The notes under the pieces are model-generated. The model was not told where the DNA came from. It did no database searches and saw only the letters and a list, made by a program, of their open reading frames with translations. DNA of 64,000 nucleotides from Flavobacteriia bacterium (GTDB taxonomy: Bacteria; Bacteroidota; Bacteroidia; Flavobacteriales_D; Crocinitomicaceae), in NCBI GenBank assembly GCA_947446925.1, contig CANFHU010000003.1, positions 62,001 to 126,000 on the forward strand, written 5' to 3'. Numbering within the stretch: the first letter of the stretch is position 1; each line of letters starts with the position of its first letter. Made by a program: the position numbers and the translations under genes. Below are positions 1 through 64,000 of the stretch, piece by piece.

Positions 1-1
1 G

Positions 2-1552
2 GACCCAAGAACAGGAGAGTCTCATATGGATTTATGGTTGACACAAATTGATAAAAAAGGAAATTTCGGAGAGCCAGTTTTGTTGCCAGGTGAAAAAATA
101 AACACAGAATTTAATGAAGGAACTGTTTGCTTTGATAGTAAATTCAAAAAGATGTTTTTTACGCGTTGTCCGTATGAAAAAAATAAAAATTTAGGTTGTG
201 AAATTTGGATGTCTGAACTACGAGGTAAAGATTGGGCAGAACCAATAAAATTACCTTTAAAAAACGCAGATTCTGTTTCGATTGGGCATCCATGTGTTTC
301 TGGAGATGGGAATTTTTTAATTTTTGTAGCAGAATTAACAGGTGGATTCGGTGGGAAAGATTTATGGTATTCTACATATTCAAAAAAAGCAGATATTTGG
401 TCACCTCCTGTGAATTTAGGACCTGAAATTAATACTGCTGGAAACGAGATGTTCCCTACGTTTAATGCTTATGAAGATTTGTATTTTGCTACAGATGGTA
501 GACCTGGTTTAGGAGCGTTGGATATCTTCAAAGCAATTAAAAGTTCTGCAAATGGCAAGAATTTATGGGAAAAAGCAGAAAACATCGGTTATCCAAGAAA
601 TTCCGAAGCAAATGATTTTGGATTAATTGAAATTAATGAAACAGAGGGGTATTTAACTTCCGAAAGAAAGTCTGGATTGGGTAAAGCCTTCAAAACAGAC
701 TTGTATAAATACCAATTGCCTCCAAATAAATACGATATCAAAATTATCGTGAGTAAACTTGGTCAAATTGAAAAGAAAATAGGAAATGTTAAAGTCGTAA
801 TTATTGGTTCAGATAGTTCGAAAGTAGAGGGGGTTACAGATAAAAAGGGAGTAATCTTCTTTGAGACGAAAGCAAATGGAGAACGTGTGATTAAAGAAAA
901 CACCGATTATACGATTTTAACTTATCGTGTTGGCGCTGAAAAAAATAAAAGTGAAACACAATTTACTACACGTGGATTAAGATATGACCAAAACTTTATT
1001 ATAGACGTACCTTTACTTATTCCTGAAGAAAAAATTCGTATACCAGAAGTGCGCTATGCTTTCGGTAAATGGGAATTATTACAAGATTCTACAATTAGTT
1101 CAAAAGATTCCTTGAATTTCGTTTACGATGTATTGATGAAATATCCAAAAATGATTTTGGAATTAAGTTCACATACCGATTGTAGAGGTAATGATGATTT
1201 TAATTTAAAACTTTCTAATAATAGAGCACGCGAGTGTGTGAAGTATTTAGTGGAAGAAAAAGGGATTGATATTCGTCGCTTAATTCCTGTTGGTAAAGGT
1301 GAAAAAGAACCTGTAAAATGGATTGATGAGCGAGGAAAAGCGGTTGTTTTATCTGAAAAATATATTACACAATTTAAAACCAAAGATCTTATAAAATTTG
1401 AAAAACTTCATGCTTTAAATAGACGAACAGAAGGTTTTGTTAGAGGCATGGATTTTGATCCAGATTTGGCAGAACAAAAATTGCTTTCTCCAGTAGAGAA
1501 TTTAAAATTGGATAAGAAAGATTCCAAAAAAGGGAAAAAGAAAAAGAAATAA
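2..1552 (+). CDS. PD40 / OmpA-domain envelope protein (PorE-like), 5' end outside window
   Basis: The reading frame is open to the left edge, so the start lies upstream; the first internal ATG is at 26. The visible part begins inside a WD40-like PD40 propeller, with repeated blocks such as GGFGGKDLWYS and GLGALDIFKA. Then comes a beta-sandwich of the carboxypeptidase-regulatory type (about residues 240-340 from the ATG), and a C-terminal OmpA peptidoglycan-binding domain with SHTDCRG, an LSNNRA segment and a late NRRTEG. It ends in a lysine-rich tail. Family members with this order anchor T9SS or gliding components to peptidoglycan, as PorE does in Porphyromonas. The exact role here is inferred. 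A hairpin with a T-run follows the stop. Confidence 0.85.
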   Translation, partial: DPRTGESHMDLWLTQIDKKGNFGEPVLLPGEKINTEFNEGTVCFDSKFKKMFFTRCPYEKNKNLGCEIWMSELRGKDWAEPIKLPLKNADSVSIGHPCVSGDGNFLIFVAELTGGFGGKDLWYSTYSKKADIWSPPVNLGPEINTAGNEMFPTFNAYEDLYFATDGRPGLGALDIFKAIKSSANGKNLWEKAENIGYPRNSEANDFGLIEINETEGYLTSERKSGLGKAFKTDLYKYQLPPNKYDIKIIVSKLGQIEKKIGNVKVVIIGSDSSKVEGVTDKKGVIFFETKANGERVIKENTDYTILTYRVGAEKNKSETQFTTRGLRYDQNFIIDVPLLIPEEKIRIPEVRYAFGKWELLQDSTISSKDSLNFVYDVLMKYPKMILELSSHTDCRGNDDFNLKLSNNRARECVKYLVEEKGIDIRRLIPVGKGEKEPVKWIDERGKAVVLSEKYITQFKTKDLIKFEKLHALNRRTEGFVRGMDFDPDLAEQKLLSPVENLKLDKKDSKKGKKKKK

Positions 1553-1560
1553 TAAGGTAA

Positions 1561-1594
1561 TAGAGCTAACATTACGTTTAAGCTCTCTTTTTTT
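1561..1594 (+). terminator. Rho-independent terminator after the OmpA-domain gene
   Basis: AGAGCT (1562-1567) pairs with AGCTCT (1581-1586), possibly extended by AAC/GTT with a bulge, and CTTTTTTTT follows. It separates the OmpA-domain gene from the kinase gene that starts 63 bases after its stop. Confidence 0.55.
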
Positions 1595-1614
1595 ACATTA
1601 AATAGCAAATTCTT

Positions 1615-2676
1615 TTGAAATCAACTTCTGCTTTTTTTTTATTCCTATTTCACTTAATTTTTTGGGTAGCACTTTATTTAGTTCCTTTTGTCGATCCAAG
1701 GGGTATTCATTCTGTAGATAAAAGTCTTAACCCTAATTTCTTTTTTGACATTCATTTACTTATAAATCACGCTTTTTTTATTTTCGTCTTTTATTTTAAT
1801 AGCAATTATTTAATCCCTAAATTTTTAAAAAAGTCCAGAAAAATAGAATATACGATTATTCTTTTTCTTGTAGTTATTCTAATTCTAAGTTTATCTTATA
1901 TTATTTTTCCTTCATTACGATTACCTAATCCACCTATAGGTGCTCCAAGGTTACCAAGTATAAATGTACTTCGATTGAATCAAACGATTGCGTTAGCGAT
2001 ACCATTGTTGTTCGTGTTAATGGTAAGTACTACTTATCGAATTTTGAGAGATAAATTAGTACAGGATAAAATAAATAAGGAGAAAGAAACTGAAAGTTTA
2101 AAAACGGAACTCTCTTTTTTACGATCGCAAATCAGTCCGCATTTTATTTTTAATGCGTTAAATAGTAGTATCATTTTAGTTAGAAAACAATCTGATTTAG
2201 CAGAAAGTTGTTTACTTAAATTAGCTTCTTTATTACGTTATATGCTGTATGAAGCAGACGATGATAAGGTACTTATGGAGAACGAAATTCAATACATTTC
2301 GGATTATATTGATTTGCAAGGGATTCGCTTTGGAGAGAGTGTTGTTATTAAGAAGAACCTAGAAGTGGATGAATTACTAGATCAATATATTGAACCAATG
2401 CTTTTAATTCCATTTATCGAAAATGCTTTCAAACACGGCACTTCGGTTTTAAATAATCCTGAAATTCATATTTCTCTAGAAGAAAAACAGGGAGCATTAC
2501 TTTTGGAAGTGAAAAATAAATTTGTTACAACTGTCCGAGACAACAAAAATAATGGGATAGGATTAACAAATGTTGGAAGAAGATTAGAATTATTGTACCC
2601 AAATAAACATACTTTAAACCTTTCTATTGAAAAAGATTGGTATTTGGTATTTTTATCCATAGACCTTACAAAATGA
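1615..2676 (+). CDS. LytS/YehU-type sensor histidine kinase
   Basis: This is a membrane sensor kinase that would phosphorylate the LytTR regulator encoded next. Four hydrophobic segments lie at about residues 6-25, 44-62, 77-99 and 122-140, followed by a short coiled linker. The His_kinase (PF06580) block has SPHFIFNALN, with H176 as the likely phospho-acceptor. The ATPase part has the N-box PFIENAFKHG and the glycine-rich GIGLTNVGRR. The start is read as TTG at 1615: an in-frame TAG lies at 1603-1605, and the first internal ATG (about residue 136) would remove the whole membrane domain. TTG starts are uncommon in this phylum. The stop overlaps the regulator's start in ATGA, implying co-translation. 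Confidence 0.9.
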   Translation: MKSTSAFFLFLFHLIFWVALYLVPFVDPRGIHSVDKSLNPNFFFDIHLLINHAFFIFVFYFNSNYLIPKFLKKSRKIEYTIILFLVVILILSLSYIIFPSLRLPNPPIGAPRLPSINVLRLNQTIALAIPLLFVLMVSTTYRILRDKLVQDKINKEKETESLKTELSFLRSQISPHFIFNALNSSIILVRKQSDLAESCLLKLASLLRYMLYEADDDKVLMENEIQYISDYIDLQGIRFGESVVIKKNLEVDELLDQYIEPMLLIPFIENAFKHGTSVLNNPEIHISLEEKQGALLLEVKNKFVTTVRDNKNNGIGLTNVGRRLELLYPNKHTLNLSIEKDWYLVFLSIDLTK

Positions 2677-3401
2677 TTAAATGTATTTGTATTGATGATG
2701 AGCCTTTATCGCTCGAAATGATGGAAGAATTTATTCGTAAGGTTCCTTTTTTACAGTTTGTAACTGCTTGTAAAAATGCATTAGAAGCATATCAAGTACT
2801 AGATAATGATTCGATAGATTTGATTTTTGTAGATATTGAAATGCCTGAAATAAATGGGATACAATTTGTACAATCTTTGAAACAGAAGCCTTTCATTATT
2901 TTTTCTACCGCGTATAAAAAATACGCACTAGATGGTTTTGAATTGGATGTTATCGATTATTTGGTAAAGCCTTTTTCATTTGATCGATTTTATAAAAGCG
3001 TTATGAAAGTTAAGGAAGCGCATAATTTGATAAATAGTTCTACTCCAGCAATCTTAAAACAACTTCCTCCAGATTACATTTTTGTAAATTCTGATTACAG
3101 TTTAGTGAAGGTTAATATTCCTGATATTGCTTATATTGAAGGATTAAAGGATTACATTAAAATTTACTTATCTGCGAATGCTAAGCCTATAATTACCAGA
3201 ATGAGTATGAAATCGATGGAGGAACGTTTGGATTTATTAGGGTTTAAGCGTGTACATAAATCATTTATTGTGAATTTAAGTAAAATCACTTCGATTAAAA
3301 AAACACGATTAACCATTGAAGATACAGAGTTATTTATTGGAGATAGTTATAAAGTTCCTTTATATAAGTCATTGGGTTTAGATATTGCGGAGGAAGAATA
3401 A
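2673..3401 (+). CDS. LytTR-family response regulator
   Basis: The receiver domain (about residues 1-115) has the acidic pair D8/D9, phospho-acceptor D54 in FVDIEMP, a Ser/Thr switch in FSTAY and K99 in VKPF. A LytTR DNA-binding domain (about 140-235) follows, with YIEGLKDYIKI and the HKSFIVNL segment. The 242-residue length is typical. ATG at 2673 is chosen because it overlaps the kinase stop by four bases; the longer frame from TTG at 2637 adds residues not seen in this family. It probably controls nearby envelope genes. The seven-gene unit beginning 123 bases downstream is a natural candidate target, which is inference. Confidence 0.93.
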   Translation: MIKCICIDDEPLSLEMMEEFIRKVPFLQFVTACKNALEAYQVLDNDSIDLIFVDIEMPEINGIQFVQSLKQKPFIIFSTAYKKYALDGFELDVIDYLVKPFSFDRFYKSVMKVKEAHNLINSSTPAILKQLPPDYIFVNSDYSLVKVNIPDIAYIEGLKDYIKIYLSANAKPIITRMSMKSMEERLDLLGFKRVHKSFIVNLSKITSIKKTRLTIEDTELFIGDSYKVPLYKSLGLDIAEEE

Positions 3402-3451
3402 TTTTTGCGACGAAAAACACCTTTTCATATCTTTTTTCTGCCTTTACGTAT

Positions 3452-3483
3452 CTTTTATTTTTCAACAAAACTTTTATTTTTCA
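3452..3483 (+). repeat. Perfect 13-base direct repeat, candidate LytTR operator
   Basis: CTTTTATTTTTCA occurs at 3452-3464 and again at 3471-3483, a 19-base period close to two helical turns. LytTR proteins bind paired direct repeats roughly two turns apart upstream of a promoter. The second copy runs into CATCTTTG (3482-3489), one base from the Bacteroidota -7 consensus TAnnTTTG, about 35 bases before the ATG at 3525. The region is T-rich, so chance repetition is possible. Confidence 0.4.
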
Positions 3484-3524
3484 TCTTTGAAGAGTTGATT
3501 ACAATAACTATAAATATTTAAGCC

Positions 3525-3770
3525 ATGAAAATACATTCAAATTTAGCAGTTAGCGATAGCGGGTTTATCTTTAACCCATCTAATGGAGATTCTTTTTCTA
3601 CGAATACAGTTGGAGCTGAACTTATTCGTTTATTGAAAGATGGAAAAAACTTAGCAGAGATAAAAAAAGAAATTATAGTTAAATACGAGGTTGAACCTAC
3701 CGTTTTTGAAAAAGATTACGAGGATTTTATTTCGCAGTTACAAGACCATTTTTTAGTAAGTAATGACTAA
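3525..3770 (+). CDS. PqqD-like RRE (peptide recognition) protein
   Basis: At 81 residues this has the size and pattern of the PqqD family: an N-terminal strand pair (AVSDSGFIFNP), then a turn leading into STNTVGAELIRLL, a helix AEIKKEI and a closing helix ending in DHFLV. PqqD-like RRE folds bind leader peptides and deliver them to modifying enzymes. It is the first gene of the unit, and its stop overlaps the start of the ATP-grasp gene (ATG at 3763). No classical short precursor peptide is visible nearby. However, the PLP enzyme two genes on starts with a leader-like YxxPxI motif, a possible docking partner. Family membership is confident; the partner is inferred. Confidence 0.8.
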   Translation: MKIHSNLAVSDSGFIFNPSNGDSFSTNTVGAELIRLLKDGKNLAEIKKEIIVKYEVEPTVFEKDYEDFISQLQDHFLVSND

Positions 3771-4818
3771 TTCAACGAAACGAAAAATTACAGTTGCAGT
3801 CACCGGATTAAATGCCGTTGATAGTCCTGGGCCAGGGGTAGCTGTAATACGTGGAATCCGAGATTGTGAAGATTTCGACGTTCGAATTATAGGGCTTTCC
3901 TATGAATCGTTAGAGCCCGGGATATACATGGAAGGGATTGCGGATAAAGTGTATCAAATTCCCTATCCTGCAGCAGGAACACAAACTTTATTAAGCAGAA
4001 TTGAATATATTCATGCCATTGAAAAAATAGATGTGATTATCCCAAATTTTGATGCTGAATTATATAATTTCATTAAAATTTCTCCACAACTCAAAGAATT
4101 AGGTATTGCAACGTTTCTCCCAACACATGAACAATTTGAGTCCAGAGATAAAGTGAACTTATTTAAATTTGGAGAAAAACATGGGTTTTTGATTCCGAAA
4201 GACAAAACTATTTATGATATAAGTGAACTGTCTGCAACAGCTAAAGAATTCGGTTATCCATTGGTTGTTAAAGGAAAATATTATGAGGCAACAGTCGCAT
4301 ATACGTTAGAACAAGCACAAAAGGCATTTCATAAATTGAATGCAAAATGGGGGCTCCCAATTATCATACAAGAGTTCATCTCTGGTACGGAGGTCAATAT
4401 TGCAGCATTAGGGGATGGGGAAGGAAATACAATTTCAGCCGTGCCAATGCGTAAATTGTTTATCACCGACAAAGGGAAAGCGTGGGCAGGAATTACACTG
4501 GAAGAACAGTCCTTAATTGATTTAGCTGAAAAATTCATTCATGCAACAAAATGGCGTGGTGGTTTTGAAATTGAAATCATGCGAACGCAAGATGGAAAAC
4601 CATATATCATGGAAGTTAATCCAAGATTTCCTGCCTGGATTTATTTAACGGTAGGAGCAGGACAAAATCAACCTGCATCATTAGTTAAATTAGCATTGGG
4701 TGAAAAAGTGGAAGCATTTACGAGTTATGCGGTAGGTAAATTATTTATTCGCTATGCGTGGGATTTAATTACAGATGTTTCTGAATTTCAAAAAATTTCA
4801 GCATTCGGAGAGCTCTAA
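3763..4818 (+). CDS. ATP-grasp carboxylate-amine ligase-like protein
   Basis: This resembles carbamoyl-phosphate-synthase-type ATP-grasp enzymes, which activate a carboxylate as an acyl phosphate and join it to an amine or thiol. A pre-ATP-grasp Rossmann part covers about residues 8-120. The ATP-grasp core shows the lysine in YPLVVKGK, an adenine-loop segment IIQEFISGTE, and metal ligands in FEIEI (about 268-272) and MEVNPRF (E284, N286). At 351 residues it is complete. The stretch VTGLNAVDSPGPGVAVIRGI is typical of a subgroup often annotated only as ATP-grasp protein. It overlaps the PqqD-like gene by eight bases and precedes the PLP enzyme. The substrate cannot be read from sequence. Confidence 0.85.
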   Translation: MTNSTKRKITVAVTGLNAVDSPGPGVAVIRGIRDCEDFDVRIIGLSYESLEPGIYMEGIADKVYQIPYPAAGTQTLLSRIEYIHAIEKIDVIIPNFDAELYNFIKISPQLKELGIATFLPTHEQFESRDKVNLFKFGEKHGFLIPKDKTIYDISELSATAKEFGYPLVVKGKYYEATVAYTLEQAQKAFHKLNAKWGLPIIIQEFISGTEVNIAALGDGEGNTISAVPMRKLFITDKGKAWAGITLEEQSLIDLAEKFIHATKWRGGFEIEIMRTQDGKPYIMEVNPRFPAWIYLTVGAGQNQPASLVKLALGEKVEAFTSYAVGKLFIRYAWDLITDVSEFQKISAFGEL

Positions 4819-4888
4819 ATTTATTTTCGAGTCTTATTAGGCAAAATAATTTAAAAAGAAGATTTAATAGAATATTAAAAAAAATACT

Positions 4889-6253
4889 ATGAGTACGGAA
4901 AAATTAAAATACGAACGTCCTGCAATTCGCAAAATGAATACAGGATTAATGAATAAATTTGGAACAAGAACAGAATATGCACCATTTACACATATTGATG
5001 GAGTTTCTGTTAAAGAATTAATTCATAAATATGGTTCTCCATGTTTTGTTTTATCGGAAAGAACCATCCGTAAAACCTATCAAAATGCGGTTAGAGCATT
5101 CAAAACACGTTATCCGAAAGTTCAGTTTGCATGGAGTTATAAAACAAACTATATTGATGCGGTATGTAATGTATTTCACCAAGAAGGTTCGTGGGCAGAA
5201 GTGGTTTCTATCTTCGAATACACAAAAGCAATTCAAAATGGGGTTCCAGGTAACAAAATTATTTTTAATGGTCCTGAAAAAACAAAAGCAGATTTACAAG
5301 TTGCATTAGAAAATAATTCCTACATACACATTGATCACTTTGATGAGTTATATGATCTAATCGAATTAACACAAGAATTGAAAAAAACGGCGAAAGTAGC
5401 GATTCGTGTAAATATGGATACTGGTGTTTATCCTATGTGGGATCGTTTTGGATTTAATTATGAGTCTGGTCAAGCGTGGAATGCAATTAATAAAATCATG
5501 GCTTCTGAGTATTTGGATATGGTTGGTTTACATTGCCATATAGGTACATTTATGTTAGATACGAATGCCTATGCTATTGCTGCAGCTAAATTGTCCGATC
5601 TTGCTTTAAATATTAAATATGTATTTAACAAAACAATTCAATATTTGGACTTAGGAGGTGGTTTTCCATCAGCGAATACATTAAGAGGTGCATATTTACC
5701 TGGACCAGACATGATTCCTTCTATCGATGATTTTGCAGAGGTGATCACGAGTACCATTTTAAATTATGGCTATAAAAAAGAAGATTTGCCTTTGTTGATT
5801 TTAGAAACAGGTAGAGCGATGATTGACGATGCTGGTTACTTACTTGGGAGTGTCATTGCTAACAAACGTCTTTCGGATGGAAGAAGAGCAACAATAATGG
5901 ATTTTGGAGTTAATATTTTGTTTACCGCATTCTGGTACGAACATAAAATTACGCCTGCGCAAGAATTCTCTTCACATACCGAAGATATGGTACTTTATGG
6001 ACCACTTTGTATGAATATTGATGTAGTTAGATCAAGTGTTACTCTGCCTGCATTAAATCGTGGAGATCATGTGGTTGTGCATAAAGTTGGAGCTTATAAT
6101 ATGACTCAATGGATGCAATTTATTGCTATGCGACCAAAAGTTACCTTGATTGATACAAATGGAGAATCACATATCATTCGTGAAAATGAGACGGTTAAAA
6201 CAATTACCGATCCTGAAAGAATGCCAGAACATCTAAAAACGTTTAATTTATAA
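4889..6253 (+). CDS. Fold-III PLP decarboxylase-like enzyme with leader-like N-terminus
   Basis: This belongs to the diaminopimelate/ornithine decarboxylase superfamily (alanine-racemase-like barrel plus C-terminal sandwich). The PLP lysine is K85 in SYKTNY. The barrel has HCHIG (215-219), the phosphate-binding GGGFP (256-260) and ETGR (306-309). The C-terminal domain has GPLC with C374 and a nearby D378, and GAYNM at 401-405, so catalytic residues are kept. Family members usually begin near the segment DGVSVKELIHKYGSP (about 37-51). Here about 30 extra residues precede it, with Y8-x-x-P11-x-I13, then G19 and NKFG at 22-25. That matches the YxxPx[LI] element of lasso-peptide leaders. The substrate is unknown; lysine biosynthesis (lysA) is unlikely given this neighbourhood. 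Confidence 0.85.
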   Translation: MSTEKLKYERPAIRKMNTGLMNKFGTRTEYAPFTHIDGVSVKELIHKYGSPCFVLSERTIRKTYQNAVRAFKTRYPKVQFAWSYKTNYIDAVCNVFHQEGSWAEVVSIFEYTKAIQNGVPGNKIIFNGPEKTKADLQVALENNSYIHIDHFDELYDLIELTQELKKTAKVAIRVNMDTGVYPMWDRFGFNYESGQAWNAINKIMASEYLDMVGLHCHIGTFMLDTNAYAIAAAKLSDLALNIKYVFNKTIQYLDLGGGFPSANTLRGAYLPGPDMIPSIDDFAEVITSTILNYGYKKEDLPLLILETGRAMIDDAGYLLGSVIANKRLSDGRRATIMDFGVNILFTAFWYEHKITPAQEFSSHTEDMVLYGPLCMNIDVVRSSVTLPALNRGDHVVVHKVGAYNMTQWMQFIAMRPKVTLIDTNGESHIIRENETVKTITDPERMPEHLKTFNL

Positions 6254-6262
6254 AATAGTCGA

Positions 6263-8485
6263 ATGAATAATTCGTTTGCTATAGGGAGAAAAGGGTTACT
6301 GTATAGTTTTGACACAATTGTTAATAGCTATGCAGTAGTCTTTTTTTCTAATAATCTTTGGTTCGGAATTTTATTATTTTTGGCTTCATTCGTCAATCCT
6401 TTAGCTGGATTTTGTGGGTTAATAGGTGTGGTAACTGCTAATGTTTTTTCCCATGTTATTGGATTAAATAGAGACCAAATACGCAAAGGCTATCATGGTT
6501 ATGACGCTATGTTGGTGTCGAGTGCAATTGCGCATTTTTACACGTTTAATGAAACGGTTTTATTAATCATTATTTGTGTTGGGATTTTAGCTACACTACT
6601 ATCGTTTTTAATTCATGGGATTTTACATAAGTATAATCTCCCATCTTTAAGTTTTCCTTTTTTAATCACCATTTGGATTGTTTTTAGCGCTTTTCCATCC
6701 ATGCACACGATGAAAGTGCATCCGGAACTAATTTATTCACTGAATGAAAATGTTAAATCAACCGGCTTTACGATTGCAAATTGGATGGAAACAATTGCAC
6801 AATTAGAAAGAAAATTATTAGCCTTTCCAAAAATTGTCGAGGTTTATTTAAAGTCGTTGTCCTCTTTGTTTTTTCAAACAAATAGTTTAGCAGGTTTGCT
6901 AATCGCTATCGGATTATTTATCTACTCGCGAATAGCTTTTAGTTTATCCATTATAGGATTTGTAGCTGCTTACTTTTTTTATCCCATTTTAGGTGGGGAT
7001 GTAAATGATTTTTACGAAAAATTTATTGGACTCAATTTTATTTTTCTTGCCATTGCAATTGGGGGAATCTATTTGGTACCGAGTTTTGCCAGTTATTTAA
7101 TGAGTATAATCCTCATGCCTTTGTTAATCATAGTCTTATTTGGATTGAATAGGATTTTGTTTATGCTTGGGTTAGCGCCATATTCTTTGCCTTTTACGTT
7201 GATAACCATTTTGTTCTTATATGTGTTGAATTATCGCGTAAAAGTTAATTTTCTGCATCGTGTACAATATCAAGCATTTAATCCGGAAAAAAATTTATAT
7301 AATTTTTTAAACGCAAATCATAGAATGCGTTTGTTTAATTATTTCCCAATTCACCTTCCATTCTGGGGAGAATGGATGGTATCTCAAGCGCATGATGGCA
7401 AAATTACCCATATTGGAGAATGGAGCAAAGCATTTGATTTTATTATTTTAGATAGTGAGTTGAAATCGTATCAAAATCCTGGCTATACGGTAGATGATTT
7501 TTATTGTTTTAATAAACCGGTCGTTGCTTGTGCAGATGGTTATGTAGCGACTGTCCTTGATAACGTAGAAGACAATGCCATACGTGGTAATAATACGTTG
7601 CAAAATTGGGGTAACACTATGGTTATATATCATGCAGATGGGTTATATAGTCAAGTTAGTCACTTAAAATTAGGATCGCTAAAATTTGCAGTTGGAGATT
7701 ATGTTAAAAAAGGGGAGATAATTGCTTATTGTGGAAATTCCGGACGATCCCCTGAACCACATATTCATTTTCAATTGCAGTCCTCGCCGATAATTGGTTC
7801 CAAAACACTTGATTTTCCATTAGCATACTATATTAAAAATGAGAATAATAAGTTTGTCTTTAAAACGTTTGCGAAACCTGCAGAAGGGGAAATGATTCAA
7901 GGGGTAGAAGTGAATAATTTACTCAAAACTGCTTTTGAATTAAATCCCGGATCCAAGTTTAGTTGGAAAATTAGCGAAACAGGAAAAACGGATACATGTC
8001 AAAATTGGGAAGTATTTACAGACAGTGAAAATGTTTCGTATATCTATTGCCATTCAACTAAAGCCTGTGCTTATTTTTACAACGATGGTAATCTTCTAGT
8101 TTTTACTAGTTTTTTCGGTACTAAAAATTCCTTACTGTATTATTTTTATTTAGCACACTATAAGGTTGTTTTGGGGTATTATCAAGATTTACAAATAGTT
8201 GAAAATTATCCTGTTGCTACGATTTCATTCAAAATTTTGAATGTTTTACAAGATTTTATCGCGCCATTTTATCGATTTGTATCTGCAACATTCAATTTAA
8301 AATATGCATGGATTGATGATGTTAATATTACTTCTGAGATCGGATTAGAATCCAGTGCTGAAATTAAAGTTTTGGGAATCCACTCAAAAGCATTTCAGTT
8401 TACCACAAAACTTTCGAATAACAAGATGAAAGAGTTTTATGTACATGCTAAAAACACTAAAATGATTGCCATATGCGAAAGTTGA
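6263..8485 (+). CDS. Urea-transporter / M23 peptidase-like fusion protein
   Basis: Residues 1-325 are a polytopic membrane domain of the urea transporter family. It has two halves, each with the family's LPxxTxPF-like signature: LPSLSFPF at about 126-133 and YSLPFTL at about 307-313. Residues about 365-510 form an M23/LytM-like domain with a glycine-rich core, GNSGRSPEPHIHF (H500, H502) and D392. The usual first zinc ligand of HxxxD is replaced by S388, so activity is doubtful or noncanonical. The last 230 residues match nothing I recognise. The gene lies ten bases after the PLP enzyme and overlaps the next gene by 13 bases. It may move urea or a related small amide and bind the wall; that function is inferred. 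Confidence 0.8.
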   Translation: MNNSFAIGRKGLLYSFDTIVNSYAVVFFSNNLWFGILLFLASFVNPLAGFCGLIGVVTANVFSHVIGLNRDQIRKGYHGYDAMLVSSAIAHFYTFNETVLLIIICVGILATLLSFLIHGILHKYNLPSLSFPFLITIWIVFSAFPSMHTMKVHPELIYSLNENVKSTGFTIANWMETIAQLERKLLAFPKIVEVYLKSLSSLFFQTNSLAGLLIAIGLFIYSRIAFSLSIIGFVAAYFFYPILGGDVNDFYEKFIGLNFIFLAIAIGGIYLVPSFASYLMSIILMPLLIIVLFGLNRILFMLGLAPYSLPFTLITILFLYVLNYRVKVNFLHRVQYQAFNPEKNLYNFLNANHRMRLFNYFPIHLPFWGEWMVSQAHDGKITHIGEWSKAFDFIILDSELKSYQNPGYTVDDFYCFNKPVVACADGYVATVLDNVEDNAIRGNNTLQNWGNTMVIYHADGLYSQVSHLKLGSLKFAVGDYVKKGEIIAYCGNSGRSPEPHIHFQLQSSPIIGSKTLDFPLAYYIKNENNKFVFKTFAKPAEGEMIQGVEVNNLLKTAFELNPGSKFSWKISETGKTDTCQNWEVFTDSENVSYIYCHSTKACAYFYNDGNLLVFTSFFGTKNSLLYYFYLAHYKVVLGYYQDLQIVENYPVATISFKILNVLQDFIAPFYRFVSATFNLKYAWIDDVNITSEIGLESSAEIKVLGIHSKAFQFTTKLSNNKMKEFYVHAKNTKMIAICES

Positions 8486-9846
8486 TATTCGTTTTTTGTT
8501 TCTTTAGTTGTATTACTATAGGATGGTCGCAAAGTCAACGGAAGTTGAAAGAATCGTTTGTAGATAGTGCTTCATATGTCTATTTTACACAAGGTAAACA
8601 TGATGCATTAGTAGTATTGACAGACAAAGCTTTATCTTCAGGAATAGATTCCTATTACCTTCGTGTACGAATAGGAGTGTCCTATTTTACGAAAAATGAA
8701 TTTTATCTCGCTGTAATTCATCTGCGTAAGGCCATTGCTTTTTATCCTTCAGATATGTATGCAAAAGATTTTTTATTCTATGCTTATTTATACACTGGAA
8801 ATTTGGAGGAAGCGAAATTATTGATTGTAAAAATGCCAACAACGTATCAGGTTGCATATCGAAAGTTAATAGTAAATCAAAATTCCTTTGCATTTGAATC
8901 TGGTTTTCAAACAACAAATTATGCTAATTCGCAAGATACTTCCGTGTTTTTAGCAAAAGATGTTTCAGATACATCACTACATGGAAATGCCATTTATGCC
9001 GAATCTGATCGAATGAAATCCATTCAATACGCACAGATCGGAATGGGTTATCCTATTTCCAACAGAATAAAGGGTTATTCAGGTGTTTCAATGGTGAAAA
9101 ATAATCGTGAACAACATATTTACGCGCGAGAAAATTTGGTTAAAGATACTTCTAACGTATATGCTTTAACACAATATCAGGTGTACACTGGCCTAACGAT
9201 AACAATGCCAAAACATGTGAATCTTTTAGTAGGTGGTCAATATATGTATTACGCGCAAGATAAATTGTACGCAAATTACGATACGATAACTTGGAAATAT
9301 AGTTATCAAGACAGCAAAACCACTAGAAATAATTTTGTTTCAAACTTTTCGCTAACCAAATCTTTCCAGAAGTTGATCCCAATGGTAAGTATTGGCGTAA
9401 ATAGAATTGATGGATTAACAATGATGCAATATGCATCTCAAATTAGTTATTTACCTTTCGGAAATTTCAAATTTGCAGTTACCGGTGGATTTTCCCTTTC
9501 AAAAGAGAATAATGCAGCTAGAAAAGTATATTTTGCAAAGTTAACTGGAAAAATAACGGATTATTTATGGTATGACACGTATTTTTATGCTGGAAATTTA
9601 AAGAATTTAACCGAAGGAAATGCGTATGTGGTGTATAATATTTCCGATAAAATAACCTTGAAATCTGGGTTTAATCTAACCTATTATTTCAACCAAAAAA
9701 TAAGTCTTGCTTGTCGTTATGATCTACTAAAACGGGAGTCTTCTTATTATCGCTATTACACTACGTTTAAAGCAACTGAAACAAAAATGTACGCAGATAA
9801 GTATATTAATAATTCATTTATTTTAAGTTTGTTATGGAAATTCTAA
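8473..9846 (+). CDS. TPR plus outer-membrane beta-barrel protein (YaiO-like)
   Basis: A signal peptide (MRKLIFVFCFF to about WSQ) precedes a short TPR-like helical region (about residues 30-130, with YYLRVRIGVSYF and a YPSDMYAKD repeat). The remainder (about 150-457) alternates short amphipathic strands with many Tyr/Asn/Lys residues and ends in SLLWKF. A terminal phenylalanine is typical of barrels inserted by BamA. The architecture resembles YaiO-family proteins. It overlaps the upstream fusion gene by 13 bases and the downstream TPR gene by 13, so translation is coupled. It could be the outer-membrane exit or receptor of the unit, which is inference. Confidence 0.75.
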   Translation: MRKLIFVFCFFSCITIGWSQSQRKLKESFVDSASYVYFTQGKHDALVVLTDKALSSGIDSYYLRVRIGVSYFTKNEFYLAVIHLRKAIAFYPSDMYAKDFLFYAYLYTGNLEEAKLLIVKMPTTYQVAYRKLIVNQNSFAFESGFQTTNYANSQDTSVFLAKDVSDTSLHGNAIYAESDRMKSIQYAQIGMGYPISNRIKGYSGVSMVKNNREQHIYARENLVKDTSNVYALTQYQVYTGLTITMPKHVNLLVGGQYMYYAQDKLYANYDTITWKYSYQDSKTTRNNFVSNFSLTKSFQKLIPMVSIGVNRIDGLTMMQYASQISYLPFGNFKFAVTGGFSLSKENNAARKVYFAKLTGKITDYLWYDTYFYAGNLKNLTEGNAYVVYNISDKITLKSGFNLTYYFNQKISLACRYDLLKRESSYYRYYTTFKATETKMYADKYINNSFILSLLWKF

Positions 9847-10454
9847 AGAGGAGAATCGTTGTTGTTTTCACTTTTTTGACTTTGTCTTTAAGTCTGCTTT
9901 CACAATCAGATGTTGCGGTAAGAGAAGCGTTAAAAAAGAGTTATGATTCAGAATATCAATTAAAATATCAAAAAGCAATCGAGGATTTACAGAGTGTTTA
10001 TGAACCAACTAGTTATGAATTAAACCTTCGAATAGGTTGGTTAAGTTATAAAGTTGGAAAATATACAGAATCTGTAACGTATTATAAAAAAGCAATTGCG
10101 AAAATGCCGCTAAGTATTGAAGCAAAATTAGGAATTGTATATCCACTTGGTGCACTTGAAAAATGGGAACTAGTGGTGGATAATTACCTATCGATCGTGA
10201 AAATTGATACCTACAATGCAACTGCAAATTATCGTCTTGCTTTAATCTATTATAATCGTGGAGATTATGGTAATTCGTGGAAGTATCTACAAAAATATAT
10301 AAATCTGTATCCATTTGACTACGATGGCAATAGTTTAGCTGGATGGGTAAAATATAGTGTTGGTAAAAAAGAAGAAGCGTATGTGTTTTTTAAAAAAGCA
10401 CTAATGATTAATCCATACGATACAAGTTTTAATAAAGTGCTAGGAATAAAGTAA
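9834..10454 (+). CDS. Secreted TPR protein, first of two paralogues
   Basis: This 206-residue protein has an N-terminal signal sequence (hydrophobic VVVFTFLTLSLSLLS) and then about four TPR units. Recognisable pieces are LKYQKAIEDL, RIGWLSYKVGKYTESVTYYKKAI, NYRLALIYYNRGDY and LAGWVKYSVGKKEEAYVFFKKAL. It most likely acts in the periplasm as a protein-protein adaptor. It starts inside the end of the barrel gene and lies 25 bases before a close paralogue of identical length. No enzymatic domain is present, and the partner is unknown. Confidence 0.8.
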   Translation: MEILKRRIVVVFTFLTLSLSLLSQSDVAVREALKKSYDSEYQLKYQKAIEDLQSVYEPTSYELNLRIGWLSYKVGKYTESVTYYKKAIAKMPLSIEAKLGIVYPLGALEKWELVVDNYLSIVKIDTYNATANYRLALIYYNRGDYGNSWKYLQKYINLYPFDYDGNSLAGWVKYSVGKKEEAYVFFKKALMINPYDTSFNKVLGIK

Positions 10455-10479
10455 ATAATAAAATAAAAAATCAATAATT

Positions 10480-11100
10480 ATGAAAAATCGTTTAATAAAA
10501 TTCATGTCTTTAGGGTTGTTTTCACTAACATCCATTTTTTCTTTTTCTCAAAATGAAATTGAATTAAGAAGTGCCTTTAAACAAAGTTATGTCGATGAAT
10601 ATAACTTAAAATATGCAAAAGCAATTGAAGATTTAACTCCTTTTGCAAATGTAAATACGTATGAAGTGCATGTTCGTTTAGCTTGGTTAAATTATTGTAA
10701 TTTGAAATTTAATGATGCTGCTATACATTATAAAAAAGCAGTTGAACTCGCTCCCAAAAGTCTAGAAGCAAGAATGGGATATATTTATACATTAGCTTCT
10801 TTAGAAAAATGGGATTTGGTTATTGACCAATACAAGGTAATTATTGGGATTGATCCAACTCATGCTTTAGCAAATTACAATCTTGCTTTAATCTATTATA
10901 ATAGAGCGGATTATAAATCTGCCTTGCCTTATATTTCGACGTACATAAATTGCTATCCATTTAATTTTGATGGTGTAAATCTTGCAGGCTGGATTAAATT
11001 TAATTTAGGGAATAAAGATGAGGCAATTTCGTATTTCAAAAAAGCCTTACTATTAAGTCCAGACGAAAAAAAATATGACACAATCTTAAAAGTTAAATAA
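10480..11100 (+). CDS. Secreted TPR protein, second of two paralogues
   Basis: This is also 206 residues and collinear with its upstream neighbour: signal peptide, then the shared LKYAKAIEDL, an LAWLNYCNLKFNDAAIHYKKAVE repeat, NLALIYYNRADY and a GWIKFNLGNKDEAISYFKKAL repeat. The identity is plain by eye and indicates tandem duplication. It is the last gene of the unit; a strong terminator follows 20 bases after the stop. The two copies may form a heterodimer or bind different partners, which is inference. Confidence 0.8.
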   Translation: MKNRLIKFMSLGLFSLTSIFSFSQNEIELRSAFKQSYVDEYNLKYAKAIEDLTPFANVNTYEVHVRLAWLNYCNLKFNDAAIHYKKAVELAPKSLEARMGYIYTLASLEKWDLVIDQYKVIIGIDPTHALANYNLALIYYNRADYKSALPYISTYINCYPFNFDGVNLAGWIKFNLGNKDEAISYFKKALLLSPDEKKYDTILKVK

Positions 11101-11120
11101 TTTTATTTTATCATTTTTTA

Positions 11121-11146
11121 AATGCCCATCAACGATGGGCATTTTT
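11121..11146 (+). terminator. Rho-independent terminator closing the seven-gene unit
   Basis: AATGCCCATC (11121-11130) and GATGGGCATT (11134-11143) form a ten-pair stem around AAC, followed by TTT. It marks the 3' end of the transcript from the PqqD-like gene to the second TPR gene. Confidence 0.85.
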
Positions 11147-11150
11147 AGTT

Positions 11151-11158
11151 TAACTTTG
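11151..11158 (+). promoter_or_regulatory. Candidate -7 promoter element for terC
   Basis: TAACTTTG matches the Bacteroidota -7 consensus TAnnTTTG and lies 17 bases before the ATG at 11176, just after a terminator. No convincing -33 TTG is visible because the spacer region lies in the terminator. Confidence 0.45.
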
Positions 11159-11175
11159 TCTGAAATATATTCTAT

Positions 11176-11925
11176 ATGCAAGAGTTAATGCAACAAATAA
11201 TAGATAATCCAACCGCATCGTTGATTATCATAGGTAATTTAGTATTAATTGAGAGTTTACTTTCAATAGATAATGCAGCTGTTTTAGCAACTATGGTTTT
11301 GGATTTACCTGAAAATCAACGTCAAAAAGCATTAAAGTACGGAATTCTTGGAGCCTATGTTTTTAGAGGATTAGCATTATTATTTGCGTCTGTTTTGATA
11401 AAAATTTGGTGGCTGAAACCGATTGGTGGTTTGTACCTACTTTACCTAGTTTTTGATTGGTGGAAAAAGAAAAAGCAAGTAGAAAATAGAGAGGAAACTT
11501 TGGATAAAAATGCAAATTGGGTATATAGAAAAACAGTTGGTTATATTGGGAATTTTTGGGCTACCATAGCATTGGTAGAGTTAATGGATATGGCTTTTTC
11601 GATTGACAATGTCTTCGCTGCAGTAGCATATACTCCAAATACAATTTTAATCTGTATTGGTGTTTTTATTGGAATTCTGGCAATGCGTTTTGTCGCGCAA
11701 TGGTTTGTGAAACTTATGGAGAAATTCCCTTTCTTGGAAACATCTGCCTTTATTGTGATAGCAATTTTAGGTCTTAAGTTATCTTTTTCAGTGTACGAAC
11801 ATTTTTTTCCTAAGCAGACACTTTCTATATTTATGAAAAGTGAAACTGCAGATATGTTTATTTCTATATTAACAATCGGTATTTTTCTTGTGCCAATTCT
11901 TTTTGCGTTTAGCAAGAAAAAATAA
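11176..11925 (+). CDS. TerC-family integral membrane protein
   Basis: This 249-residue inner-membrane protein has about seven hydrophobic segments. The two family signatures are present: ESLLSIDNA with E26, D32 and N33, and ELMDMAFSIDN with E135, D144 and N145. These acidic residues lie in the membrane and are thought to coordinate metal; TerC/Alx relatives export manganese or protect secreted metalloproteins. The gene stands alone between a terminator and a HEAT-like gene. The metal specificity here is not determined by sequence. Confidence 0.9.
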   Translation: MQELMQQIIDNPTASLIIIGNLVLIESLLSIDNAAVLATMVLDLPENQRQKALKYGILGAYVFRGLALLFASVLIKIWWLKPIGGLYLLYLVFDWWKKKKQVENREETLDKNANWVYRKTVGYIGNFWATIALVELMDMAFSIDNVFAAVAYTPNTILICIGVFIGILAMRFVAQWFVKLMEKFPFLETSAFIVIAILGLKLSFSVYEHFFPKQTLSIFMKSETADMFISILTIGIFLVPILFAFSKKK

Positions 11926-12011
11926 GATCTTACTGTAAGTTCTTGGTGGTTTATTTTAAGTTGTAATTTTTTTCAATTTATAGAAGTAGGCAGCCATCAA
12001 TACTAAATGTT

Positions 12012-12019
12012 TAAATTTG
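12012..12019 (+). promoter_or_regulatory. Candidate -7 element for the HEAT-like gene
   Basis: TAAATTTG matches TAnnTTTG and ends 16 bases before the ATG at 12036. I see no clear -33 TTG at the expected distance. Confidence 0.35.
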
Positions 12020-12035
12020 TATAAAATATAATTGG

Positions 12036-12614
12036 ATGGAAGAAAAAGCAAAAAAATCTACAGGAACTAAAAAAGCGAAAATTGAAGCTTTACTTTTGGA
12101 TGTAAAATCAAGTAATACTACTGTTGTAAAAACCGCTTTGGAAGGACTTAAAATAGTAGGTGAGCCAAGTATATTACATCCAATTTTACTTGAATTAAAT
12201 ACAAAAAATCACACTGAAAAAAACGGTTTAATCCTTGAATTTTTAGCTTGTTTAAAAGATAGTAAGGCACGTTCTGTGATGATTAATTTAATTCAACAAA
12301 GTGAATTAAAGGAATATCAACAACTATTACTTTCAACAATTTGGAATTCTCCATTGGATTATACCGAATACTTAGAAGTTTTTGTTGATCTAGCTGTGAA
12401 AGGGGATTTCATGACTACTTTAGAATGTTTAACAATCATTGAAAATTTAGAAGGACCTTTTGCAGAAAAATCGGTGATGGAGGCACAAGTTTTATTAGGC
12501 GCTTATGCAGAATCAACTCCGGATAAAAACAGTCAAAAAGGGATGCTAATTAGTGAAATCGCTTTATTAATTAAAGATTTTCAACGTATTGTGGATGCAG
12601 ATGACGAATACTAG
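12036..12614 (+). CDS. Helical-repeat (HEAT-like) protein of unknown function
   Basis: The 192-residue protein has a lysine-rich N-terminus, no signal peptide and a run of paired helices of HEAT type (KTALEGLKIVGEPSILHPIL, LILEFLACLKDSKARSVMI). It is probably cytoplasmic and a scaffold. It stands between terC and the convergent hydrolase gene. Its TAG stop (12612-12614) overlaps the hydrolase stop on the other strand, together using the palindrome CTAG. I cannot name the family. Confidence 0.7.
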   Translation: MEEKAKKSTGTKKAKIEALLLDVKSSNTTVVKTALEGLKIVGEPSILHPILLELNTKNHTEKNGLILEFLACLKDSKARSVMINLIQQSELKEYQQLLLSTIWNSPLDYTEYLEVFVDLAVKGDFMTTLECLTIIENLEGPFAEKSVMEAQVLLGAYAESTPDKNSQKGMLISEIALLIKDFQRIVDADDEY

Positions 12615-13366
12615 AGTTTGTCTAGTAACAAATCTGTAATAGTTTTTTCTACAACTTTACTAGCTTCAATATGAGACATGTGTCCCGCATTTGGTATCGT
12701 GATGTAAGGTATTTGATTTGCTGTTTTGTTTTGCATTTCTTGTTCACTAACAATACCATCTTTTTCACCTTGTATACATACGAGATTAGCGGAAATTGAT
12801 TTGGCGAAATGCGATAAATCAGGTCTGTTACGCATAGCCAAACTTGCATAGGTAATTCCTTCCTCGGAAATGTTTTTCGCTTCTGTTATCAACACTTCAA
12901 TGTCAGATTTGTGCTTGTTTGGTCGAATAAATAGTCCAGGAATAGCCTCTTGAATAAATAAATTTTTATTCTTTTTAATAATTGAAATTACCCGATCTCT
13001 ATTCTGTTTTTTTTCAATCGTATCTTCCCAAAAATTAGAATTCAATAAAAGTACTTTAGGTCTAAAATTTACAATCCTAGCGATTTCTAATGCTACATAT
13101 CCACCCATCGAATGACCAACTAGGTCGAACGTATGAATACCCCTAGAAAATAAGTCGTTACATATCGTTCTTGCGAAGGAAGTAATGCTTGGTGTTTCAT
13201 CTAGCAAAGTAGAAGAAGATCCATGTCCAGGAATATCTATATAAATACATTGAATCAAATGCTCTGGAAATTCCAAGTATTCCCACATCGTAGAAGATTC
13301 TAAAAAACCATGAAGAAATACTACTGGTTTTCCTGTACCTTGAACACGAATGTTTAATGCGCGCAT
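12611..13366 (-). CDS. Alpha/beta-hydrolase fold protein
   Basis: This 251-residue esterase/lipase-like hydrolase has the oxyanion-side HG at 19-20, nucleophile elbow GHSMGG with S86, an acid in GEKDG and the catalytic histidine in NAGHMSH. No signal peptide is visible, so it is likely cytoplasmic. It directly abuts the end of the aminopeptidase P gene with no gap and should share its transcript. The natural ester or amide substrate cannot be told; the MenH/BioH-like size leaves several options. Confidence 0.85.
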   Translation of the reverse strand: MRALNIRVQGTGKPVVFLHGFLESSTMWEYLEFPEHLIQCIYIDIPGHGSSSTLLDETPSITSFARTICNDLFSRGIHTFDLVGHSMGGYVALEIARIVNFRPKVLLLNSNFWEDTIEKKQNRDRVISIIKKNKNLFIQEAIPGLFIRPNKHKSDIEVLITEAKNISEEGITYASLAMRNRPDLSHFAKSISANLVCIQGEKDGIVSEQEMQNKTANQIPYITIPNAGHMSHIEASKVVEKTITDLLLDKL

Positions 13367-14659
13367 TTAAGAGTTCATTATAGATTCAATCTCTTCCACT
13401 TCAATTGGAATATTTGCCATTAAATTAAATGGTCCTCCATTTTCTTGTACGACTAAATCATCTTCAATACGTATACCAATTCCTTCTTCTGGAATATAAA
13501 TACCAGGTTCGCAGGTGAATACCATTCCCGCTTTGATGGGTTCATGAAATAATCCAACATCATGCGTGTCCAAACCAAGAAAGTGAGAGGTACCATGCAT
13601 AAAATATTTTTTGTATGCCGGCCATGCTGGATCTTGATTTTTAATGTCAGTAGCATCGATTAATTTTAATTTAATCAATTCACTTTCCATTAATCTTCCA
13701 ACTTCTTGGTGGTACTCCGGAATAATTGTACCAGGGACTAACATTTTTTGCGCTTCCGTTTTTACATGTAATACGGAATTGTATATTGCTTTTTGTCGTT
13801 CTGTAAATTTTCCATTTACTGGAATACAACGAGTTAAATCAGAAGCATAATTCGCATATTCGGCGCCTACATCTAATAAAATTAAATCCCCAGATTGACA
13901 TTTTTGATTATTATCAATATAATGAAGGACGCATGCATTTTTACCAGATGCAATTATTGGTGTATATGCAAACCCTTTTGATCGATTCATTAAAAATTCG
14001 TGTGCTAACTCCGCTTCAATTTCATACTCCCAAACTCCTGGTTTAATGAATTTTAATAAACGATTGATTCCTTTGTGAGTTATGTCGCACGCTTGCTGCA
14101 TTAATACCAATTCTTCTTGCTCTTTTACAGAACGAATAGCGTGTAATATTGGTGCGCTTTTGTACACTGCATGTGCTGGGTAATCATTTTTACATTTTTT
14201 TACAAAACGTTCTTCGCGTGTTTCTGTATCTTTTCCTGCACGCAAATGCTCATTGGTGTTAAAGTAGATTCCTTCTGCTTCTGCCATCAACTGATTGAAG
14301 ATAGTGTCAAATTGTTGTAGCCAATAAACTGTTTTTATACCAGAAACTTCAAATGCTTGTTCCTTGGACAATTTTGCACCTTCCCAGATAGCGATTGTTT
14401 CATTTGTTTCCTTTAAAAACAAAATTTCACGATGATTTTCATTATTCGCACTTGGAAAAATGACTAAGATGGATTCCTCTTGATCTACCCCGGATAAGTA
14501 GAAAATATCTCGGTGTTGCTGAAATGGTAATGTGCTATCTGCACTTACTGGGTATATATCGTTTGAATTGAAGATTGCTAAGGATTTACCGTGTATTCTA
14601 GTACTAAATTTCGCACGATTCTTAATGAAAAGTTGAGAAGATATTTGATCGTATTTCAT
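13367..14659 (-). CDS. pepP: Xaa-Pro aminopeptidase (M24B, aminopeptidase P)
   Basis: It removes N-terminal residues that precede proline. The 430-residue protein has the N-terminal creatinase-like domain (FQQHRDIFYLSGVDQE) and a pita-bread catalytic domain. Metal ligands are visible: Asp in LLDVGAEYANYASDLTR, His in HGTSHFLGLDTHD, and Glu in EPGIYIP and GIRIEDD. The start ATG is complementary to 14657-14659. A good promoter lies upstream on this strand, TTG-N19-TATCTTTG. The hydrolase gene follows immediately. Confidence 0.92.
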   Translation of the reverse strand: MKYDQISSQLFIKNRAKFSTRIHGKSLAIFNSNDIYPVSADSTLPFQQHRDIFYLSGVDQEESILVIFPSANNENHREILFLKETNETIAIWEGAKLSKEQAFEVSGIKTVYWLQQFDTIFNQLMAEAEGIYFNTNEHLRAGKDTETREERFVKKCKNDYPAHAVYKSAPILHAIRSVKEQEELVLMQQACDITHKGINRLLKFIKPGVWEYEIEAELAHEFLMNRSKGFAYTPIIASGKNACVLHYIDNNQKCQSGDLILLDVGAEYANYASDLTRCIPVNGKFTERQKAIYNSVLHVKTEAQKMLVPGTIIPEYHQEVGRLMESELIKLKLIDATDIKNQDPAWPAYKKYFMHGTSHFLGLDTHDVGLFHEPIKAGMVFTCEPGIYIPEEGIGIRIEDDLVVQENGGPFNLMANIPIEVEEIESIMNS

Positions 14660-14685
14660 AGTCTTTATATTTTTTTATCTCAGAA

Positions 14686-14715
14686 CAAAGATACTTTTCT
14701 ATTCCCTTTTAACAA
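14686..14715 (-). promoter_or_regulatory. Promoter of the pepP-hydrolase operon
   Basis: On the minus strand, TTG (complement of 14713-14715) lies 19 bases before TATCTTTG (complement of 14686-14693). This fits the Flavobacterium consensus TTG-N17-23-TAnnTTTG, 26 bases before the start codon. Confidence 0.5.
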
Positions 14716-14804
14716 TTGTTTTTCATCTTTTTTGAATCCCAACTAAAACGTAAATGGATTACGTTCTTCTCGAAGTAGTTTTGTTAAAATTAAAATTCAA
14801 AAGC

Positions 14805-15125
14805 ATGATTACATTATTTGATAAAGTTGAAATACAGAAGATTGAATTTCAAACTAGTTGTAACGAAGTCTCTGTAATGTGTGTCGTTACGAAAGGAAAT
14901 CTACGTTACTCAAACGAAATTATACTAAATTTTTCGGATTTGAATAGATTGATAAATAAAATTCAGAAGATTACTAAAATTCGAGATTTATTTACTTATT
15001 TCAAATCTACTAAATTAGAAGACGGAGATGATTTGTATTATCTGACGAATCAGCAAAATTCAGAAATTGAATTGCCACTCTTGGAGATGGAAGAATTTAA
15101 ACCTTTAAGACAAATAAGAGCTTAA
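14805..15125 (+). CDS. Small hypothetical cytoplasmic protein
   Basis: An ATG at 14805 gives 106 residues starting MITLFDKVEIQKIEF. A longer frame from 14754 adds a lysine/leucine-rich 17-residue stretch without support. The protein looks like a beta-rich N-terminal half followed by a helix (DLNRLINKIQKI) and an acidic tail. No signal peptide or known motif is recognised. It lies alone between the divergent pepP promoter and a lipoprotein gene. Confidence 0.55.
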   Translation: MITLFDKVEIQKIEFQTSCNEVSVMCVVTKGNLRYSNEIILNFSDLNRLINKIQKITKIRDLFTYFKSTKLEDGDDLYYLTNQQNSEIELPLLEMEEFKPLRQIRA

Positions 15126-15249
15126 TTTTTGTCGTTTTTTGTGTGCCGATACTTTTTAATCCTATTTATTTAAATATGCATCCCAACTATTTTAGTTTCT
15201 TTCAGTGTAAATAAAACAACCAAGCCATTTTTCTTACGTCTTATTTTTA

Positions 15250-15257
15250 TATATTTG
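15250..15257 (+). promoter_or_regulatory. Candidate -7 element for the lipoprotein gene
   Basis: TATATTTG matches TAnnTTTG and lies 40 bases upstream of the ATG at 15298. Confidence 0.35.
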
Positions 15258-15297
15258 AATAATTATAACTCGTTTAGAGTCTAATATCTAGTTTACT

Positions 15298-15927
15298 ATG
15301 AAGAAAAATGTGTTTTTTTATTTATTACCTATCTTATTTTTAATTAGTTGTATTGAACATGAGATTATACCAGCTCCTAAACAAACAGTTGTTTTAACAA
15401 GTTCATTTCGAGGGGTGATTGGTGGTACAGATATAAAATGGTTGCAAAATGTCGATGATTACACTTGCTCGCCATCGCAAGATAAATTAATAACTTCTTC
15501 GAGTGATAAACTAAACTCAGCAATTTACAAATCAAAAATCAGTTCTAATTCTGCTAAAGGACAGATTCAAATTGCCTTAGGTAGTATTTATTGGATAAAT
15601 GATGCTTATGCAACGAAATTAATGTTCTCGAATTTTTTTGATGCTTTTAAAACCAATCCTCCAACATACTCAGTAGGCGCTAAACAAGGATTTGAAGTGA
15701 AATACACGGATAATATCGGTACTGAATGGGTTTCGGATTCTGCTTCAGTTTCTCCTCAAAATGTAACAATTTCTAACATCTCATATGATTCAGATTTAAG
15801 TAAAGATTATTGTTTTTTTACTTTAACTTTTAATTGTCACTTGTATCATTTGAATCCAGTTACAAAAAATAATGACTTTTTGGAAGTTAAAAATGCTATC
15901 TTCAAAGGTTGGTTCACAAGACAATAA
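15298..15927 (+). CDS. Putative lipoprotein of unknown function
   Basis: The N-terminus MKKNVFFYLLPILFLISC is a lipoprotein signal with C18 as the lipidated cysteine. The rest (209 residues in all) is Ser/Asn-rich and beta-rich with few charged clusters, as in Bacteroidota surface or periplasmic lipoproteins. I recognise no domain. It ends 19 bases before the amidotransferase-like gene, so the two may be co-transcribed. Confidence 0.7.
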   Translation: MKKNVFFYLLPILFLISCIEHEIIPAPKQTVVLTSSFRGVIGGTDIKWLQNVDDYTCSPSQDKLITSSSDKLNSAIYKSKISSNSAKGQIQIALGSIYWINDAYATKLMFSNFFDAFKTNPPTYSVGAKQGFEVKYTDNIGTEWVSDSASVSPQNVTISNISYDSDLSKDYCFFTLTFNCHLYHLNPVTKNNDFLEVKNAIFKGWFTRQ

Positions 15928-15946
15928 TCGATCCATGTGCTAAACG

Positions 15947-16627
15947 ATGAGTCAGACGATTAAAATAGCTATCATTGGCGATTATAATTTTACTTATAAC
16001 GCACACCATGCTACTAATTTGGCTCTTGATCATGCATCTTATTTTTTAGATGTAGAAATAAGTTATTATTGGATTAAATTGAACGAGGCGAGTCAATTGA
16101 CAGCACACCAATTAAAAGAATATGACGGGATTTGGATTAGTCCAGGCCCATATAAGAACGAATTTTTTCTTGGTGGAATCATTGAGTTTTTATTGCAACA
16201 AAACATACCGGTTTTTATAACTGGTGAAGGCTATAAAATTTTACTTGAAGTTTTGGTTGTTAGAAATAATTTGAATGTTAAAGGTGAAAAATTGATATCA
16301 GATAATCTAGTAGAGGGAAGAATGTTTGAACAAATTCAAATTATACCTCATTCCAAAGCACTGATTCATTTATATACAAATCACAATGATACAGAGTTGA
16401 CCGCAACTAGATATAGTTTATACCCAAAATTATTGAATTATTTAACAGACGAGTTTATTACCATAGAAGCATATAACCAAGTTGAAGAAGTGGAAATTTT
16501 TAGTTTGACAAATAAAGACTTTTTTCTTGCATGTGGTTTTTGTCCTCAAATCTCTTCTACGAGAGAAATTCCTCATCCCGTTATTTATACTTTTATAAAG
16601 GCAGCGATAGAGACGCAATTAAAGTAA
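15947..16627 (+). CDS. CTP-synthase C-terminal-like amidotransferase homologue, catalytic residues lost
   Basis: The 226-residue protein aligns in outline with class I glutamine amidotransferase domains of the CTP synthase C-terminal type: IAIIGDYN at the start, then YDGIWISPGPYKN, a nucleophile-elbow region and a late PHPVIYTFIKAAI. The usual GTCGG elbow reads TGEGY, putting E94 where the catalytic cysteine should be. The His-x-Glu pair of FHPE reads FCPQ (C199, Q201). All three catalytic residues thus appear changed, so hydrolysis of glutamine is unlikely. It may be a binding or regulatory relative. No in-frame TGA suggests selenocysteine. It overlaps convergent rnhA by nine bases. Confidence 0.75.
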   Translation: MSQTIKIAIIGDYNFTYNAHHATNLALDHASYFLDVEISYYWIKLNEASQLTAHQLKEYDGIWISPGPYKNEFFLGGIIEFLLQQNIPVFITGEGYKILLEVLVVRNNLNVKGEKLISDNLVEGRMFEQIQIIPHSKALIHLYTNHNDTELTATRYSLYPKLLNYLTDEFITIEAYNQVEEVEIFSLTNKDFFLACGFCPQISSTREIPHPVIYTFIKAAIETQLK

Positions 16628-17098
16628 ATTACTGCTTTTTTCATTTTGTTCATAATATGCATCGATTTGCAGATCTTTAGATTCTGCTGCTTGAACTGCT
16701 AGTACATCACATCTTTCATTTTCAAAATGACCGTTGTGACCACGTACCCAGATAAATTCAATGTTGAAATTTTTTGAAATGGCTAAGTACCTTCTCCAAA
16801 GATCTTCATTTTTTTTACCCGAAAATCCTTTTTTAACCCAATTGAATACCCATCCTTTTGTAATCGAGTCAATAACATATTTTGAATCGGAAGTAATTCT
16901 AACAGGATAAGAAGTAGTTTTTAAACTCTCCAAAGCAACTACTACTGCCAATAATTCCATGCGATTATTAGTAGTTAGTCGATAGCCTTGACTTAACTCC
17001 TTTATTTTAGATCCAAAACGCAAATAAACCCCATAACCACCATTGCCAGGATTCCCTTTTGCTGCACCGTCTGTAAATATTTCGATAATTTTTTCCAA
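16619..17098 (-). CDS. rnhA: Ribonuclease HI
   Basis: It cleaves the RNA strand of RNA-DNA hybrids. All active-site residues are present in a 159-residue protein of normal length: D10 in IFTDGAAKGNPG, E48 in NNRMELL, D71 in TSDSKYV, H124 in RGHNGH and D131 in NERCDVLA. It ends with a 20-residue polar tail. It is the last gene of a likely minus-strand operon with coaX, an outer-membrane protein, lptC and a small membrane protein; the upstream gap is only seven bases. Confidence 0.95.
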   Translation of the reverse strand: MEKIIEIFTDGAAKGNPGNGGYGVYLRFGSKIKELSQGYRLTTNNRMELLAVVVALESLKTTSYPVRITSDSKYVIDSITKGWVFNWVKKGFSGKKNEDLWRRYLAISKNFNIEFIWVRGHNGHFENERCDVLAVQAAESKDLQIDAYYEQNEKSSNLL

Positions 17099-17105
17099 CT
17101 CGGAG

Positions 17106-17321
17106 TTATTTGGAGTTTTTTTCCAAATACGTTAGATGCTTTTCCATACGCTTCATCATCCACCGTCTGATGATGTACATGAAAAATGATATTGCAGATA
17201 GTACATAATACGAATACCATCTCTCAAATCCTTCACTAATGCCTTTAAATGTTACAATAATTGCTGAAACGATAGATACTAGCAGCCACAGATATAACAT
17301 AAATTTATTGTACTTATTCAT
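17106..17321 (-). CDS. Small two-helix membrane protein
   Basis: The 71-residue protein has two hydrophobic segments, about residues 8-26 and 38-55, and a basic C-terminal tail (RRWMMKRMEKH). No motif is recognised. It sits two bases after lptC and seven before rnhA on the same strand, so it is translated as part of that operon. Position suggests an envelope accessory role, which is inference. Confidence 0.65.
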   Translation of the reverse strand: MNKYNKFMLYLWLLVSIVSAIIVTFKGISEGFERWYSYYVLSAISFFMYIIRRWMMKRMEKHLTYLEKNSK

Positions 17322-17323
17322 AG

Positions 17324-17878
17324 TTAATTTATTTTAAATTTACCTTTTGGTTTTATAAATTCATATTGCTTGAAGTCCAAAGACGTTTTGATACCATCTC
17401 CATAAAACAAACTACCGTCCTCTGAACGAACAATTACATTTTTTGGTGTAAATATAGCTTGTGTATTTTGGTTCCAGTGCAACTCTTCCGTTTGAAGAGT
17501 TTGGTTTTGTTGTATATTTTTCAAGCAAACAGAATCTTTAAAAAGCATCTCACCAGTTTCTTGAAATATTTCACCATACAATGCCGTTAATATCGATTGG
17601 ACTTTACCATTTTTTGTATATAATCTAATTTCTATCCCTTCTCTAAATTTAATTCTTGTGGTAGGTTTATGATAAGTTTCAGACAGTTTGGCACGTAATG
17701 CAATTTTAGCAAATCCACTATCTGTCTGAATTAATTTTATATTCGTTGTACGTTCATCTGGATCAGTAGGTTTATAACTTACTTTTTGAATCGTTTTTAT
17801 ATCATTTTCGCAAGAAATTAATAATAAACAGGTTATAGAAAATAAGTAAAATAAGAAAAATAAGAAATGTAACTTCAT
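17324..17878 (-). CDS. lptC: LPS export component LptC
   Basis: LptC passes lipopolysaccharide from the LptB2FG transporter to the LptA bridge. This 184-residue form has a hydrophobic N-terminus ending in LLLISC, so it is a lipoprotein as in many Bacteroidota. A beta-jellyroll follows (REGIEIRLYTKNGKVQSILTA, TLQTEELHWNQNTQAIFTP, GSLFYGDGIK), which is diagnostic of the family. The gap to the upstream outer-membrane protein gene is seven bases. Confidence 0.88.
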   Translation of the reverse strand: MKLHFLFFLFYLFSITCLLLISCENDIKTIQKVSYKPTDPDERTTNIKLIQTDSGFAKIALRAKLSETYHKPTTRIKFREGIEIRLYTKNGKVQSILTALYGEIFQETGEMLFKDSVCLKNIQQNQTLQTEELHWNQNTQAIFTPKNVIVRSEDGSLFYGDGIKTSLDFKQYEFIKPKGKFKIN

Positions 17879-17885
17879 GTCGGCA

Positions 17886-19232
17886 TTAATCTATTTTATT
17901 CTTCTTAAACCAGCGTTCATAACTTGCTGGAGTAATATTTACGCCAATATTCAATGAAAAATAATCTTCTTTTAATGTTGTTGCTAGTCCATTCCAACGC
18001 TGTCCATATAAACAACTTAAATTAATCGAGGAGGATGAGAATTGATTGATAATTGGAATCCCTACGCCAAAAGTAACTGCTTTATTGGTTAATTGAATTT
18101 GTTGATCTGACCAGGGTAATGTTTGATAAACCCCACCAATTCGGTATTTCATTCGGTGGATTAAATTAATATCTTTAGAGCGATCTAAAAAGTCAAAATG
18201 GGGTGCAAATTGAAAGCCTAATCCATATTGAATAGTGTTTTTAAAAGTTTCATTGGAGAAAGTGTTATTGTAGGTATTCCAATCAGTTAATTTAATTTCT
18301 CCAGATAATTGTAATTGAGGAGATTTATTCGAATTATTGATTTCTTTATTTTTTTTAGTGAAATCATATTTGAATCCAAAAGATAAATTGGATGCAGTTT
18401 TAAGATTCCCATGTAAAGTAGTGTTTTGTAAAGTATCATTTCCTAAAACATTCTTTGTGTTTCCAGCGTAAATGAGCGTGTTGTTGTAAGTGGATGAAAA
18501 TGATTGAGTTGGTGTGTATGTAATGCCTAAAACTAAATCATGGTCGCTTGTTATTCTATATAAATAACTTGCGCCAAAATCTATATTTAGTGCTTTTATC
18601 TGAAGTGTTTGATCTCTAATACCCCCTAATGTTGCAGTGGACATCGTTGTGGTAATCTCATTACTATTTGTTCCAAAGATATAACCGAAATTACTGCCTA
18701 AAGAAAGATGATGTCTGTGGTGTGTTAGTAACTTAATTGCTAAACCAAAATAGGCATTAGAAAATCCGCCACTTCCGGTATAACTGTAATTTAAAGTGTC
18801 TTTAATTAAAGTGTCTTTTCCAGAGATTTGGTTGCTTTGTAGTTGGTAGCCTGTACTAGCATATGGTTTTAATCCAAAACAAATTCCAAAACTTTTACTA
18901 ACAGCCATTCCAAGTGTTAAATGATTAATTGACAGGAAATGGGCAGCGCTAGTTATTTTATCTTGTTTAAAATTAGAAAAATTAGAGGCTAATCCAATGG
19001 AAAAAATTGGTTGGCCTTTTCCTAAAAAAGAGTAGGAGGAAGGATTCTCAGGATTTAATTGAGCGGAATCTATTAATGCAGTACTAACATTACCCAAGGC
19101 GCCAAAAATGGAATGTGTTAATGGGTTTGTTTCACCAATACCTCTAGATGAAAATGGATTGTTTGTATTGGTCTGCCCACTCACTAATAATGGAAATAAT
19201 ACAAGGAGAAATAGTAATGTTTTAACTAGCAT
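17886..19232 (-). CDS. Outer-membrane beta-barrel protein
   Basis: A signal peptide (MLVKTLLFLLVLFPLLVSGQ) is followed by NPFSSRGIGE, a motif common at the start of Bacteroidota barrels related to FadL-like proteins. About 430 residues of alternating strands rich in Ser, Asn, Gly and aromatic residues follow. It overlaps the end of coaX by 11 bases and precedes lptC, a conserved-looking envelope neighbourhood. The transported substrate, if any, is unknown. Confidence 0.75.
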   Translation of the reverse strand: MLVKTLLFLLVLFPLLVSGQTNTNNPFSSRGIGETNPLTHSIFGALGNVSTALIDSAQLNPENPSSYSFLGKGQPIFSIGLASNFSNFKQDKITSAAHFLSINHLTLGMAVSKSFGICFGLKPYASTGYQLQSNQISGKDTLIKDTLNYSYTGSGGFSNAYFGLAIKLLTHHRHHLSLGSNFGYIFGTNSNEITTTMSTATLGGIRDQTLQIKALNIDFGASYLYRITSDHDLVLGITYTPTQSFSSTYNNTLIYAGNTKNVLGNDTLQNTTLHGNLKTASNLSFGFKYDFTKKNKEINNSNKSPQLQLSGEIKLTDWNTYNNTFSNETFKNTIQYGLGFQFAPHFDFLDRSKDINLIHRMKYRIGGVYQTLPWSDQQIQLTNKAVTFGVGIPIINQFSSSSINLSCLYGQRWNGLATTLKEDYFSLNIGVNITPASYERWFKKNKID

Positions 19233-19944
19233 AGATAGGTATTGAATGAAATAATCCGATTAAAGTTAAGTTTAATTCTACAAATATGCCGTTTTTTGAT
19301 TGTATATCAAAACAATGAGCATCCCCACCGGTAACATAGATAGATAAGTTTTTATATTGGGCTGTATAAATAGCGATAAAACTATTTATTTCCGTTTGAA
19401 TTCCTTGCATCACGCCACTATGTATACAAGAATTGGTGGAATTTCCAAGAATTGGTGGAAGACTATATTCTTGTACAAGTGGTAATGCACCAGTAAAAGC
19501 TTGAAGTGATTTATAACGTAAATTAATACCAGGGGATATTGAACCTCCTAGATAACAAGTGTTCTCATCCATAAGATCAAACTTAATACACGTGCCAATA
19601 TCTAGGATTAAGTTTGCGGTGTTCGATAAATGTGAAACGCCAATAATGTTTGCTAGTCTATCACTTCCCAATGTTTCTGGCGTTGCATAACGATGAATTA
19701 TCGGTAATACTCCCGAGTTTTTAAAATGAATAGAATTAGGCATCATTTGTAGTAGCCAATTTGTTTCTTTTTCGGAGCGAACAGAGGATAAAATGGATTG
19801 ATCAAATTGATATTCCATTAAAAAAGATTTTAACGCTTCCCATTCATTGTTGCCAAAATAAAAAACTTCTTTCAAGTCTGAGCCTGTAAATACGCCGGCT
19901 TTTATACGTGAATTCCCTGCGTCTATTACTAAAGTAGTTTTCAT
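19222..19944 (-). CDS. coaX: Type III pantothenate kinase
   Basis: It phosphorylates pantothenate in the first step of coenzyme A synthesis. The 240-residue ASKHA-fold protein has VIDAGNSRIK near the N-terminus, GSDRLAN, LDIGTCIKFD and GGSISPG, all type III signatures. The active-site Asp region (GSDR) and DIGT loop are intact. It starts a minus-strand operon running to rnhA. A minus-strand TAATTTTG (complement of 19962-19969) is a plausible -7 element 17 bases upstream. Confidence 0.93.
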   Translation of the reverse strand: MKTTLVIDAGNSRIKAGVFTGSDLKEVFYFGNNEWEALKSFLMEYQFDQSILSSVRSEKETNWLLQMMPNSIHFKNSGVLPIIHRYATPETLGSDRLANIIGVSHLSNTANLILDIGTCIKFDLMDENTCYLGGSISPGINLRYKSLQAFTGALPLVQEYSLPPILGNSTNSCIHSGVMQGIQTEINSFIAIYTAQYKNLSIYVTGGDAHCFDIQSKNGIFVELNLTLIGLFHSIPIYAS

Positions 19945-19961
19945 TTTATCTTTATTTTGTA

Positions 19962-19969
19962 CAAAATTA
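19962..19969 (-). promoter_or_regulatory. Candidate -7 element for coaX operon
   Basis: The minus strand reads TAATTTTG here, matching TAnnTTTG, 17 bases before the coaX start. The nearest TTTG further upstream is too close (10 bases), so the -33 element is uncertain. Confidence 0.35.
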
Positions 19970-19995
19970 CCTTTATTTTCAAAAAAACATAAAAA

Positions 19996-20029
19996 TTTGA
20001 TTTTGTTTTAAAATTATTTTATATATTTG
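19996..20029 (+). promoter_or_regulatory. tRNA-Phe promoter
   Basis: TATATTTG (20022-20029) is a perfect -7 element 15 bases before the tRNA. TTTG occurs at 19996-19999 (22-base spacing) and at 20002-20005 (16-base spacing). One of these is the likely -33 element. Confidence 0.6.
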
Positions 20030-20044
20030 CACTCAACAAAACGG

Positions 20045-20117
20045 GGGAGCGTAGCTCAGTCGGTAGAGCAAAGGACTGAAAATCCTTGTGTCGGGGGTTC
20101 GATTCCCTCCGCTCCCA
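20045..20117 (+). tRNA. tRNA-Phe (anticodon GAA)
   Basis: The 73-base sequence folds as a cloverleaf. The acceptor GGGAGCG pairs with CGCTCCC; the D arm is GCTC...GAGC; the anticodon stem AAGGA/TCCTT encloses CTGAAAA with anticodon GAA; and the T arm contains GGTTCGATTCC. The discriminator base is A and CCA is not encoded. A terminator hairpin follows within five bases. Confidence 0.97.
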
Positions 20118-20121
20118 CAAC

Positions 20122-20151
20122 AAAAAGGTGTCTAAGAAGACACCTTTTTTT
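20122..20151 (+). terminator. Terminator after tRNA-Phe
   Basis: AAAAAGGTGTCT and AGACACCTTTTT pair around an AAGA loop, and the 3' arm is followed by more T residues. Confidence 0.9.
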
Positions 20152-20190
20152 GTTTACATATGTTTTGAAATAAAACAATTAATTAAAAAA

Positions 20191-20555
20191 AAGCAAGTCA
20201 TAAGCCGGGTTCTGTGTTCGATTTCTCGAATAACTATCATTTATCTAGTCTTAAAATCACTCTTAAGATCCATCGACCTACCCTCTGAGTTTAGCGAGCA
20301 ACCATTCTATACTTTCGTATAACCCCAGTTTACATGGTCTTTCAGTCCGTAAGGTTTACCTTGCAATTTTTGTCGCCAAAAATACGGTAGGCTCTTACCC
20401 CACCTTTTCACCTTTTCCAAAATTTCTTTTGGTAGTTTTCCTTTCTGTGGCACTTTCTGTACTGTTTGCACAGCCCTTCCCGTTAAGAAGTACGGTGCTC
20501 TATACTGCCCAGACTTTCCTCCTACATTGCTGCAGGCGATAGTTTGACTTGCTTT
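20191..20555 (-). ncRNA. rnpB: RNase P RNA
   Basis: This is the catalytic RNA that trims tRNA 5' ends. On the minus strand the 5' part contains GAGGAAAGTCTGGGC (complement of about 20508-20522), and the 3' end contains ACAGAACCCGGCTTATG, both universal rnpB signatures. The ends pair: GCAAGTCA near the 5' end recurs as TGACTTGC at the 3' end, closing the outer helix. The length is about 365 bases, and a T-run on this strand ends it. Apparent reading frames inside are artefacts. Ends are accurate to a few bases. Confidence 0.95.
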
Positions 20556-20559
20556 CAAA

Positions 20560-20567
20560 CAAATGTA
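20560..20567 (-). promoter_or_regulatory. rnpB -7 promoter element
   Basis: The minus strand reads TACATTTG, matching TAnnTTTG, five to seven bases before the deduced rnpB 5' end. That is the correct spacing for a transcription start. Confidence 0.5.
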
Positions 20568-20631
20568 ATCAAATTTCTAGCAAAACTTTTTAACTTTATA
20601 ATAATATTTGATTTTATTATTTGATTCAATT

Positions 20632-21102
20632 ATGCTACTTTTTTTAATTCGTCATGCATCAGCGCAAAATATATCCAAAACTGGAAAAGATTTCGATCGC
20701 CATTTAACGAAAGAGGGAGTAATGCAAGCTCTAAAACTCGGAGAATACATTTGCTCTTTAAACGTAACTATGAAGCATGTTTATGTTTCAAGTAGTCAAC
20801 GTACGCGTGAAACAGCAAAATACGCGTTGCATTCTATGTCAAATATTAAATACGAGAATAGTCTCTATTTGCCGGATAGTAATGAATTATTAAAATTTAT
20901 TAATGATTTAGAAATAAATGGGAATCTATTAATTCTCGGTCATAATGAAGGTATTTCTTCGCTCGCATCCTATCTTACAAATCAGAATGTTGGTTTAAAC
21001 ACCGCGAATGGTGTGATAATTGAATTTGATTGTAATAATTCCAATGAAATTTCTAGAGATACAGGCAGATTAATCGATTTTTTTAGTCCAATTTTGTTTT
21101 AG
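20632..21102 (+). CDS. SixA-like histidine phosphatase
   Basis: This histidine-phosphatase-superfamily protein has 156 residues when read from ATG at 20632; an upstream TTG at 20608 would only add a short unsupported extension. It shows the catalytic RHA (R7, H8), a second arginine in SSSQRTRETA and H104 in GHNEG. The small size and lack of extra insertions match SixA, which dephosphorylates phosphohistidine on signalling proteins. Its end overlaps the convergent rhomboid gene by 20 bases. Confidence 0.85.
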   Translation: MLLFLIRHASAQNISKTGKDFDRHLTKEGVMQALKLGEYICSLNVTMKHVYVSSSQRTRETAKYALHSMSNIKYENSLYLPDSNELLKFINDLEINGNLLILGHNEGISSLASYLTNQNVGLNTANGVIIEFDCNNSNEISRDTGRLIDFFSPILF

Positions 21103-21787
21103 TATATGTATATTGTATCTCTGAACTACTGTTGTTTTGATATTGTTTTTCTAATGCATGGATGGTAACTTGTGTTTTGTCTTCAATGGGTAATTCAATT
21201 TTTTCACTTTCCTTTTGGTTTATCGGACCATCATAATAATAGGCAGCTAAAGCGATTCCTGTAATACTGCCTGCTAAATGACCTTGCCATGAAACTTTTT
21301 CTTCCATCGGAAAAACTCCCCAAACCAAACTGCCATATATAAACACAATCAACAACGAAACAGCTTGTAATTGTTTTTGCTTCGCCAAAACGCCACTAAC
21401 AAATAAAAAGCAAACAAGTGAATAAATGATACTACTAATACCTATGTGAAAAGACCCTTCATTTTTTGCTATAATCCATGTTAAAATTCCAGAAAGAAAC
21501 CAACTTAAAAAGAATACTTGAAATGCTATTTTTCGGTAATAATAGAGTAGGGCAATCGACAAAATGAAAATCGGAAAGGTATTATTTATAAGGTGAAAAA
21601 TATCATTGGTAGAATGCAATAAAGGAGAAAAAAACACACCACTCAATCCGCTTAAAGTTCTTGGCATAATACCAAAATGTATTAAATCTATAGGGGAATA
21701 AAACTCCCCCCAATATACCACCCATAAAATTGAAATCAATAAAATTGGGTAAAGTATAATTTCTATGTTAAAATTATTTTTTTGCAT
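21083..21787 (-). CDS. Rhomboid-family intramembrane serine protease
   Basis: The 234-residue membrane protein has about six hydrophobic segments. The catalytic pair is in GISS (S118, loop before a membrane helix) and WQGHLAGSITG (H170). The oxyanion/loop elements H58, H65 and the NN after it match rhomboid HxxxxxxHxxxN. It would cleave membrane-anchored substrates in the cytoplasmic membrane. A soluble, polar 45-residue C-terminal tail follows. The GxSG motif is GISS here, a tolerated variant. About 100 bases separate it from the next upstream gene. Confidence 0.82.
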   Translation of the reverse strand: MQKNNFNIEIILYPILLISILWVVYWGEFYSPIDLIHFGIMPRTLSGLSGVFFSPLLHSTNDIFHLINNTFPIFILSIALLYYYRKIAFQVFFLSWFLSGILTWIIAKNEGSFHIGISSIIYSLVCFLFVSGVLAKQKQLQAVSLLIVFIYGSLVWGVFPMEEKVSWQGHLAGSITGIALAAYYYDGPINQKESEKIELPIEDKTQVTIHALEKQYQNNSSSEIQYTYTKTKLD

Positions 21788-21890
21788 AAACCGACTTTAT
21801 ATCGTCCTATGCTTCAATTATCGTTCCTGAAAATATTTGCTGACATCTTGACGTTAATTTTTAAACGAATTAATTAGTTTTAAGTGTCAA

Positions 21891-22640
21891 TTACAAATTA
21901 TTTTTATTTGCAAAATAATTTGTAATAAACTTAAAATTAGTTATGTTTTTTTCAAGATGATTTCCTATCACAATTATATTTACACCTATTTTATTAAGTG
22001 AAATTAATTTTTTAGTTGTTTTAACACCTCCGCCTATAATAATTGGAGCATTGGTGTGTTTTTTTATTTCTTTTATTATACTTATTGGCACTGTTTTTTT
22101 TGCTCCACTTCCAGCGTCTAAAAATATTATTTTTTTTCCTTGAAGTAAACCTGCTAACGAAATTTTTAGTGCGTCTTTTTTTGCTTTTCTGATAAGTGGA
22201 ATAGATGCACTTATTTTAGCAACCGAACTGTCACTATCACCATCAATTAGAAGATATGCCGTTGGTAATATTTCAACATTAGAATGATAAATTTCTATCG
22301 AATTTTCCGCATGTTGATCAATTAGAAATTTAGAATTACTACTCGTGAGCAAACTTAAATATAAAATACCATCTGCGTAATTCGAAAATTGTTGATTAGA
22401 ACCTGGAAATAATATTACTGGAAGTTTGCTCTTGTTTTTTAGGAATTGAACAACAAATTCTACCTGTTTTTTTTTGGCACTGCTACCTCCAACAAATAGG
22501 TATTTTACATCACTTTTTTCTACTGTAGTTATAAGTAATTCTAATTGTGTTTCCTTATTTGTTTTTTCTGGATCAATTAAAATGGCAATCTGACCAGTCG
22601 CATTTAATATTGAGGTATAAATAGTTTTATTTTCCACCAT
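21891..22640 (-). CDS. Geranylgeranylglyceryl phosphate synthase-like (PcrB family) enzyme
   Basis: It is a 249-residue TIM-barrel prenyltransferase that would join a polyprenyl diphosphate to glycerol-1-phosphate. Family marks are LIDPEK near the N-terminus, VGGSSAKK, LFPGSNQQ, LDAGSGA and IIGGGVKTTKK. Bacteroidota possess GGGPS/PcrB homologues of this kind, and the chain length used here cannot be judged. It starts four bases after the phosphopantetheinyl transferase gene, so the two are likely one transcript. The gene is distinctly A+T-rich, as are its neighbours. Confidence 0.85.
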   Translation of the reverse strand: MVENKTIYTSILNATGQIAILIDPEKTNKETQLELLITTVEKSDVKYLFVGGSSAKKKQVEFVVQFLKNKSKLPVILFPGSNQQFSNYADGILYLSLLTSSNSKFLIDQHAENSIEIYHSNVEILPTAYLLIDGDSDSSVAKISASIPLIRKAKKDALKISLAGLLQGKKIIFLDAGSGAKKTVPISIIKEIKKHTNAPIIIGGGVKTTKKLISLNKIGVNIIVIGNHLEKNITNFKFITNYFANKNNL

Positions 22641-22644
22641 TTTT

Positions 22645-23265
22645 TTAATAGGTAAAACAAAGAATGTGATGATTAAATTCCACCATTTCTATTGAAATCA
22701 ATTTTTGAGAAATACGATTAGAAATTCCGAACCATGTTTTAGTTTCATCTTCAATAACAGATAAATCATTTTGAAAACTTAATCCTGTAATATTTGTCCA
22801 TTTATAAAGTGCTTCTTTAGCACACCAAAACTTGGTGTATTGAATCGTTTGTTTACTCGATGGTATGGTTGAAATTTCATCACGATGCATAAATTTCTGT
22901 CCCAAAGGAATGATTTTTTCCTGTATTAATTCAATATCTATTCCCACTCTTTTTTCTTGTGAAGCCGCGAGTGCTATAAAAGCAGAAGTATGACTGATAG
23001 AGATAGCATATGACTTATCCTTGAAATAAGGTGCGCCACTTGGAGTATACACTATTTCTTTGCCAGGAAAAAAATTATTACGCAAAAAACGAACGAGCAA
23101 AAATTCTTTTTTTCGTTTCTCACTTTTTAAAGCAACGTATTTTTCTTTCTCGTCGTCTAGTAATTGAATTGATGCTACATCGGTAGTTAAGTCTATCCAA
23201 TTCGGTGTAATATATACATGTGTATTCTTTTTTGAAAACGAAAAGATTTCCCTTGTAACTTGCAT
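22645..23265 (-). CDS. 4'-phosphopantetheinyl transferase (Sfp-type)
   Basis: It attaches phosphopantetheine from CoA to carrier proteins. The 206-residue protein has SISHTS (S91-H92), the metal-binding GIDIE (D110, E112) and FWCAKEALYKW (E151), the standard catalytic set. The length and layout suit Sfp/Gsp-type enzymes rather than AcpS, so it may act on the fatty-acid ACP or other carriers. Its start is complementary to 23263-23265, and it precedes the GGGPS-like gene by four bases. Confidence 0.9.
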   Translation of the reverse strand: MQVTREIFSFSKKNTHVYITPNWIDLTTDVASIQLLDDEKEKYVALKSEKRKKEFLLVRFLRNNFFPGKEIVYTPSGAPYFKDKSYAISISHTSAFIALAASQEKRVGIDIELIQEKIIPLGQKFMHRDEISTIPSSKQTIQYTKFWCAKEALYKWTNITGLSFQNDLSVIEDETKTWFGISNRISQKLISIEMVEFNHHILCFTY

Positions 23266-23341
23266 TCAACAAATTTACACACAAAAAGTAGAAGGGCAAA
23301 TGTGAAAATTACAAACAGTTAACTTTAACTTATTGTTAAAA

Positions 23342-23372
23342 TTGTTTAAAAGAAATAGTGCGTTTAATTTTG
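23342..23372 (+). promoter_or_regulatory. Candidate promoter for the TonB receptor operon
   Basis: TTG (23342-23344) and TAATTTTG (23365-23372) are 20 bases apart, fitting TTG-N17-23-TAnnTTTG. That would leave a leader of about 85 bases before the ATG at 23465. Confidence 0.4.
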
Positions 23373-23464
23373 TTAACCCATTTTTTTCTACTTTATTTGC
23401 AGTTGATTTTTTGACCTTTTGTGTGGAAAAATATGGTTTTGTAAAGAATTTTAATTTTTTAGAT

Positions 23465-26400
23465 ATGGTACGTAAGCTCTCGTTATTTGTTGCAACTGTT
23501 TTTTTATCAGTAGCTTATACTTTCTCTCAGAATGGAACAGGTGAGATTACAGGTTTTGTTTTTGATGCTATAAATAAATCGGAAGGTGTTTTCGATGCGA
23601 AAATTATTGTAAAGTCTGGTACGGAAACAAAATATATTGGTAAAACGGATTTTAATGGTAAATACCGTTTACCTGGAATTCAACCAGGTATGTATGACAT
23701 ATTTGTAACACAGAATTTAGAAGGTTATGAACCAACTGGATTGACAGGTGTAACTATTTCTTCAGATAAAATCAATTCACTTGAACCATTTTTTCTAGAA
23801 AAAGCGAAAATTGAAAAACCTACATCTACAACTACTACAAATCCATCAAATGTAACTAAACCTACTTCGAATAAAGGAGGTGAAAAAGAGTTAGATGCCG
23901 CGAAAATTAAAACAAAGAAATATGTAAGACCATTGATTGATAAGGATGGTGGTGCTTCTGGGGACTCTAAAGGAGCAGCAGAAATCAAAGAGATGGCTGT
24001 TCGTGATGTCGCAGGTGTAGTTGGAACTATGGCAGGTGTAAATAATAGTACTGGTGTAATGAGTTTGCGTGGAGGTGATAAAGAATCTTCAGTTGCTTTT
24101 ATTGATGGTCAAAAAGTAAAATTAGGCCCAAATGGTGGATTAAATTTACCAAAAGGTGCTTTTGAGGAAATTAGTGTAATGACAGGTGGTATTCCAGCTA
24201 GTTATGGAGATGCTACTGGCGGTATTATTTCTGTAACTACAAAAGGTCCAACTTCTAACTATTTTGGAAACTTAGAAGTAGTAAGTTCAGGTTTGTATAT
24301 CAAAGGGAAAGATGTCAATGGGTATGATGGTAAAGTTTATGGCTTAGATAAATATGGCTACAACCTGGTTGAAGGAATGTTGTCAGGTCCTTTATTATTT
24401 AAAAAAGATTCATTAGGAAAAAAAGAAAGGTCAATTTTAGGATTTTTGATTTCCGCTAACTACACCAGTGAATTAGATAGCCGTCCTTTAGCTAATGGTG
24501 GAGGTTACAGAATAAAAAAAGAAGTGCGAGATGAGATTCTTGCAAATCCTTTAACTCCTCAACCTGATGGAAAAGTTCCATTACATGCAACTAACTTTTT
24601 AAGAGCAAGTGATTTTGAACAAAATGCTTGGAGAATGAATGCTGGAAGAAATGCTTTTACTTCCACAGGAAAAGTGGATGTAAAAATGGGACCATCTATT
24701 AATTTGACGTTTGGAGGTACATTTAATTATAATTTTGGAAAGCAATATTCATATAATAGTTCATTGTTTAACTTTGCAAATAATGGAGATAATATATCCT
24801 CTGATTTTCGTGTTTATGGTCGTTTTACACAACGATTTGATAATTCGAAAGACCCTAAAGCTTTAATCAAAAGTGCTAGTTATACATTAATGGTAGATTA
24901 TTCTAGTAGAACCGACGCTTATTTTGATGGAAGATTTAAATACAATGCTTTTGAATACGGACACGTTGGGACTTTTAAAACTACACAAGTACCAACATAC
25001 AGAATGAATTATAATAATTTGACAGCAACTCAAGATGGTTTTAGAGATGAAAGAGTTGATTTTACGCCTTCTGCTATAAATAGTTCGTTGGCTACAATTA
25101 CATCCCAGTATTATTCCATTTATGCAAATAGTCCTCAAGGTCATTATGAGAATCTTAACCAAATTCAACAAGGGAATGCGTTAATAAATGGAGATTCTCC
25201 TGCAAACGTATATGACTTGTGGAGTAATATTGGTAGTCCTTATAATTACATGGGTAAATCTCAAGCAGAACAATTCCGTATCACTGGGAATGGAAATGTT
25301 ATTATAGGTGGACATAAAATCACACTTGGATTTGAATTCGAACAACGCTTCGATAGATCTTGGAGTTCTTCTAATCCAACAAATATTTGGTTCTTGGCAC
25401 GTAAATATACAAACTCACATATTTCGGAGTTAGATTACACTAAAGGCGATACTTTAAATATGGGGAATTATGACCAAATTACGTATCAAAGATTAAATGC
25501 CGGTTATGCTTACAATCATAACGGTGTTTTTGGTGGACAAGAAGCACAAAAGAAATTTTCTGAAGGAGATCCTAGTGCACAAGAAAATCAATATTTCTTT
25601 GATTATAATTTAAGAAATAAATTGAATTTAACCGGAGGAGGTGCGAATAGTACATTTGTAGATGTTAACCGTTTAGATCCAAGTTTGTTATCGATTGATA
25701 TGTTTTCTGCAGACGAATTGTTGAACAATGGTAACTCGTACATTTCTTATTATGGTTATGATAAGGCTGGTAATAAGACTTACGGTAAGACGGATATTAA
25801 TAGTTATTTCACCAAATTTGATAAGTATGGAAATTATCAAAGAGCAATAGGTGCTTTTCAACCAATATATGTTGCTGGTTATATCATGGACAAATTCTCT
25901 ATCAACGATTTATTATTTAATGTTGGTTTAAGAATTGATGCATTTGATGCCAATCAACCTGTATTGAAAGATCCGTATTTATTATTTAATGCGAATACAG
26001 TTGCACAAGCAAAAGCAATATACAGTAAAGAACCAACTACACATGCTTGGTTAGCAGATGATAATAAACAGTTAGCAATCCCTTCTTCAATAGGAGATAA
26101 TTATGTTGTTTATGTGAATGATGTAAATAATCCAACCGCAATTAACGGATACCGTTCTGGTTCTAATTGGTATAACGCACAAGGTATTCCTGTGGATAAT
26201 CCAAAAGTACTAGAAGGACCTGGAGGAATTGCTCCTTGGTTGATTGCTCCGAAAGTAAAAACTATTAACGCAAGTGCTTTTGAACAGTATAAACCTCAGA
26301 TCAATTTTATGCCTCGTTTCTCATTCTCTTTTCCAATTTCAGATCAGGCCTTATTTTTTGCACATTATGATATCTTAACGAAAAGACCTTCTTCTTCTAA

Positions 26401-27388
26401 TCGTTTTGATCCTACTGATTATCAATTTTTATCGCTAGTGTCTTCTCCTTTAATTAGTAATCCTAACTTGAAACCGGAAACTACTATAGATTATGAATTA
26501 GGGTTTCAACAAGTGTTAACAAAAACATCTTCGATTAAAATTTCCGCTTATTATCGTGAACAACGTAATCAAGTTCAATTGGTAAATGTTTTTGATGCAT
26601 ACCCTAAGTCATATAAAACATATGGTAATCGTGATTTTGGTACAGTTAAAGGGTTGACAATTGCGTATGATTTAAGAAGAACAGGTAATTTAAGAATGAC
26701 AGCAAACTACACCTTGCAATTTGCAGAGGGTACAGGTACAGACGCTGCTTCAATTGCTTCATTTATTCAAGCAGGATTACCAAACCTACGTAATATTTTC
26801 CCATACGATTTCGATACTAGACATCAATTTAATTTTGTAACAGATTATCGTTATGGAGAGGGTGAAGCGTATAACGGTCCTGAAATTGCTGGTGTTAAAT
26901 TATTCGAAAATGTTGGTTTAAATATAACTACAAATGTTTTTTCTGGTAATCCATACTCTTCACAGTCTACAATAACAAACGCTGCTACGATGAGTCCTTT
27001 AGCTTCAGGTTTAACAGGTACATTAAATGGTTCGCGTAAACCTTGGTCATATCGTTTAGATATGCAGTTAGATAAAAATATTCAGTTTACGATTAAAGAT
27101 AAATCAGCGAATGCTTCTGATCCAACTTTAAACAAGGATAAAAAAGTATTTTTGAATGTCTATGTACGAGCTACAAATTTATTTAATCAATTTAATGTTG
27201 TAAATATATATAGAGCAACAGGTAACTGGAATGATGACGGGTATTTAGCAGCAGCTCAATTCCAGCAGTCTATTCAAAATCAGTATGACGAAAGTTCTTT
27301 TAGAGATTATTATACAATGAAAGTTCAAAATGCTTTCAATATTAGTGCACCTCGTACAATTCGTTTAGGTTTAAGATTTGATTTTTAA
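23465..27388 (+). CDS. TonB-dependent receptor with carboxypeptidase-like N-domain
   Basis: This large outer-membrane protein has 1307 residues from ATG at 23465; a longer frame upstream adds a hydrophobic stretch unlikely to be translated. A signal peptide (RKLSLFVATVFLSVAYTFSQ) leads to a CarboxypepD_reg-like domain (GEITGFVFDA..., with NGKYRLPGIQPG), then a threonine-rich linker. A plug follows with GVNNSTGVMSLRGGDKES, GGIPASYGDATGGIISVTTKG, and a barrel ending in RLGLRFDF. No SusD partner is adjacent. Instead a T9SS-type cargo and a PorV-like gene follow at 27 and 18 bases, so they form an operon. The ligand is unknown. Confidence 0.9.
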   Translation: MVRKLSLFVATVFLSVAYTFSQNGTGEITGFVFDAINKSEGVFDAKIIVKSGTETKYIGKTDFNGKYRLPGIQPGMYDIFVTQNLEGYEPTGLTGVTISSDKINSLEPFFLEKAKIEKPTSTTTTNPSNVTKPTSNKGGEKELDAAKIKTKKYVRPLIDKDGGASGDSKGAAEIKEMAVRDVAGVVGTMAGVNNSTGVMSLRGGDKESSVAFIDGQKVKLGPNGGLNLPKGAFEEISVMTGGIPASYGDATGGIISVTTKGPTSNYFGNLEVVSSGLYIKGKDVNGYDGKVYGLDKYGYNLVEGMLSGPLLFKKDSLGKKERSILGFLISANYTSELDSRPLANGGGYRIKKEVRDEILANPLTPQPDGKVPLHATNFLRASDFEQNAWRMNAGRNAFTSTGKVDVKMGPSINLTFGGTFNYNFGKQYSYNSSLFNFANNGDNISSDFRVYGRFTQRFDNSKDPKALIKSASYTLMVDYSSRTDAYFDGRFKYNAFEYGHVGTFKTTQVPTYRMNYNNLTATQDGFRDERVDFTPSAINSSLATITSQYYSIYANSPQGHYENLNQIQQGNALINGDSPANVYDLWSNIGSPYNYMGKSQAEQFRITGNGNVIIGGHKITLGFEFEQRFDRSWSSSNPTNIWFLARKYTNSHISELDYTKGDTLNMGNYDQITYQRLNAGYAYNHNGVFGGQEAQKKFSEGDPSAQENQYFFDYNLRNKLNLTGGGANSTFVDVNRLDPSLLSIDMFSADELLNNGNSYISYYGYDKAGNKTYGKTDINSYFTKFDKYGNYQRAIGAFQPIYVAGYIMDKFSINDLLFNVGLRIDAFDANQPVLKDPYLLFNANTVAQAKAIYSKEPTTHAWLADDNKQLAIPSSIGDNYVVYVNDVNNPTAINGYRSGSNWYNAQGIPVDNPKVLEGPGGIAPWLIAPKVKTINASAFEQYKPQINFMPRFSFSFPISDQALFFAHYDILTKRPSSSNRFDPTDYQFLSLVSSPLISNPNLKPETTIDYELGFQQVLTKTSSIKISAYYREQRNQVQLVNVFDAYPKSYKTYGNRDFGTVKGLTIAYDLRRTGNLRMTANYTLQFAEGTGTDAASIASFIQAGLPNLRNIFPYDFDTRHQFNFVTDYRYGEGEAYNGPEIAGVKLFENVGLNITTNVFSGNPYSSQSTITNAATMSPLASGLTGTLNGSRKPWSYRLDMQLDKNIQFTIKDKSANASDPTLNKDKKVFLNVYVRATNLFNQFNVVNIYRATGNWNDDGYLAAAQFQQSIQNQYDESSFRDYYTMKVQNAFNISAPRTIRLGLRFDF

Positions 27389-27415
27389 TAGATTATTACT
27401 TTAAAATATATAGTT

Positions 27416-30400
27416 ATGAAATATTTAGTAATTGCAGTAACATTAACCCTAAGTTCCATAGCATTTTCATATGATTATGATTTTGATAAAAAAGGGAATA
27501 CGCAAAAACATGTAAATAAATCTGGTTGTGCTCCTTCAAGTACTACACTTAGAATAAAATTTAATGATGTAAGTGCATTGCTTGAGACGGGCGGTATGCT
27601 GTTTTTAGATCGTTCTACTGGAGTTGGTACATATGAAGTGCCTAAAAATACAGGTTTAACAGCTATTTATGCTGCTTCCTTATGGATGGGTGGTGTAGAT
27701 GTCAATAATCAATTGAAAATAGCCGCTCAAAAATATCGTTCATCAGGAAATGATTTCTGGACTGGTCCATTAACATCTATAGCAGGTACTGGGAATTATG
27801 ATCCAAAAAATCCTATTGGAGATAAAACAATAAAAGATTTTGGTGAAGCTAATATAGGAAAAGAAGAGTGTGCTGCATATGATAAATTTTTTACAATTCG
27901 TAAAGCTGAAGTTATACAATTTGCTACGTGGTGGGATGCATGTAAAGGATTGAAATCTAATACTGAATTATGTGCAACAATACCTGTTCCTAATAATGAG
28001 GTATTAAATAGAATTTATTCATGGCCTGCACATGGGGATGAAACTCTAAAACAAGATCACTATTTAGCACCATTTTATGATAACGCGGAATGTCAAGATG
28101 GCAAAGATGGTTGGTATGATCCATTAAACGATGGAGATTATCCTTGGTACGATGATATTTTGAAAAAAGATGATATTGTATGTGGTAGTGATCGTCGTAT
28201 CTCTTTGTTTGGAGATGAAACAAATTGGTGGATTTTTAATGATAAAGGAAATATACATACTGAAACTGGAGGTGATCCTATTGGTATGGAAATACGTGCT
28301 CAGGCATTTACTTTTACTACTACGGATCAAATTAACCGTATGACCTTCTATAACTATGAAATAATTAATAGAGGATCACAAACTCTTTATGATACTTATT
28401 TTGCACAATATGTAGATCCGGATTTAGGTAATTACAGTGATGATTATGTTGGTTGTGATGTGACGCGTGGTTTAGGTTACTGTTATAATGCAGATGATAA
28501 TGATGAGGCTTTTGCAGGAAAATTAGGGTATGGTACAAACCCACCAGCAATAGGTGTTGATTTCTTTGAAGGGCCGTATCAAGATGCCGATGGTGTTGAT
28601 AATCCAGGACCTCATTTTGATAATCAAGGTAAGTTAGTTACTTATACAGTTCAACAAGCATTAGATAATAGAGGTATTGTTTACGCCGGATTAGGTATAG
28701 GTTATGGTGATGGAATTGTAGATAATGAACGTTATGGTATGAAACGTTTTACGTACTATACCGGTTCTGGTTCAAATAGTCAATCAGTTTCAGATCCTAC
28801 AAAAGCTGGTGAGTATTACAATTACATGAATGGAAAGTGGCGTTTTGGTGATAAAACGATGTATGGTGGTTCCGGTTATCCAGGTGATCCTAATGTAACA
28901 ACTGTTCAAGCAGATTATATGTTTCCAGGTGATTCTGATACACTAAATTGGAGTACTAAAGGAAAAATACAAGGTAAAAAAGATTGGTCTGAAATTTCTG
29001 AAAAAAATGCAAAAGGTGATAGACGATTTGTTCAATCTGCTGGTCCTTTTACTCTAAAACCAGGTGCGATAAACAATATTACTGTTGGTATAGTATATGC
29101 CCGTAGTACAGAAAGTGGATTGTTAGCTTCTGTGGATGCTTTAAGAAGAGCAGATACGAAAGCACAACAATTATTTGATAATTGTTTTAAAATTTTGGAG
29201 CCACCAAGTGCTCCTAAATTGACTATTCAAGAGTTAGATAAAGAACTAATTTTAACATTAAGTAATCCTACTCCTTCTAATAATATCGGAGAGAATTATA
29301 TTCAGAAAGATTACGCAATAGACCCTAGTTTTTCCGATAAATTTTACCGTTTTGAAGGCTATATGATTTATCAAGCTAAATCAGAGAAAGTTTCTGCTAC
29401 TGATTTATATAATACAGATAATGCTCGTTTAGTTGCTCAATGTGATATTAAGAATGGAGTTTCAAAAATAATCAATTACGAGTATGATGAAGATTTTGGA
29501 ATTTCAGTTCCTGTTTTAAAAGTTAAAGGAAATGATGATGGTATAAAACATAGTTTTTCTGTAGCTTATGACATGTTTACGAATACTAAATTGACTAATA
29601 ACAAATCCTATTATTATATTGCTGTAGCTTATGCATATAATAATTATAAAACATACATTCCAGATGAACCTGGATTTACAGATGGTCAAAAAATTCCATT
29701 TATTATGTCTAGAACAGGATATGATGGAACTTCGATCAAGCCTATGTTGGGTATACCACATAAATCATTAGTTGAAAATGTAATTCAAAAAACTAATTTT
29801 GGTTATACTCCTCAGATTATTCGCTTAGACGGAAGAGGTCATGGAAATCGTGAAATTGAGATGATTAAAACTTCTGTGGATGAGATTGTATCTAACGGTA
29901 AAATTACTACTCCGACTTATGATTACGGAAAGGGTCCTTTAAATATTAAAGTTGTAGATCCATTAAATTTAGCTAAAGGTTATTTTGAATGTAAGTTTAG
30001 AAAGTATACAGTATCCCCAGATCAACAGTTTGAAGCTGTAAATAATGATGGTGTAGATTCAGCTTCATGGGTTATATATCGTTATAATAGTAAATCGGGA
30101 GGAGTATTATTGGACTCTATAGTTTCAGAAAATACAATTGCTATTAATAATGAACAATTAATTCCTAAGTGGGGTATTTCAGTTCAAATTACGCAAAGTG
30201 AAGCGATTCGTCTTGATGCAAAAATGAAAGTGAGTGAACAAGTTCAATATCGACGTTTTTCTGAACCAATTTCTTCTACTATTCACTTTACGGATTCTTC
30301 AAAGAAATGGCTTTCTTTTGTAAGAGATAATGATTTATTCGGACCTGATAATTGGATTAGATCTGGAATCAGAGAGAAAAATATAACTGATAATAAAGTT

Positions 30401-31642
30401 AGTTTAGGCTTCTATAATCCATATTTATATCCTGACGCAACTTATGGTAAGGATTCTACTAATCATGAAGCATGGATTGATAATAATCAAAAATATTCTA
30501 AACTTTTAAATGGTGGAATAGCGCCACATTGTTTGGTTGGTTATCAATCAGATTATATGCCCTTGGCTTATCCTAGTGTTTTAAATTCACTTTCAATCTC
30601 GAATATTAGAGATCGAGTTTCTTTAATTCGTACACCAAGTGTTGATATTGTAATAACTTCTGATACAACTAAATGGACTAGATGTGCAGTTATTGAATTA
30701 GGTAGAACAAAATCGCTAACTGAAGGTGCTGCTGATGCTGGTGCGTTAAGAAAAGGGAATAGTGTTGATAAACGTGGCAAACTTATTACTGGGTCAACTG
30801 GTATGGGTTGGTTCCCAGGTTATGCTATCGATGTAGAAACGGGTGTACGTTTACATATGGCATTTGGAGAAAATTCTTTCTTATTTAATGATAATGGTAG
30901 AGATATGATTTGGAATCCTACTAGTGTTATGTATGATGCTAATGGTCAACCACATTTAGGTGGTCAACATCCGATTTATGTTTTTGGTAATAATGTGCAC
31001 AATTTTACTAGTACTAGTAGAAATTGTCCATATTATGACGGTGTAAATAACTGGATTTATGACAAATTAAAAATTGGTAATGATAAGAGTATCGAAGATG
31101 TATACACAAGTTTAGTTTGGATTGTTAATCCGTTATTAACTAATAGTCAAACTTTATTATCTTCAGATTTAGTTATTAAAACACGTTTATCTAAACAGTA
31201 CAATGATTATACTGCAACTGGTAGAAACAATGGTAAACCAATGTATGGATGGTCAATGGATGAAATTGCATCGGATGTAGCAAGTCAAGATATACAAAAA
31301 AATGCTTTGTCCTTAGTTAATGTTGTGCCAAATCCTTACTATGCTTATTCTGAATATGAAAAAAATCGTTTGGATACCCGTGTTAAAATCACAAATTTAC
31401 CTGCTAAATGTAATGTCTCAATTTATAATTTAAGTGGTAAATTAATTCGTTCATTCAAAATTGATCACACAGCTGATGAAACTGAAAAACGTGTGTATTA
31501 TATTGATTGGGATATGAAGAATAATCAAGCAATTCCAATTGCGAGTGGTGTTTATTTAATTCATGTAGAAGTACCTGGTGTAGGTGAAACTATCATTAAG
31601 TTCTTTGGAGGTGTAAGGCAAATCGATTTAGAGAACATTTAA
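27416..31642 (+). CDS. Large secreted protein with T9SS-like C-terminal domain
   Basis: The 1408-residue protein has an N-terminal signal (KYLVIAVTLTLSSIAFS) and no recognised enzyme domain. The last 100 residues look like a T9SS sorting domain: VVPNPYYAYSEYE, a beta-sandwich with VKITNLPAKCNVSIYNLSGKLIR, and GVYLIHVEVPGVGETIIKFFGG. Such domains direct export across the outer membrane. The middle is rich in Asp, Tyr and Gly (YPGDPN-like loops, several WW/WF pairs), so metal or glycan binding is possible but unproven. The context places it as cargo between a TonB receptor and a PorV-family shuttle. The function is unknown. Confidence 0.75.
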   Translation: MKYLVIAVTLTLSSIAFSYDYDFDKKGNTQKHVNKSGCAPSSTTLRIKFNDVSALLETGGMLFLDRSTGVGTYEVPKNTGLTAIYAASLWMGGVDVNNQLKIAAQKYRSSGNDFWTGPLTSIAGTGNYDPKNPIGDKTIKDFGEANIGKEECAAYDKFFTIRKAEVIQFATWWDACKGLKSNTELCATIPVPNNEVLNRIYSWPAHGDETLKQDHYLAPFYDNAECQDGKDGWYDPLNDGDYPWYDDILKKDDIVCGSDRRISLFGDETNWWIFNDKGNIHTETGGDPIGMEIRAQAFTFTTTDQINRMTFYNYEIINRGSQTLYDTYFAQYVDPDLGNYSDDYVGCDVTRGLGYCYNADDNDEAFAGKLGYGTNPPAIGVDFFEGPYQDADGVDNPGPHFDNQGKLVTYTVQQALDNRGIVYAGLGIGYGDGIVDNERYGMKRFTYYTGSGSNSQSVSDPTKAGEYYNYMNGKWRFGDKTMYGGSGYPGDPNVTTVQADYMFPGDSDTLNWSTKGKIQGKKDWSEISEKNAKGDRRFVQSAGPFTLKPGAINNITVGIVYARSTESGLLASVDALRRADTKAQQLFDNCFKILEPPSAPKLTIQELDKELILTLSNPTPSNNIGENYIQKDYAIDPSFSDKFYRFEGYMIYQAKSEKVSATDLYNTDNARLVAQCDIKNGVSKIINYEYDEDFGISVPVLKVKGNDDGIKHSFSVAYDMFTNTKLTNNKSYYYIAVAYAYNNYKTYIPDEPGFTDGQKIPFIMSRTGYDGTSIKPMLGIPHKSLVENVIQKTNFGYTPQIIRLDGRGHGNREIEMIKTSVDEIVSNGKITTPTYDYGKGPLNIKVVDPLNLAKGYFECKFRKYTVSPDQQFEAVNNDGVDSASWVIYRYNSKSGGVLLDSIVSENTIAINNEQLIPKWGISVQITQSEAIRLDAKMKVSEQVQYRRFSEPISSTIHFTDSSKKWLSFVRDNDLFGPDNWIRSGIREKNITDNKVSLGFYNPYLYPDATYGKDSTNHEAWIDNNQKYSKLLNGGIAPHCLVGYQSDYMPLAYPSVLNSLSISNIRDRVSLIRTPSVDIVITSDTTKWTRCAVIELGRTKSLTEGAADAGALRKGNSVDKRGKLITGSTGMGWFPGYAIDVETGVRLHMAFGENSFLFNDNGRDMIWNPTSVMYDANGQPHLGGQHPIYVFGNNVHNFTSTSRNCPYYDGVNNWIYDKLKIGNDKSIEDVYTSLVWIVNPLLTNSQTLLSSDLVIKTRLSKQYNDYTATGRNNGKPMYGWSMDEIASDVASQDIQKNALSLVNVVPNPYYAYSEYEKNRLDTRVKITNLPAKCNVSIYNLSGKLIRSFKIDHTADETEKRVYYIDWDMKNNQAIPIASGVYLIHVEVPGVGETIIKFFGGVRQIDLENI

Positions 31643-31660
31643 TTGTAAAATGAGATTAGT

Positions 31661-32752
31661 ATGAAAAATTCAATCAACATAAAAAAAATCGGAGTATTTT
31701 CCTTCTTGTTCTCCATTTCTTCCATAATTTTTGCTGGAAATGAAGATCGTGCTGGTTCTGCAGGAGCTTCTCAATTATTAATTAATCCATGGTGTAGATC
31801 ATCTGCTTTAGGAGATGCTAATGTTGCAAACTCTATGGGGTTAGAAGCTACTTTTACAAATATTGCTGGTTTAGCTCAAACGGATAAAACCCAATTAAAA
31901 TTTAATTTCACTAATTGGTTAGGAAGCGCTGGTATACCATTCTCAAGCGCTGGTATTGCGCAACGTATTAGTTCTTCAAGTGTAATAGCACTAAGTGTTC
32001 AATCGATGAGTTTTGGTGATTTAATGATTACAACTGTAGATAATCCGGAAGGTGGAATAGGAAAATTTTCCCCGAAAATGTCTGTTATTAATGTAGGTTA
32101 CGCTAAATCATTTACCACTTCTATTTCAGGGGGATTTAATTTAAAAGTGCTTAATGAATCTATTTCAAATTTAGGATCTACAGGAATTGCGATTGATGCT
32201 GGTATAAAATATGTTACTGGTAAGTTAGATCGTATGAAAATGGGAATTACGCTTAAAAATATTGGCGCTCCTATGACTATGAATGGGGATGGATTAGGTA
32301 CGCAGGTAACTGTAATTAAGAATGGTACTAATATTACTACAGATCAACGTTCACAAAAATACGAGTTACCATCTATGATGTCTATGGGTGTTTCTTATGA
32401 TATTATAAATGATACTGTAAGTGATAACAAATTTACCGCTGCTTTTGCATTTACTGCTAATTCATTTTCAAATGACCAATATAGAATAGGTTTAGATTAT
32501 CTTTTTAATACTGGTATTGCTGCATTTAATTTACGTGCAGGGTATGTCTATGAAAAAAATGTTACTAATGCTGCAAATAGAACAAATGCTTTAACTGGTT
32601 TAACTGCAGGTATGTCTGTGGATTTAATTTCTAGGAAAACAACCCCGGAAGGTGTTAAAAAGCAATCCGCAATTGGTTTAGAATATGCTGTGAGAATGTC
32701 TAATCCTTTTGGTTTAATACACAGTTTTGGTGTTTCTATTAGTTTAAAATAA
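31661..32752 (+). CDS. PorV/PorQ-family outer-membrane protein
   Basis: Type IX secretion shuttle family, 363 residues. A signal peptide (IGVFSFLFSISSIIFAG) is followed by AGSAGASQLLINPWCRSSALGDANVANS, close to the GAxxLxI.ptaRa.amGgA start of PorV/PorQ/UPF0164 barrels. Fourteen or so amphipathic strands end in SFGVSISLK. PorV escorts T9SS cargo to the attachment complex. Its position directly after a T9SS cargo gene suggests a dedicated partner, which is inference. Confidence 0.82.
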   Translation: MKNSINIKKIGVFSFLFSISSIIFAGNEDRAGSAGASQLLINPWCRSSALGDANVANSMGLEATFTNIAGLAQTDKTQLKFNFTNWLGSAGIPFSSAGIAQRISSSSVIALSVQSMSFGDLMITTVDNPEGGIGKFSPKMSVINVGYAKSFTTSISGGFNLKVLNESISNLGSTGIAIDAGIKYVTGKLDRMKMGITLKNIGAPMTMNGDGLGTQVTVIKNGTNITTDQRSQKYELPSMMSMGVSYDIINDTVSDNKFTAAFAFTANSFSNDQYRIGLDYLFNTGIAAFNLRAGYVYEKNVTNAANRTNALTGLTAGMSVDLISRKTTPEGVKKQSAIGLEYAVRMSNPFGLIHSFGVSISLK

Positions 32753-32773
32753 TTTTTTATAATTTTGTTAAAT

Positions 32774-32806
32774 GTAGAGAGTCTATTTGGCTCTCTTTGT
32801 TTTTTA
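32774..32806 (+). terminator. Terminator after the PorV-family gene
   Basis: AGAGAG (32776-32781) pairs with CTCTCT (32791-32796), extended inward by TC/GG, with TTTGTTTTTT after it. It ends about 15 bases before greA, so greA needs its own promoter. TAATTTTG at 32760-32767 would place the hairpin in a greA leader, which is puzzling. Confidence 0.6.
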
Positions 32807-32820
32807 TATAATTTCAACTT

Positions 32821-33294
32821 ATGTCTCAAATAACTTATTATACGGAAGAAGGATTAAAAAAACTTCGTGATGAATTACATGAAATGAAAACCGTAATGCG
32901 TCCAGCTATTTCCGATCAAATTGCTGAAGCTAGAGATAAAGGTGATTTATCTGAGAACGCAGAATATGATGCTGCAAAAGAAGCGCAAGGATTGTTGGAA
33001 ATGAAAATTTCAAAGATGGAAGGTATTCTTGCAAACGCACGTATTATTGATGAATCAACGATAGATACTTCTAAAGTCTTTATATTAACTAAAGTTAGAA
33101 TCAAAAACATTTCAAACGGAATGGAAATGGAATATACGATAGTTGCTGAAAATGAAGCTGATCTAAAAGCTAAAAAGATTTCGATAGACTCACCTATTGG
33201 TAAAGGTTTATTAGGAAAAAAACTAGGTGAAATTGCGGATGTAACAACTCCTAATGGTATTATTCAGTTTGAAATAATGGATATTTCTAGATAA
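32821..33294 (+). CDS. greA: Transcription elongation factor GreA
   Basis: GreA rescues backtracked RNA polymerase. The 157-residue protein has the N-terminal coiled coil with the tip motif DKGDLSENAEYDAAKE (acidic residues that act in RNA cleavage) and a C-terminal FKBP-like domain ending in SPIGKGLLGKKLGE. The stop overlaps the next start (TAATG at 33291-33295), so GreA and the HIT protein are translationally coupled, a pairing seen in several Bacteroidota. Confidence 0.95.
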   Translation: MSQITYYTEEGLKKLRDELHEMKTVMRPAISDQIAEARDKGDLSENAEYDAAKEAQGLLEMKISKMEGILANARIIDESTIDTSKVFILTKVRIKNISNGMEMEYTIVAENEADLKAKKISIDSPIGKGLLGKKLGEIADVTTPNGIIQFEIMDISR

Positions 33295-33683
33295 TGGCTA
33301 CATTATTTACAAAAATTGTTAAAGGTGAAATACCTTGTTATAAAGTTGCTGAGTCAGATGATTTTTTAGCATTTTTAGATATTCAACCTTTAACAAAAGG
33401 CCATGTACTTGTTATTCCAAAGGTGGAAGTGGATTATATTTTTGATTTAGAGGATGATATACTTGCTAGAATGATTGTTTTTAGTAAATATGTTTCTAAT
33501 AAAATAAAAAGTGCCTATCCATGTAAAAAGATTGGAGTTACAGTAATTGGATTAGAAGTACCTCATGCACATATTCATTTGGTTCCGATCAATACTATTT
33601 CTGATATGAATTTTTCTAATTCTAAATTGAATTTAACTTCTTCAGAATTACAAGAAATTGCTGCTATTATTAGTAGTAAGTGA
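33294..33683 (+). CDS. HIT-family (histidine triad) nucleotide hydrolase
   Basis: At 129 residues this is a Hint/protein-kinase-C-inhibitor-like HIT protein. The triad HAHIHL has H91, H93 and H95, and the N-terminal part ends at GHVLVIPK. HIT enzymes cleave adenosine phosphoramidates or Ap4A-type dinucleotides; the true substrate is uncertain. It overlaps greA by one base and is followed by a strong hairpin. Confidence 0.92.
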   Translation: MATLFTKIVKGEIPCYKVAESDDFLAFLDIQPLTKGHVLVIPKVEVDYIFDLEDDILARMIVFSKYVSNKIKSAYPCKKIGVTVIGLEVPHAHIHLVPINTISDMNFSNSKLNLTSSELQEIAAIISSK

Positions 33684-33704
33684 TTTAATTTATGTGGATT
33701 ATAC

Positions 33705-33737
33705 AAAAAAAGACTGTTATTTTACAGTCTTTTTTTG
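33705..33737. terminator. Bidirectional terminator between HIT and acyltransferase genes
   Basis: AAAAAAAGACTGT and ACAGTCTTTTTTT form a long stem around a short A+T-rich loop. Each strand has a T-run, so it can end both convergent transcripts; the minus-strand gene stops at 33744. Confidence 0.85.
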
Positions 33738-33743
33738 TAGGAT

Positions 33744-35141
33744 TCATTTTTTATTTGATAGTATTTTTTTTAGTGTTTCAGCGTATCCATTATTCTTTTG
33801 TACATATAATATAATTCTAGTTTGAAGATACATAAGAATAAACATTATAATAATGCAAATTAAGGTTATAGGAACGTTAAATCTTGATTTATATCCTATT
33901 ATTGGTTTTACGAACTGGTAAATGATTATTAAGTGCCCAACATACAACCACAATGTATTTCTACTCATTTGCTTCATGAATTTTGGTAGGTCCTTAATTA
34001 TTAGGCTTAAAAATGCCATTATCGAACCTACGCTAATCACTATGCCAATTCTGTGATAGATTAGATTTGGACTATCATGCCAGAAGTAACTTTTACCGTA
34101 ATAATACATTTCAAAATGATTTCCTATTTCAGATAAAAAAATAAATCCTAGTCCAACAAAAGCGAGTTTAACACCTATAATTTTTTCAAAATTTTCTTTT
34201 TTAATTTCGTAATTTAACCACAAACCGAGTAAAGCACCGGCAAATATATATGCAAGCCATGGTGTTAAAGGAAACATGGATTTCGTTTCAAAATCATTAA
34301 GATAAGGGGCGACGAATATAGGTAGATGGGATAAATCAACGTTATTTAATAATGGGAATGATGAAATTACGATTAACATTAGTATAAAATAGATAGAAGT
34401 CATTATCCATTTTTTATGTCTAGAAATAAAATAAACGAACATAATAGTAAGTAATCCTAAAGCAATTATATGAAGTACATCAACGCGAAGGGCTCTTTGT
34501 TTCTCTTCGAGTGTTAATACATTAGATATAATTAAAAAGGGGATACTTATAATTACACCCCAAAAAACAGATGTTAATAAACGTTTCTTTTTATCTTCTT
34601 GTTCAAAATATTTTTTATTAAATAAAGCTTCTCTAAATCTTGTATGTTTGAGTGCGCCTTCTCTGAAAATATTTTTTATTACATTATCTTGGTAAACTGC
34701 TTCTTTGTTAGTGATTGATTTATAAACATAAATGCTCAATGAAATCCAGATGATTGTAAAAAATGTTTCACCAATACTTACAGATAAAAAGTGATTTAAT
34801 CCTTCTTTTGTGAAAATTTGTCCTATTTCGTAAATTGGAAAATTTAGTAAGTATCCCCAAAACAAAAGCGTGAAAATTCGATTAATACCGGCTTTAACTC
34901 TTGGGTTTGAACCATCTGATTGCTCTTGAGAAAGCATTAAAAATGTAAAAACAGCACCAGATACCATCATGAAAAAAGGAGCTGTATATCCTCTTAACAT
35001 CGTCCAAATTTTTATTCCTGTACTATGCCCATCACGAATAGATAAATCTAAAAAATCATACGTAGTGTGACCTTGTATCATCATAAATAATGCAAGTACA
35101 CGCATTAAATCAAGGAATAATATTCGTTTAGGCTTTTCCAT
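33744..35141 (-). CDS. Polytopic membrane protein (DUF1624 / acyltransferase-like)
   Basis: The 465-residue protein has about ten to eleven hydrophobic helices. It begins RILFLDLMRVLALFMMIQGHTTYDF, typical of DUF1624/heparan-alpha-glucosaminide N-acetyltransferase-like and acyltransferase-3 membrane families, where R and H near the first helix are conserved. Such proteins acylate sugars at the membrane surface. The acceptor here is unknown. It lies alone, converging with the HIT gene and followed upstream by the PorE-like gene on the same strand, 28 bases away. Confidence 0.7.
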   Translation of the reverse strand: MEKPKRILFLDLMRVLALFMMIQGHTTYDFLDLSIRDGHSTGIKIWTMLRGYTAPFFMMVSGAVFTFLMLSQEQSDGSNPRVKAGINRIFTLLFWGYLLNFPIYEIGQIFTKEGLNHFLSVSIGETFFTIIWISLSIYVYKSITNKEAVYQDNVIKNIFREGALKHTRFREALFNKKYFEQEDKKKRLLTSVFWGVIISIPFLIISNVLTLEEKQRALRVDVLHIIALGLLTIMFVYFISRHKKWIMTSIYFILMLIVISSFPLLNNVDLSHLPIFVAPYLNDFETKSMFPLTPWLAYIFAGALLGLWLNYEIKKENFEKIIGVKLAFVGLGFIFLSEIGNHFEMYYYGKSYFWHDSPNLIYHRIGIVISVGSIMAFLSLIIKDLPKFMKQMSRNTLWLYVGHLIIIYQFVKPIIGYKSRFNVPITLICIIIMFILMYLQTRIILYVQKNNGYAETLKKILSNKK

Positions 35142-35169
35142 AATTATAAATATAGAAAAAGTTGGAAGA

Positions 35170-37140
35170 TTATCGAATTCTAAATCCGATAATTTCTACT
35201 TTTCGTTCCAATGCTGCTTTAATTGAATAAATAGAGTTTTTAATATCGTTAGCGTTATCGCTTACTAATTTATTGGATAAATATTCTCCATAACTTTCTT
35301 CTTTAAATGTTATAGCTGGAGTTCTATTTTCTGTTTCTGCTATTAGATAGTTTAATAAAATTCCATTTTTATATATTCCGATATAATTTTTTACAGAATT
35401 AATTCTACGTTTACTTAAAAATTTATTGTAATTATTTTTTGCTAACGGACTAGCATACCCTTTAAATATTAATTCAAATTTTGCTCCCTTTCTCAGTTCT
35501 TCAATCATAATATCTAAAAAATCATCTAAATCTTTTTTCCCTTTTTGAAGGTTAAGTTCAAAAAAATCATTTATTTCTTTCTGAGCATTTATTTTATTAT
35601 CTCCAATCAACCCTTCAGAATATTTTACTTTGTAAGTAGCGTTTAATAGATTATAATTTTCATATGTTTCTAAGTAGTTTATATAGGTAGTTGAATCGTT
35701 TGATTTTGGATTTGGAATATCATTATGAAAGTATAATGAAATTGGAATGAGTTTTTCTAATTTTTCGATATTATTCTTTGTTCCATTAATTTTTTTAGCG
35801 CTAATTAAATTTATTGTAGAGTCGATATTAGTTTTGAAAGTAAGCGAGTCGATTTTACTATTTACCGGACTTAATTGATAAATATCTGTACAACACGTTT
35901 TGTTTTTGGATGCATGATTTCGATTACTAGTGACGAAATAATTGAGTGAATCTTTCACTAGATAGGTGTCATTATTACAACTATTGAATGGTAATCCAAG
36001 ATTCTCAATTTTCGAGATTTTATTAGGTGCAAAATTAGTTTTAAAGAGGTCATATCCTCCATATCCATTGTGCCAACTAGAAGAGAAATACAATGTTTGT
36101 GAATTATTATCATAAAAAGGGGCTATATCTTCTTCGACGGAATTTATGTATTCTATTGTTTTAACATCTTTCACTGTGTTTTGATTTAACAATCCATAAA
36201 ATATATCAAGTCCGCCAATACTTTTTTGTGCGTCGGAGCAAAAAAACAAATAATCTTTGCCTTGAATTTTAGCAAATGCTGGCATTGTATAAGAATATTC
36301 ATTCGTGTTAATTTCACCTTTCAAGGTATCTGGGGATGACCAGATGCCATTTTTGTAATTACTAACAAGTATTTTACATTTTTTATTTTGTGGCTGTATA
36401 TTACAAGAACTAAAGTAAAATTTCTTTTTATCACTTGAAAAAGTCCCGTTTGATGTGTTGTTAACTGATGAATTTATTGGCTTTATTTCTTTAAGTTGAC
36501 TTCCATTTTCTTTTACAATTGAATATAGTTTGTTAGTATACCCATCTTTAGAGAATCCAATGGAATCGATACAATTATCGCATTTTAAAGCACTAATAAT
36601 TAAAAGTGGTCCAATTACAGCGTGACCAAATTCTGAATCTTCATTGGCAAGTCCATGAATTTTCCGTATAGAGTAATCTGCAGAATCTTTGTTATTCAAC
36701 ATTGCCCATTCACACGATTCAATTTCTCGTGTAATTTTATTCATTAAATTTTTGTTTTTAGATCTCTTGATTTTGGTCATGCAATCATTAAAATATTTCA
36801 GAGAACTTTGGAAATCTCCTAATTGTTTTTTAACTAATCCTAATTGTAAATCGATATTTTCTTTAGATATCTTTTTATTATTTAATGTATTCAATTTTTT
36901 TAATAGAATTTCAGCCTTAATAAAATCCTTACTTTTAATCAATAAATCAGTGTAGGATAATAATATTTTATAATCTGAACTATCTTTTTGTACAATACTA
37001 TCAAAGTATTTGGATGCTTCTGCATAATCTTCTTGTTCCAAGTTTTGTTGTGCGCGGAATTTTAATTCTCTGGAAGTTGTCTGTCCGATACCGACCATTA
37101 TATTAAATAAAAACGCTATTATTATAAATAATCTAAACAT
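35170..37140 (-). CDS. TPR-PD40-OmpA protein (PorE-like, divergent OmpA domain)
   Basis: A signal sequence (FRLFIIIAFLFNIMVGIG) leads to TPR-like repeats (residues about 25-130: YAEASKYFDSI, FQSSLKYFNDC). A PD40 propeller follows (about 200-420: SIGGLDIFYG, GYGGYDLFKT). The C-terminal OmpA-like domain is weak: ELIFKGYASPLAKNNYNKFLSKRRINSV replaces the usual DxxG, and a TEN...TPAITF segment follows. At 656 residues it fits PorE-type proteins that link T9SS to peptidoglycan. It overlaps the upstream PorP/SprF gene by 19 bases. Confidence 0.82.
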   Translation of the reverse strand: MFRLFIIIAFLFNIMVGIGQTTSRELKFRAQQNLEQEDYAEASKYFDSIVQKDSSDYKILLSYTDLLIKSKDFIKAEILLKKLNTLNNKKISKENIDLQLGLVKKQLGDFQSSLKYFNDCMTKIKRSKNKNLMNKITREIESCEWAMLNNKDSADYSIRKIHGLANEDSEFGHAVIGPLLIISALKCDNCIDSIGFSKDGYTNKLYSIVKENGSQLKEIKPINSSVNNTSNGTFSSDKKKFYFSSCNIQPQNKKCKILVSNYKNGIWSSPDTLKGEINTNEYSYTMPAFAKIQGKDYLFFCSDAQKSIGGLDIFYGLLNQNTVKDVKTIEYINSVEEDIAPFYDNNSQTLYFSSSWHNGYGGYDLFKTNFAPNKISKIENLGLPFNSCNNDTYLVKDSLNYFVTSNRNHASKNKTCCTDIYQLSPVNSKIDSLTFKTNIDSTINLISAKKINGTKNNIEKLEKLIPISLYFHNDIPNPKSNDSTTYINYLETYENYNLLNATYKVKYSEGLIGDNKINAQKEINDFFELNLQKGKKDLDDFLDIMIEELRKGAKFELIFKGYASPLAKNNYNKFLSKRRINSVKNYIGIYKNGILLNYLIAETENRTPAITFKEESYGEYLSNKLVSDNANDIKNSIYSIKAALERKVEIIGFRIR

Positions 37141-38120
37141 TTTTTATGCATTAAGTTTTTTTCTTTATTCCGAGACCAAAGGTATTGTAAATTAATCTCT
37201 ATAGCGCCTCTTCCATTACTTGCTTTCGTTAATTTAGAGGTGTTTATATCGTAATTGATTGAGGCGACAAGTTTGTTTATTTGTGCTCCTAATTGTATGA
37301 AAATTGCGTCTTTATTTCTAAAATACACACCAAACAACAAATCTTTTTTCTTTGGAGTGTCTGATAAGTTGACACTACATTTTGTGCCAAAAATAAGTTC
37401 GTTATACTTATTTTGTTTTGAGTAATTAATTGATGGATAAATTTTTAAGGTGTTACTTAATTTCCATATCCCCTGTATGTAATTATTATATCGTCTGAAT
37501 CTGGGTACAGTCACATTGTAAAAGCCTTGATTAGGTTCATTTAGATTAAAAATGGAAGTCCCGATAGTAAATGAAAAATTATCAAAAATGTCTTTTGTGA
37601 AAAGCATACCTAACCCAACATTTATACATGCTATTTGTTGGGTAGTATATTTTTCATTAGATGGGATGTAACTAGAATAAATAAATCCGTCGTATTGATT
37701 GTCAAACATGTAATTAGAAAAATTCATTTGATTATTTTTCCAACCTAGGTCAATACCAATTCTCCATTTATATTTCCGTTTTGTAGATTCACTAAAAGTA
37801 TATGCTGCATTTATCCTACCTTCAATAGTTCTAAATATACCATCACCAGTAACATCATGTATAATAATTACCCCATATCCAAAGTTTCGATTATATTTAT
37901 TAACCATATCAAATGTGATGGATTGAGTTTGGTATGGTTTTGTGACGTTTCGCCATTGATCTCTAGAACTTAATGTTGCTCTAAAATCCTCTTTTATATT
38001 GCCTGAGTTTGCAGGATTTTGATACAACGCATTCTCATTGGATTGAGACCAATGTATATCTTGAGAACGTCCAATAATTGGGAGAAATAGTATGAATAAT
38101 ATGTAATATATTTTTTCCAC
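37122..38120 (-). CDS. PorP/SprF-family type IX secretion membrane protein
   Basis: This 332-residue outer-membrane protein has a signal peptide (YYILFILFLPIIGRSQ) and the family hallmark at the mature N-terminus, DIHWSQSNENALYQNPANSG, followed by RDQWRNV and TQSITFDMVNKYNRNFGYGVII. SprF-like proteins help attach or stabilise cell-surface adhesins secreted by T9SS, and normally sit next to a giant adhesin gene. No adhesin is adjacent here; only the PorE-like gene follows, overlapping by 19 bases. Confidence 0.88.
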   Translation of the reverse strand: MEKIYYILFILFLPIIGRSQDIHWSQSNENALYQNPANSGNIKEDFRATLSSRDQWRNVTKPYQTQSITFDMVNKYNRNFGYGVIIIHDVTGDGIFRTIEGRINAAYTFSESTKRKYKWRIGIDLGWKNNQMNFSNYMFDNQYDGFIYSSYIPSNEKYTTQQIACINVGLGMLFTKDIFDNFSFTIGTSIFNLNEPNQGFYNVTVPRFRRYNNYIQGIWKLSNTLKIYPSINYSKQNKYNELIFGTKCSVNLSDTPKKKDLLFGVYFRNKDAIFIQLGAQINKLVASINYDINTSKLTKASNGRGAIEINLQYLWSRNKEKNLMHKKCLDYL

Positions 38121-38320
38121 GAATTTATTTGTAGTTTAAAGATACTTTTTTTTGGTTATTTTGACTTATTCATTTTACAAGTAGTGATTGTTATATAATA
38201 TTTACTCTATTTTTTAATCCGTTTACTTACTTTAAAGCATTGTATTTCATTGCGTTATACGTGTTAATAACTTGTTGATTATTCAATTTTTTTGAATTCG
38301 TTTCATCCCTTTTTTTAATG

Positions 38321-38328
38321 TAATTTTG
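38321..38328 (+). promoter_or_regulatory. Candidate -7 element for the orphan hypothetical gene
   Basis: TAATTTTG matches TAnnTTTG and ends 31 bases before the ATG at 38360. The spacing to a TTCG (38297-38300) is about 20 bases, an imperfect -33 match. Confidence 0.35.
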
Positions 38329-38359
38329 TGTCTATTAGTTTTTAACTAGATATTAAGGG

Positions 38360-38896
38360 ATGATACGATCATTTTTAAAACGTAAATTAACAGACAATCA
38401 ATTAGCAAATATTTTTGTTAATGGATTATTGGAGGTTATTGATAATGGTTTTAAAGATGTTGCATCATTAATTAATGAAGATCCTGCATTTGAATCAACT
38501 CCTAATATTACTCCAGAAGCAAATTCTGAATTTACTTTAATTGTTATTGTAGGTAATTTAGTGACGCTTGAGTCTAGTTTTGAATCCGATCAGGCATTTC
38601 GTGTAGAACAGTTGATATTTCAAAAATTTGCAACTATTTTTTCAATGACTGAAACGAGTTTTGAAAATTTAATTAAAGAATATAAAAACTTCATTTCTAG
38701 GGTAAATCACCCATCTAAAAATATGCTTTATGGTATGTCTAAAGCAATTTTTCATAAATATAACCTGAATGATTTTCAGGATGATTACTTCAAGCGAATG
38801 CAAGCACCAAACCCTTTATTTCTTAAGAGAATGGATGAAGTTATGAGTAACTTTATTTGGGATTGGGATGTATTCTTTAAAAAGTATAAGTTATAG
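38360..38896 (+). CDS. Hypothetical cytoplasmic protein
   Basis: The 178-residue protein has no signal peptide. It begins with a basic helix (SFLKRKLTDNQLANIFVNGLLE), has an acidic central part and ends with an aromatic helix (FIWDWDVFFKKYKL). It looks like a compact mostly helical protein. I recognise no family. It stands alone between the divergent PorP/SprF gene and convergent rsmG. Confidence 0.65.
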   Translation: MIRSFLKRKLTDNQLANIFVNGLLEVIDNGFKDVASLINEDPAFESTPNITPEANSEFTLIVIVGNLVTLESSFESDQAFRVEQLIFQKFATIFSMTETSFENLIKEYKNFISRVNHPSKNMLYGMSKAIFHKYNLNDFQDDYFKRMQAPNPLFLKRMDEVMSNFIWDWDVFFKKYKL

Positions 38897-38900
38897 TAGT

Positions 38901-38930
38901 TTTAGATATACTCATTTGTTCATATCTAAA
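38901..38930. terminator. Inverted repeat between convergent genes, possible terminator
   Basis: TTTAGATAT (38901-38909) and ATATCTAAA (38922-38930) form a nine-pair A+T-rich stem with a 12-base loop. It lies just past the hypothetical gene and overlaps the last codons of rsmG. There is no long T-run, so termination is uncertain. Confidence 0.3.
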
Positions 38931-39547
38931 TAAACAACCTTTTTTGTTTCAAAAAAATCATAATCAAAGAACTTTGTAATATTATTATATCTTGGTTTTT
39001 GTTTTATTGGTTTCATTTCTTCTGCTAAATCTCCACCTTTAAGATATAAAATACCATTTCTAAGTTTGTTTTTATTTTCTGCTAAAAATTTTCCTTTTAC
39101 CCATTTTAAGAATTCTGGCATCGCTGTAACTGCTCTGCTTACTATGAAGTCAAATTGCTCTTTAATTTCTTCTGCTCTTGCATGAAATGTAGTTACATTT
39201 TGGATTTCTAAAGTATTGCATACTTCGTTTACGACTTTAATTTTTTTTCCAATTGAATCGACCAACACAAATTGACATTCCGGAAATAAGATTGCTAATG
39301 GTACGCCTGGAAAACCACCACCAGTTCCAATGTCTAAGATACGTGAACCATCCTTAAATGATTGTACTTTGGCTATGGCGAGTGAATGAAGTACATGCCT
39401 TTCATAAAAATGATCCATATCTTTTCTTGAAATTACATTGATTTGTTCATTCCAAAATGTATATAGTTCTGCTAATTTTGAAAATTGATTTTTTTGTTTT
39501 TCAGAAAGTTCAGGGAAATGTTTAAATATCAGTTCGACTCCAGTCAT
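38912..39547 (-). CDS. rsmG: 16S rRNA (guanine-527 N7) methyltransferase
   Basis: It methylates G527 of 16S rRNA using S-adenosylmethionine. The protein has 211 residues from the ATG complementary to 39545-39547; a longer frame would overlap the acyl-CoA synthetase stop and add a lysine-rich stretch. Family motifs: FWNEQINVISRKDMDHFYERHVLHSL, the SAM loop ILDIGTGGGFPGVPLAILFP, LVDSIGKK, and SRAVTAMPEF. It lies one base after the acyl-CoA synthetase gene on the same strand. Confidence 0.95.
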   Translation of the reverse strand: MTGVELIFKHFPELSEKQKNQFSKLAELYTFWNEQINVISRKDMDHFYERHVLHSLAIAKVQSFKDGSRILDIGTGGGFPGVPLAILFPECQFVLVDSIGKKIKVVNEVCNTLEIQNVTTFHARAEEIKEQFDFIVSRAVTAMPEFLKWVKGKFLAENKNKLRNGILYLKGGDLAEEMKPIKQKPRYNNITKFFDYDFFETKKVVYLDMNK

Positions 39548-39548
39548 T

Positions 39549-41306
39549 TTACAAGGTATATATTTGTTTAACTTCTTTGCTGTATTTGGCAAGTATTATT
39601 TTTCGTTTTAATTTTAAAGTAGGAGTCAATTCCCCTTCCTCTATAGAAAACTCATGGTCAAGTAAGGTATATCTTTTGATTTGTTCATAACCACCGTAAT
39701 GTTTATTATAACTATCTACTTCAAGTTGAATTCGGTGTTGGATTTCTTTGTTATTAATTAACCCGGTATTCGATTTGTCTTCAATATTCAACTTTTTATT
39801 GAAAGACCATTCTCTAATGTAATTAAAGTTCGGAACAATCAAAGCACCAGGGAATTTTTCGCCTTCTCCAAGTACCATAATTTGTTCTATAAAACGCGAT
39901 TCTTTAAATTTATTCTCCATTGCCTGAGGAATAATATATTTCCCACCAGATGTTTTAAAAATTTCTTTTTTACGATCTGTAATTTTTAAAAATTTACCTT
40001 CAATAAAAGTTCCAATATCTCCAGTGTGAAACCACCCTTCCGAATCAATATCCTCTGCTGTCTTTTCTGGTAAGTTATAATATCCCATCATGACATTAGG
40101 TCCTTTTACTAAAATTTCACCATCTTCTGCTATTTTAACTTTTACATCGTGAATTAAAGTGCCAACTGTTCCAATTCGAATTCCATTTTTTATACAATTG
40201 ACAGATATTACAGGTGATGTTTCAGTTAAACCATAACCTTCAAGTATTGTGATGTCTGCTGCTAAAAACATTTTTGCCAATTTTGGTTGTAATGCTGCAC
40301 TACCAGAAACAATAGCCCTTGTGTTTCCTCCTAAGGCTTCTTGCCATTTAGAAAAAATCAATTTACGCGCAATGGCAAGTTTAATATTGTACCAAAAAGA
40401 TCGATTTATTACATCGTATTTCTCACCTAATTTAACAGCCCAAAAAAATAATTTTCGTTTAAGACCGGTAAGTTCTTCGCCTTTTGATATTATTTTTTCG
40501 TATACTTTTTCAATTAAACGTGGTACCGCTGTAAACATATGTGGTTTCACTTCTTTTATGTTTTCTCCAATAGTATCCATCGATTCAGCAAAAAATATGG
40601 AGCAACCCATATACATGTATAAGTAATGTAACATGCGTTCATATACATGACATACAGGTAAGAAAGTAAGTACTCTAGAATTCTCATCACAAGGCATACG
40701 ATCAATACAAGCAACTACATTAGATAAAATATTGTTGTGCGATAGCATTACACCTTTTGGGTTTCCGGTTGTACCTGAGGTGTATATAATAGTTGCTAAA
40801 TCTGAATTTTGAATTTTTTCTTTTCGAGATAGAACAGTTGCATCACTAATAGAGGATTCGTCCATATGTATTTCAGTCCAATTTGGAATAGAATTTTCTT
40901 TGGTAAAACTATATAGAAATTCTAAATCAGGTGTTTGAGACTTTAAATGATTTATTTTCGAATATAAATCTGAATCTCCAACTACACATAACTTTATCTT
41001 GGAGTCATTAAATATATAAATATAATCTTCAGCAGAAATATTTGGGTAAATAGGAACTACAATTGCACCAATTTCTAATGCGGCTATATCTAAAGCATTC
41101 CATTCATATCGATTGGTAGAAATTATTCCGATTTTATCTCCTGGATTTATTCCTAAAGCGATTAATCCTTTTGCAGTTTTACTAACTAAATTTAAAAAAT
41201 CTGTTGTTGAAATAGTTGTCCAAATACCATTCTTTTTAGTAGAAAACATATCACTTTTTGGATAGTTTTTTAATTGATGGTAAGGTATATCGAATAGTCG
41301 TTTCAT
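39549..41306 (-). CDS. Long-chain acyl-CoA synthetase (AMP-forming)
   Basis: It activates fatty acids as acyl-adenylate and then acyl-CoA. The 585-residue protein, read from ATG complementary to 41304-41306 (a GTG 15 bases upstream is possible), has the P-loop IIYTSGTTGNPKGVMLSH, the EGYGLTETSPVISVN motif and GWFHTGDIG, then DRKKEIFKTSGGKYI. This matches FadD/LACS members of the Bacteroidota. rsmG follows one base later, so both share a transcript. Confidence 0.92.
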   Translation of the reverse strand: MKRLFDIPYHQLKNYPKSDMFSTKKNGIWTTISTTDFLNLVSKTAKGLIALGINPGDKIGIISTNRYEWNALDIAALEIGAIVVPIYPNISAEDYIYIFNDSKIKLCVVGDSDLYSKINHLKSQTPDLEFLYSFTKENSIPNWTEIHMDESSISDATVLSRKEKIQNSDLATIIYTSGTTGNPKGVMLSHNNILSNVVACIDRMPCDENSRVLTFLPVCHVYERMLHYLYMYMGCSIFFAESMDTIGENIKEVKPHMFTAVPRLIEKVYEKIISKGEELTGLKRKLFFWAVKLGEKYDVINRSFWYNIKLAIARKLIFSKWQEALGGNTRAIVSGSAALQPKLAKMFLAADITILEGYGLTETSPVISVNCIKNGIRIGTVGTLIHDVKVKIAEDGEILVKGPNVMMGYYNLPEKTAEDIDSEGWFHTGDIGTFIEGKFLKITDRKKEIFKTSGGKYIIPQAMENKFKESRFIEQIMVLGEGEKFPGALIVPNFNYIREWSFNKKLNIEDKSNTGLINNKEIQHRIQLEVDSYNKHYGGYEQIKRYTLLDHEFSIEEGELTPTLKLKRKIILAKYSKEVKQIYTL

Positions 41307-41361
41307 AGTTCTAAAATTCACGTAACAAAATAAATATAATTATTTTATTTGTAAATCATTG

Positions 41362-42414
41362 TTATTCCATGCTATATATTTGTTGTCCATTCCAATAAGT
41401 GGCATTCGAATAAATTGCATTATATTCATTTCCTTTGATTATTGGTGTTTCCAAGATTGTGAAGTTTGCATTTTTACCTTTTTCAAGTGTACCATTCTTT
41501 TTTTCTGAAAATGATAAATATTGTGCCCAATTTGTAATAGATTTTAGTGTTTTCAATAATTCCATTTGATTCAATTTCGAATAATTGGATAGTTTTTCTA
41601 GTAATTTATCTGATGATTGACTTGTCCCAAAGAGATAAATTGGTAGTGTCTTTTTATTTGTTTCGTTAAAACAAAGAAAAAAATTGTTCTCTTCAAGTAG
41701 AGTTAAGGTTTTTGGTGCGGTTTCACGGATGTTAAAAACAAACCATCGATGGTCTAATTTATAGTTTTGAAGTGACTGTATAATCAAAGGGATGTTTTTT
41801 TGTCCATTGTGAAAGTCTATTCCGATTTGTAAAGAATTACTTTTCGCGACAGCGCATGCCTCTAAAACGGTTGACTCATTTTCATTGGCTATAGTGAATC
41901 CTGCGAAAATTAAATTTTTAAATTTTCGTATCTTTTTTATTTTTCTTATATGATTGATATTTTCTTTTGAAGGGGTTAAATAGACATGCCATTTTACTTG
42001 CATATAAGGGCCGAATTTTTCAAGTTCAAGGAGTTTTTTAAAGGTTATTCCATGAATAAAAACTTCTACAATACCTTGTTCTAATTCTTGTGTTTCTATT
42101 TCTTCTAGTAGGCTGTTGCTCCATTTTTCGACTGTATCGATTTGTAAATTACAATCAGAAAATGTTGGTATAATTTCTCGTCCTTCCACATCTATGGACT
42201 CTTCCGAACGGTATTTGTTTAATATTTGTCGTTCCGGACCGATTTCAACAATTTTCCCATTTGAAATTGCCATCGCCTCACCTGTTGTGTTGTTGTCATT
42301 TAAACAATAGATCGATGCATTATGAATGATTTGATCTACCTTTTTTCCTTTCATACAACTGTATAAAAAGGGGATAAGAAAAATAAATAGATAGTTGGTT
42401 TTAATTGTTTTCAT
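41362..42414 (-). CDS. Shortened amidohydrolase-like lipoprotein lacking the metal-binding His pair
   Basis: The N-terminus (FLIPFLYSC, C20) is a lipoprotein signal. Residues 27-85 follow the amidohydrolase/YtcJ beta-sandwich: ASIYCLNDN, GEAMAISNGKIVEIG, and the C-terminal GTLEKGKNANFTIL is the matching last sandwich piece. Between these, the PGFxDxHxH catalytic entry reads PTFSDCNLQ, so only D87 of the metal set survives. YtcJ-type enzymes are usually well over 500 residues, but this has 350. It is probably a non-catalytic relative. It overlaps the upstream membrane protein gene by 14 bases. Confidence 0.65.
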   Translation of the reverse strand: MKTIKTNYLFIFLIPFLYSCMKGKKVDQIIHNASIYCLNDNNTTGEAMAISNGKIVEIGPERQILNKYRSEESIDVEGREIIPTFSDCNLQIDTVEKWSNSLLEEIETQELEQGIVEVFIHGITFKKLLELEKFGPYMQVKWHVYLTPSKENINHIRKIKKIRKFKNLIFAGFTIANENESTVLEACAVAKSNSLQIGIDFHNGQKNIPLIIQSLQNYKLDHRWFVFNIRETAPKTLTLLEENNFFLCFNETNKKTLPIYLFGTSQSSDKLLEKLSNYSKLNQMELLKTLKSITNWAQYLSFSEKKNGTLEKGKNANFTILETPIIKGNEYNAIYSNATYWNGQQIYSME

Positions 42415-43729
42415 TCAAGATATTATTAAATGTTTTTTTTATTTTTTCAAAGTCTATACAAAGTAATAGAATACTAAAACTAAATGGTAAAAATGGGATT
42501 TTATATCTTACAATAGCTCCAAGTACAGGCACTGTCCAGCCAATTAGGATTGCCAATAAAATGCTAAAGTAGATTCCGAAATAAATATAGGGTAGTTGAA
42601 TTTTAGTTGGTTTTTTGAAAAATAAAATCATAAGAATGAATAATACTAGTATACATAAATTTTCCAACGCTGAAAAAGCAAAAAATAAGTTTTTAATTTC
42701 AAATATAGTTGGTCGAAATAGTCCATTTATGAATGCATCTGGCATCGTTTTTACAAATGACCAAGTAGAATTATTAAGCGCTTTTACATGTATTGTACTA
42801 CCTGCTTTTGTGTAATGAGCGACATTTATAAAATCTTTTTGTTTGTATTTTAAATCTGCAATAAAATCTAATCGTGGATTTATTTTACCGGCATTAAATC
42901 CAAAAAGTATTAATGCGGTATTGATTGTAAGAAAAATAACACCTACTTTTTTTGTTCGGATGTAATAAGTCAATATCCATGAAAAGATGCTTGGAATAAA
43001 CAAGATGAGTACATAGGTTTTTGTAATTGCTAAAAGACCTAGGGTTACTAAAACAATAGTTAAATTTAAGATCTTATTTTTTGCATCTAATAACTGATTA
43101 AAAGCAAATAAGAATAGACCAATACCAAATAATAAAATACTTTCTTTTAATACGCCTGACCCCCAAAATAAAACAGATGGAATAAGAAAACAAGCGATTA
43201 TCAATTCTGTTTTTCGGTTGCTAAATTTTTCATGATAAACTCTAAAAATACCTGTTAAACCTATAAAAGATAGCATGCATAAAATTAATGTATGAATATG
43301 ATAATATCCGAACGAAAAAAGATATATTACCGCATTAAATCGAATGACTGTTCGATTGTCGTTGAAAATATTACTCGTAAATGGTTTAAACCAATAGTTT
43401 GTTTTTACTAATAATGCGTGAATTTCATTAGTTTCATTCTGTATCCCAAAAATTATTTTCCAGAATTGTAAAGGAGAATTTTTGTATACCTTTTCATAAA
43501 GGTATTTTGCATCATCGAAATATTTAAAAATATCAGCAGTTTTTCTATCTGGATAATAATAGGTGTAAACATAGTAAATACCAAAGCCAAAGAGGAACTT
43601 AACGGTTAATAATCTACTTAGTGTTTTGAAAGTGATGCCGGAATTTTTAAAAAAAGCCCATTTTTTTAACACTAATAATAGCATCAAATAATAGAATGTG
43701 ATACAGGAAAATTCTAAAAAAAAATGCAT
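42401..43729 (-). CDS. Polytopic membrane protein, second of twin paralogues
   Basis: The 442-residue protein has about ten hydrophobic segments. Shared landmarks with its upstream twin are YYVYTYYYPDRKTADIFKYFDDAKYL near residues 50-80, FWGSGVLKES, a TKTYVL segment and a final VPVLGAIVRYKIPFLP. The last resembles the loop of glycosyltransferase-39/oligosaccharide-polymerase-like membrane proteins but is not diagnostic. It starts directly after the twin's stop. An envelope polysaccharide role is a guess from topology. Confidence 0.65.
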   Translation of the reverse strand: MHFFLEFSCITFYYLMLLLVLKKWAFFKNSGITFKTLSRLLTVKFLFGFGIYYVYTYYYPDRKTADIFKYFDDAKYLYEKVYKNSPLQFWKIIFGIQNETNEIHALLVKTNYWFKPFTSNIFNDNRTVIRFNAVIYLFSFGYYHIHTLILCMLSFIGLTGIFRVYHEKFSNRKTELIIACFLIPSVLFWGSGVLKESILLFGIGLFLFAFNQLLDAKNKILNLTIVLVTLGLLAITKTYVLILFIPSIFSWILTYYIRTKKVGVIFLTINTALILFGFNAGKINPRLDFIADLKYKQKDFINVAHYTKAGSTIHVKALNNSTWSFVKTMPDAFINGLFRPTIFEIKNLFFAFSALENLCILVLFILMILFFKKPTKIQLPYIYFGIYFSILLAILIGWTVPVLGAIVRYKIPFLPFSFSILLLCIDFEKIKKTFNNILNENN

Positions 43730-45169
43730 TTATATTTTTCTAAAATTGGGGTTTTTAAATTTATTTTTCTTTATAAAAGAATATAGTTTTGATTTGTCTA
43801 TTAGTGTTAATAAACAAAAATAAAATAAAGGTAATAAAGGAGCTTTGTATCGGACTAGATTCCCTAAAACAGGGACTAATAAACCTAAAAAAATAAATGT
43901 GAGAACGATGAATGTACCAAAATAAAAAATAAGTATTTGTTCATCTCTATTAAGTTTCCTTGGGAAAATAAACAAACATAAAATAAGTAATAAGCACATA
44001 AAATTTTCGAGTGCAGGTAAGATGAATAGAAGTGATTTTGTTTCAAATAAATGTGGTCGCGCAAACCCATTACTTATCCCAAACGGAATAGAAATAAAGA
44101 AATTGGATAATTGTCCGTCCATTTTTTTTGTAAAAACTAAACTTTTAGCATTTGCTAATTTAGCTTCATGTTTATAGTCTGCTTGTTTGAATCTCAACAT
44201 TTCGAGAATATTGTAATTATTACCTAATACATTTTTTTCATAAGAAATGTGATTGACTCTTTTGTATTCTTTTCTTTTTTCTTCCTCCGTTTTATTTTTA
44301 AGATTATAAACTACAGGATTATGCGTATAACTCCACGTTATAAAAAACACGATAATTAGAACATACGAACTGATGAAAAATAGTTTTATATGTGCATTTT
44401 TTAAAATCTGTATGATAGCGAAGCAACCAACCGAAGGCAGTATAAATCCAAATATATAAGTTTTTGATATTGAAAGTATTAACAGACTTGTGAGTAAGCC
44501 AATTACAAGATAAATGTTTCTTTTTTGAATTAATTTTGTGGTAAAATAAACAACTAATGAAAGTGCAAAGAGGATAATAGTTTCTTTGAGTAATCCAGTC
44601 GTCCACAAAGCAATAGATGGAGAAAGAAACAGTATAAAAAAATAGAATTTTTTCCATTCTAAATACGGTGATAACATTTTGTAAAGTGTAAAAGTTGCCA
44701 GAAATGAGATTAAACTCATATATAAATTAGCAATTAATAGATTGTTATTTGAAATTAGATTGAGTAAACTTGATAAAATAATAATTGTTTGGTTGTCATT
44801 ATAAATCCCATAGGAATTTGGTTTTGTCCAAAATTTAAGGCTCTCGAATAATTTTATATTTTCTGTATTATCTATTTTTTCACCTTGAATAACGGAGAAA
44901 AAATCGGATGCGTTATTTTTAAATATTTCTGCTAATTCTTTTCCATCCTGAAAATATTTATAGATATCGTTCACGGATTTATCTTTATAAAAATAGGTGT
45001 AGATATACCAGAGTGCAAAACCTGAAAATAACTTAATAAAAAAAGCATAACTGATATAGATACTTGATATCTGCTCTAATTTAAAGCGTTTATTTTTAAA
45101 GATAAAAAACAAAAAAAAGATGGCAACAAAAAGAAAAGTGATGTATTCCACAAACTTGAATTTTTTCAA
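43730..45169 (-). CDS. Polytopic membrane protein, first of twin paralogues
   Basis: This 479-residue protein has about ten hydrophobic segments and matches the following gene in order: WYIYTYFYKDKSVNDIYKYFQDGKEL, LWTTGLLKET, SKTYIFGFI and a VPVLGNLVRYKAPLLP segment. The shared Asp-x-x-x-Tyr-Phe and GLLKE features may be functional. The two genes abut without a gap. I cannot assign a family beyond membrane glycosyltransferase- or polymerase-like topology. Confidence 0.65.
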   Translation of the reverse strand: MKKFKFVEYITFLFVAIFFLFFIFKNKRFKLEQISSIYISYAFFIKLFSGFALWYIYTYFYKDKSVNDIYKYFQDGKELAEIFKNNASDFFSVIQGEKIDNTENIKLFESLKFWTKPNSYGIYNDNQTIIILSSLLNLISNNNLLIANLYMSLISFLATFTLYKMLSPYLEWKKFYFFILFLSPSIALWTTGLLKETIILFALSLVVYFTTKLIQKRNIYLVIGLLTSLLILSISKTYIFGFILPSVGCFAIIQILKNAHIKLFFISSYVLIIVFFITWSYTHNPVVYNLKNKTEEEKRKEYKRVNHISYEKNVLGNNYNILEMLRFKQADYKHEAKLANAKSLVFTKKMDGQLSNFFISIPFGISNGFARPHLFETKSLLFILPALENFMCLLLILCLFIFPRKLNRDEQILIFYFGTFIVLTFIFLGLLVPVLGNLVRYKAPLLPLFYFCLLTLIDKSKLYSFIKKNKFKNPNFRKI

Positions 45170-45257
45170 AGGTAGAAAGAACTTTTTATTTCGCTATTTT
45201 TTAATAACTCTGTGTATATTTTTATAAAATGTTAGTGGCATTAAAACACTATATGTG

Positions 45258-45265
45258 TATTTTTG
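45258..45265 (+). promoter_or_regulatory. Candidate -7 element for purL
   Basis: TATTTTTG fits TAnnTTTG and ends 20 bases before the ATG at 45286, supporting that start. A clear -33 TTG is not visible. Confidence 0.35.
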
Positions 45266-45285
45266 TCATTCTTAAAAACATAAGC

Positions 45286-47523
<2,238 letters not shown>

Positions 47524-47544
47524 TTTATATTATAAACTTTAATT

Positions 47545-47575
47545 AGGTCGTATTCAAAAGATACGGCCTTTTTTA
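47545..47575. terminator. Terminator after purL, possibly bidirectional
   Basis: GGTCGTAT and ATACGGCC pair around TCAAAAG, with CCTTTTTT downstream. The convergent gene's stop lies within the T-rich end, so the hairpin could serve both strands, though the minus-strand tail is weak. Confidence 0.8.
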
Positions 47576-48451
47576 TGCTAAAATAATTTCTTTTAATTCT
47601 AATAATTCCCTCACTTTATCTGGTTTTCCTAAAGATTGATAGGAACTAATCAAATTAATTATAATACGCTGTATAATAATCGTATGACTACAAGGTTCAA
47701 AAAAACCTTTTTCTTCAGGTAGTTTTAAGTCAGCTAGGAATTTACGTATGTCATTTTCGTATAAAATACTTCCTTCAGAAAATGCATTTATATAAAAAAA
47801 CACACCTGAATTGGTATTATTACCAAGTAATTGATTTACTTTATTTTCATCCATATAAGCTAGGATGAAATGATTAGGTAAATTTACACCATAGATAGGG
47901 ATATTAAGACTTTGTGCTATAGTGCTATATAATATACTTAAACTAAGTGGATTGCCATGTTTAGTTTCGAGTACTGTATTTAAGTAAGAGTTTAACGGTG
48001 AATGATAATTTTTATTATCTCCCTTGAATAGATAGCGTGTGTAAAATATTTTATTTAGTATTTTGACTTTTTCAAAAGCGGTTTGCTTTTCATTTATTTC
48101 CATCCATACATCTTGCCTAATTTCATTGATTTTTACTCTAAGCGTTTTCTCGTTGATTCCTGGGTATTGCCATTTACTTAATAGTGTCCATGCTTCGATT
48201 AAATCTAATTCTTTTGATTTTCTCCATTTATCAAGTTCTATTTTAATCGCTGAAAACTGAATTTCGTGTGTGATATGTTCAATTTTAGATTGGTGTAAAA
48301 CACTCATTTCATGCGTTTCCCACGCACTTTCTAAATATGGAATAACAGTTACGCCATAAGAAATAATTTTCGTCTGAACATGGGAAACTATTTCTTCATC
48401 AGGATCATCTAGAAGATTTATTAAGGCTTGTATAGATTCAATATTTATCAT
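47573..48451 (-). CDS. SirB1/transglutaminase-like family protein
   Basis: The 292-residue protein matches the SirB1 layout. An N-terminal helical part is followed by HGNPLSLSILYSTIAQSLNIPIYGVNLPNHFILAY, the family's central block, in which the usual catalytic cysteine of transglutaminases is not present at this site. A C-terminal helical tail of TPR kind ends in LLELKEIIL. No signal peptide is seen. SirB1 family function is poorly defined. It follows moxR by 78 bases on the same strand. Confidence 0.75.
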   Translation of the reverse strand: MINIESIQALINLLDDPDEEIVSHVQTKIISYGVTVIPYLESAWETHEMSVLHQSKIEHITHEIQFSAIKIELDKWRKSKELDLIEAWTLLSKWQYPGINEKTLRVKINEIRQDVWMEINEKQTAFEKVKILNKIFYTRYLFKGDNKNYHSPLNSYLNTVLETKHGNPLSLSILYSTIAQSLNIPIYGVNLPNHFILAYMDENKVNQLLGNNTNSGVFFYINAFSEGSILYENDIRKFLADLKLPEEKGFFEPCSHTIIIQRIIINLISSYQSLGKPDKVRELLELKEIILA

Positions 48452-48529
48452 AAAACAAAAGTACTAGGATAATACTTCTTATTTAATGAAGTAACATTTA
48501 CTTTTAAAAGCAATGTTGTTAATTGTAAA

Positions 48530-49483
48530 TTATAGTAATGATTCGATGATTTTATCCATAGTATACCCTTCTGCCTCAGCGCGGTAATTTCTAACTAAAC
48601 GGTGGCGTAAAATTGGTTTTGCTACTGCTTTTACATCTTCCACATCTGGTGAAAGTTTTCCTTTTAATAAAGCATGGCATTTAGCGCCAATTACTAAAAA
48701 TTGTGATGCACGTGGACCTGCTCCCCAAGATATGTAATCGTTTGATATAGAGGTGCTGTATTTATTATCTTTTCTAGTTTTTGAAACGAGTTGTACTGCA
48801 TATTCCAAAACATTTTCTGAAACAGGAATTTTTCGAACTAAATTTTGATATGCAATTATTTGTCTTGCATCTAATACTTGATTAACTGTAATATGTTTGT
48901 CTTCTGTTGTTGCTCTTACTATTGCAAGTTCTTCGATATAACTAGGATAGTCTACCCAAATGTTAAACATAAAACGATCTAATTGCGCTTCAGGTAGGGG
49001 ATAGGTACCTTCTTGTTCAATAGGATTTTGTGTAGCAAGTACAAAAAATGGATTTGGTAATTTATGTGTAATACCGGCTGCGGTAACTGACTTTTCTTGC
49101 ATTGCTTCTAGTAATGCTGCTTGTGTTTTTGGTGGTGTTCGGTTAATTTCATCCGCTAAAATTATATTACTAAATAACGGACCTTTAATGAATTTAAATG
49201 TTTTACTTTCATCTAATATTTCTGAGCCAATAATGTCTGATGGCATTAAATCTGGAGTAAATTGAATTCGATTAAAGTCTAATCCTAGGGATTGTGCAAT
49301 TGTATTTACAAGCAATGTTTTTGCTAATCCAGGTACACCAATAAGTAAAGCGTGACTTCTCGAGAAAATGGAGATTAATACTTGGTCTACCACTTCTTCT
49401 TGTCCCACAATTACTTTATGGATTTCATTTTTCAGTAGATGATAATCTTCAATAAATTTTTCAGCTAATTCAACATCTCCCAT
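48530..49483 (-). CDS. MoxR-family AAA+ ATPase
   Basis: MoxR ATPases act as chaperones for metal-centre or complex assembly. The 317-residue protein has Walker A GVPGLAKT (49-56), Walker B ILADEINR (D111, E112), a sensor [24 protein letters not shown] and a late [12 protein letters not shown]-like arginine region. The usual DUF58 and VWA partners are not next to it; a SurA-type isomerase gene precedes it by eight bases, suggesting an unusual pairing with envelope protein folding. Confidence 0.92.
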
Positions 49484-49491
49484 AATCTGAT

Positions 49492-50835
49492 TTAATTAGT
49501 TTTCCAAGAATATTTATAGTTACAATTTTCATATTCTTTATCAATTCGAATATAGGCATTACCAATTTTTGTTTTAATCCAATTAGAAAGAATCTTATCT
49601 TTTTTATCGTTTTCAGTTGCTCTTTGAATTAGCGTATAATCTTGTTCTAAATTTGCTTTATGCGGTCCAATACGGTTCATCAAACGCACAATTCTTATTC
49701 CTTGTTTTTTTTCATTAAAATCGAAATACAAACTTGGTGTTGTTAAATCACCAGCATTTAATGCGTTTGTTAATATAAAAATTTGTTGATCAATTTGGTT
49801 TAGATCTTCCATGCTCCATCCTTGCTCTCCAGTAATAGGGTTAGTTATAATTCCCTTATTATGTCTTGTGTTATTATCGTTTGAATATTGTAATACTGCT
49901 TGCTCCCAGGTAATTTGATTTTGTTTAAGTTTAGAATAACACTCTTCCATTTTCGAACTTGCGTCAGTTAAACTTTGACGGTTGAATTCAGGTACTAAGA
50001 GAATATGTCTGCATGTATAATCATCTCCTTTTCGTTCTATAAGTTGTACAATATGATATCCATAATCTGTTTCAAATACATTGCTTATTTCCCCAGGTTT
50101 TAATGCAAATAAAGCTGCTTCAAATGGTGGTACCATCATTCCTCTAGACGCGGTCATTTGTCCTCCTTGCAATGCACTTCCTGGATCTTGGGAATGAATT
50201 CGGGCTTGTGTTTCAAAACTTTTTCCATTTAGTATATCTTCTCGTATATCCTTTAGTTTATTAATAGTAATTTGACGATCTTCTTGCGTAATTTTTGGAA
50301 AAACTACAATTTGTTGTATACTAATTTTTGCATTGATAAATGGAATACTATCGCTTGGTAAATTTTTATAATATTCTTCGATTTCTTTAGGTGTAATATT
50401 TGATGCTCCGGTAATTTGTCGTTGCATTTCTTCTGTCATTAATCTCTTTTTTATCAAAGGCCGAAATTCGTTTTTTATTTGTGTTACGGTTTTATTGTAA
50501 AATTCTTCCATTTTTTGTCGACCGCCAATTTGTTGTTCAATAACACGTAAACGATTTTCCATTTCTCCATCTACTTGTGCATCTGAAATTTTGATACTAT
50601 CTAGTTCAGCTTGATTTAAAAAAAGATTTTGCATTAATAATTTTTCCAATATTTCGCAATCTTGGTTAGCTGTTTTATTTGGCAAACTATCAATATCTTG
50701 TGCTTTTTGAGATTCAATATCTGATTTTAATATTACATTTTCTCCAATTTGAGCAACAATTTTATCTAATATTAATGGTTTTTGCTGTGCAAAAGATAAC
50801 GAAGTGATAAAGAATAACAGAAAAGTATATTTCAT
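49492..50835 (-). CDS. SurA-like periplasmic peptidyl-prolyl isomerase
   Basis: Signal peptide ([16 protein letters not shown]), an N-terminal SurA helical domain ([18 protein letters not shown]), and two parvulin-like parts: one complete (about residues 168-265, with [45 protein letters not shown]) and a second diverged (about 275-380, CRHILLVPE). It assists outer-membrane protein folding. It sits between a larger PpiC-type isomerase and moxR on one transcript. Confidence 0.9.
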
Positions 50836-50851
50836 ACGGACAGTAGTATAT

Positions 50852-52801
50852 TTAATTGGAATCTAATGAGTAAATAATTTTCTCGTTTATTTTAAATGTG
50901 TATTTTTTTGCTAATTCTTTTAACCATTCTTGTTCCAAATAATTTTGATAGTCAGATGTAATTAATCCTTTAGCATCTATAAGTAATTTAGGTCCTGCAG
51001 GAATTAATTCATCCACTTTTATGACATAATATTTCCCTCCAAATTCATAAGATGGGTTTGTCCCTTTTTTAAAAGTTCTTCCTTTTAAATAAGGTATCTC
51101 ACTGATCTCATATTTATTTGTTTTTACTTTTAAATTAAGTTCAGATGTAGCATTTAATTTTTCAAGTATATGTTTGGAAGTGATAGTATCCGATTTTAAC
51201 ATTTTAATCACTTGATTTGCAATGTTTTTATCTAAACATTCATAAACCATCGCATCAATACGGTCTTTCCATTGGTAATTAAATTTATGACTTTCGTAAA
51301 AAATCTTAAGTCCAATGGTGTCCTTATTCGCTTTATTCCAAACTTTATCTGTCATAATTTCATACAATAATACGCCATCATGGTATTCTTGCATTAATGC
51401 TTTAAATTCTGGGTATTTAGTTTCGAGTTGAGAATCCTCATATTTTAGTATCTCTTGAGATACCCATGTTTGGTATTGTTTGTTGATTAGATTTTTTGCG
51501 TCAGTTTTTGGTACTCTGTAGTTGGAAGTAATATAATTCGCAAATTGTTTTTGTGTAAAAGATTGATTATTTAGAATAAAAAGTACTTCATCTTTTTTGA
51601 GTTTGGAGGCAGTCCATTTTCCTTTGTAATAATTTGAATCGATATTCTTCACAAACCATTTTAAGCCTTTTTTACTTAAATCCTCAAAATGATATTCGTT
51701 TTTTAGTTTGTTAATTAGAACAGTCTGAGTTTTTTTAGATCTATCATCCCTATTTACTTTGGATTGAAGTTCTTTTTTCATACTTTCAAATGATGCTAAA
51801 GGACTTAGTGCAAGTCTTTTTATGATGTGAAAGCCAAAGTCTGTTTGTATCGGTGATGAGAATTCTCCATCTTTAGTTAATTGAAATGCAGCCTCTTCAA
51901 ATTCTGGCACCATACGTGTAGTTGTTCCACTTCCAAATTCCGGTAACTTTCCGCCCTTTTCACTAGAACCAGGATCATCTGAAAAGTTTGCTGCTAATTC
52001 TTCGAATTTCTCACCAACTTTTAATTTTGAAAATATTTCTTCAATTTTCTTTTTGGCTGCTTCAATATCCGCTTTGCTACCATCACGCTTAACAGCAACC
52101 ATAATGTGTGCTGTTTGCATAATCCCTCTTGCAGCACGCTTATCGACAACTTTTAGTAGATGATATCCAAAACGTGTACGAACAATAGATGATAATTGGT
52201 TTACTGGTGTATTGTATGCTGCTTCTTCGAATGGAAAAACCATTTGGAAAGCTGTAAAATAACCTAAATCACCACCATTTGTTACAGCAGATGGATCTTC
52301 AGAAACCTCTTTAGCTATTTTTGCAAAATCCTCCCCGTTTTCTATTCGCTTTTTAATTCCTTCAATTCTCTCAAACGCTTTCATAGTATCTTCTGGACTA
52401 GCGTTTTGGTCTAAGCGAATAAGGATATGAGAAGCTTTTACTTCTTTTTGAAGTCGGTTATATGCCTCTTCAACTACTTTAATATTTTCTTGTTTGTCAA
52501 TTAAATATGGAGTAGATAAACTTTTTCGATATCCGAATAATTCTTTTTTAAGTTTTGGAAGTGTGTCGTATCCTTGAGATTCTGCTTCCAAAACTTTCAG
52601 TTTGAATTTTTTATACAAATCTAAATATTCATCAATCGATTTTTTGTCGAATTTTGGTTGTTGATTATTTTTTAAATAAATCTGAAGAAATTCATTCTTC
52701 GAGATTTTTTTATTGTTAACCTCGATTACATAGTTTTCTTCTTGTGCATGTAACAAGATCGATACAACACAAGTAATGAATAATAGAATTTTTTTTTTCA
52801 T
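50852..52801 (-). CDS. Large PpiC/parvulin-type peptidyl-prolyl isomerase
   Basis: The 649-residue exported protein (signal KKILLFITCVVSILLHAQ) has two complete parvulin domains. The first lies at about residues 115-215 (ASHILIRL, ISNGGDLGYF-like VTNGGDLGYF, RTRFGYHLLKV). The second lies at about 228-330 (TAHIMVAV, SSEKGGKLPEFG, QTDFGFHIIKRL). A long C-terminal helical region follows. It probably folds envelope proteins with the SurA-like neighbour 16 bases downstream. It begins one base after guaB; the start codon is followed by a run of ten A bases. Confidence 0.9.
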   Translation of the reverse strand: MKKKILLFITCVVSILLHAQEENYVIEVNNKKISKNEFLQIYLKNNQQPKFDKKSIDEYLDLYKKFKLKVLEAESQGYDTLPKLKKELFGYRKSLSTPYLIDKQENIKVVEEAYNRLQKEVKASHILIRLDQNASPEDTMKAFERIEGIKKRIENGEDFAKIAKEVSEDPSAVTNGGDLGYFTAFQMVFPFEEAAYNTPVNQLSSIVRTRFGYHLLKVVDKRAARGIMQTAHIMVAVKRDGSKADIEAAKKKIEEIFSKLKVGEKFEELAANFSDDPGSSEKGGKLPEFGSGTTTRMVPEFEEAAFQLTKDGEFSSPIQTDFGFHIIKRLALSPLASFESMKKELQSKVNRDDRSKKTQTVLINKLKNEYHFEDLSKKGLKWFVKNIDSNYYKGKWTASKLKKDEVLFILNNQSFTQKQFANYITSNYRVPKTDAKNLINKQYQTWVSQEILKYEDSQLETKYPEFKALMQEYHDGVLLYEIMTDKVWNKANKDTIGLKIFYESHKFNYQWKDRIDAMVYECLDKNIANQVIKMLKSDTITSKHILEKLNATSELNLKVKTNKYEISEIPYLKGRTFKKGTNPSYEFGGKYYVIKVDELIPAGPKLLIDAKGLITSDYQNYLEQEWLKELAKKYTFKINEKIIYSLDSN

Positions 52802-52802
52802 T

Positions 52803-54311
<1,509 letters not shown>

Positions 54312-54395
54312 TTAATAATTCTCATCATTTATTGATTTTAACAATTATTAAACAAAAAACAATGTAATATTGTATTGTTATCAAATTATTATTTC

Positions 54396-55016
54396 ATGAA
54401 GACATGTCTTTTATTTATTTTTCTACTTGCTAATTATGTTTTTGGTCAACAAAATGAAAAATCATTAATTCAATTGTCTGGTGTTATTGTGTCGTCAGAT
54501 AGTCTTGAAAATCTACCGTTTACTACTATCTTTCATAAAAGTAATAAACGTGGAACAGTATCCGATTATTATGGTTATTTCTCCATCGTAGTTGTGCCGG
54601 GAGATACGCTTTTGTTTAAAAATTACGGTTACAAAACATCCTCCTATATTGTACCAGATACGTTAAAAGAGGATCGTTATTCTATAATTCATGTTTTACA
54701 AGGTGATTATAAAGAATTACCGGCGGCAATCATTTATCCATGGCCTTCTAGAGAAGCGTTTGCAAAAGCATTTTTAGAGATGCATCCTTACGATGATGCA
54801 CTTAGACGTGCACAAAAACAATTGTCAGGAGCAAATTTAGCGTTTATTGCAGCAAGTGTTTCAACAGATCCTGGTTTAACTTATTCCTGGCAACAAAATC
54901 AACAATACACAAAGATTTATACGATGGGACAAAGTCCCGTAAATAATTTATTTAATCCAGCATCTTGGAATTCATTTATAAATTCTTGGAAAGCGGGTAA
55001 ATTAGGGAGAGAATAA
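54396..55016 (+). CDS. Secreted protein with carboxypeptidase-regulatory-like domain
   Basis: Read from ATG at 54396 (206 residues) it has a signal peptide (KTCLLFIFLLANYVFGQQ), which a longer frame would disrupt. A CarboxypepD_reg-like beta-sandwich follows (LSGVIVSSDSLENLPFTTIF, NKRGTVSDYYGYFSIVVVPGDTLLFKNYGYKT), then a helical tail with repeated aromatic residues. Such proteins in this phylum are surface or periplasmic. Its TAA stop touches the stop of the convergent gene with no base between. Confidence 0.75.
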   Translation: MKTCLLFIFLLANYVFGQQNEKSLIQLSGVIVSSDSLENLPFTTIFHKSNKRGTVSDYYGYFSIVVVPGDTLLFKNYGYKTSSYIVPDTLKEDRYSIIHVLQGDYKELPAAIIYPWPSREAFAKAFLEMHPYDDALRRAQKQLSGANLAFIAASVSTDPGLTYSWQQNQQYTKIYTMGQSPVNNLFNPASWNSFINSWKAGKLGRE

Positions 55017-56051
55017 TTATTTAGCTTCTTCTTCTTTATCTTTCTTTTGTTTCTTTTTACGTTTAGGCTTTTCTTCTTCTAATTCTATTTCATCATCCTC
55101 CGATTTTGTCTCTTCTTTTTTTACTTCAGGAAAAGTTCTTATTTCTTTTCCTTTTTCGTTAAATTCATGTTCTTCTAATAAAGTACCTTTTTTATATAAA
55201 GATCGAATTCTTAATTTTCTGTTTGGAAAATATTCTTCAAACCATCCATCTTTTATTCCTTTTTTGTAATTCTCCAATGTTTGAACAAATCCTTGATAAT
55301 AATAGGAAGTAAAAGGACCATTTTTTATGTCGTTTAACCAATATTCTGTTTTTAGTAATGTGCCATCATCATAATAATAGGATAACATCCCATCTTTTTT
55401 TCCATTTTTATAGGTTAACTTTTCAGTGATTTTACCTTCTTTATTATAACTTATAAAACTACCATCCATGTTGCCTTTGGTGTAATGAATAGATCTTTTT
55501 ATTTTTCCGGTTGAATAAAAAATCCGTTTCTCACCATTTAACTGATCATATGCATAATTTTCAAATAGAGTAGAATCTCCTATTGGATTGAAATAGACAA
55601 ATTTCCCATGTTTTTGCCCAACTAAATAGTTCATTTCCCATGCCGTAATGTTTGTGCTGTCGTAATAATAAGTCCATTTTCCATTTTCAAATCCTTCTAC
55701 ATGTGTTCGTACTACCATTGGACATCCAGAAATGTATTTTGTAGTGTCTGTACCGTTTTCTTTTCCATTTAAAAAAGTGATAAAACGTTCACGCATACCG
55801 TTTTCATAACAAGTCTCACACTTTCCAGTATAGGGTTTTCCTCCTGAAGCAGATACGAATGTTTTACTTCTTTCATCAAACTCAATTTTAGCATTGCAAT
55901 CTACTACACCAGGTGTTTTACCGCATTGCCATTCAATATATTTTTGTCCGTTTTTAATGCTTCCTTCATAGCATTTTTTTTCTCTTTTTTCGATTTGTCC
56001 ATAAAATAGGTAAGAAACGAAAAGAAATAATAGTGTAGTTAGTAGTTTCAT
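55017..56051 (-). CDS. YwqK/MORN-like repeat secreted protein
   Basis: A signal peptide (LLTTLLFLFVSYLFYGQ) precedes about nine copies of a 20-25-residue repeat with the pattern YxxGKxxGxxxxYxxxGxxxxxxxY, for instance KNGKKDGMLSYYYDDGTLLK and KKGIKDGWFEEYFPNRKL. This is the YwqK-type repeat of MORN-like proteins, often labelled antitoxin by annotation pipelines without proof. It ends in a Lys/Glu-rich tail. No toxin gene is adjacent. The stop touches its convergent neighbour, and the start overlaps the epimerase gene by four bases. Confidence 0.75.
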   Translation of the reverse strand: MKLLTTLLFLFVSYLFYGQIEKREKKCYEGSIKNGQKYIEWQCGKTPGVVDCNAKIEFDERSKTFVSASGGKPYTGKCETCYENGMRERFITFLNGKENGTDTTKYISGCPMVVRTHVEGFENGKWTYYYDSTNITAWEMNYLVGQKHGKFVYFNPIGDSTLFENYAYDQLNGEKRIFYSTGKIKRSIHYTKGNMDGSFISYNKEGKITEKLTYKNGKKDGMLSYYYDDGTLLKTEYWLNDIKNGPFTSYYYQGFVQTLENYKKGIKDGWFEEYFPNRKLRIRSLYKKGTLLEEHEFNEKGKEIRTFPEVKKEETKSEDDEIELEEEKPKRKKKQKKDKEEEAK

Positions 56052-57928
56052 TCTTTATCAAGTGTAGTAAATTCAGAGTTGTTACTGATGTATTCCGGAA
56101 CAATTTCTTTCATTAATTTAACGATGTTCTGATTGTTTTGCATATCATATAAACTAATAAGTTCTTCTATTTTTTGTTTAATATTATCATTTGACTGTCT
56201 AACTTTTGCAATTAAGATTTTAGGATGATGTGTAGGGATGGTATTTTCATCTTTCGCTAATAATTCTTCATATAATTTTTCTCCAGGTCTTAAACCTGTA
56301 ACTTTAATTTCAATATCCTTACCTTCAATCAATCCAGATAGTTTTATCATTTTCTTTGCTAAATCTATAATTTTAACCGATTCTCCCATGTCAAATACAA
56401 AAATTTCTCCACCATGCCCCATCGAACAAGCTTCTAAAACTAATTGACACGCTTCAGGTATTGTCATAAAGAATCGTGTAACTCGCTTATCTGTAATCGT
56501 AATAGGGCCACCTTGTTCTATTTGTTTTTTAAATAGAGGTATTACAGAACCATTAGATCCTAGTACATTGCCGAATCGAGTTGTGATGAATTTTGTTTTA
56601 GCATGTTTATTAGATTGCGCATAAATTTCTGCTATTCGTTTAGATGCACCCATTACATTCGTCGGATTAACTGCTTTATCAGTAGAAATCATGACAAATT
56701 TATTAACTTCATAGATGATAGAAAGATCCACTAAATTTTTTGTTCCTAGTATATTTGTATAAATTGCTTCCGAAGGATTGTCTTCCATCAATGGTACATG
56801 TTTATATGCAGCCGCATGAAACACATAATTTGGTTTGAAGAAGTCATAAAGTCTTTCCATACGTTTGAAGTTACTGATGTCACCGACAACTATCGAAAAA
56901 TTGAATTCAGGAAAATTGAAATTTAACTCTTGTTCCAAATCATACAATGCGGATTCTGCTTGGTCTAGTAAGATGACGAGTTTTGGTTTGTAATTAACCA
57001 ATTGTTTTACAATTCCGCTTCCTATTGACCCTGCTGCACCTGAAACTAAAATAATCTGATTATTTAATTCTTTTTGAATTTTTTCAGCCTGTAAGTAAAT
57101 AGGATTTCTACCTAATAAATCTTCAATTCTAATATTTTTTATTTGTGAAGTTGTGAAATCTCCATTTATCCAACTTTTGGAACTTGGAACTTGAAGAACA
57201 GAAACCGAATTTTTTAAACATGAGTCTAAAATTATTTTTTGTTTTTCATAGTTAGGTTTCTGTATCGCTACAATTAATTTATTTATTTTTTTAGTTTGAA
57301 TTATTTTTTCGATATCTAAACTACTGTAAATTTTTGTCCCTTGAAGACGTGTGTTTTTTAGTTTAACATTGTCATCAATATATCCAATTACTTCAAAAGG
57401 TGATTCTGAATCCTTTTCAATTGTTCGTTTAGTTATTAATCCAGAAACACCTGCGCCATATATTAGGACACGTTCTTTATTTTTTGCGTTTATTTTATTT
57501 ACGGATTCGATATAAAAGATTTTTACAGCAAACCTAAATCCAATAATAAGTGAATAACTAATGAAAAATTCCATAATAATTATGGAAGTTGGGAGTAAGT
57601 GTCTTTCATCAATAAATCTTGCTTTAATGAAGTTTAGGATGATAAGCAATAAAGTAGAGGATCCAATAGTAATTAGTAGTCGTTTGATATCTAATATTGA
57701 TGTGTGTCGTATATGTCCTTGATAAATTTTAAAAGCAAAGAAAACGATACATTTGATTAAAATAAAAATAAGGATAGAAATAAAAGATTTATGCCAAAAC
57801 TCAAATTCTGCAGTTTTAATTTGAAATTCAAATCGAATAAAATAGGCAGAAATCAATGATATTATTGAAAGTAAAATATCAATTAGAAAAATAATCCAAT
57901 TTGGTGTTTTTGATAATGGAAAAAGCAT
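56048..57928 (-). CDS. Membrane nucleotide-sugar 4,6-dehydratase (CapD/WbpM/PglF family)
   Basis: The 626-residue protein has four N-terminal hydrophobic helices (about residues 12-140) and a Rossmann-like CoA-binding-type segment (VLIYGAGVSGLITKRT). Then comes the SDR domain with VSGAAGSIGSGIVKQL, VFHAAAYKHVPLMEDNP and STDKAVNPTNVMGASKR. The SMK-type catalytic site of PglF-like enzymes replaces the usual YxxxK. It would dehydrate UDP-GlcNAc or a similar sugar for surface polysaccharide or glycan synthesis. It overlaps the YwqK-like gene by four bases. Confidence 0.9.
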   Translation of the reverse strand: MLFPLSKTPNWIIFLIDILLSIISLISAYFIRFEFQIKTAEFEFWHKSFISILIFILIKCIVFFAFKIYQGHIRHTSILDIKRLLITIGSSTLLLIILNFIKARFIDERHLLPTSIIIMEFFISYSLIIGFRFAVKIFYIESVNKINAKNKERVLIYGAGVSGLITKRTIEKDSESPFEVIGYIDDNVKLKNTRLQGTKIYSSLDIEKIIQTKKINKLIVAIQKPNYEKQKIILDSCLKNSVSVLQVPSSKSWINGDFTTSQIKNIRIEDLLGRNPIYLQAEKIQKELNNQIILVSGAAGSIGSGIVKQLVNYKPKLVILLDQAESALYDLEQELNFNFPEFNFSIVVGDISNFKRMERLYDFFKPNYVFHAAAYKHVPLMEDNPSEAIYTNILGTKNLVDLSIIYEVNKFVMISTDKAVNPTNVMGASKRIAEIYAQSNKHAKTKFITTRFGNVLGSNGSVIPLFKKQIEQGGPITITDKRVTRFFMTIPEACQLVLEACSMGHGGEIFVFDMGESVKIIDLAKKMIKLSGLIEGKDIEIKVTGLRPGEKLYEELLAKDENTIPTHHPKILIAKVRQSNDNIKQKIEELISLYDMQNNQNIVKLMKEIVPEYISNNSEFTTLDKE

Positions 57929-58063
57929 TACTAGATTTTTTTTACAAATATAATTTTTATCAATTTATAATTGTGTTAATTCTGTTTAGATTAAAATATT
58001 CGTTTGCTATGGATTTACAACCCATTTTTTTTGAAAAAATATCTTTATGTTCAATTATTTAAT

Positions 58064-58071
58064 TAGTTTTG
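58064..58071 (+). promoter_or_regulatory. Candidate -7 element of the OmpA porin gene
   Basis: TAGTTTTG fits TAnnTTTG, 31 bases before the ATG at 58103, in a 174-base gap that otherwise holds only A+T-rich sequence. Confidence 0.4.
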
Positions 58072-58102
58072 CAAAAGAAATTTTGAATTAAACTATTCAT
58101 TT

Positions 58103-59422
58103 ATGAAAAAAATTATTTTATCTGCAGCACTTTTATTATGTGGTTCTGCATTTGCTCAAAAAGATACTTCTTATAACAAGTTATCTATTGATTTAGGTAT
58201 CGGAGCAAGTAACGTTATGTCACCTAATTTTTCACAAGGGTATGAACAAAAACTTTTTGATCCAATTACTGTAAGAGTAGGAGCAAGATATATGTTTAAT
58301 AACATTTTTGGTGCAGCTTGGGTTTTAGGATATGACAATATCAGTTCTTCAAAAAATTCTTTAGATTTTCAAACACATAATGTAAGTTCAACTTTACAAG
58401 CATATGCAAGTTTAACTAACCTACTGAACTTTTCTGAGTTTACAGATAAATTTGGTTTACTAATTCATACAGGTGCTGGTTTAAGCGGAATGTTAGGTAA
58501 AATAAACAATGCAAAAGTTCACGACAACGTTATTAGTTTTGTAGGTGGTGTTACTCCTCAATATAAATTAAACAATAATTTATCGATTAATCTAGATTTA
58601 GGTTTTAACTTAAACTTGAAACAACAAAGATCTTTTGATTTAGTTGGTAGAACTGGGACTCCAGGCTTAGCAAATAATTTCGGTTACGCTACTGTAGGTG
58701 TTTCTTATTATGGTATTGGTAAAAACAAATCGAAAGTTCACGCTGATTGGACTCCAAAAGAGCACGCATCTAAAAAAGAACTAGAAGCTTTACGTACTAA
58801 ATTAAGTGCAACTGAAGCTAAATTAGTTGATACAGATAATGATGGTGTTGCTAACTTCCTAGATATTGAGCCTAACACACCAGCAGGTTCTTTAGTTAAT
58901 GCTAAAGGTCAAGCAATTGTAGATATGGATGGTGATGGAATCGTTGATTCTGAAGATTTCTGCCCAACTGTTAAAGGTACTGCTGAATTCAAAGGATGTC
59001 CAATTGCTTTCTTTCAAGAAGTTAAAGCTGTAGACAATGAAATTACAGGTAACGATTTAACTGGAGATTTAAAAAACAAAGTTGCTGCTGTGACTAAAGA
59101 TGTTAATTTTGACACTAAAAGTGTAGTTGTTAAAGGTTCATTCAAAAAACAATTAGATGCTTTGGCTAAAATTGTAAATGAAAACCCAGCATTAGTTGTT
59201 GTTTTACATGGTCATTGTGACAATGTTGGAGAAGATATTCTTAACAACAAACTTTCTGAAGATAGAGCTAAGTCTGTAAAAGATTATCTTGTATCTAAAG
59301 GAGTTTCTGCTACTAAAATTTCAACAAAAGGTTTTGGTATTGCTAACCCTAAATTATCTAACGATACCGAAAGAGGTAGAGCAGCGAACCGTAGAGTTGA
59401 GTTTATTGTAAAGTCAAAATAA
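58103..59422 (+). CDS. OmpA-family outer-membrane protein with thrombospondin type-3 repeats
   Basis: The 439-residue protein has a signal peptide (KKIILSAALLLCGSAFAQ), an eight-strand-like barrel (to about residue 215), then Ca-binding TSP3-like repeats (DTDNDGVANFLDIEPNTPAG, DMDGDGIVDSEDFCP). A C-terminal OmpA domain follows, with HGHCDNVGEDILNNKLSEDRA and NRRVEF. It is a typical abundant porin-type protein that ties the outer membrane to peptidoglycan. Its more even codon use suggests high expression. A strong terminator follows. Confidence 0.93.
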   Translation: MKKIILSAALLLCGSAFAQKDTSYNKLSIDLGIGASNVMSPNFSQGYEQKLFDPITVRVGARYMFNNIFGAAWVLGYDNISSSKNSLDFQTHNVSSTLQAYASLTNLLNFSEFTDKFGLLIHTGAGLSGMLGKINNAKVHDNVISFVGGVTPQYKLNNNLSINLDLGFNLNLKQQRSFDLVGRTGTPGLANNFGYATVGVSYYGIGKNKSKVHADWTPKEHASKKELEALRTKLSATEAKLVDTDNDGVANFLDIEPNTPAGSLVNAKGQAIVDMDGDGIVDSEDFCPTVKGTAEFKGCPIAFFQEVKAVDNEITGNDLTGDLKNKVAAVTKDVNFDTKSVVVKGSFKKQLDALAKIVNENPALVVVLHGHCDNVGEDILNNKLSEDRAKSVKDYLVSKGVSATKISTKGFGIANPKLSNDTERGRAANRRVEFIVKSK

Positions 59423-59449
59423 TAGTTTGCACAAAATAAATTTCTATAC

Positions 59450-59480
59450 AAAGCCGCTTCATTATGAAGCGGCTTTTTTT
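59450..59480 (+). terminator. Terminator after the OmpA porin gene
   Basis: AAGCCGCTTC (59451-59460) pairs with GAAGCGGCTT (59466-59475) around ATTAT, followed by TTTTT. It is a ten-pair G+C-rich stem. Confidence 0.92.
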
Positions 59481-59517
59481 ATGCGTAAATATTAATTTTA
59501 ATGTTTATTTTAGTAAT

Positions 59518-60468
59518 ATGATTTTACAGAATGGAACAGTATTAAAATCAACTGGAAAATGGTACATTGTTGAATTGATTGATGGAGATATTGTTGACTG
59601 TCGAATTCGAGGTAAAATACGTTTGGATGGATTGAGAACAACTAACCCAATTGCAGCAGGCGATCAAGTGATGATTTCAAGTGAACGTGATGAAGAAGGC
59701 AAAGGTGTTATCGTTTCTGTTGATTTAAGAAAGAATTATATCGCTAGAAAATCTACCAATTTAAGTAAGCAATCTCAGATTTTAGCAGCTAATATTGATA
59801 GAGCATATTTGATGGTTACATTGAAATCGCCAGTTACCCATTTAGCTTTTATTGACCGATTTTTAGTTTCTGCTGAATCATTTAGAGTTCCTGTAACTAT
59901 ATTATTTAACAAAGTAGATACTTATAACGAAGAGGAATTATTTTATTTAGATGCATTAATTGATTTGTATGCTTCTATTGGTTATCCATGTCATAAGATT
60001 AGTGCTGAAAACACAGTAAATATTGACTTTTTACAGGAGGAAATAAAAAATGTACAAGTGATGATATCTGGACATAGTGGTGTAGGAAAAACTACGTTAA
60101 TTAATCGTTTGGATGCAACGCTATCTTTGCGTACTGGAGAGATATCAGAATATCATCAACAAGGTCAACATACTACTACATTTGCAGAAATGCATAAATT
60201 ACAATCAGGTGGTTATATTATAGATACCCCAGGGATTCGCGCATTTGGAATTGTTGATCTAGATAAAGAAGTTATTTCACATTATTTTCCTGAGATGCGC
60301 GCTTTGTTAGGAACATGTAAATTTCATAATTGTCAGCATATCAATGAGCCAAATTGTAATATCAAGAAATCAGTTGAATCAGGTATTATCTCTGAGTCTA
60401 GATATCAAACGTACCTTCAATTAATGACTGAGGATGAAAATGAGGTGCATCGAAAAAAGGAAATATAA
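59518..60468 (+). CDS. rsgA: Ribosome small-subunit-dependent GTPase A
   Basis: RsgA helps maturation of the 30S subunit. Read from ATG at 59518 (316 residues) it starts at the OB-fold (MILQNGTVLKSTGKWYIVE); a longer frame would begin in the preceding terminator. It has the circularly permuted GTPase: NKVD (131-134) precedes GHSGVGKT (185-192) and DTPG, and a zinc knuckle follows (CKFHNCQH...NC). The stop overlaps the next start in TAATG. Confidence 0.95.
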   Translation: MILQNGTVLKSTGKWYIVELIDGDIVDCRIRGKIRLDGLRTTNPIAAGDQVMISSERDEEGKGVIVSVDLRKNYIARKSTNLSKQSQILAANIDRAYLMVTLKSPVTHLAFIDRFLVSAESFRVPVTILFNKVDTYNEEELFYLDALIDLYASIGYPCHKISAENTVNIDFLQEEIKNVQVMISGHSGVGKTTLINRLDATLSLRTGEISEYHQQGQHTTTFAEMHKLQSGGYIIDTPGIRAFGIVDLDKEVISHYFPEMRALLGTCKFHNCQHINEPNCNIKKSVESGIISESRYQTYLQLMTEDENEVHRKKEI

Positions 60469-60917
60469 TGCGCTTAATTATTCAACGTGTTTTAAGTGCT
60501 TCTGTAACAATTGACGAGGCTATTTATAGTCAAATTAATCATGGATTATTAATTCTCTTGGGTGTAACTCATGACGACACGAAAGAGGATATTGAATGGT
60601 TAGTTCAGAAAATTATAAATCTTAGAATATTTAACGACGAAGAAGGTAAAATGAATCGTTCAATTCAAGATGTACAAGGAGAGTTTTTAGTTGTGAGTCA
60701 ATTTACACTTTATGCATCCACGAAAAAAGGAAATCGTCCAAGTTTTATTGTGTCAGCAAAGCCAGAAATAGCTGTTTCATTATATGAAAATTTTATTGAG
60801 GAAATAATAAAATGTGGGCTTGTGACTCAAACAGGTGTGTTTGGTGCAGATATGAAAGTTGCTTTAGTGAACGATGGACCAGTAACAATTATAATAGATT
60901 CAAAAAACAAAGAATAA
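60468..60917 (+). CDS. dtd: D-aminoacyl-tRNA deacylase
   Basis: It removes D-amino acids mischarged on tRNA. The 149-residue protein has the two active-site motifs, SQFTLYA (77-83) and NDGPVT (135-140, where most have NxGPVT), and the usual VSVD-like N-terminal strand. It overlaps rsgA by one base and the next gene by one base, so three genes form a coupled chain. Confidence 0.94.
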   Translation: MRLIIQRVLSASVTIDEAIYSQINHGLLILLGVTHDDTKEDIEWLVQKIINLRIFNDEEGKMNRSIQDVQGEFLVVSQFTLYASTKKGNRPSFIVSAKPEIAVSLYENFIEEIIKCGLVTQTGVFGADMKVALVNDGPVTIIIDSKNKE

Positions 60918-61243
60918 TGCAAATTAGAGAAGCACAAGAGATTGTAGATCTATGGATCAAGGAGCATGGTGTACGTTATTTTAATGAGTTAACAAATTTA
61001 GCGATATTGACTGAAGAGGTAGGGGAGGTTGCTCGAATCATTGCGCGTAGGTATGGCGAACAATCTGAAAAGGAGAGTGATAAAGAGAAAGACCTTGGCG
61101 ATGAATTCGCAGATGTATTATTTGTTCTTATTTGTTTAGCAAATCAAACAGGAATTGATTTAACGGATGCACTCAAGAAGAATTTAAATAAAAAAACGGT
61201 GCGTGATTCTAAAAGACATAAAGAAAATAATAAACTTAAATAA
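60917..61243 (+). CDS. MazG-like nucleotide pyrophosphohydrolase
   Basis: The ATG at 60917 overlaps the dtd stop (TAATG) and gives 108 residues; a longer upstream frame runs antisense-like through dtd and has no support. The all-alpha NTP-PPase motif is present: EEVGEVARI (E33, E34, E37) and DEFADVLF (E63, D66). Single-domain members hydrolyse dNTPs or damaged nucleotides as dimers or tetramers. The substrate is unknown. Confidence 0.9.
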   Translation: MQIREAQEIVDLWIKEHGVRYFNELTNLAILTEEVGEVARIIARRYGEQSEKESDKEKDLGDEFADVLFVLICLANQTGIDLTDALKKNLNKKTVRDSKRHKENNKLK

Positions 61244-61278
61244 GTTCAGTTAGATTTCATCCAACCTTAAGACCAGTA

Positions 61279-62118
61279 TTAGTTGAATTCCGCTTTTAAA
61301 CTCATGTCAAGGCTTTTAAAACTGTGAGTTAAAGCACCTACAGAAATAAAGTCGACACCAGTTTCAGCGAATTCTCTTATAGTTTCTAATGTTATGCCTC
61401 CAGAAGCTTCAGTTTCATAATTGGATGGTATTAATTTCAATGCATTTTCAAGTTCTGATGGAGTGAAGTTATCCAACATAATTCGGTCTACACCACCAAC
61501 TTCTAACACTTGCTTAAGTTCATCTAAGTTTCTTACTTCTACTTCTACCTTTAGTTTTTTACCGGTTTCTTTTAAATAGGATAATGTACCTTCAATTGCT
61601 GGTTTAATTCCACCTGCATAATCAATGTGATTATCTTTCAACATAATCATATCATATAGCGCAAAGCGGTGATTTTCTCCACCACCAATTCGTACTGCCC
61701 ATTTTTCCATGTAACGAATGCATGGTGTTGTTTTACGAGTGTCTAATAAACGTGTATTTGTGCCTTCTAATAATGTTACGATTTTATTTGTTTGCGTAGC
61801 GATTCCACTCATTCGTTGCATAAAATTTAACACCAATCGTTCTGTTGCTAGAATAGATCTTGAAGATCCAGTGACTGTAAAAGCAATATCTCCTTTTTTC
61901 ACAGGAGTACCATCAATAATTAATACCTTAATTTCTAAAGAAGGGTCCAATTTTTTGAAAATTTTTATCGCTAAATCAACTCCAGCCAAAATTCCATTGT
62001 CTTTGATGAATAAAGTCGCTTTCCCAGTTGCGCTTTCTGGAACGCATGCTAAACTAGAATGGTCTCCATCACCAATATCTTCTAATAAGGCTAATTCAAT
62101 TATTTCATCTACTGTCAT
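61279..62118 (-). CDS. nadC: Nicotinate-nucleotide pyrophosphorylase (carboxylating)
   Basis: It converts quinolinate and PRPP to nicotinate mononucleotide in NAD synthesis. From ATG complementary to 62116-62118 the protein has 279 residues, the normal length; a TTG further upstream would add eight. Motifs include LALLEDIGDGDHSS, LNFMQRMSGIAT, TRKTTPCIRYMEKWAVRIGGGENHR and KDNHI, with the conserved basic residues of the substrate site. It is divergent from the coiled-coil membrane gene. Confidence 0.95.
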   Translation of the reverse strand: MTVDEIIELALLEDIGDGDHSSLACVPESATGKATLFIKDNGILAGVDLAIKIFKKLDPSLEIKVLIIDGTPVKKGDIAFTVTGSSRSILATERLVLNFMQRMSGIATQTNKIVTLLEGTNTRLLDTRKTTPCIRYMEKWAVRIGGGENHRFALYDMIMLKDNHIDYAGGIKPAIEGTLSYLKETGKKLKVEVEVRNLDELKQVLEVGGVDRIMLDNFTPSELENALKLIPSNYETEASGGITLETIREFAETGVDFISVGALTHSFKSLDMSLKAEFN

Positions 62119-62188
62119 GGTGTTGAATTTATGTTTATACAAAAGTAATGTTGAAATTTATAACTTCGTACGTTTCATTAATTATTTC

Positions 62189-62196
62189 TATTTTTG
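62189..62196 (+). promoter_or_regulatory. Candidate -7 element of the coiled-coil gene
   Basis: TATTTTTG fits TAnnTTTG and ends 20 bases before ATG 62217, which supports this start over the longer frame from 62148. No good -33 element is seen. Confidence 0.35.
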
Positions 62197-62216
62197 TTAA
62201 ACAAAATTTTACTCCT

Positions 62217-63185
62217 ATGTCTGAAAATCAAGATCAAAAAACTACAGTTCCTAAAAGTAATGGTGCCTTATTATTAATACTTATTTTATTGCTAATTGCA
62301 TTGGCTTATATGTCTTATTCCTGGTCTAAGAAAAACAAAGAATTGAATGAGTGTTCTAATTTCAACAAAGAATTAGAAGCTGATATGCAAGGTATGAACG
62401 AGATGATGTCAGGTTATACCGGTAACGTTGGTACAGACTTGAAAAAAGATTTTCAAAATATGTTACAACAATATGATGCTTTAAAAGTGAAAGATTCTGT
62501 TCAGGCTCAAAATGTAGAAGAACAAAAACAAAAAATAAAAGGATTATTATCTCAATTAGAAAGTGGTAAAAAATTAACTGCAAGACAATTATATTCTCTA
62601 CGTAAAGAAAATGAGACATTAAGAAGTATAATGAAAGGATATGTTAAACAAATTGATTCTTTAAATACTATGAATGTCAAATTATCTTCTGATTTAGATT
62701 CAAAAACACAAGAATTAAACTCTACTACCTCTGAAAGGGATCAATACAGACAACAAGCGGAAGAGAGTACAGAATTGGTAAAAAAAGGTTCTCGTTTACA
62801 AGCTTTAGGGTTTAATTCTGGAGCATTACGGATGAAATTGAACAATACTACTGAACCAACAAATAAAGCAAAAAGTGCTGTTCAAATTAAGTCTTCATTT
62901 ACGATTTCAGCTAATCCATTAACTAGAGCTGGTATTAAGAAATTATATTTACAAATCACTTCTCCTGAAGGTGTCGTATTACAGTCTCGTGAAAATAATT
63001 TAGTAACAATGGATGGTAGTTCAGTCGCATTTTCTGATCGTAAGGAGATAGAGTATACTAATAACAATGTAGATGTATCGATTTATTATGATCTAAAAGA
63101 AGGAGAGGCTACAAAAGGTAACTACAAAGTGAAAATCTATTGTGATGGTCAAATTGTTGGTACAGATAGTTTCACGCTTAAATAA
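62217..63185 (+). CDS. Membrane-anchored coiled-coil protein
   Basis: Read from ATG at 62217 (322 residues): a short polar lead (SENQDQKTTVPKSNG), one membrane helix (LLLILILLLIALAYMSYSW), then a coiled coil of about 120-150 residues with heptads and many Glu/Gln/Lys (EEQKQKIKGLLSQLES, LRKENETLRSIM, TQELNSTTSERDQYR). A C-terminal beta domain of about 110 residues follows. The coiled coil with one helix suggests a periplasmic or envelope scaffold. I do not recognise the family. Confidence 0.7.
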   Translation: MSENQDQKTTVPKSNGALLLILILLLIALAYMSYSWSKKNKELNECSNFNKELEADMQGMNEMMSGYTGNVGTDLKKDFQNMLQQYDALKVKDSVQAQNVEEQKQKIKGLLSQLESGKKLTARQLYSLRKENETLRSIMKGYVKQIDSLNTMNVKLSSDLDSKTQELNSTTSERDQYRQQAEESTELVKKGSRLQALGFNSGALRMKLNNTTEPTNKAKSAVQIKSSFTISANPLTRAGIKKLYLQITSPEGVVLQSRENNLVTMDGSSVAFSDRKEIEYTNNNVDVSIYYDLKEGEATKGNYKVKIYCDGQIVGTDSFTLK

Positions 63186-63212
63186 TTTAAAATCAAATTA
63201 TTTTATAAAATA

Positions 63213-63243
63213 TTTGGAAGTCTGTTTTTTTTTTTTTGCTTTG
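63213..63243 (+). promoter_or_regulatory. Candidate promoter with a T13 spacer tract
   Basis: TTTG (63213-63216) and TTGCTTTG (63236-63243), one mismatch from TAnnTTTG, lie 19 bases apart. The spacer ends in a run of 13 T bases (63225-63237), the last two of which belong to the -7-like element. It would serve the small secreted protein gene at 63306. Confidence 0.35.
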
Positions 63244-63305
63244 CACATCCAAAATTTAGCGCTAATAATTAAGGATGTTATAAATTAAATCTAAAATTAA
63301 AAAAA

Positions 63306-63671
63306 ATGAAAAAACTATTTTTTATTCTAGGAGCAACAATGTTGCTTTCATTACAGACTTTTGCATCAGAAGTTAAGTCAAACAGTTTTGAAACATCTTC
63401 TATTCAAAATGTAAATATTAATTTAAATGATGTAACAGAAAATCAGAGTGCAGTAGTTGAGTCTGTTTTAAATGAAACTTTGATGCCAAGTTTAAATAAC
63501 TTAAATTTTGCACAATGTACATTCACATTAAGTATTGAAGTGTCTGTAGGTGTAGTATCTGTAACAGGATCTGTATCAGTAACAGGTGATTGCAGAAATG
63601 CTTATCAGCAAGCTCTATACTATAAAAATCTTATAGAATATCAGCTTAGAAAGCAAATACAAAATTATTAA
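63306..63671 (+). CDS. Small secreted protein of unknown function
   Basis: The 121-residue precursor has a signal peptide (KKLFFILGATMLLSLQTFAS). The mature part is Asn/Ser-rich and has a valine/serine beta segment (SVGVVSVTGSVSVTGDC) between two cysteines that could form a disulfide, then a Tyr/Gln-rich helix. I recognise no family. A hairpin follows the gene, and a GLPGLI-like gene begins 58 bases later. Confidence 0.65.
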   Translation: MKKLFFILGATMLLSLQTFASEVKSNSFETSSIQNVNINLNDVTENQSAVVESVLNETLMPSLNNLNFAQCTFTLSIEVSVGVVSVTGSVSVTGDCRNAYQQALYYKNLIEYQLRKQIQNY

Positions 63672-63687
63672 TATTAATATATTAATC

Positions 63688-63718
63688 GAGCCTGATATAT
63701 AAGTGTCAGGCTCACTTT
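63688..63718 (+). terminator. Possible terminator after the small secreted gene
   Basis: GAGCCTGA (63688-63695) pairs with TCAGGCTC (63706-63713) around a ten-base loop. It is followed by ACTTT, so the T-run is short and termination may be partial. Confidence 0.5.
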
Positions 63719-63728
63719 AAAATTTAAA

Positions 63729-64000
63729 ATGAATAAATTCTTAATTTTTTCTGTAATAGTATTTTTCAATTTTTGTTTTGCTCAAAATGAAAATTATAAC
63801 ATTGAAATTGAATATGATTTCATAACCAATAGTGGAGATAAAAACGAAATGAAATCGAGTTTATTTTTAAGTAAAGACAAATCGTTTTTTGAATATCAAA
63901 GTATTCAAAAAAATATCATCAATAAGGAAAAAACTGATGTTGAAGGTAATACAAGTGTTTATATAAGTGATACAAATAAATACTATGTTTCAATGAATAT
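63729..64000 (+). CDS. Secreted protein, probably GLPGLI family; 3' end outside window
   Basis: ATG at 63729 begins a frame still open at the right edge (about 90 residues visible). A signal peptide (NKFLIFSVIVFFNFCFAQ) precedes YNIEIEYDFITNSGDKNEMKS, a pattern seen near the start of GLPGLI-family secreted proteins, which are common in Bacteroidota and of unknown function. The call rests on this short part only. Confidence 0.5.
   Translation, partial: MNKFLIFSVIVFFNFCFAQNENYNIEIEYDFITNSGDKNEMKSSLFLSKDKSFFEYQSIQKNIINKEKTDVEGNTSVYISDTNKYYVSMN

Follow-up and report, generated by a model that had tools for sequence, protein, structure and literature searches.

What does a compact operon do that places an RRE-fold protein, an ATP-grasp ligase, a PLP decarboxylase and a urea-transporter-like membrane fusion side by side? 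In the window, the whole 64,000-nucleotide stretch of Crocinitomicaceae DNA analysed here, seven + strand open reading frames (ORFs) at 3525–11100 were confirmed by ORF listing. The initial annotation had read them as one transcript and inferred an amino-acid- or peptide-derived product that is made and then exported or sensed at the envelope. We examined the unit, its relatives across the Bacteroidota and the folds and catalytic residues of its proteins.

A conserved operon and its probable regulators

The unit opens with A (3525–3770, 81 aa), a PqqD-like protein of the RRE fold (Pfam PqqD, 2e-10), and B (3763–4818, 351 aa), an ATP-grasp ligase recognised by domain and profile matches and invariant catalytic residues. 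C (4889–6253, 454 aa) is an AR-fold (type III) PLP decarboxylase (FslC, 1.4e-70), and D (6263–8485, 740 aa) is a fusion of a urea-transporter (UT, 3e-55) fold, an M23/LytM fold (M23, 5e-14) and a LolA-like domain, with an AlphaFold2 mean pLDDT of 91.4. It is followed by E (8473–9846, 457 aa), in which the sequence and a weak TPR match indicate a signal peptide, TPR repeats and a barrel-like domain; by F (9834–10454, 206 aa), an exported TPR protein (TPR_2, 7e-13); and by G (10480–11100, 206 aa), a tandem duplicate of F (44% identity, 5e-67). Neighbouring ORFs overlap by 8–13 bases or are separated by gaps of 70, 9 and 25 bases. An intrinsic terminator on the + strand (11120–11144), whose stem-loop has 11 pairs and is followed by a T tail, closes the unit; no other + strand site in the region resembles a terminator. 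The earlier domain calls were borne out, as was the single transcript-like unit, with seven same-strand genes, no gap above 70 bases and a strong terminator at the end. The count of seven needs adjustment: all seven genes are present, but the core is six, because G duplicates F and occurs mainly in the closest relatives.

Directly upstream, on the same strand, lie V (1615–2676), a LytS-type histidine kinase (His_kinase PF06580, Pfam 5.8e-22) that is likely the cognate sensor, and U (2637–3401), a response regulator with Response_reg and LytTR domains. Homologues of V are found ahead of the cassette in several relatives, and at 13 of 48 loci a same-strand LytTR regulator sits no more than 4.4 kb upstream. 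The promoter region contains direct repeats 21 bases apart (CCTTTTCATATCTTTT / CCTTTACGTATCTTTT, 3420–3456) in a stretch conserved in most of six relatives; they are a candidate LytTR-binding site. This two-component system (1615–3401), just outside the seven genes, is the likely regulator of the cassette. Further upstream, 26–1552, truncated at the left window edge, encodes a PorE-like OmpA-domain protein (type IX secretion), homologues of which precede the cassette in the closest relatives. Elsewhere in the window, two adjoining and apparently paralogous multi-pass membrane proteins of 442 and 479 aa are encoded on the minus strand at 42401–45169.

A gene-order survey had been named beforehand as the test that could overturn the claim of a functional unit; when it was run, co-conservation was found and the claim survived. 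Searching with the 740-aa fusion recovered full-length relatives of D in 34 of 395 Bacteroidota genomes, and an independent search with C returned, at its cut-off, exactly this set of 34 among the 395. These genomes span 27 genera and about 16 families, and the co-occurrence of D and C is highly significant if relatedness is ignored (Fisher 7e-50 across 395 genomes). A, B, C and D lie in this order on one strand in all 33 neighbourhoods read, with a TPR protein downstream in nearly all, and the order in relatives is PqqD, ATP-grasp, decarboxylase, UT-M23, barrel, TPR. In a scan of species genomes the best 80 loci were all from Bacteroidota, Ignavibacteria included. Among these 80, A, B and C directly precede D at 48 of the 57 loci with enough upstream flank, and a TPR protein follows at all 59 with enough downstream flank, E being found at 54 of them. 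Loci without a recognisable counterpart of the window's E usually have a different barrel-like protein, about 275 aa long, downstream. Conservation of the cassette spans the phylum Bacteroidota and goes well beyond what chance would give.

Two further genes recur beside the cassette. Several Bacteroidales-type loci have an IF-2B / ribose-1,5-bisphosphate isomerase-like gene between C and D (L103:8030-8947, L110:7998-8906, L125:8017-8964, L151:8150-8983), and in Ignavibacteria-type loci a secreted protein with an FlgD-like C-terminal tail often stands directly before A (L032:13671-14525, L061:5123-6199, L064:5517-6362).

A ligase–decarboxylase module and its replacement

The best solved match to A is TbiB1, a lasso-peptide RRE protein. 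In B, the catalytic residues K170, E271, E284, N286 and R288 are invariant in 32 homologues. The IucA/IucC synthetase of NIS siderophore clusters is absent from the seven genes and the next gene.

The closest solved relative of C is N-citrylornithine decarboxylase (FslC/FigC; 7kh2, 5.5e-89). Ranked by profile score, FslC (302 bits) comes before DapDC (about 231 bits), D-ODC and BtrK, and all of these lie far above ODC (80 bits) and ADC. The PLP lysine, the PLP-stacking His, the Gly loop and the catalytic Cys expected of AR-fold clade-2 (polyamine-unrelated) decarboxylases are all in place: K85, H217, G256, C374, D378 and Y403 are invariant in 32 homologues, and the residue after the catalytic Cys is an invariant Met375, as in FigC. 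We mapped published specificity determinants onto C (PMC7857480). C lacks the acidic residue that would recognise a free side-chain amine, the DapDC Arg position is also lost, and the citrate contacts of FigC, H357 and R387, are replaced by Ile377 and Gln407 in 32 of 32 homologues; Trp349, Trp184 and Ile377 are invariant. The lack of residues for either a free side-chain amine or citrate suggests a substrate with a capped, uncharged side chain. The clade in which C appears to fall has been described as taking conjugated amino acids as substrates in specialised metabolism, the likely role of those of its enzymes that are neither DapDC nor D-ODC (PMC7857480).

A, B and C move together as a block. 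They do not adjoin D at nine loci of the 57, and a tenth (L091) has a flank too short to count; we checked the whole genomes of all ten for A, B and C. At two (L106 and L112) the A-B-C block is intact but elsewhere in the genome. Seven genomes with D lack A and C (L104, L108, L114, L115, L133, L091 and L140), and these carry instead an ATP-grasp protein of family NF005096 and a fold-type-I Orn/Lys/Arg-type decarboxylase that is non-homologous to C. The pair adjoins D in six of the seven and is not adjacent in one; the background frequency of NF005096 is 6 in 395 phylum genomes. One 1.9-Mb genome (L087) has neither the A-B-C block nor the replacement pair.

Because the replacement pair is found with D, two unrelated decarboxylases and two ATP-grasp proteins occupy the same slot, and the ligase and decarboxylase genes resemble an interchangeable module that supplies an envelope module which itself stays constant. 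The five replaced-module D proteins present in the D tree form one clade, so the replacement was probably one event, later inherited, and the statistics overstate its independence. The relocated A-B-C block at L193:7793-16001 lies beside a CRISPR-looking array with cas genes, judged from a repeated peptide pattern and nearby ORFs.

The NF005096 pair also occurs in genomes without D, beside Aminotran_3, CN_hydrolase, AAT and Aldedh domains. At L185–L190 a D-less operon encodes an aminotransferase, a carbon-nitrogen hydrolase, an Orn/Lys/Arg-type decarboxylase, NF005096, an acyltransferase-like protein and an aldehyde dehydrogenase, with a VOC-like protein in some. We take it to resemble a gamma-glutamyl-putrescine (Puu) style route to an amide-capped amine, and it looks like an undescribed amine-conjugate pathway.

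The proposed envelope module

D had been described as a fusion of a urea transporter and a wall-peptidase-like domain. Both folds are present, and the C-terminal 200 or so residues form a third domain that had been missed. In the AlphaFold2 model, the first 350 residues (6263–7315) form a complete UT fold (Z 36–37 to UT-B and dvUT), followed by an M23/LytM fold (7328–7882; Z about 14) and a tentative LolA/LolB-like half-barrel (7883–8482; best Foldseek match 2e-4, Z about 8–9). Modelled alone, the third domain has a pLDDT of 92.5 and a pTM of 0.88, and LolA-type entries dominate its top Foldseek matches, which are weak, with a Z of only about 8.

The functional labels are less secure than the folds. 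In dvUT, Q24 and E187 are the polar urea-contact residues at two pore sites. The position aligned with E187 (201 in D) is Ala, Ser, Leu or Gly in nearly all of 95 D sequences, and that aligned with Q24 (25 in D) is occupied by Gln in 64 of the 95, the window protein having Val there; with the two urea-coordinating positions largely lost, 'urea transporter' is best kept as the name of a fold. The pore is narrow and uncharged, for which a charged diamine conjugate would be an odd cargo. In the M23 domain, H383, D392, H467, H500 and H502 are invariant in the 95 sequences, retaining the HxH (H500, H502) and the second catalytic His (H467). The canonical HxxxD motif is absent: position 388 is Lys, Arg or Ser, and the invariant His stands at 383 instead. 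The wall-peptidase label is uncertain, given the altered HxxxD and an ambiguous membrane side, even with the fold, the HxH and the catalytic His retained.

That ambiguity has two sources: UT homology places both termini of D inside the cell, whereas the M23 and LolA-like folds suggest the outside. With loop sides assigned from known UT topology, the positive-inside rule found charged loops on both sides of the UT part. Cysteines 415, 490 and 596 are conserved but show no co-variation, and so offer no disulfide evidence for a periplasmic site. An apparent separation of UT and M23 into two genes at L039 was rejected as a real split, as the frames join as PEKTFTFF/LNNKTRF and there is no signal peptide; it looks like a frameshift and tells nothing about the membrane side of M23. 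A motif search left most standalone M23 relatives unrecovered.

E, F and G have signal peptides recognisable by eye, and the sequence pattern of the barrel domain of E suggests an outer-membrane type. F is present at nearly all loci, and G was found mainly in the closest relatives.

Proposed function and comparison with known systems

From the unit, its conservation, the modular replacement, the folds and the catalytic residues, we infer a reaction order, a product class, a direction of transport and a mode of regulation. The reading we favour, tentatively and at somewhat below an even chance, is that the cassette synthesizes an amide-capped diamine and then handles it across the envelope. In the cytoplasm, A, B and C would make a small specialised molecule: B would link the side-chain amine of a basic amino acid of ornithine or lysine type to a carboxylic or amino acid, C would then decarboxylate the conjugate to the amide-capped diamine, bypassing the free diamine, and A may help to bind the substrate or a partner. 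D, E and F, together with G, the copy of F, would carry the product across the envelope. The UT-fold part of D would be the route through the inner membrane, the M23/LytM and LolA-like domains of D may bind or process the molecule or the wall, and the exported TPR proteins and E could form the outer-membrane end, with the upstream LytTR system controlling the cassette. One product, rhizoferrin, is reached by two routes, with or without free putrescine (PMC7857480). By analogy, the usual form of the cassette would ligate and then decarboxylate, and the replaced form would decarboxylate and then ligate, both yielding an amide-capped diamine. The initial proposal, of an amino-acid-derived molecule that the unit would make and then export or sense at the envelope, is compatible with this evidence.

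Other readings deserve weight. A match of C to lysA at 1.4e-63, in a genome with no lysA above the curated cut-off and a second-best match that is arginine-decarboxylase-like, could make C the diaminopimelate decarboxylase of this genome and the operon housekeeping. We disfavour this and regard it as highly improbable: C scores 214.9 against a LysA cut-off of 297.9 bits and has not kept the DapDC specificity residues, a separate strong lysA is present in 29 of 34 cassette genomes, which also speaks against C as the LysA of the phylum, and one genome of the same family (G041) and one of the same order (G045) have no strong lysA match and yet lack C too. A salvage function, in which M23 cuts wall peptides, the UT part imports them and B and C remodel DAP- or lysine-containing pieces, would make use of the M23 fold with its conserved HxH, His and Asp, the outer-membrane barrel and TPR proteins, and the kinship of C with DAP decarboxylases. 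It appears unlikely given the altered zinc motif, HxxxD, and the absence from C of both an acidic residue beside the Cys and the DapDC Arg position, and it has no need for a biosynthetic ATP-grasp ligase.

The RRE fold of A and its lasso-peptide match invite a RiPP-type reading, hinted at in the initial annotation, in which PqqD brings a precursor to the ligase and decarboxylase, with maturation and export of the peptide left to D; ATP-grasp enzymes do occur in RiPP clusters. The fold stands, but neither the spaces between operon genes nor the 123-base upstream gap has room for a precursor gene, relatives are spaced equally tightly, and A is absent from the clade with the replaced module, which leaves this reading quite unlikely, though a precursor might be encoded at a distant site. 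Rather doubtful, too, is a stress or signalling unit in which lipid, wall or protein of the envelope is modified with an amine, so altering the surface, and no molecule is released. LytTR control and the hydrophobic ligand suggested by the LolA-like domain would suit it, and a link of envelope stress with ATP-grasp ligases and polyamine genes is described in other bacteria (PMC11237479); no transferase domain was recognised, however, and the LolA-like match is weak.

A bolder reading is conceivable, though we would not count on it: a new small-molecule secretion system in which D, the TPR proteins and the barrel form a two-membrane conduit for an amide-capped diamine, fed by either ligase–decarboxylase module, one of which avoids the free diamine. 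The cassette is intact in 9% of the sampled phylum genomes, with perfect co-inheritance and a module swap, and such conservation implies one definable job, seemingly never described. The cassette would put the urea-transporter fold to a new use and extend the specificities of decarboxylases by one, and it may also reveal an envelope route not seen before and a metabolite or surface modification that is both new and widespread. A literature search, mostly of non-subscription papers, returned no description of this gene combination, in line with the earlier statement that no described pathway has it. Each component by itself has, or resembles, a known fold; neither their combination nor the three-domain fusion seems to have been described.

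Among known systems, UT/SLC14 proteins and dvUT share the whole fold of the first domain of D (Z about 37), but D is fused to two soluble domains and its urea-contact positions are replaced. DipM, Csd2, EnvC and lysostaphin resemble it in the LytM/M23 fold, the HxH and the other catalytic His, whereas in D the HxxxD first ligand is missing and the domain is attached to a membrane channel fold. Glutathionylspermidine-synthetase-like ATP-grasp operons linked to PspA likewise combine an ATP-grasp enzyme and polyamine genes with envelope partners (PMC11237479); the cassette has other membrane partners, no PspA and a different decarboxylase. In Francisella rhizoferrin synthesis by FslA/FslC (FigA/FigC), an acid is ligated to ornithine before decarboxylation by an AR-fold clade-2 enzyme (PMC7857480), and C is nearest to FslC. 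The cassette differs in having an ATP-grasp enzyme in place of the NIS synthetase, no citrate-binding residues and a different envelope module. In butirosin synthesis, BtrJ is the ATP-grasp ligase of the side-chain module. Its partner BtrK is an AR-fold decarboxylase that acts on a bound amino acid (PMC7857480). The cassette shares this pairing, with a PqqD-like protein instead of an acyl carrier protein, and has no aminoglycoside genes.
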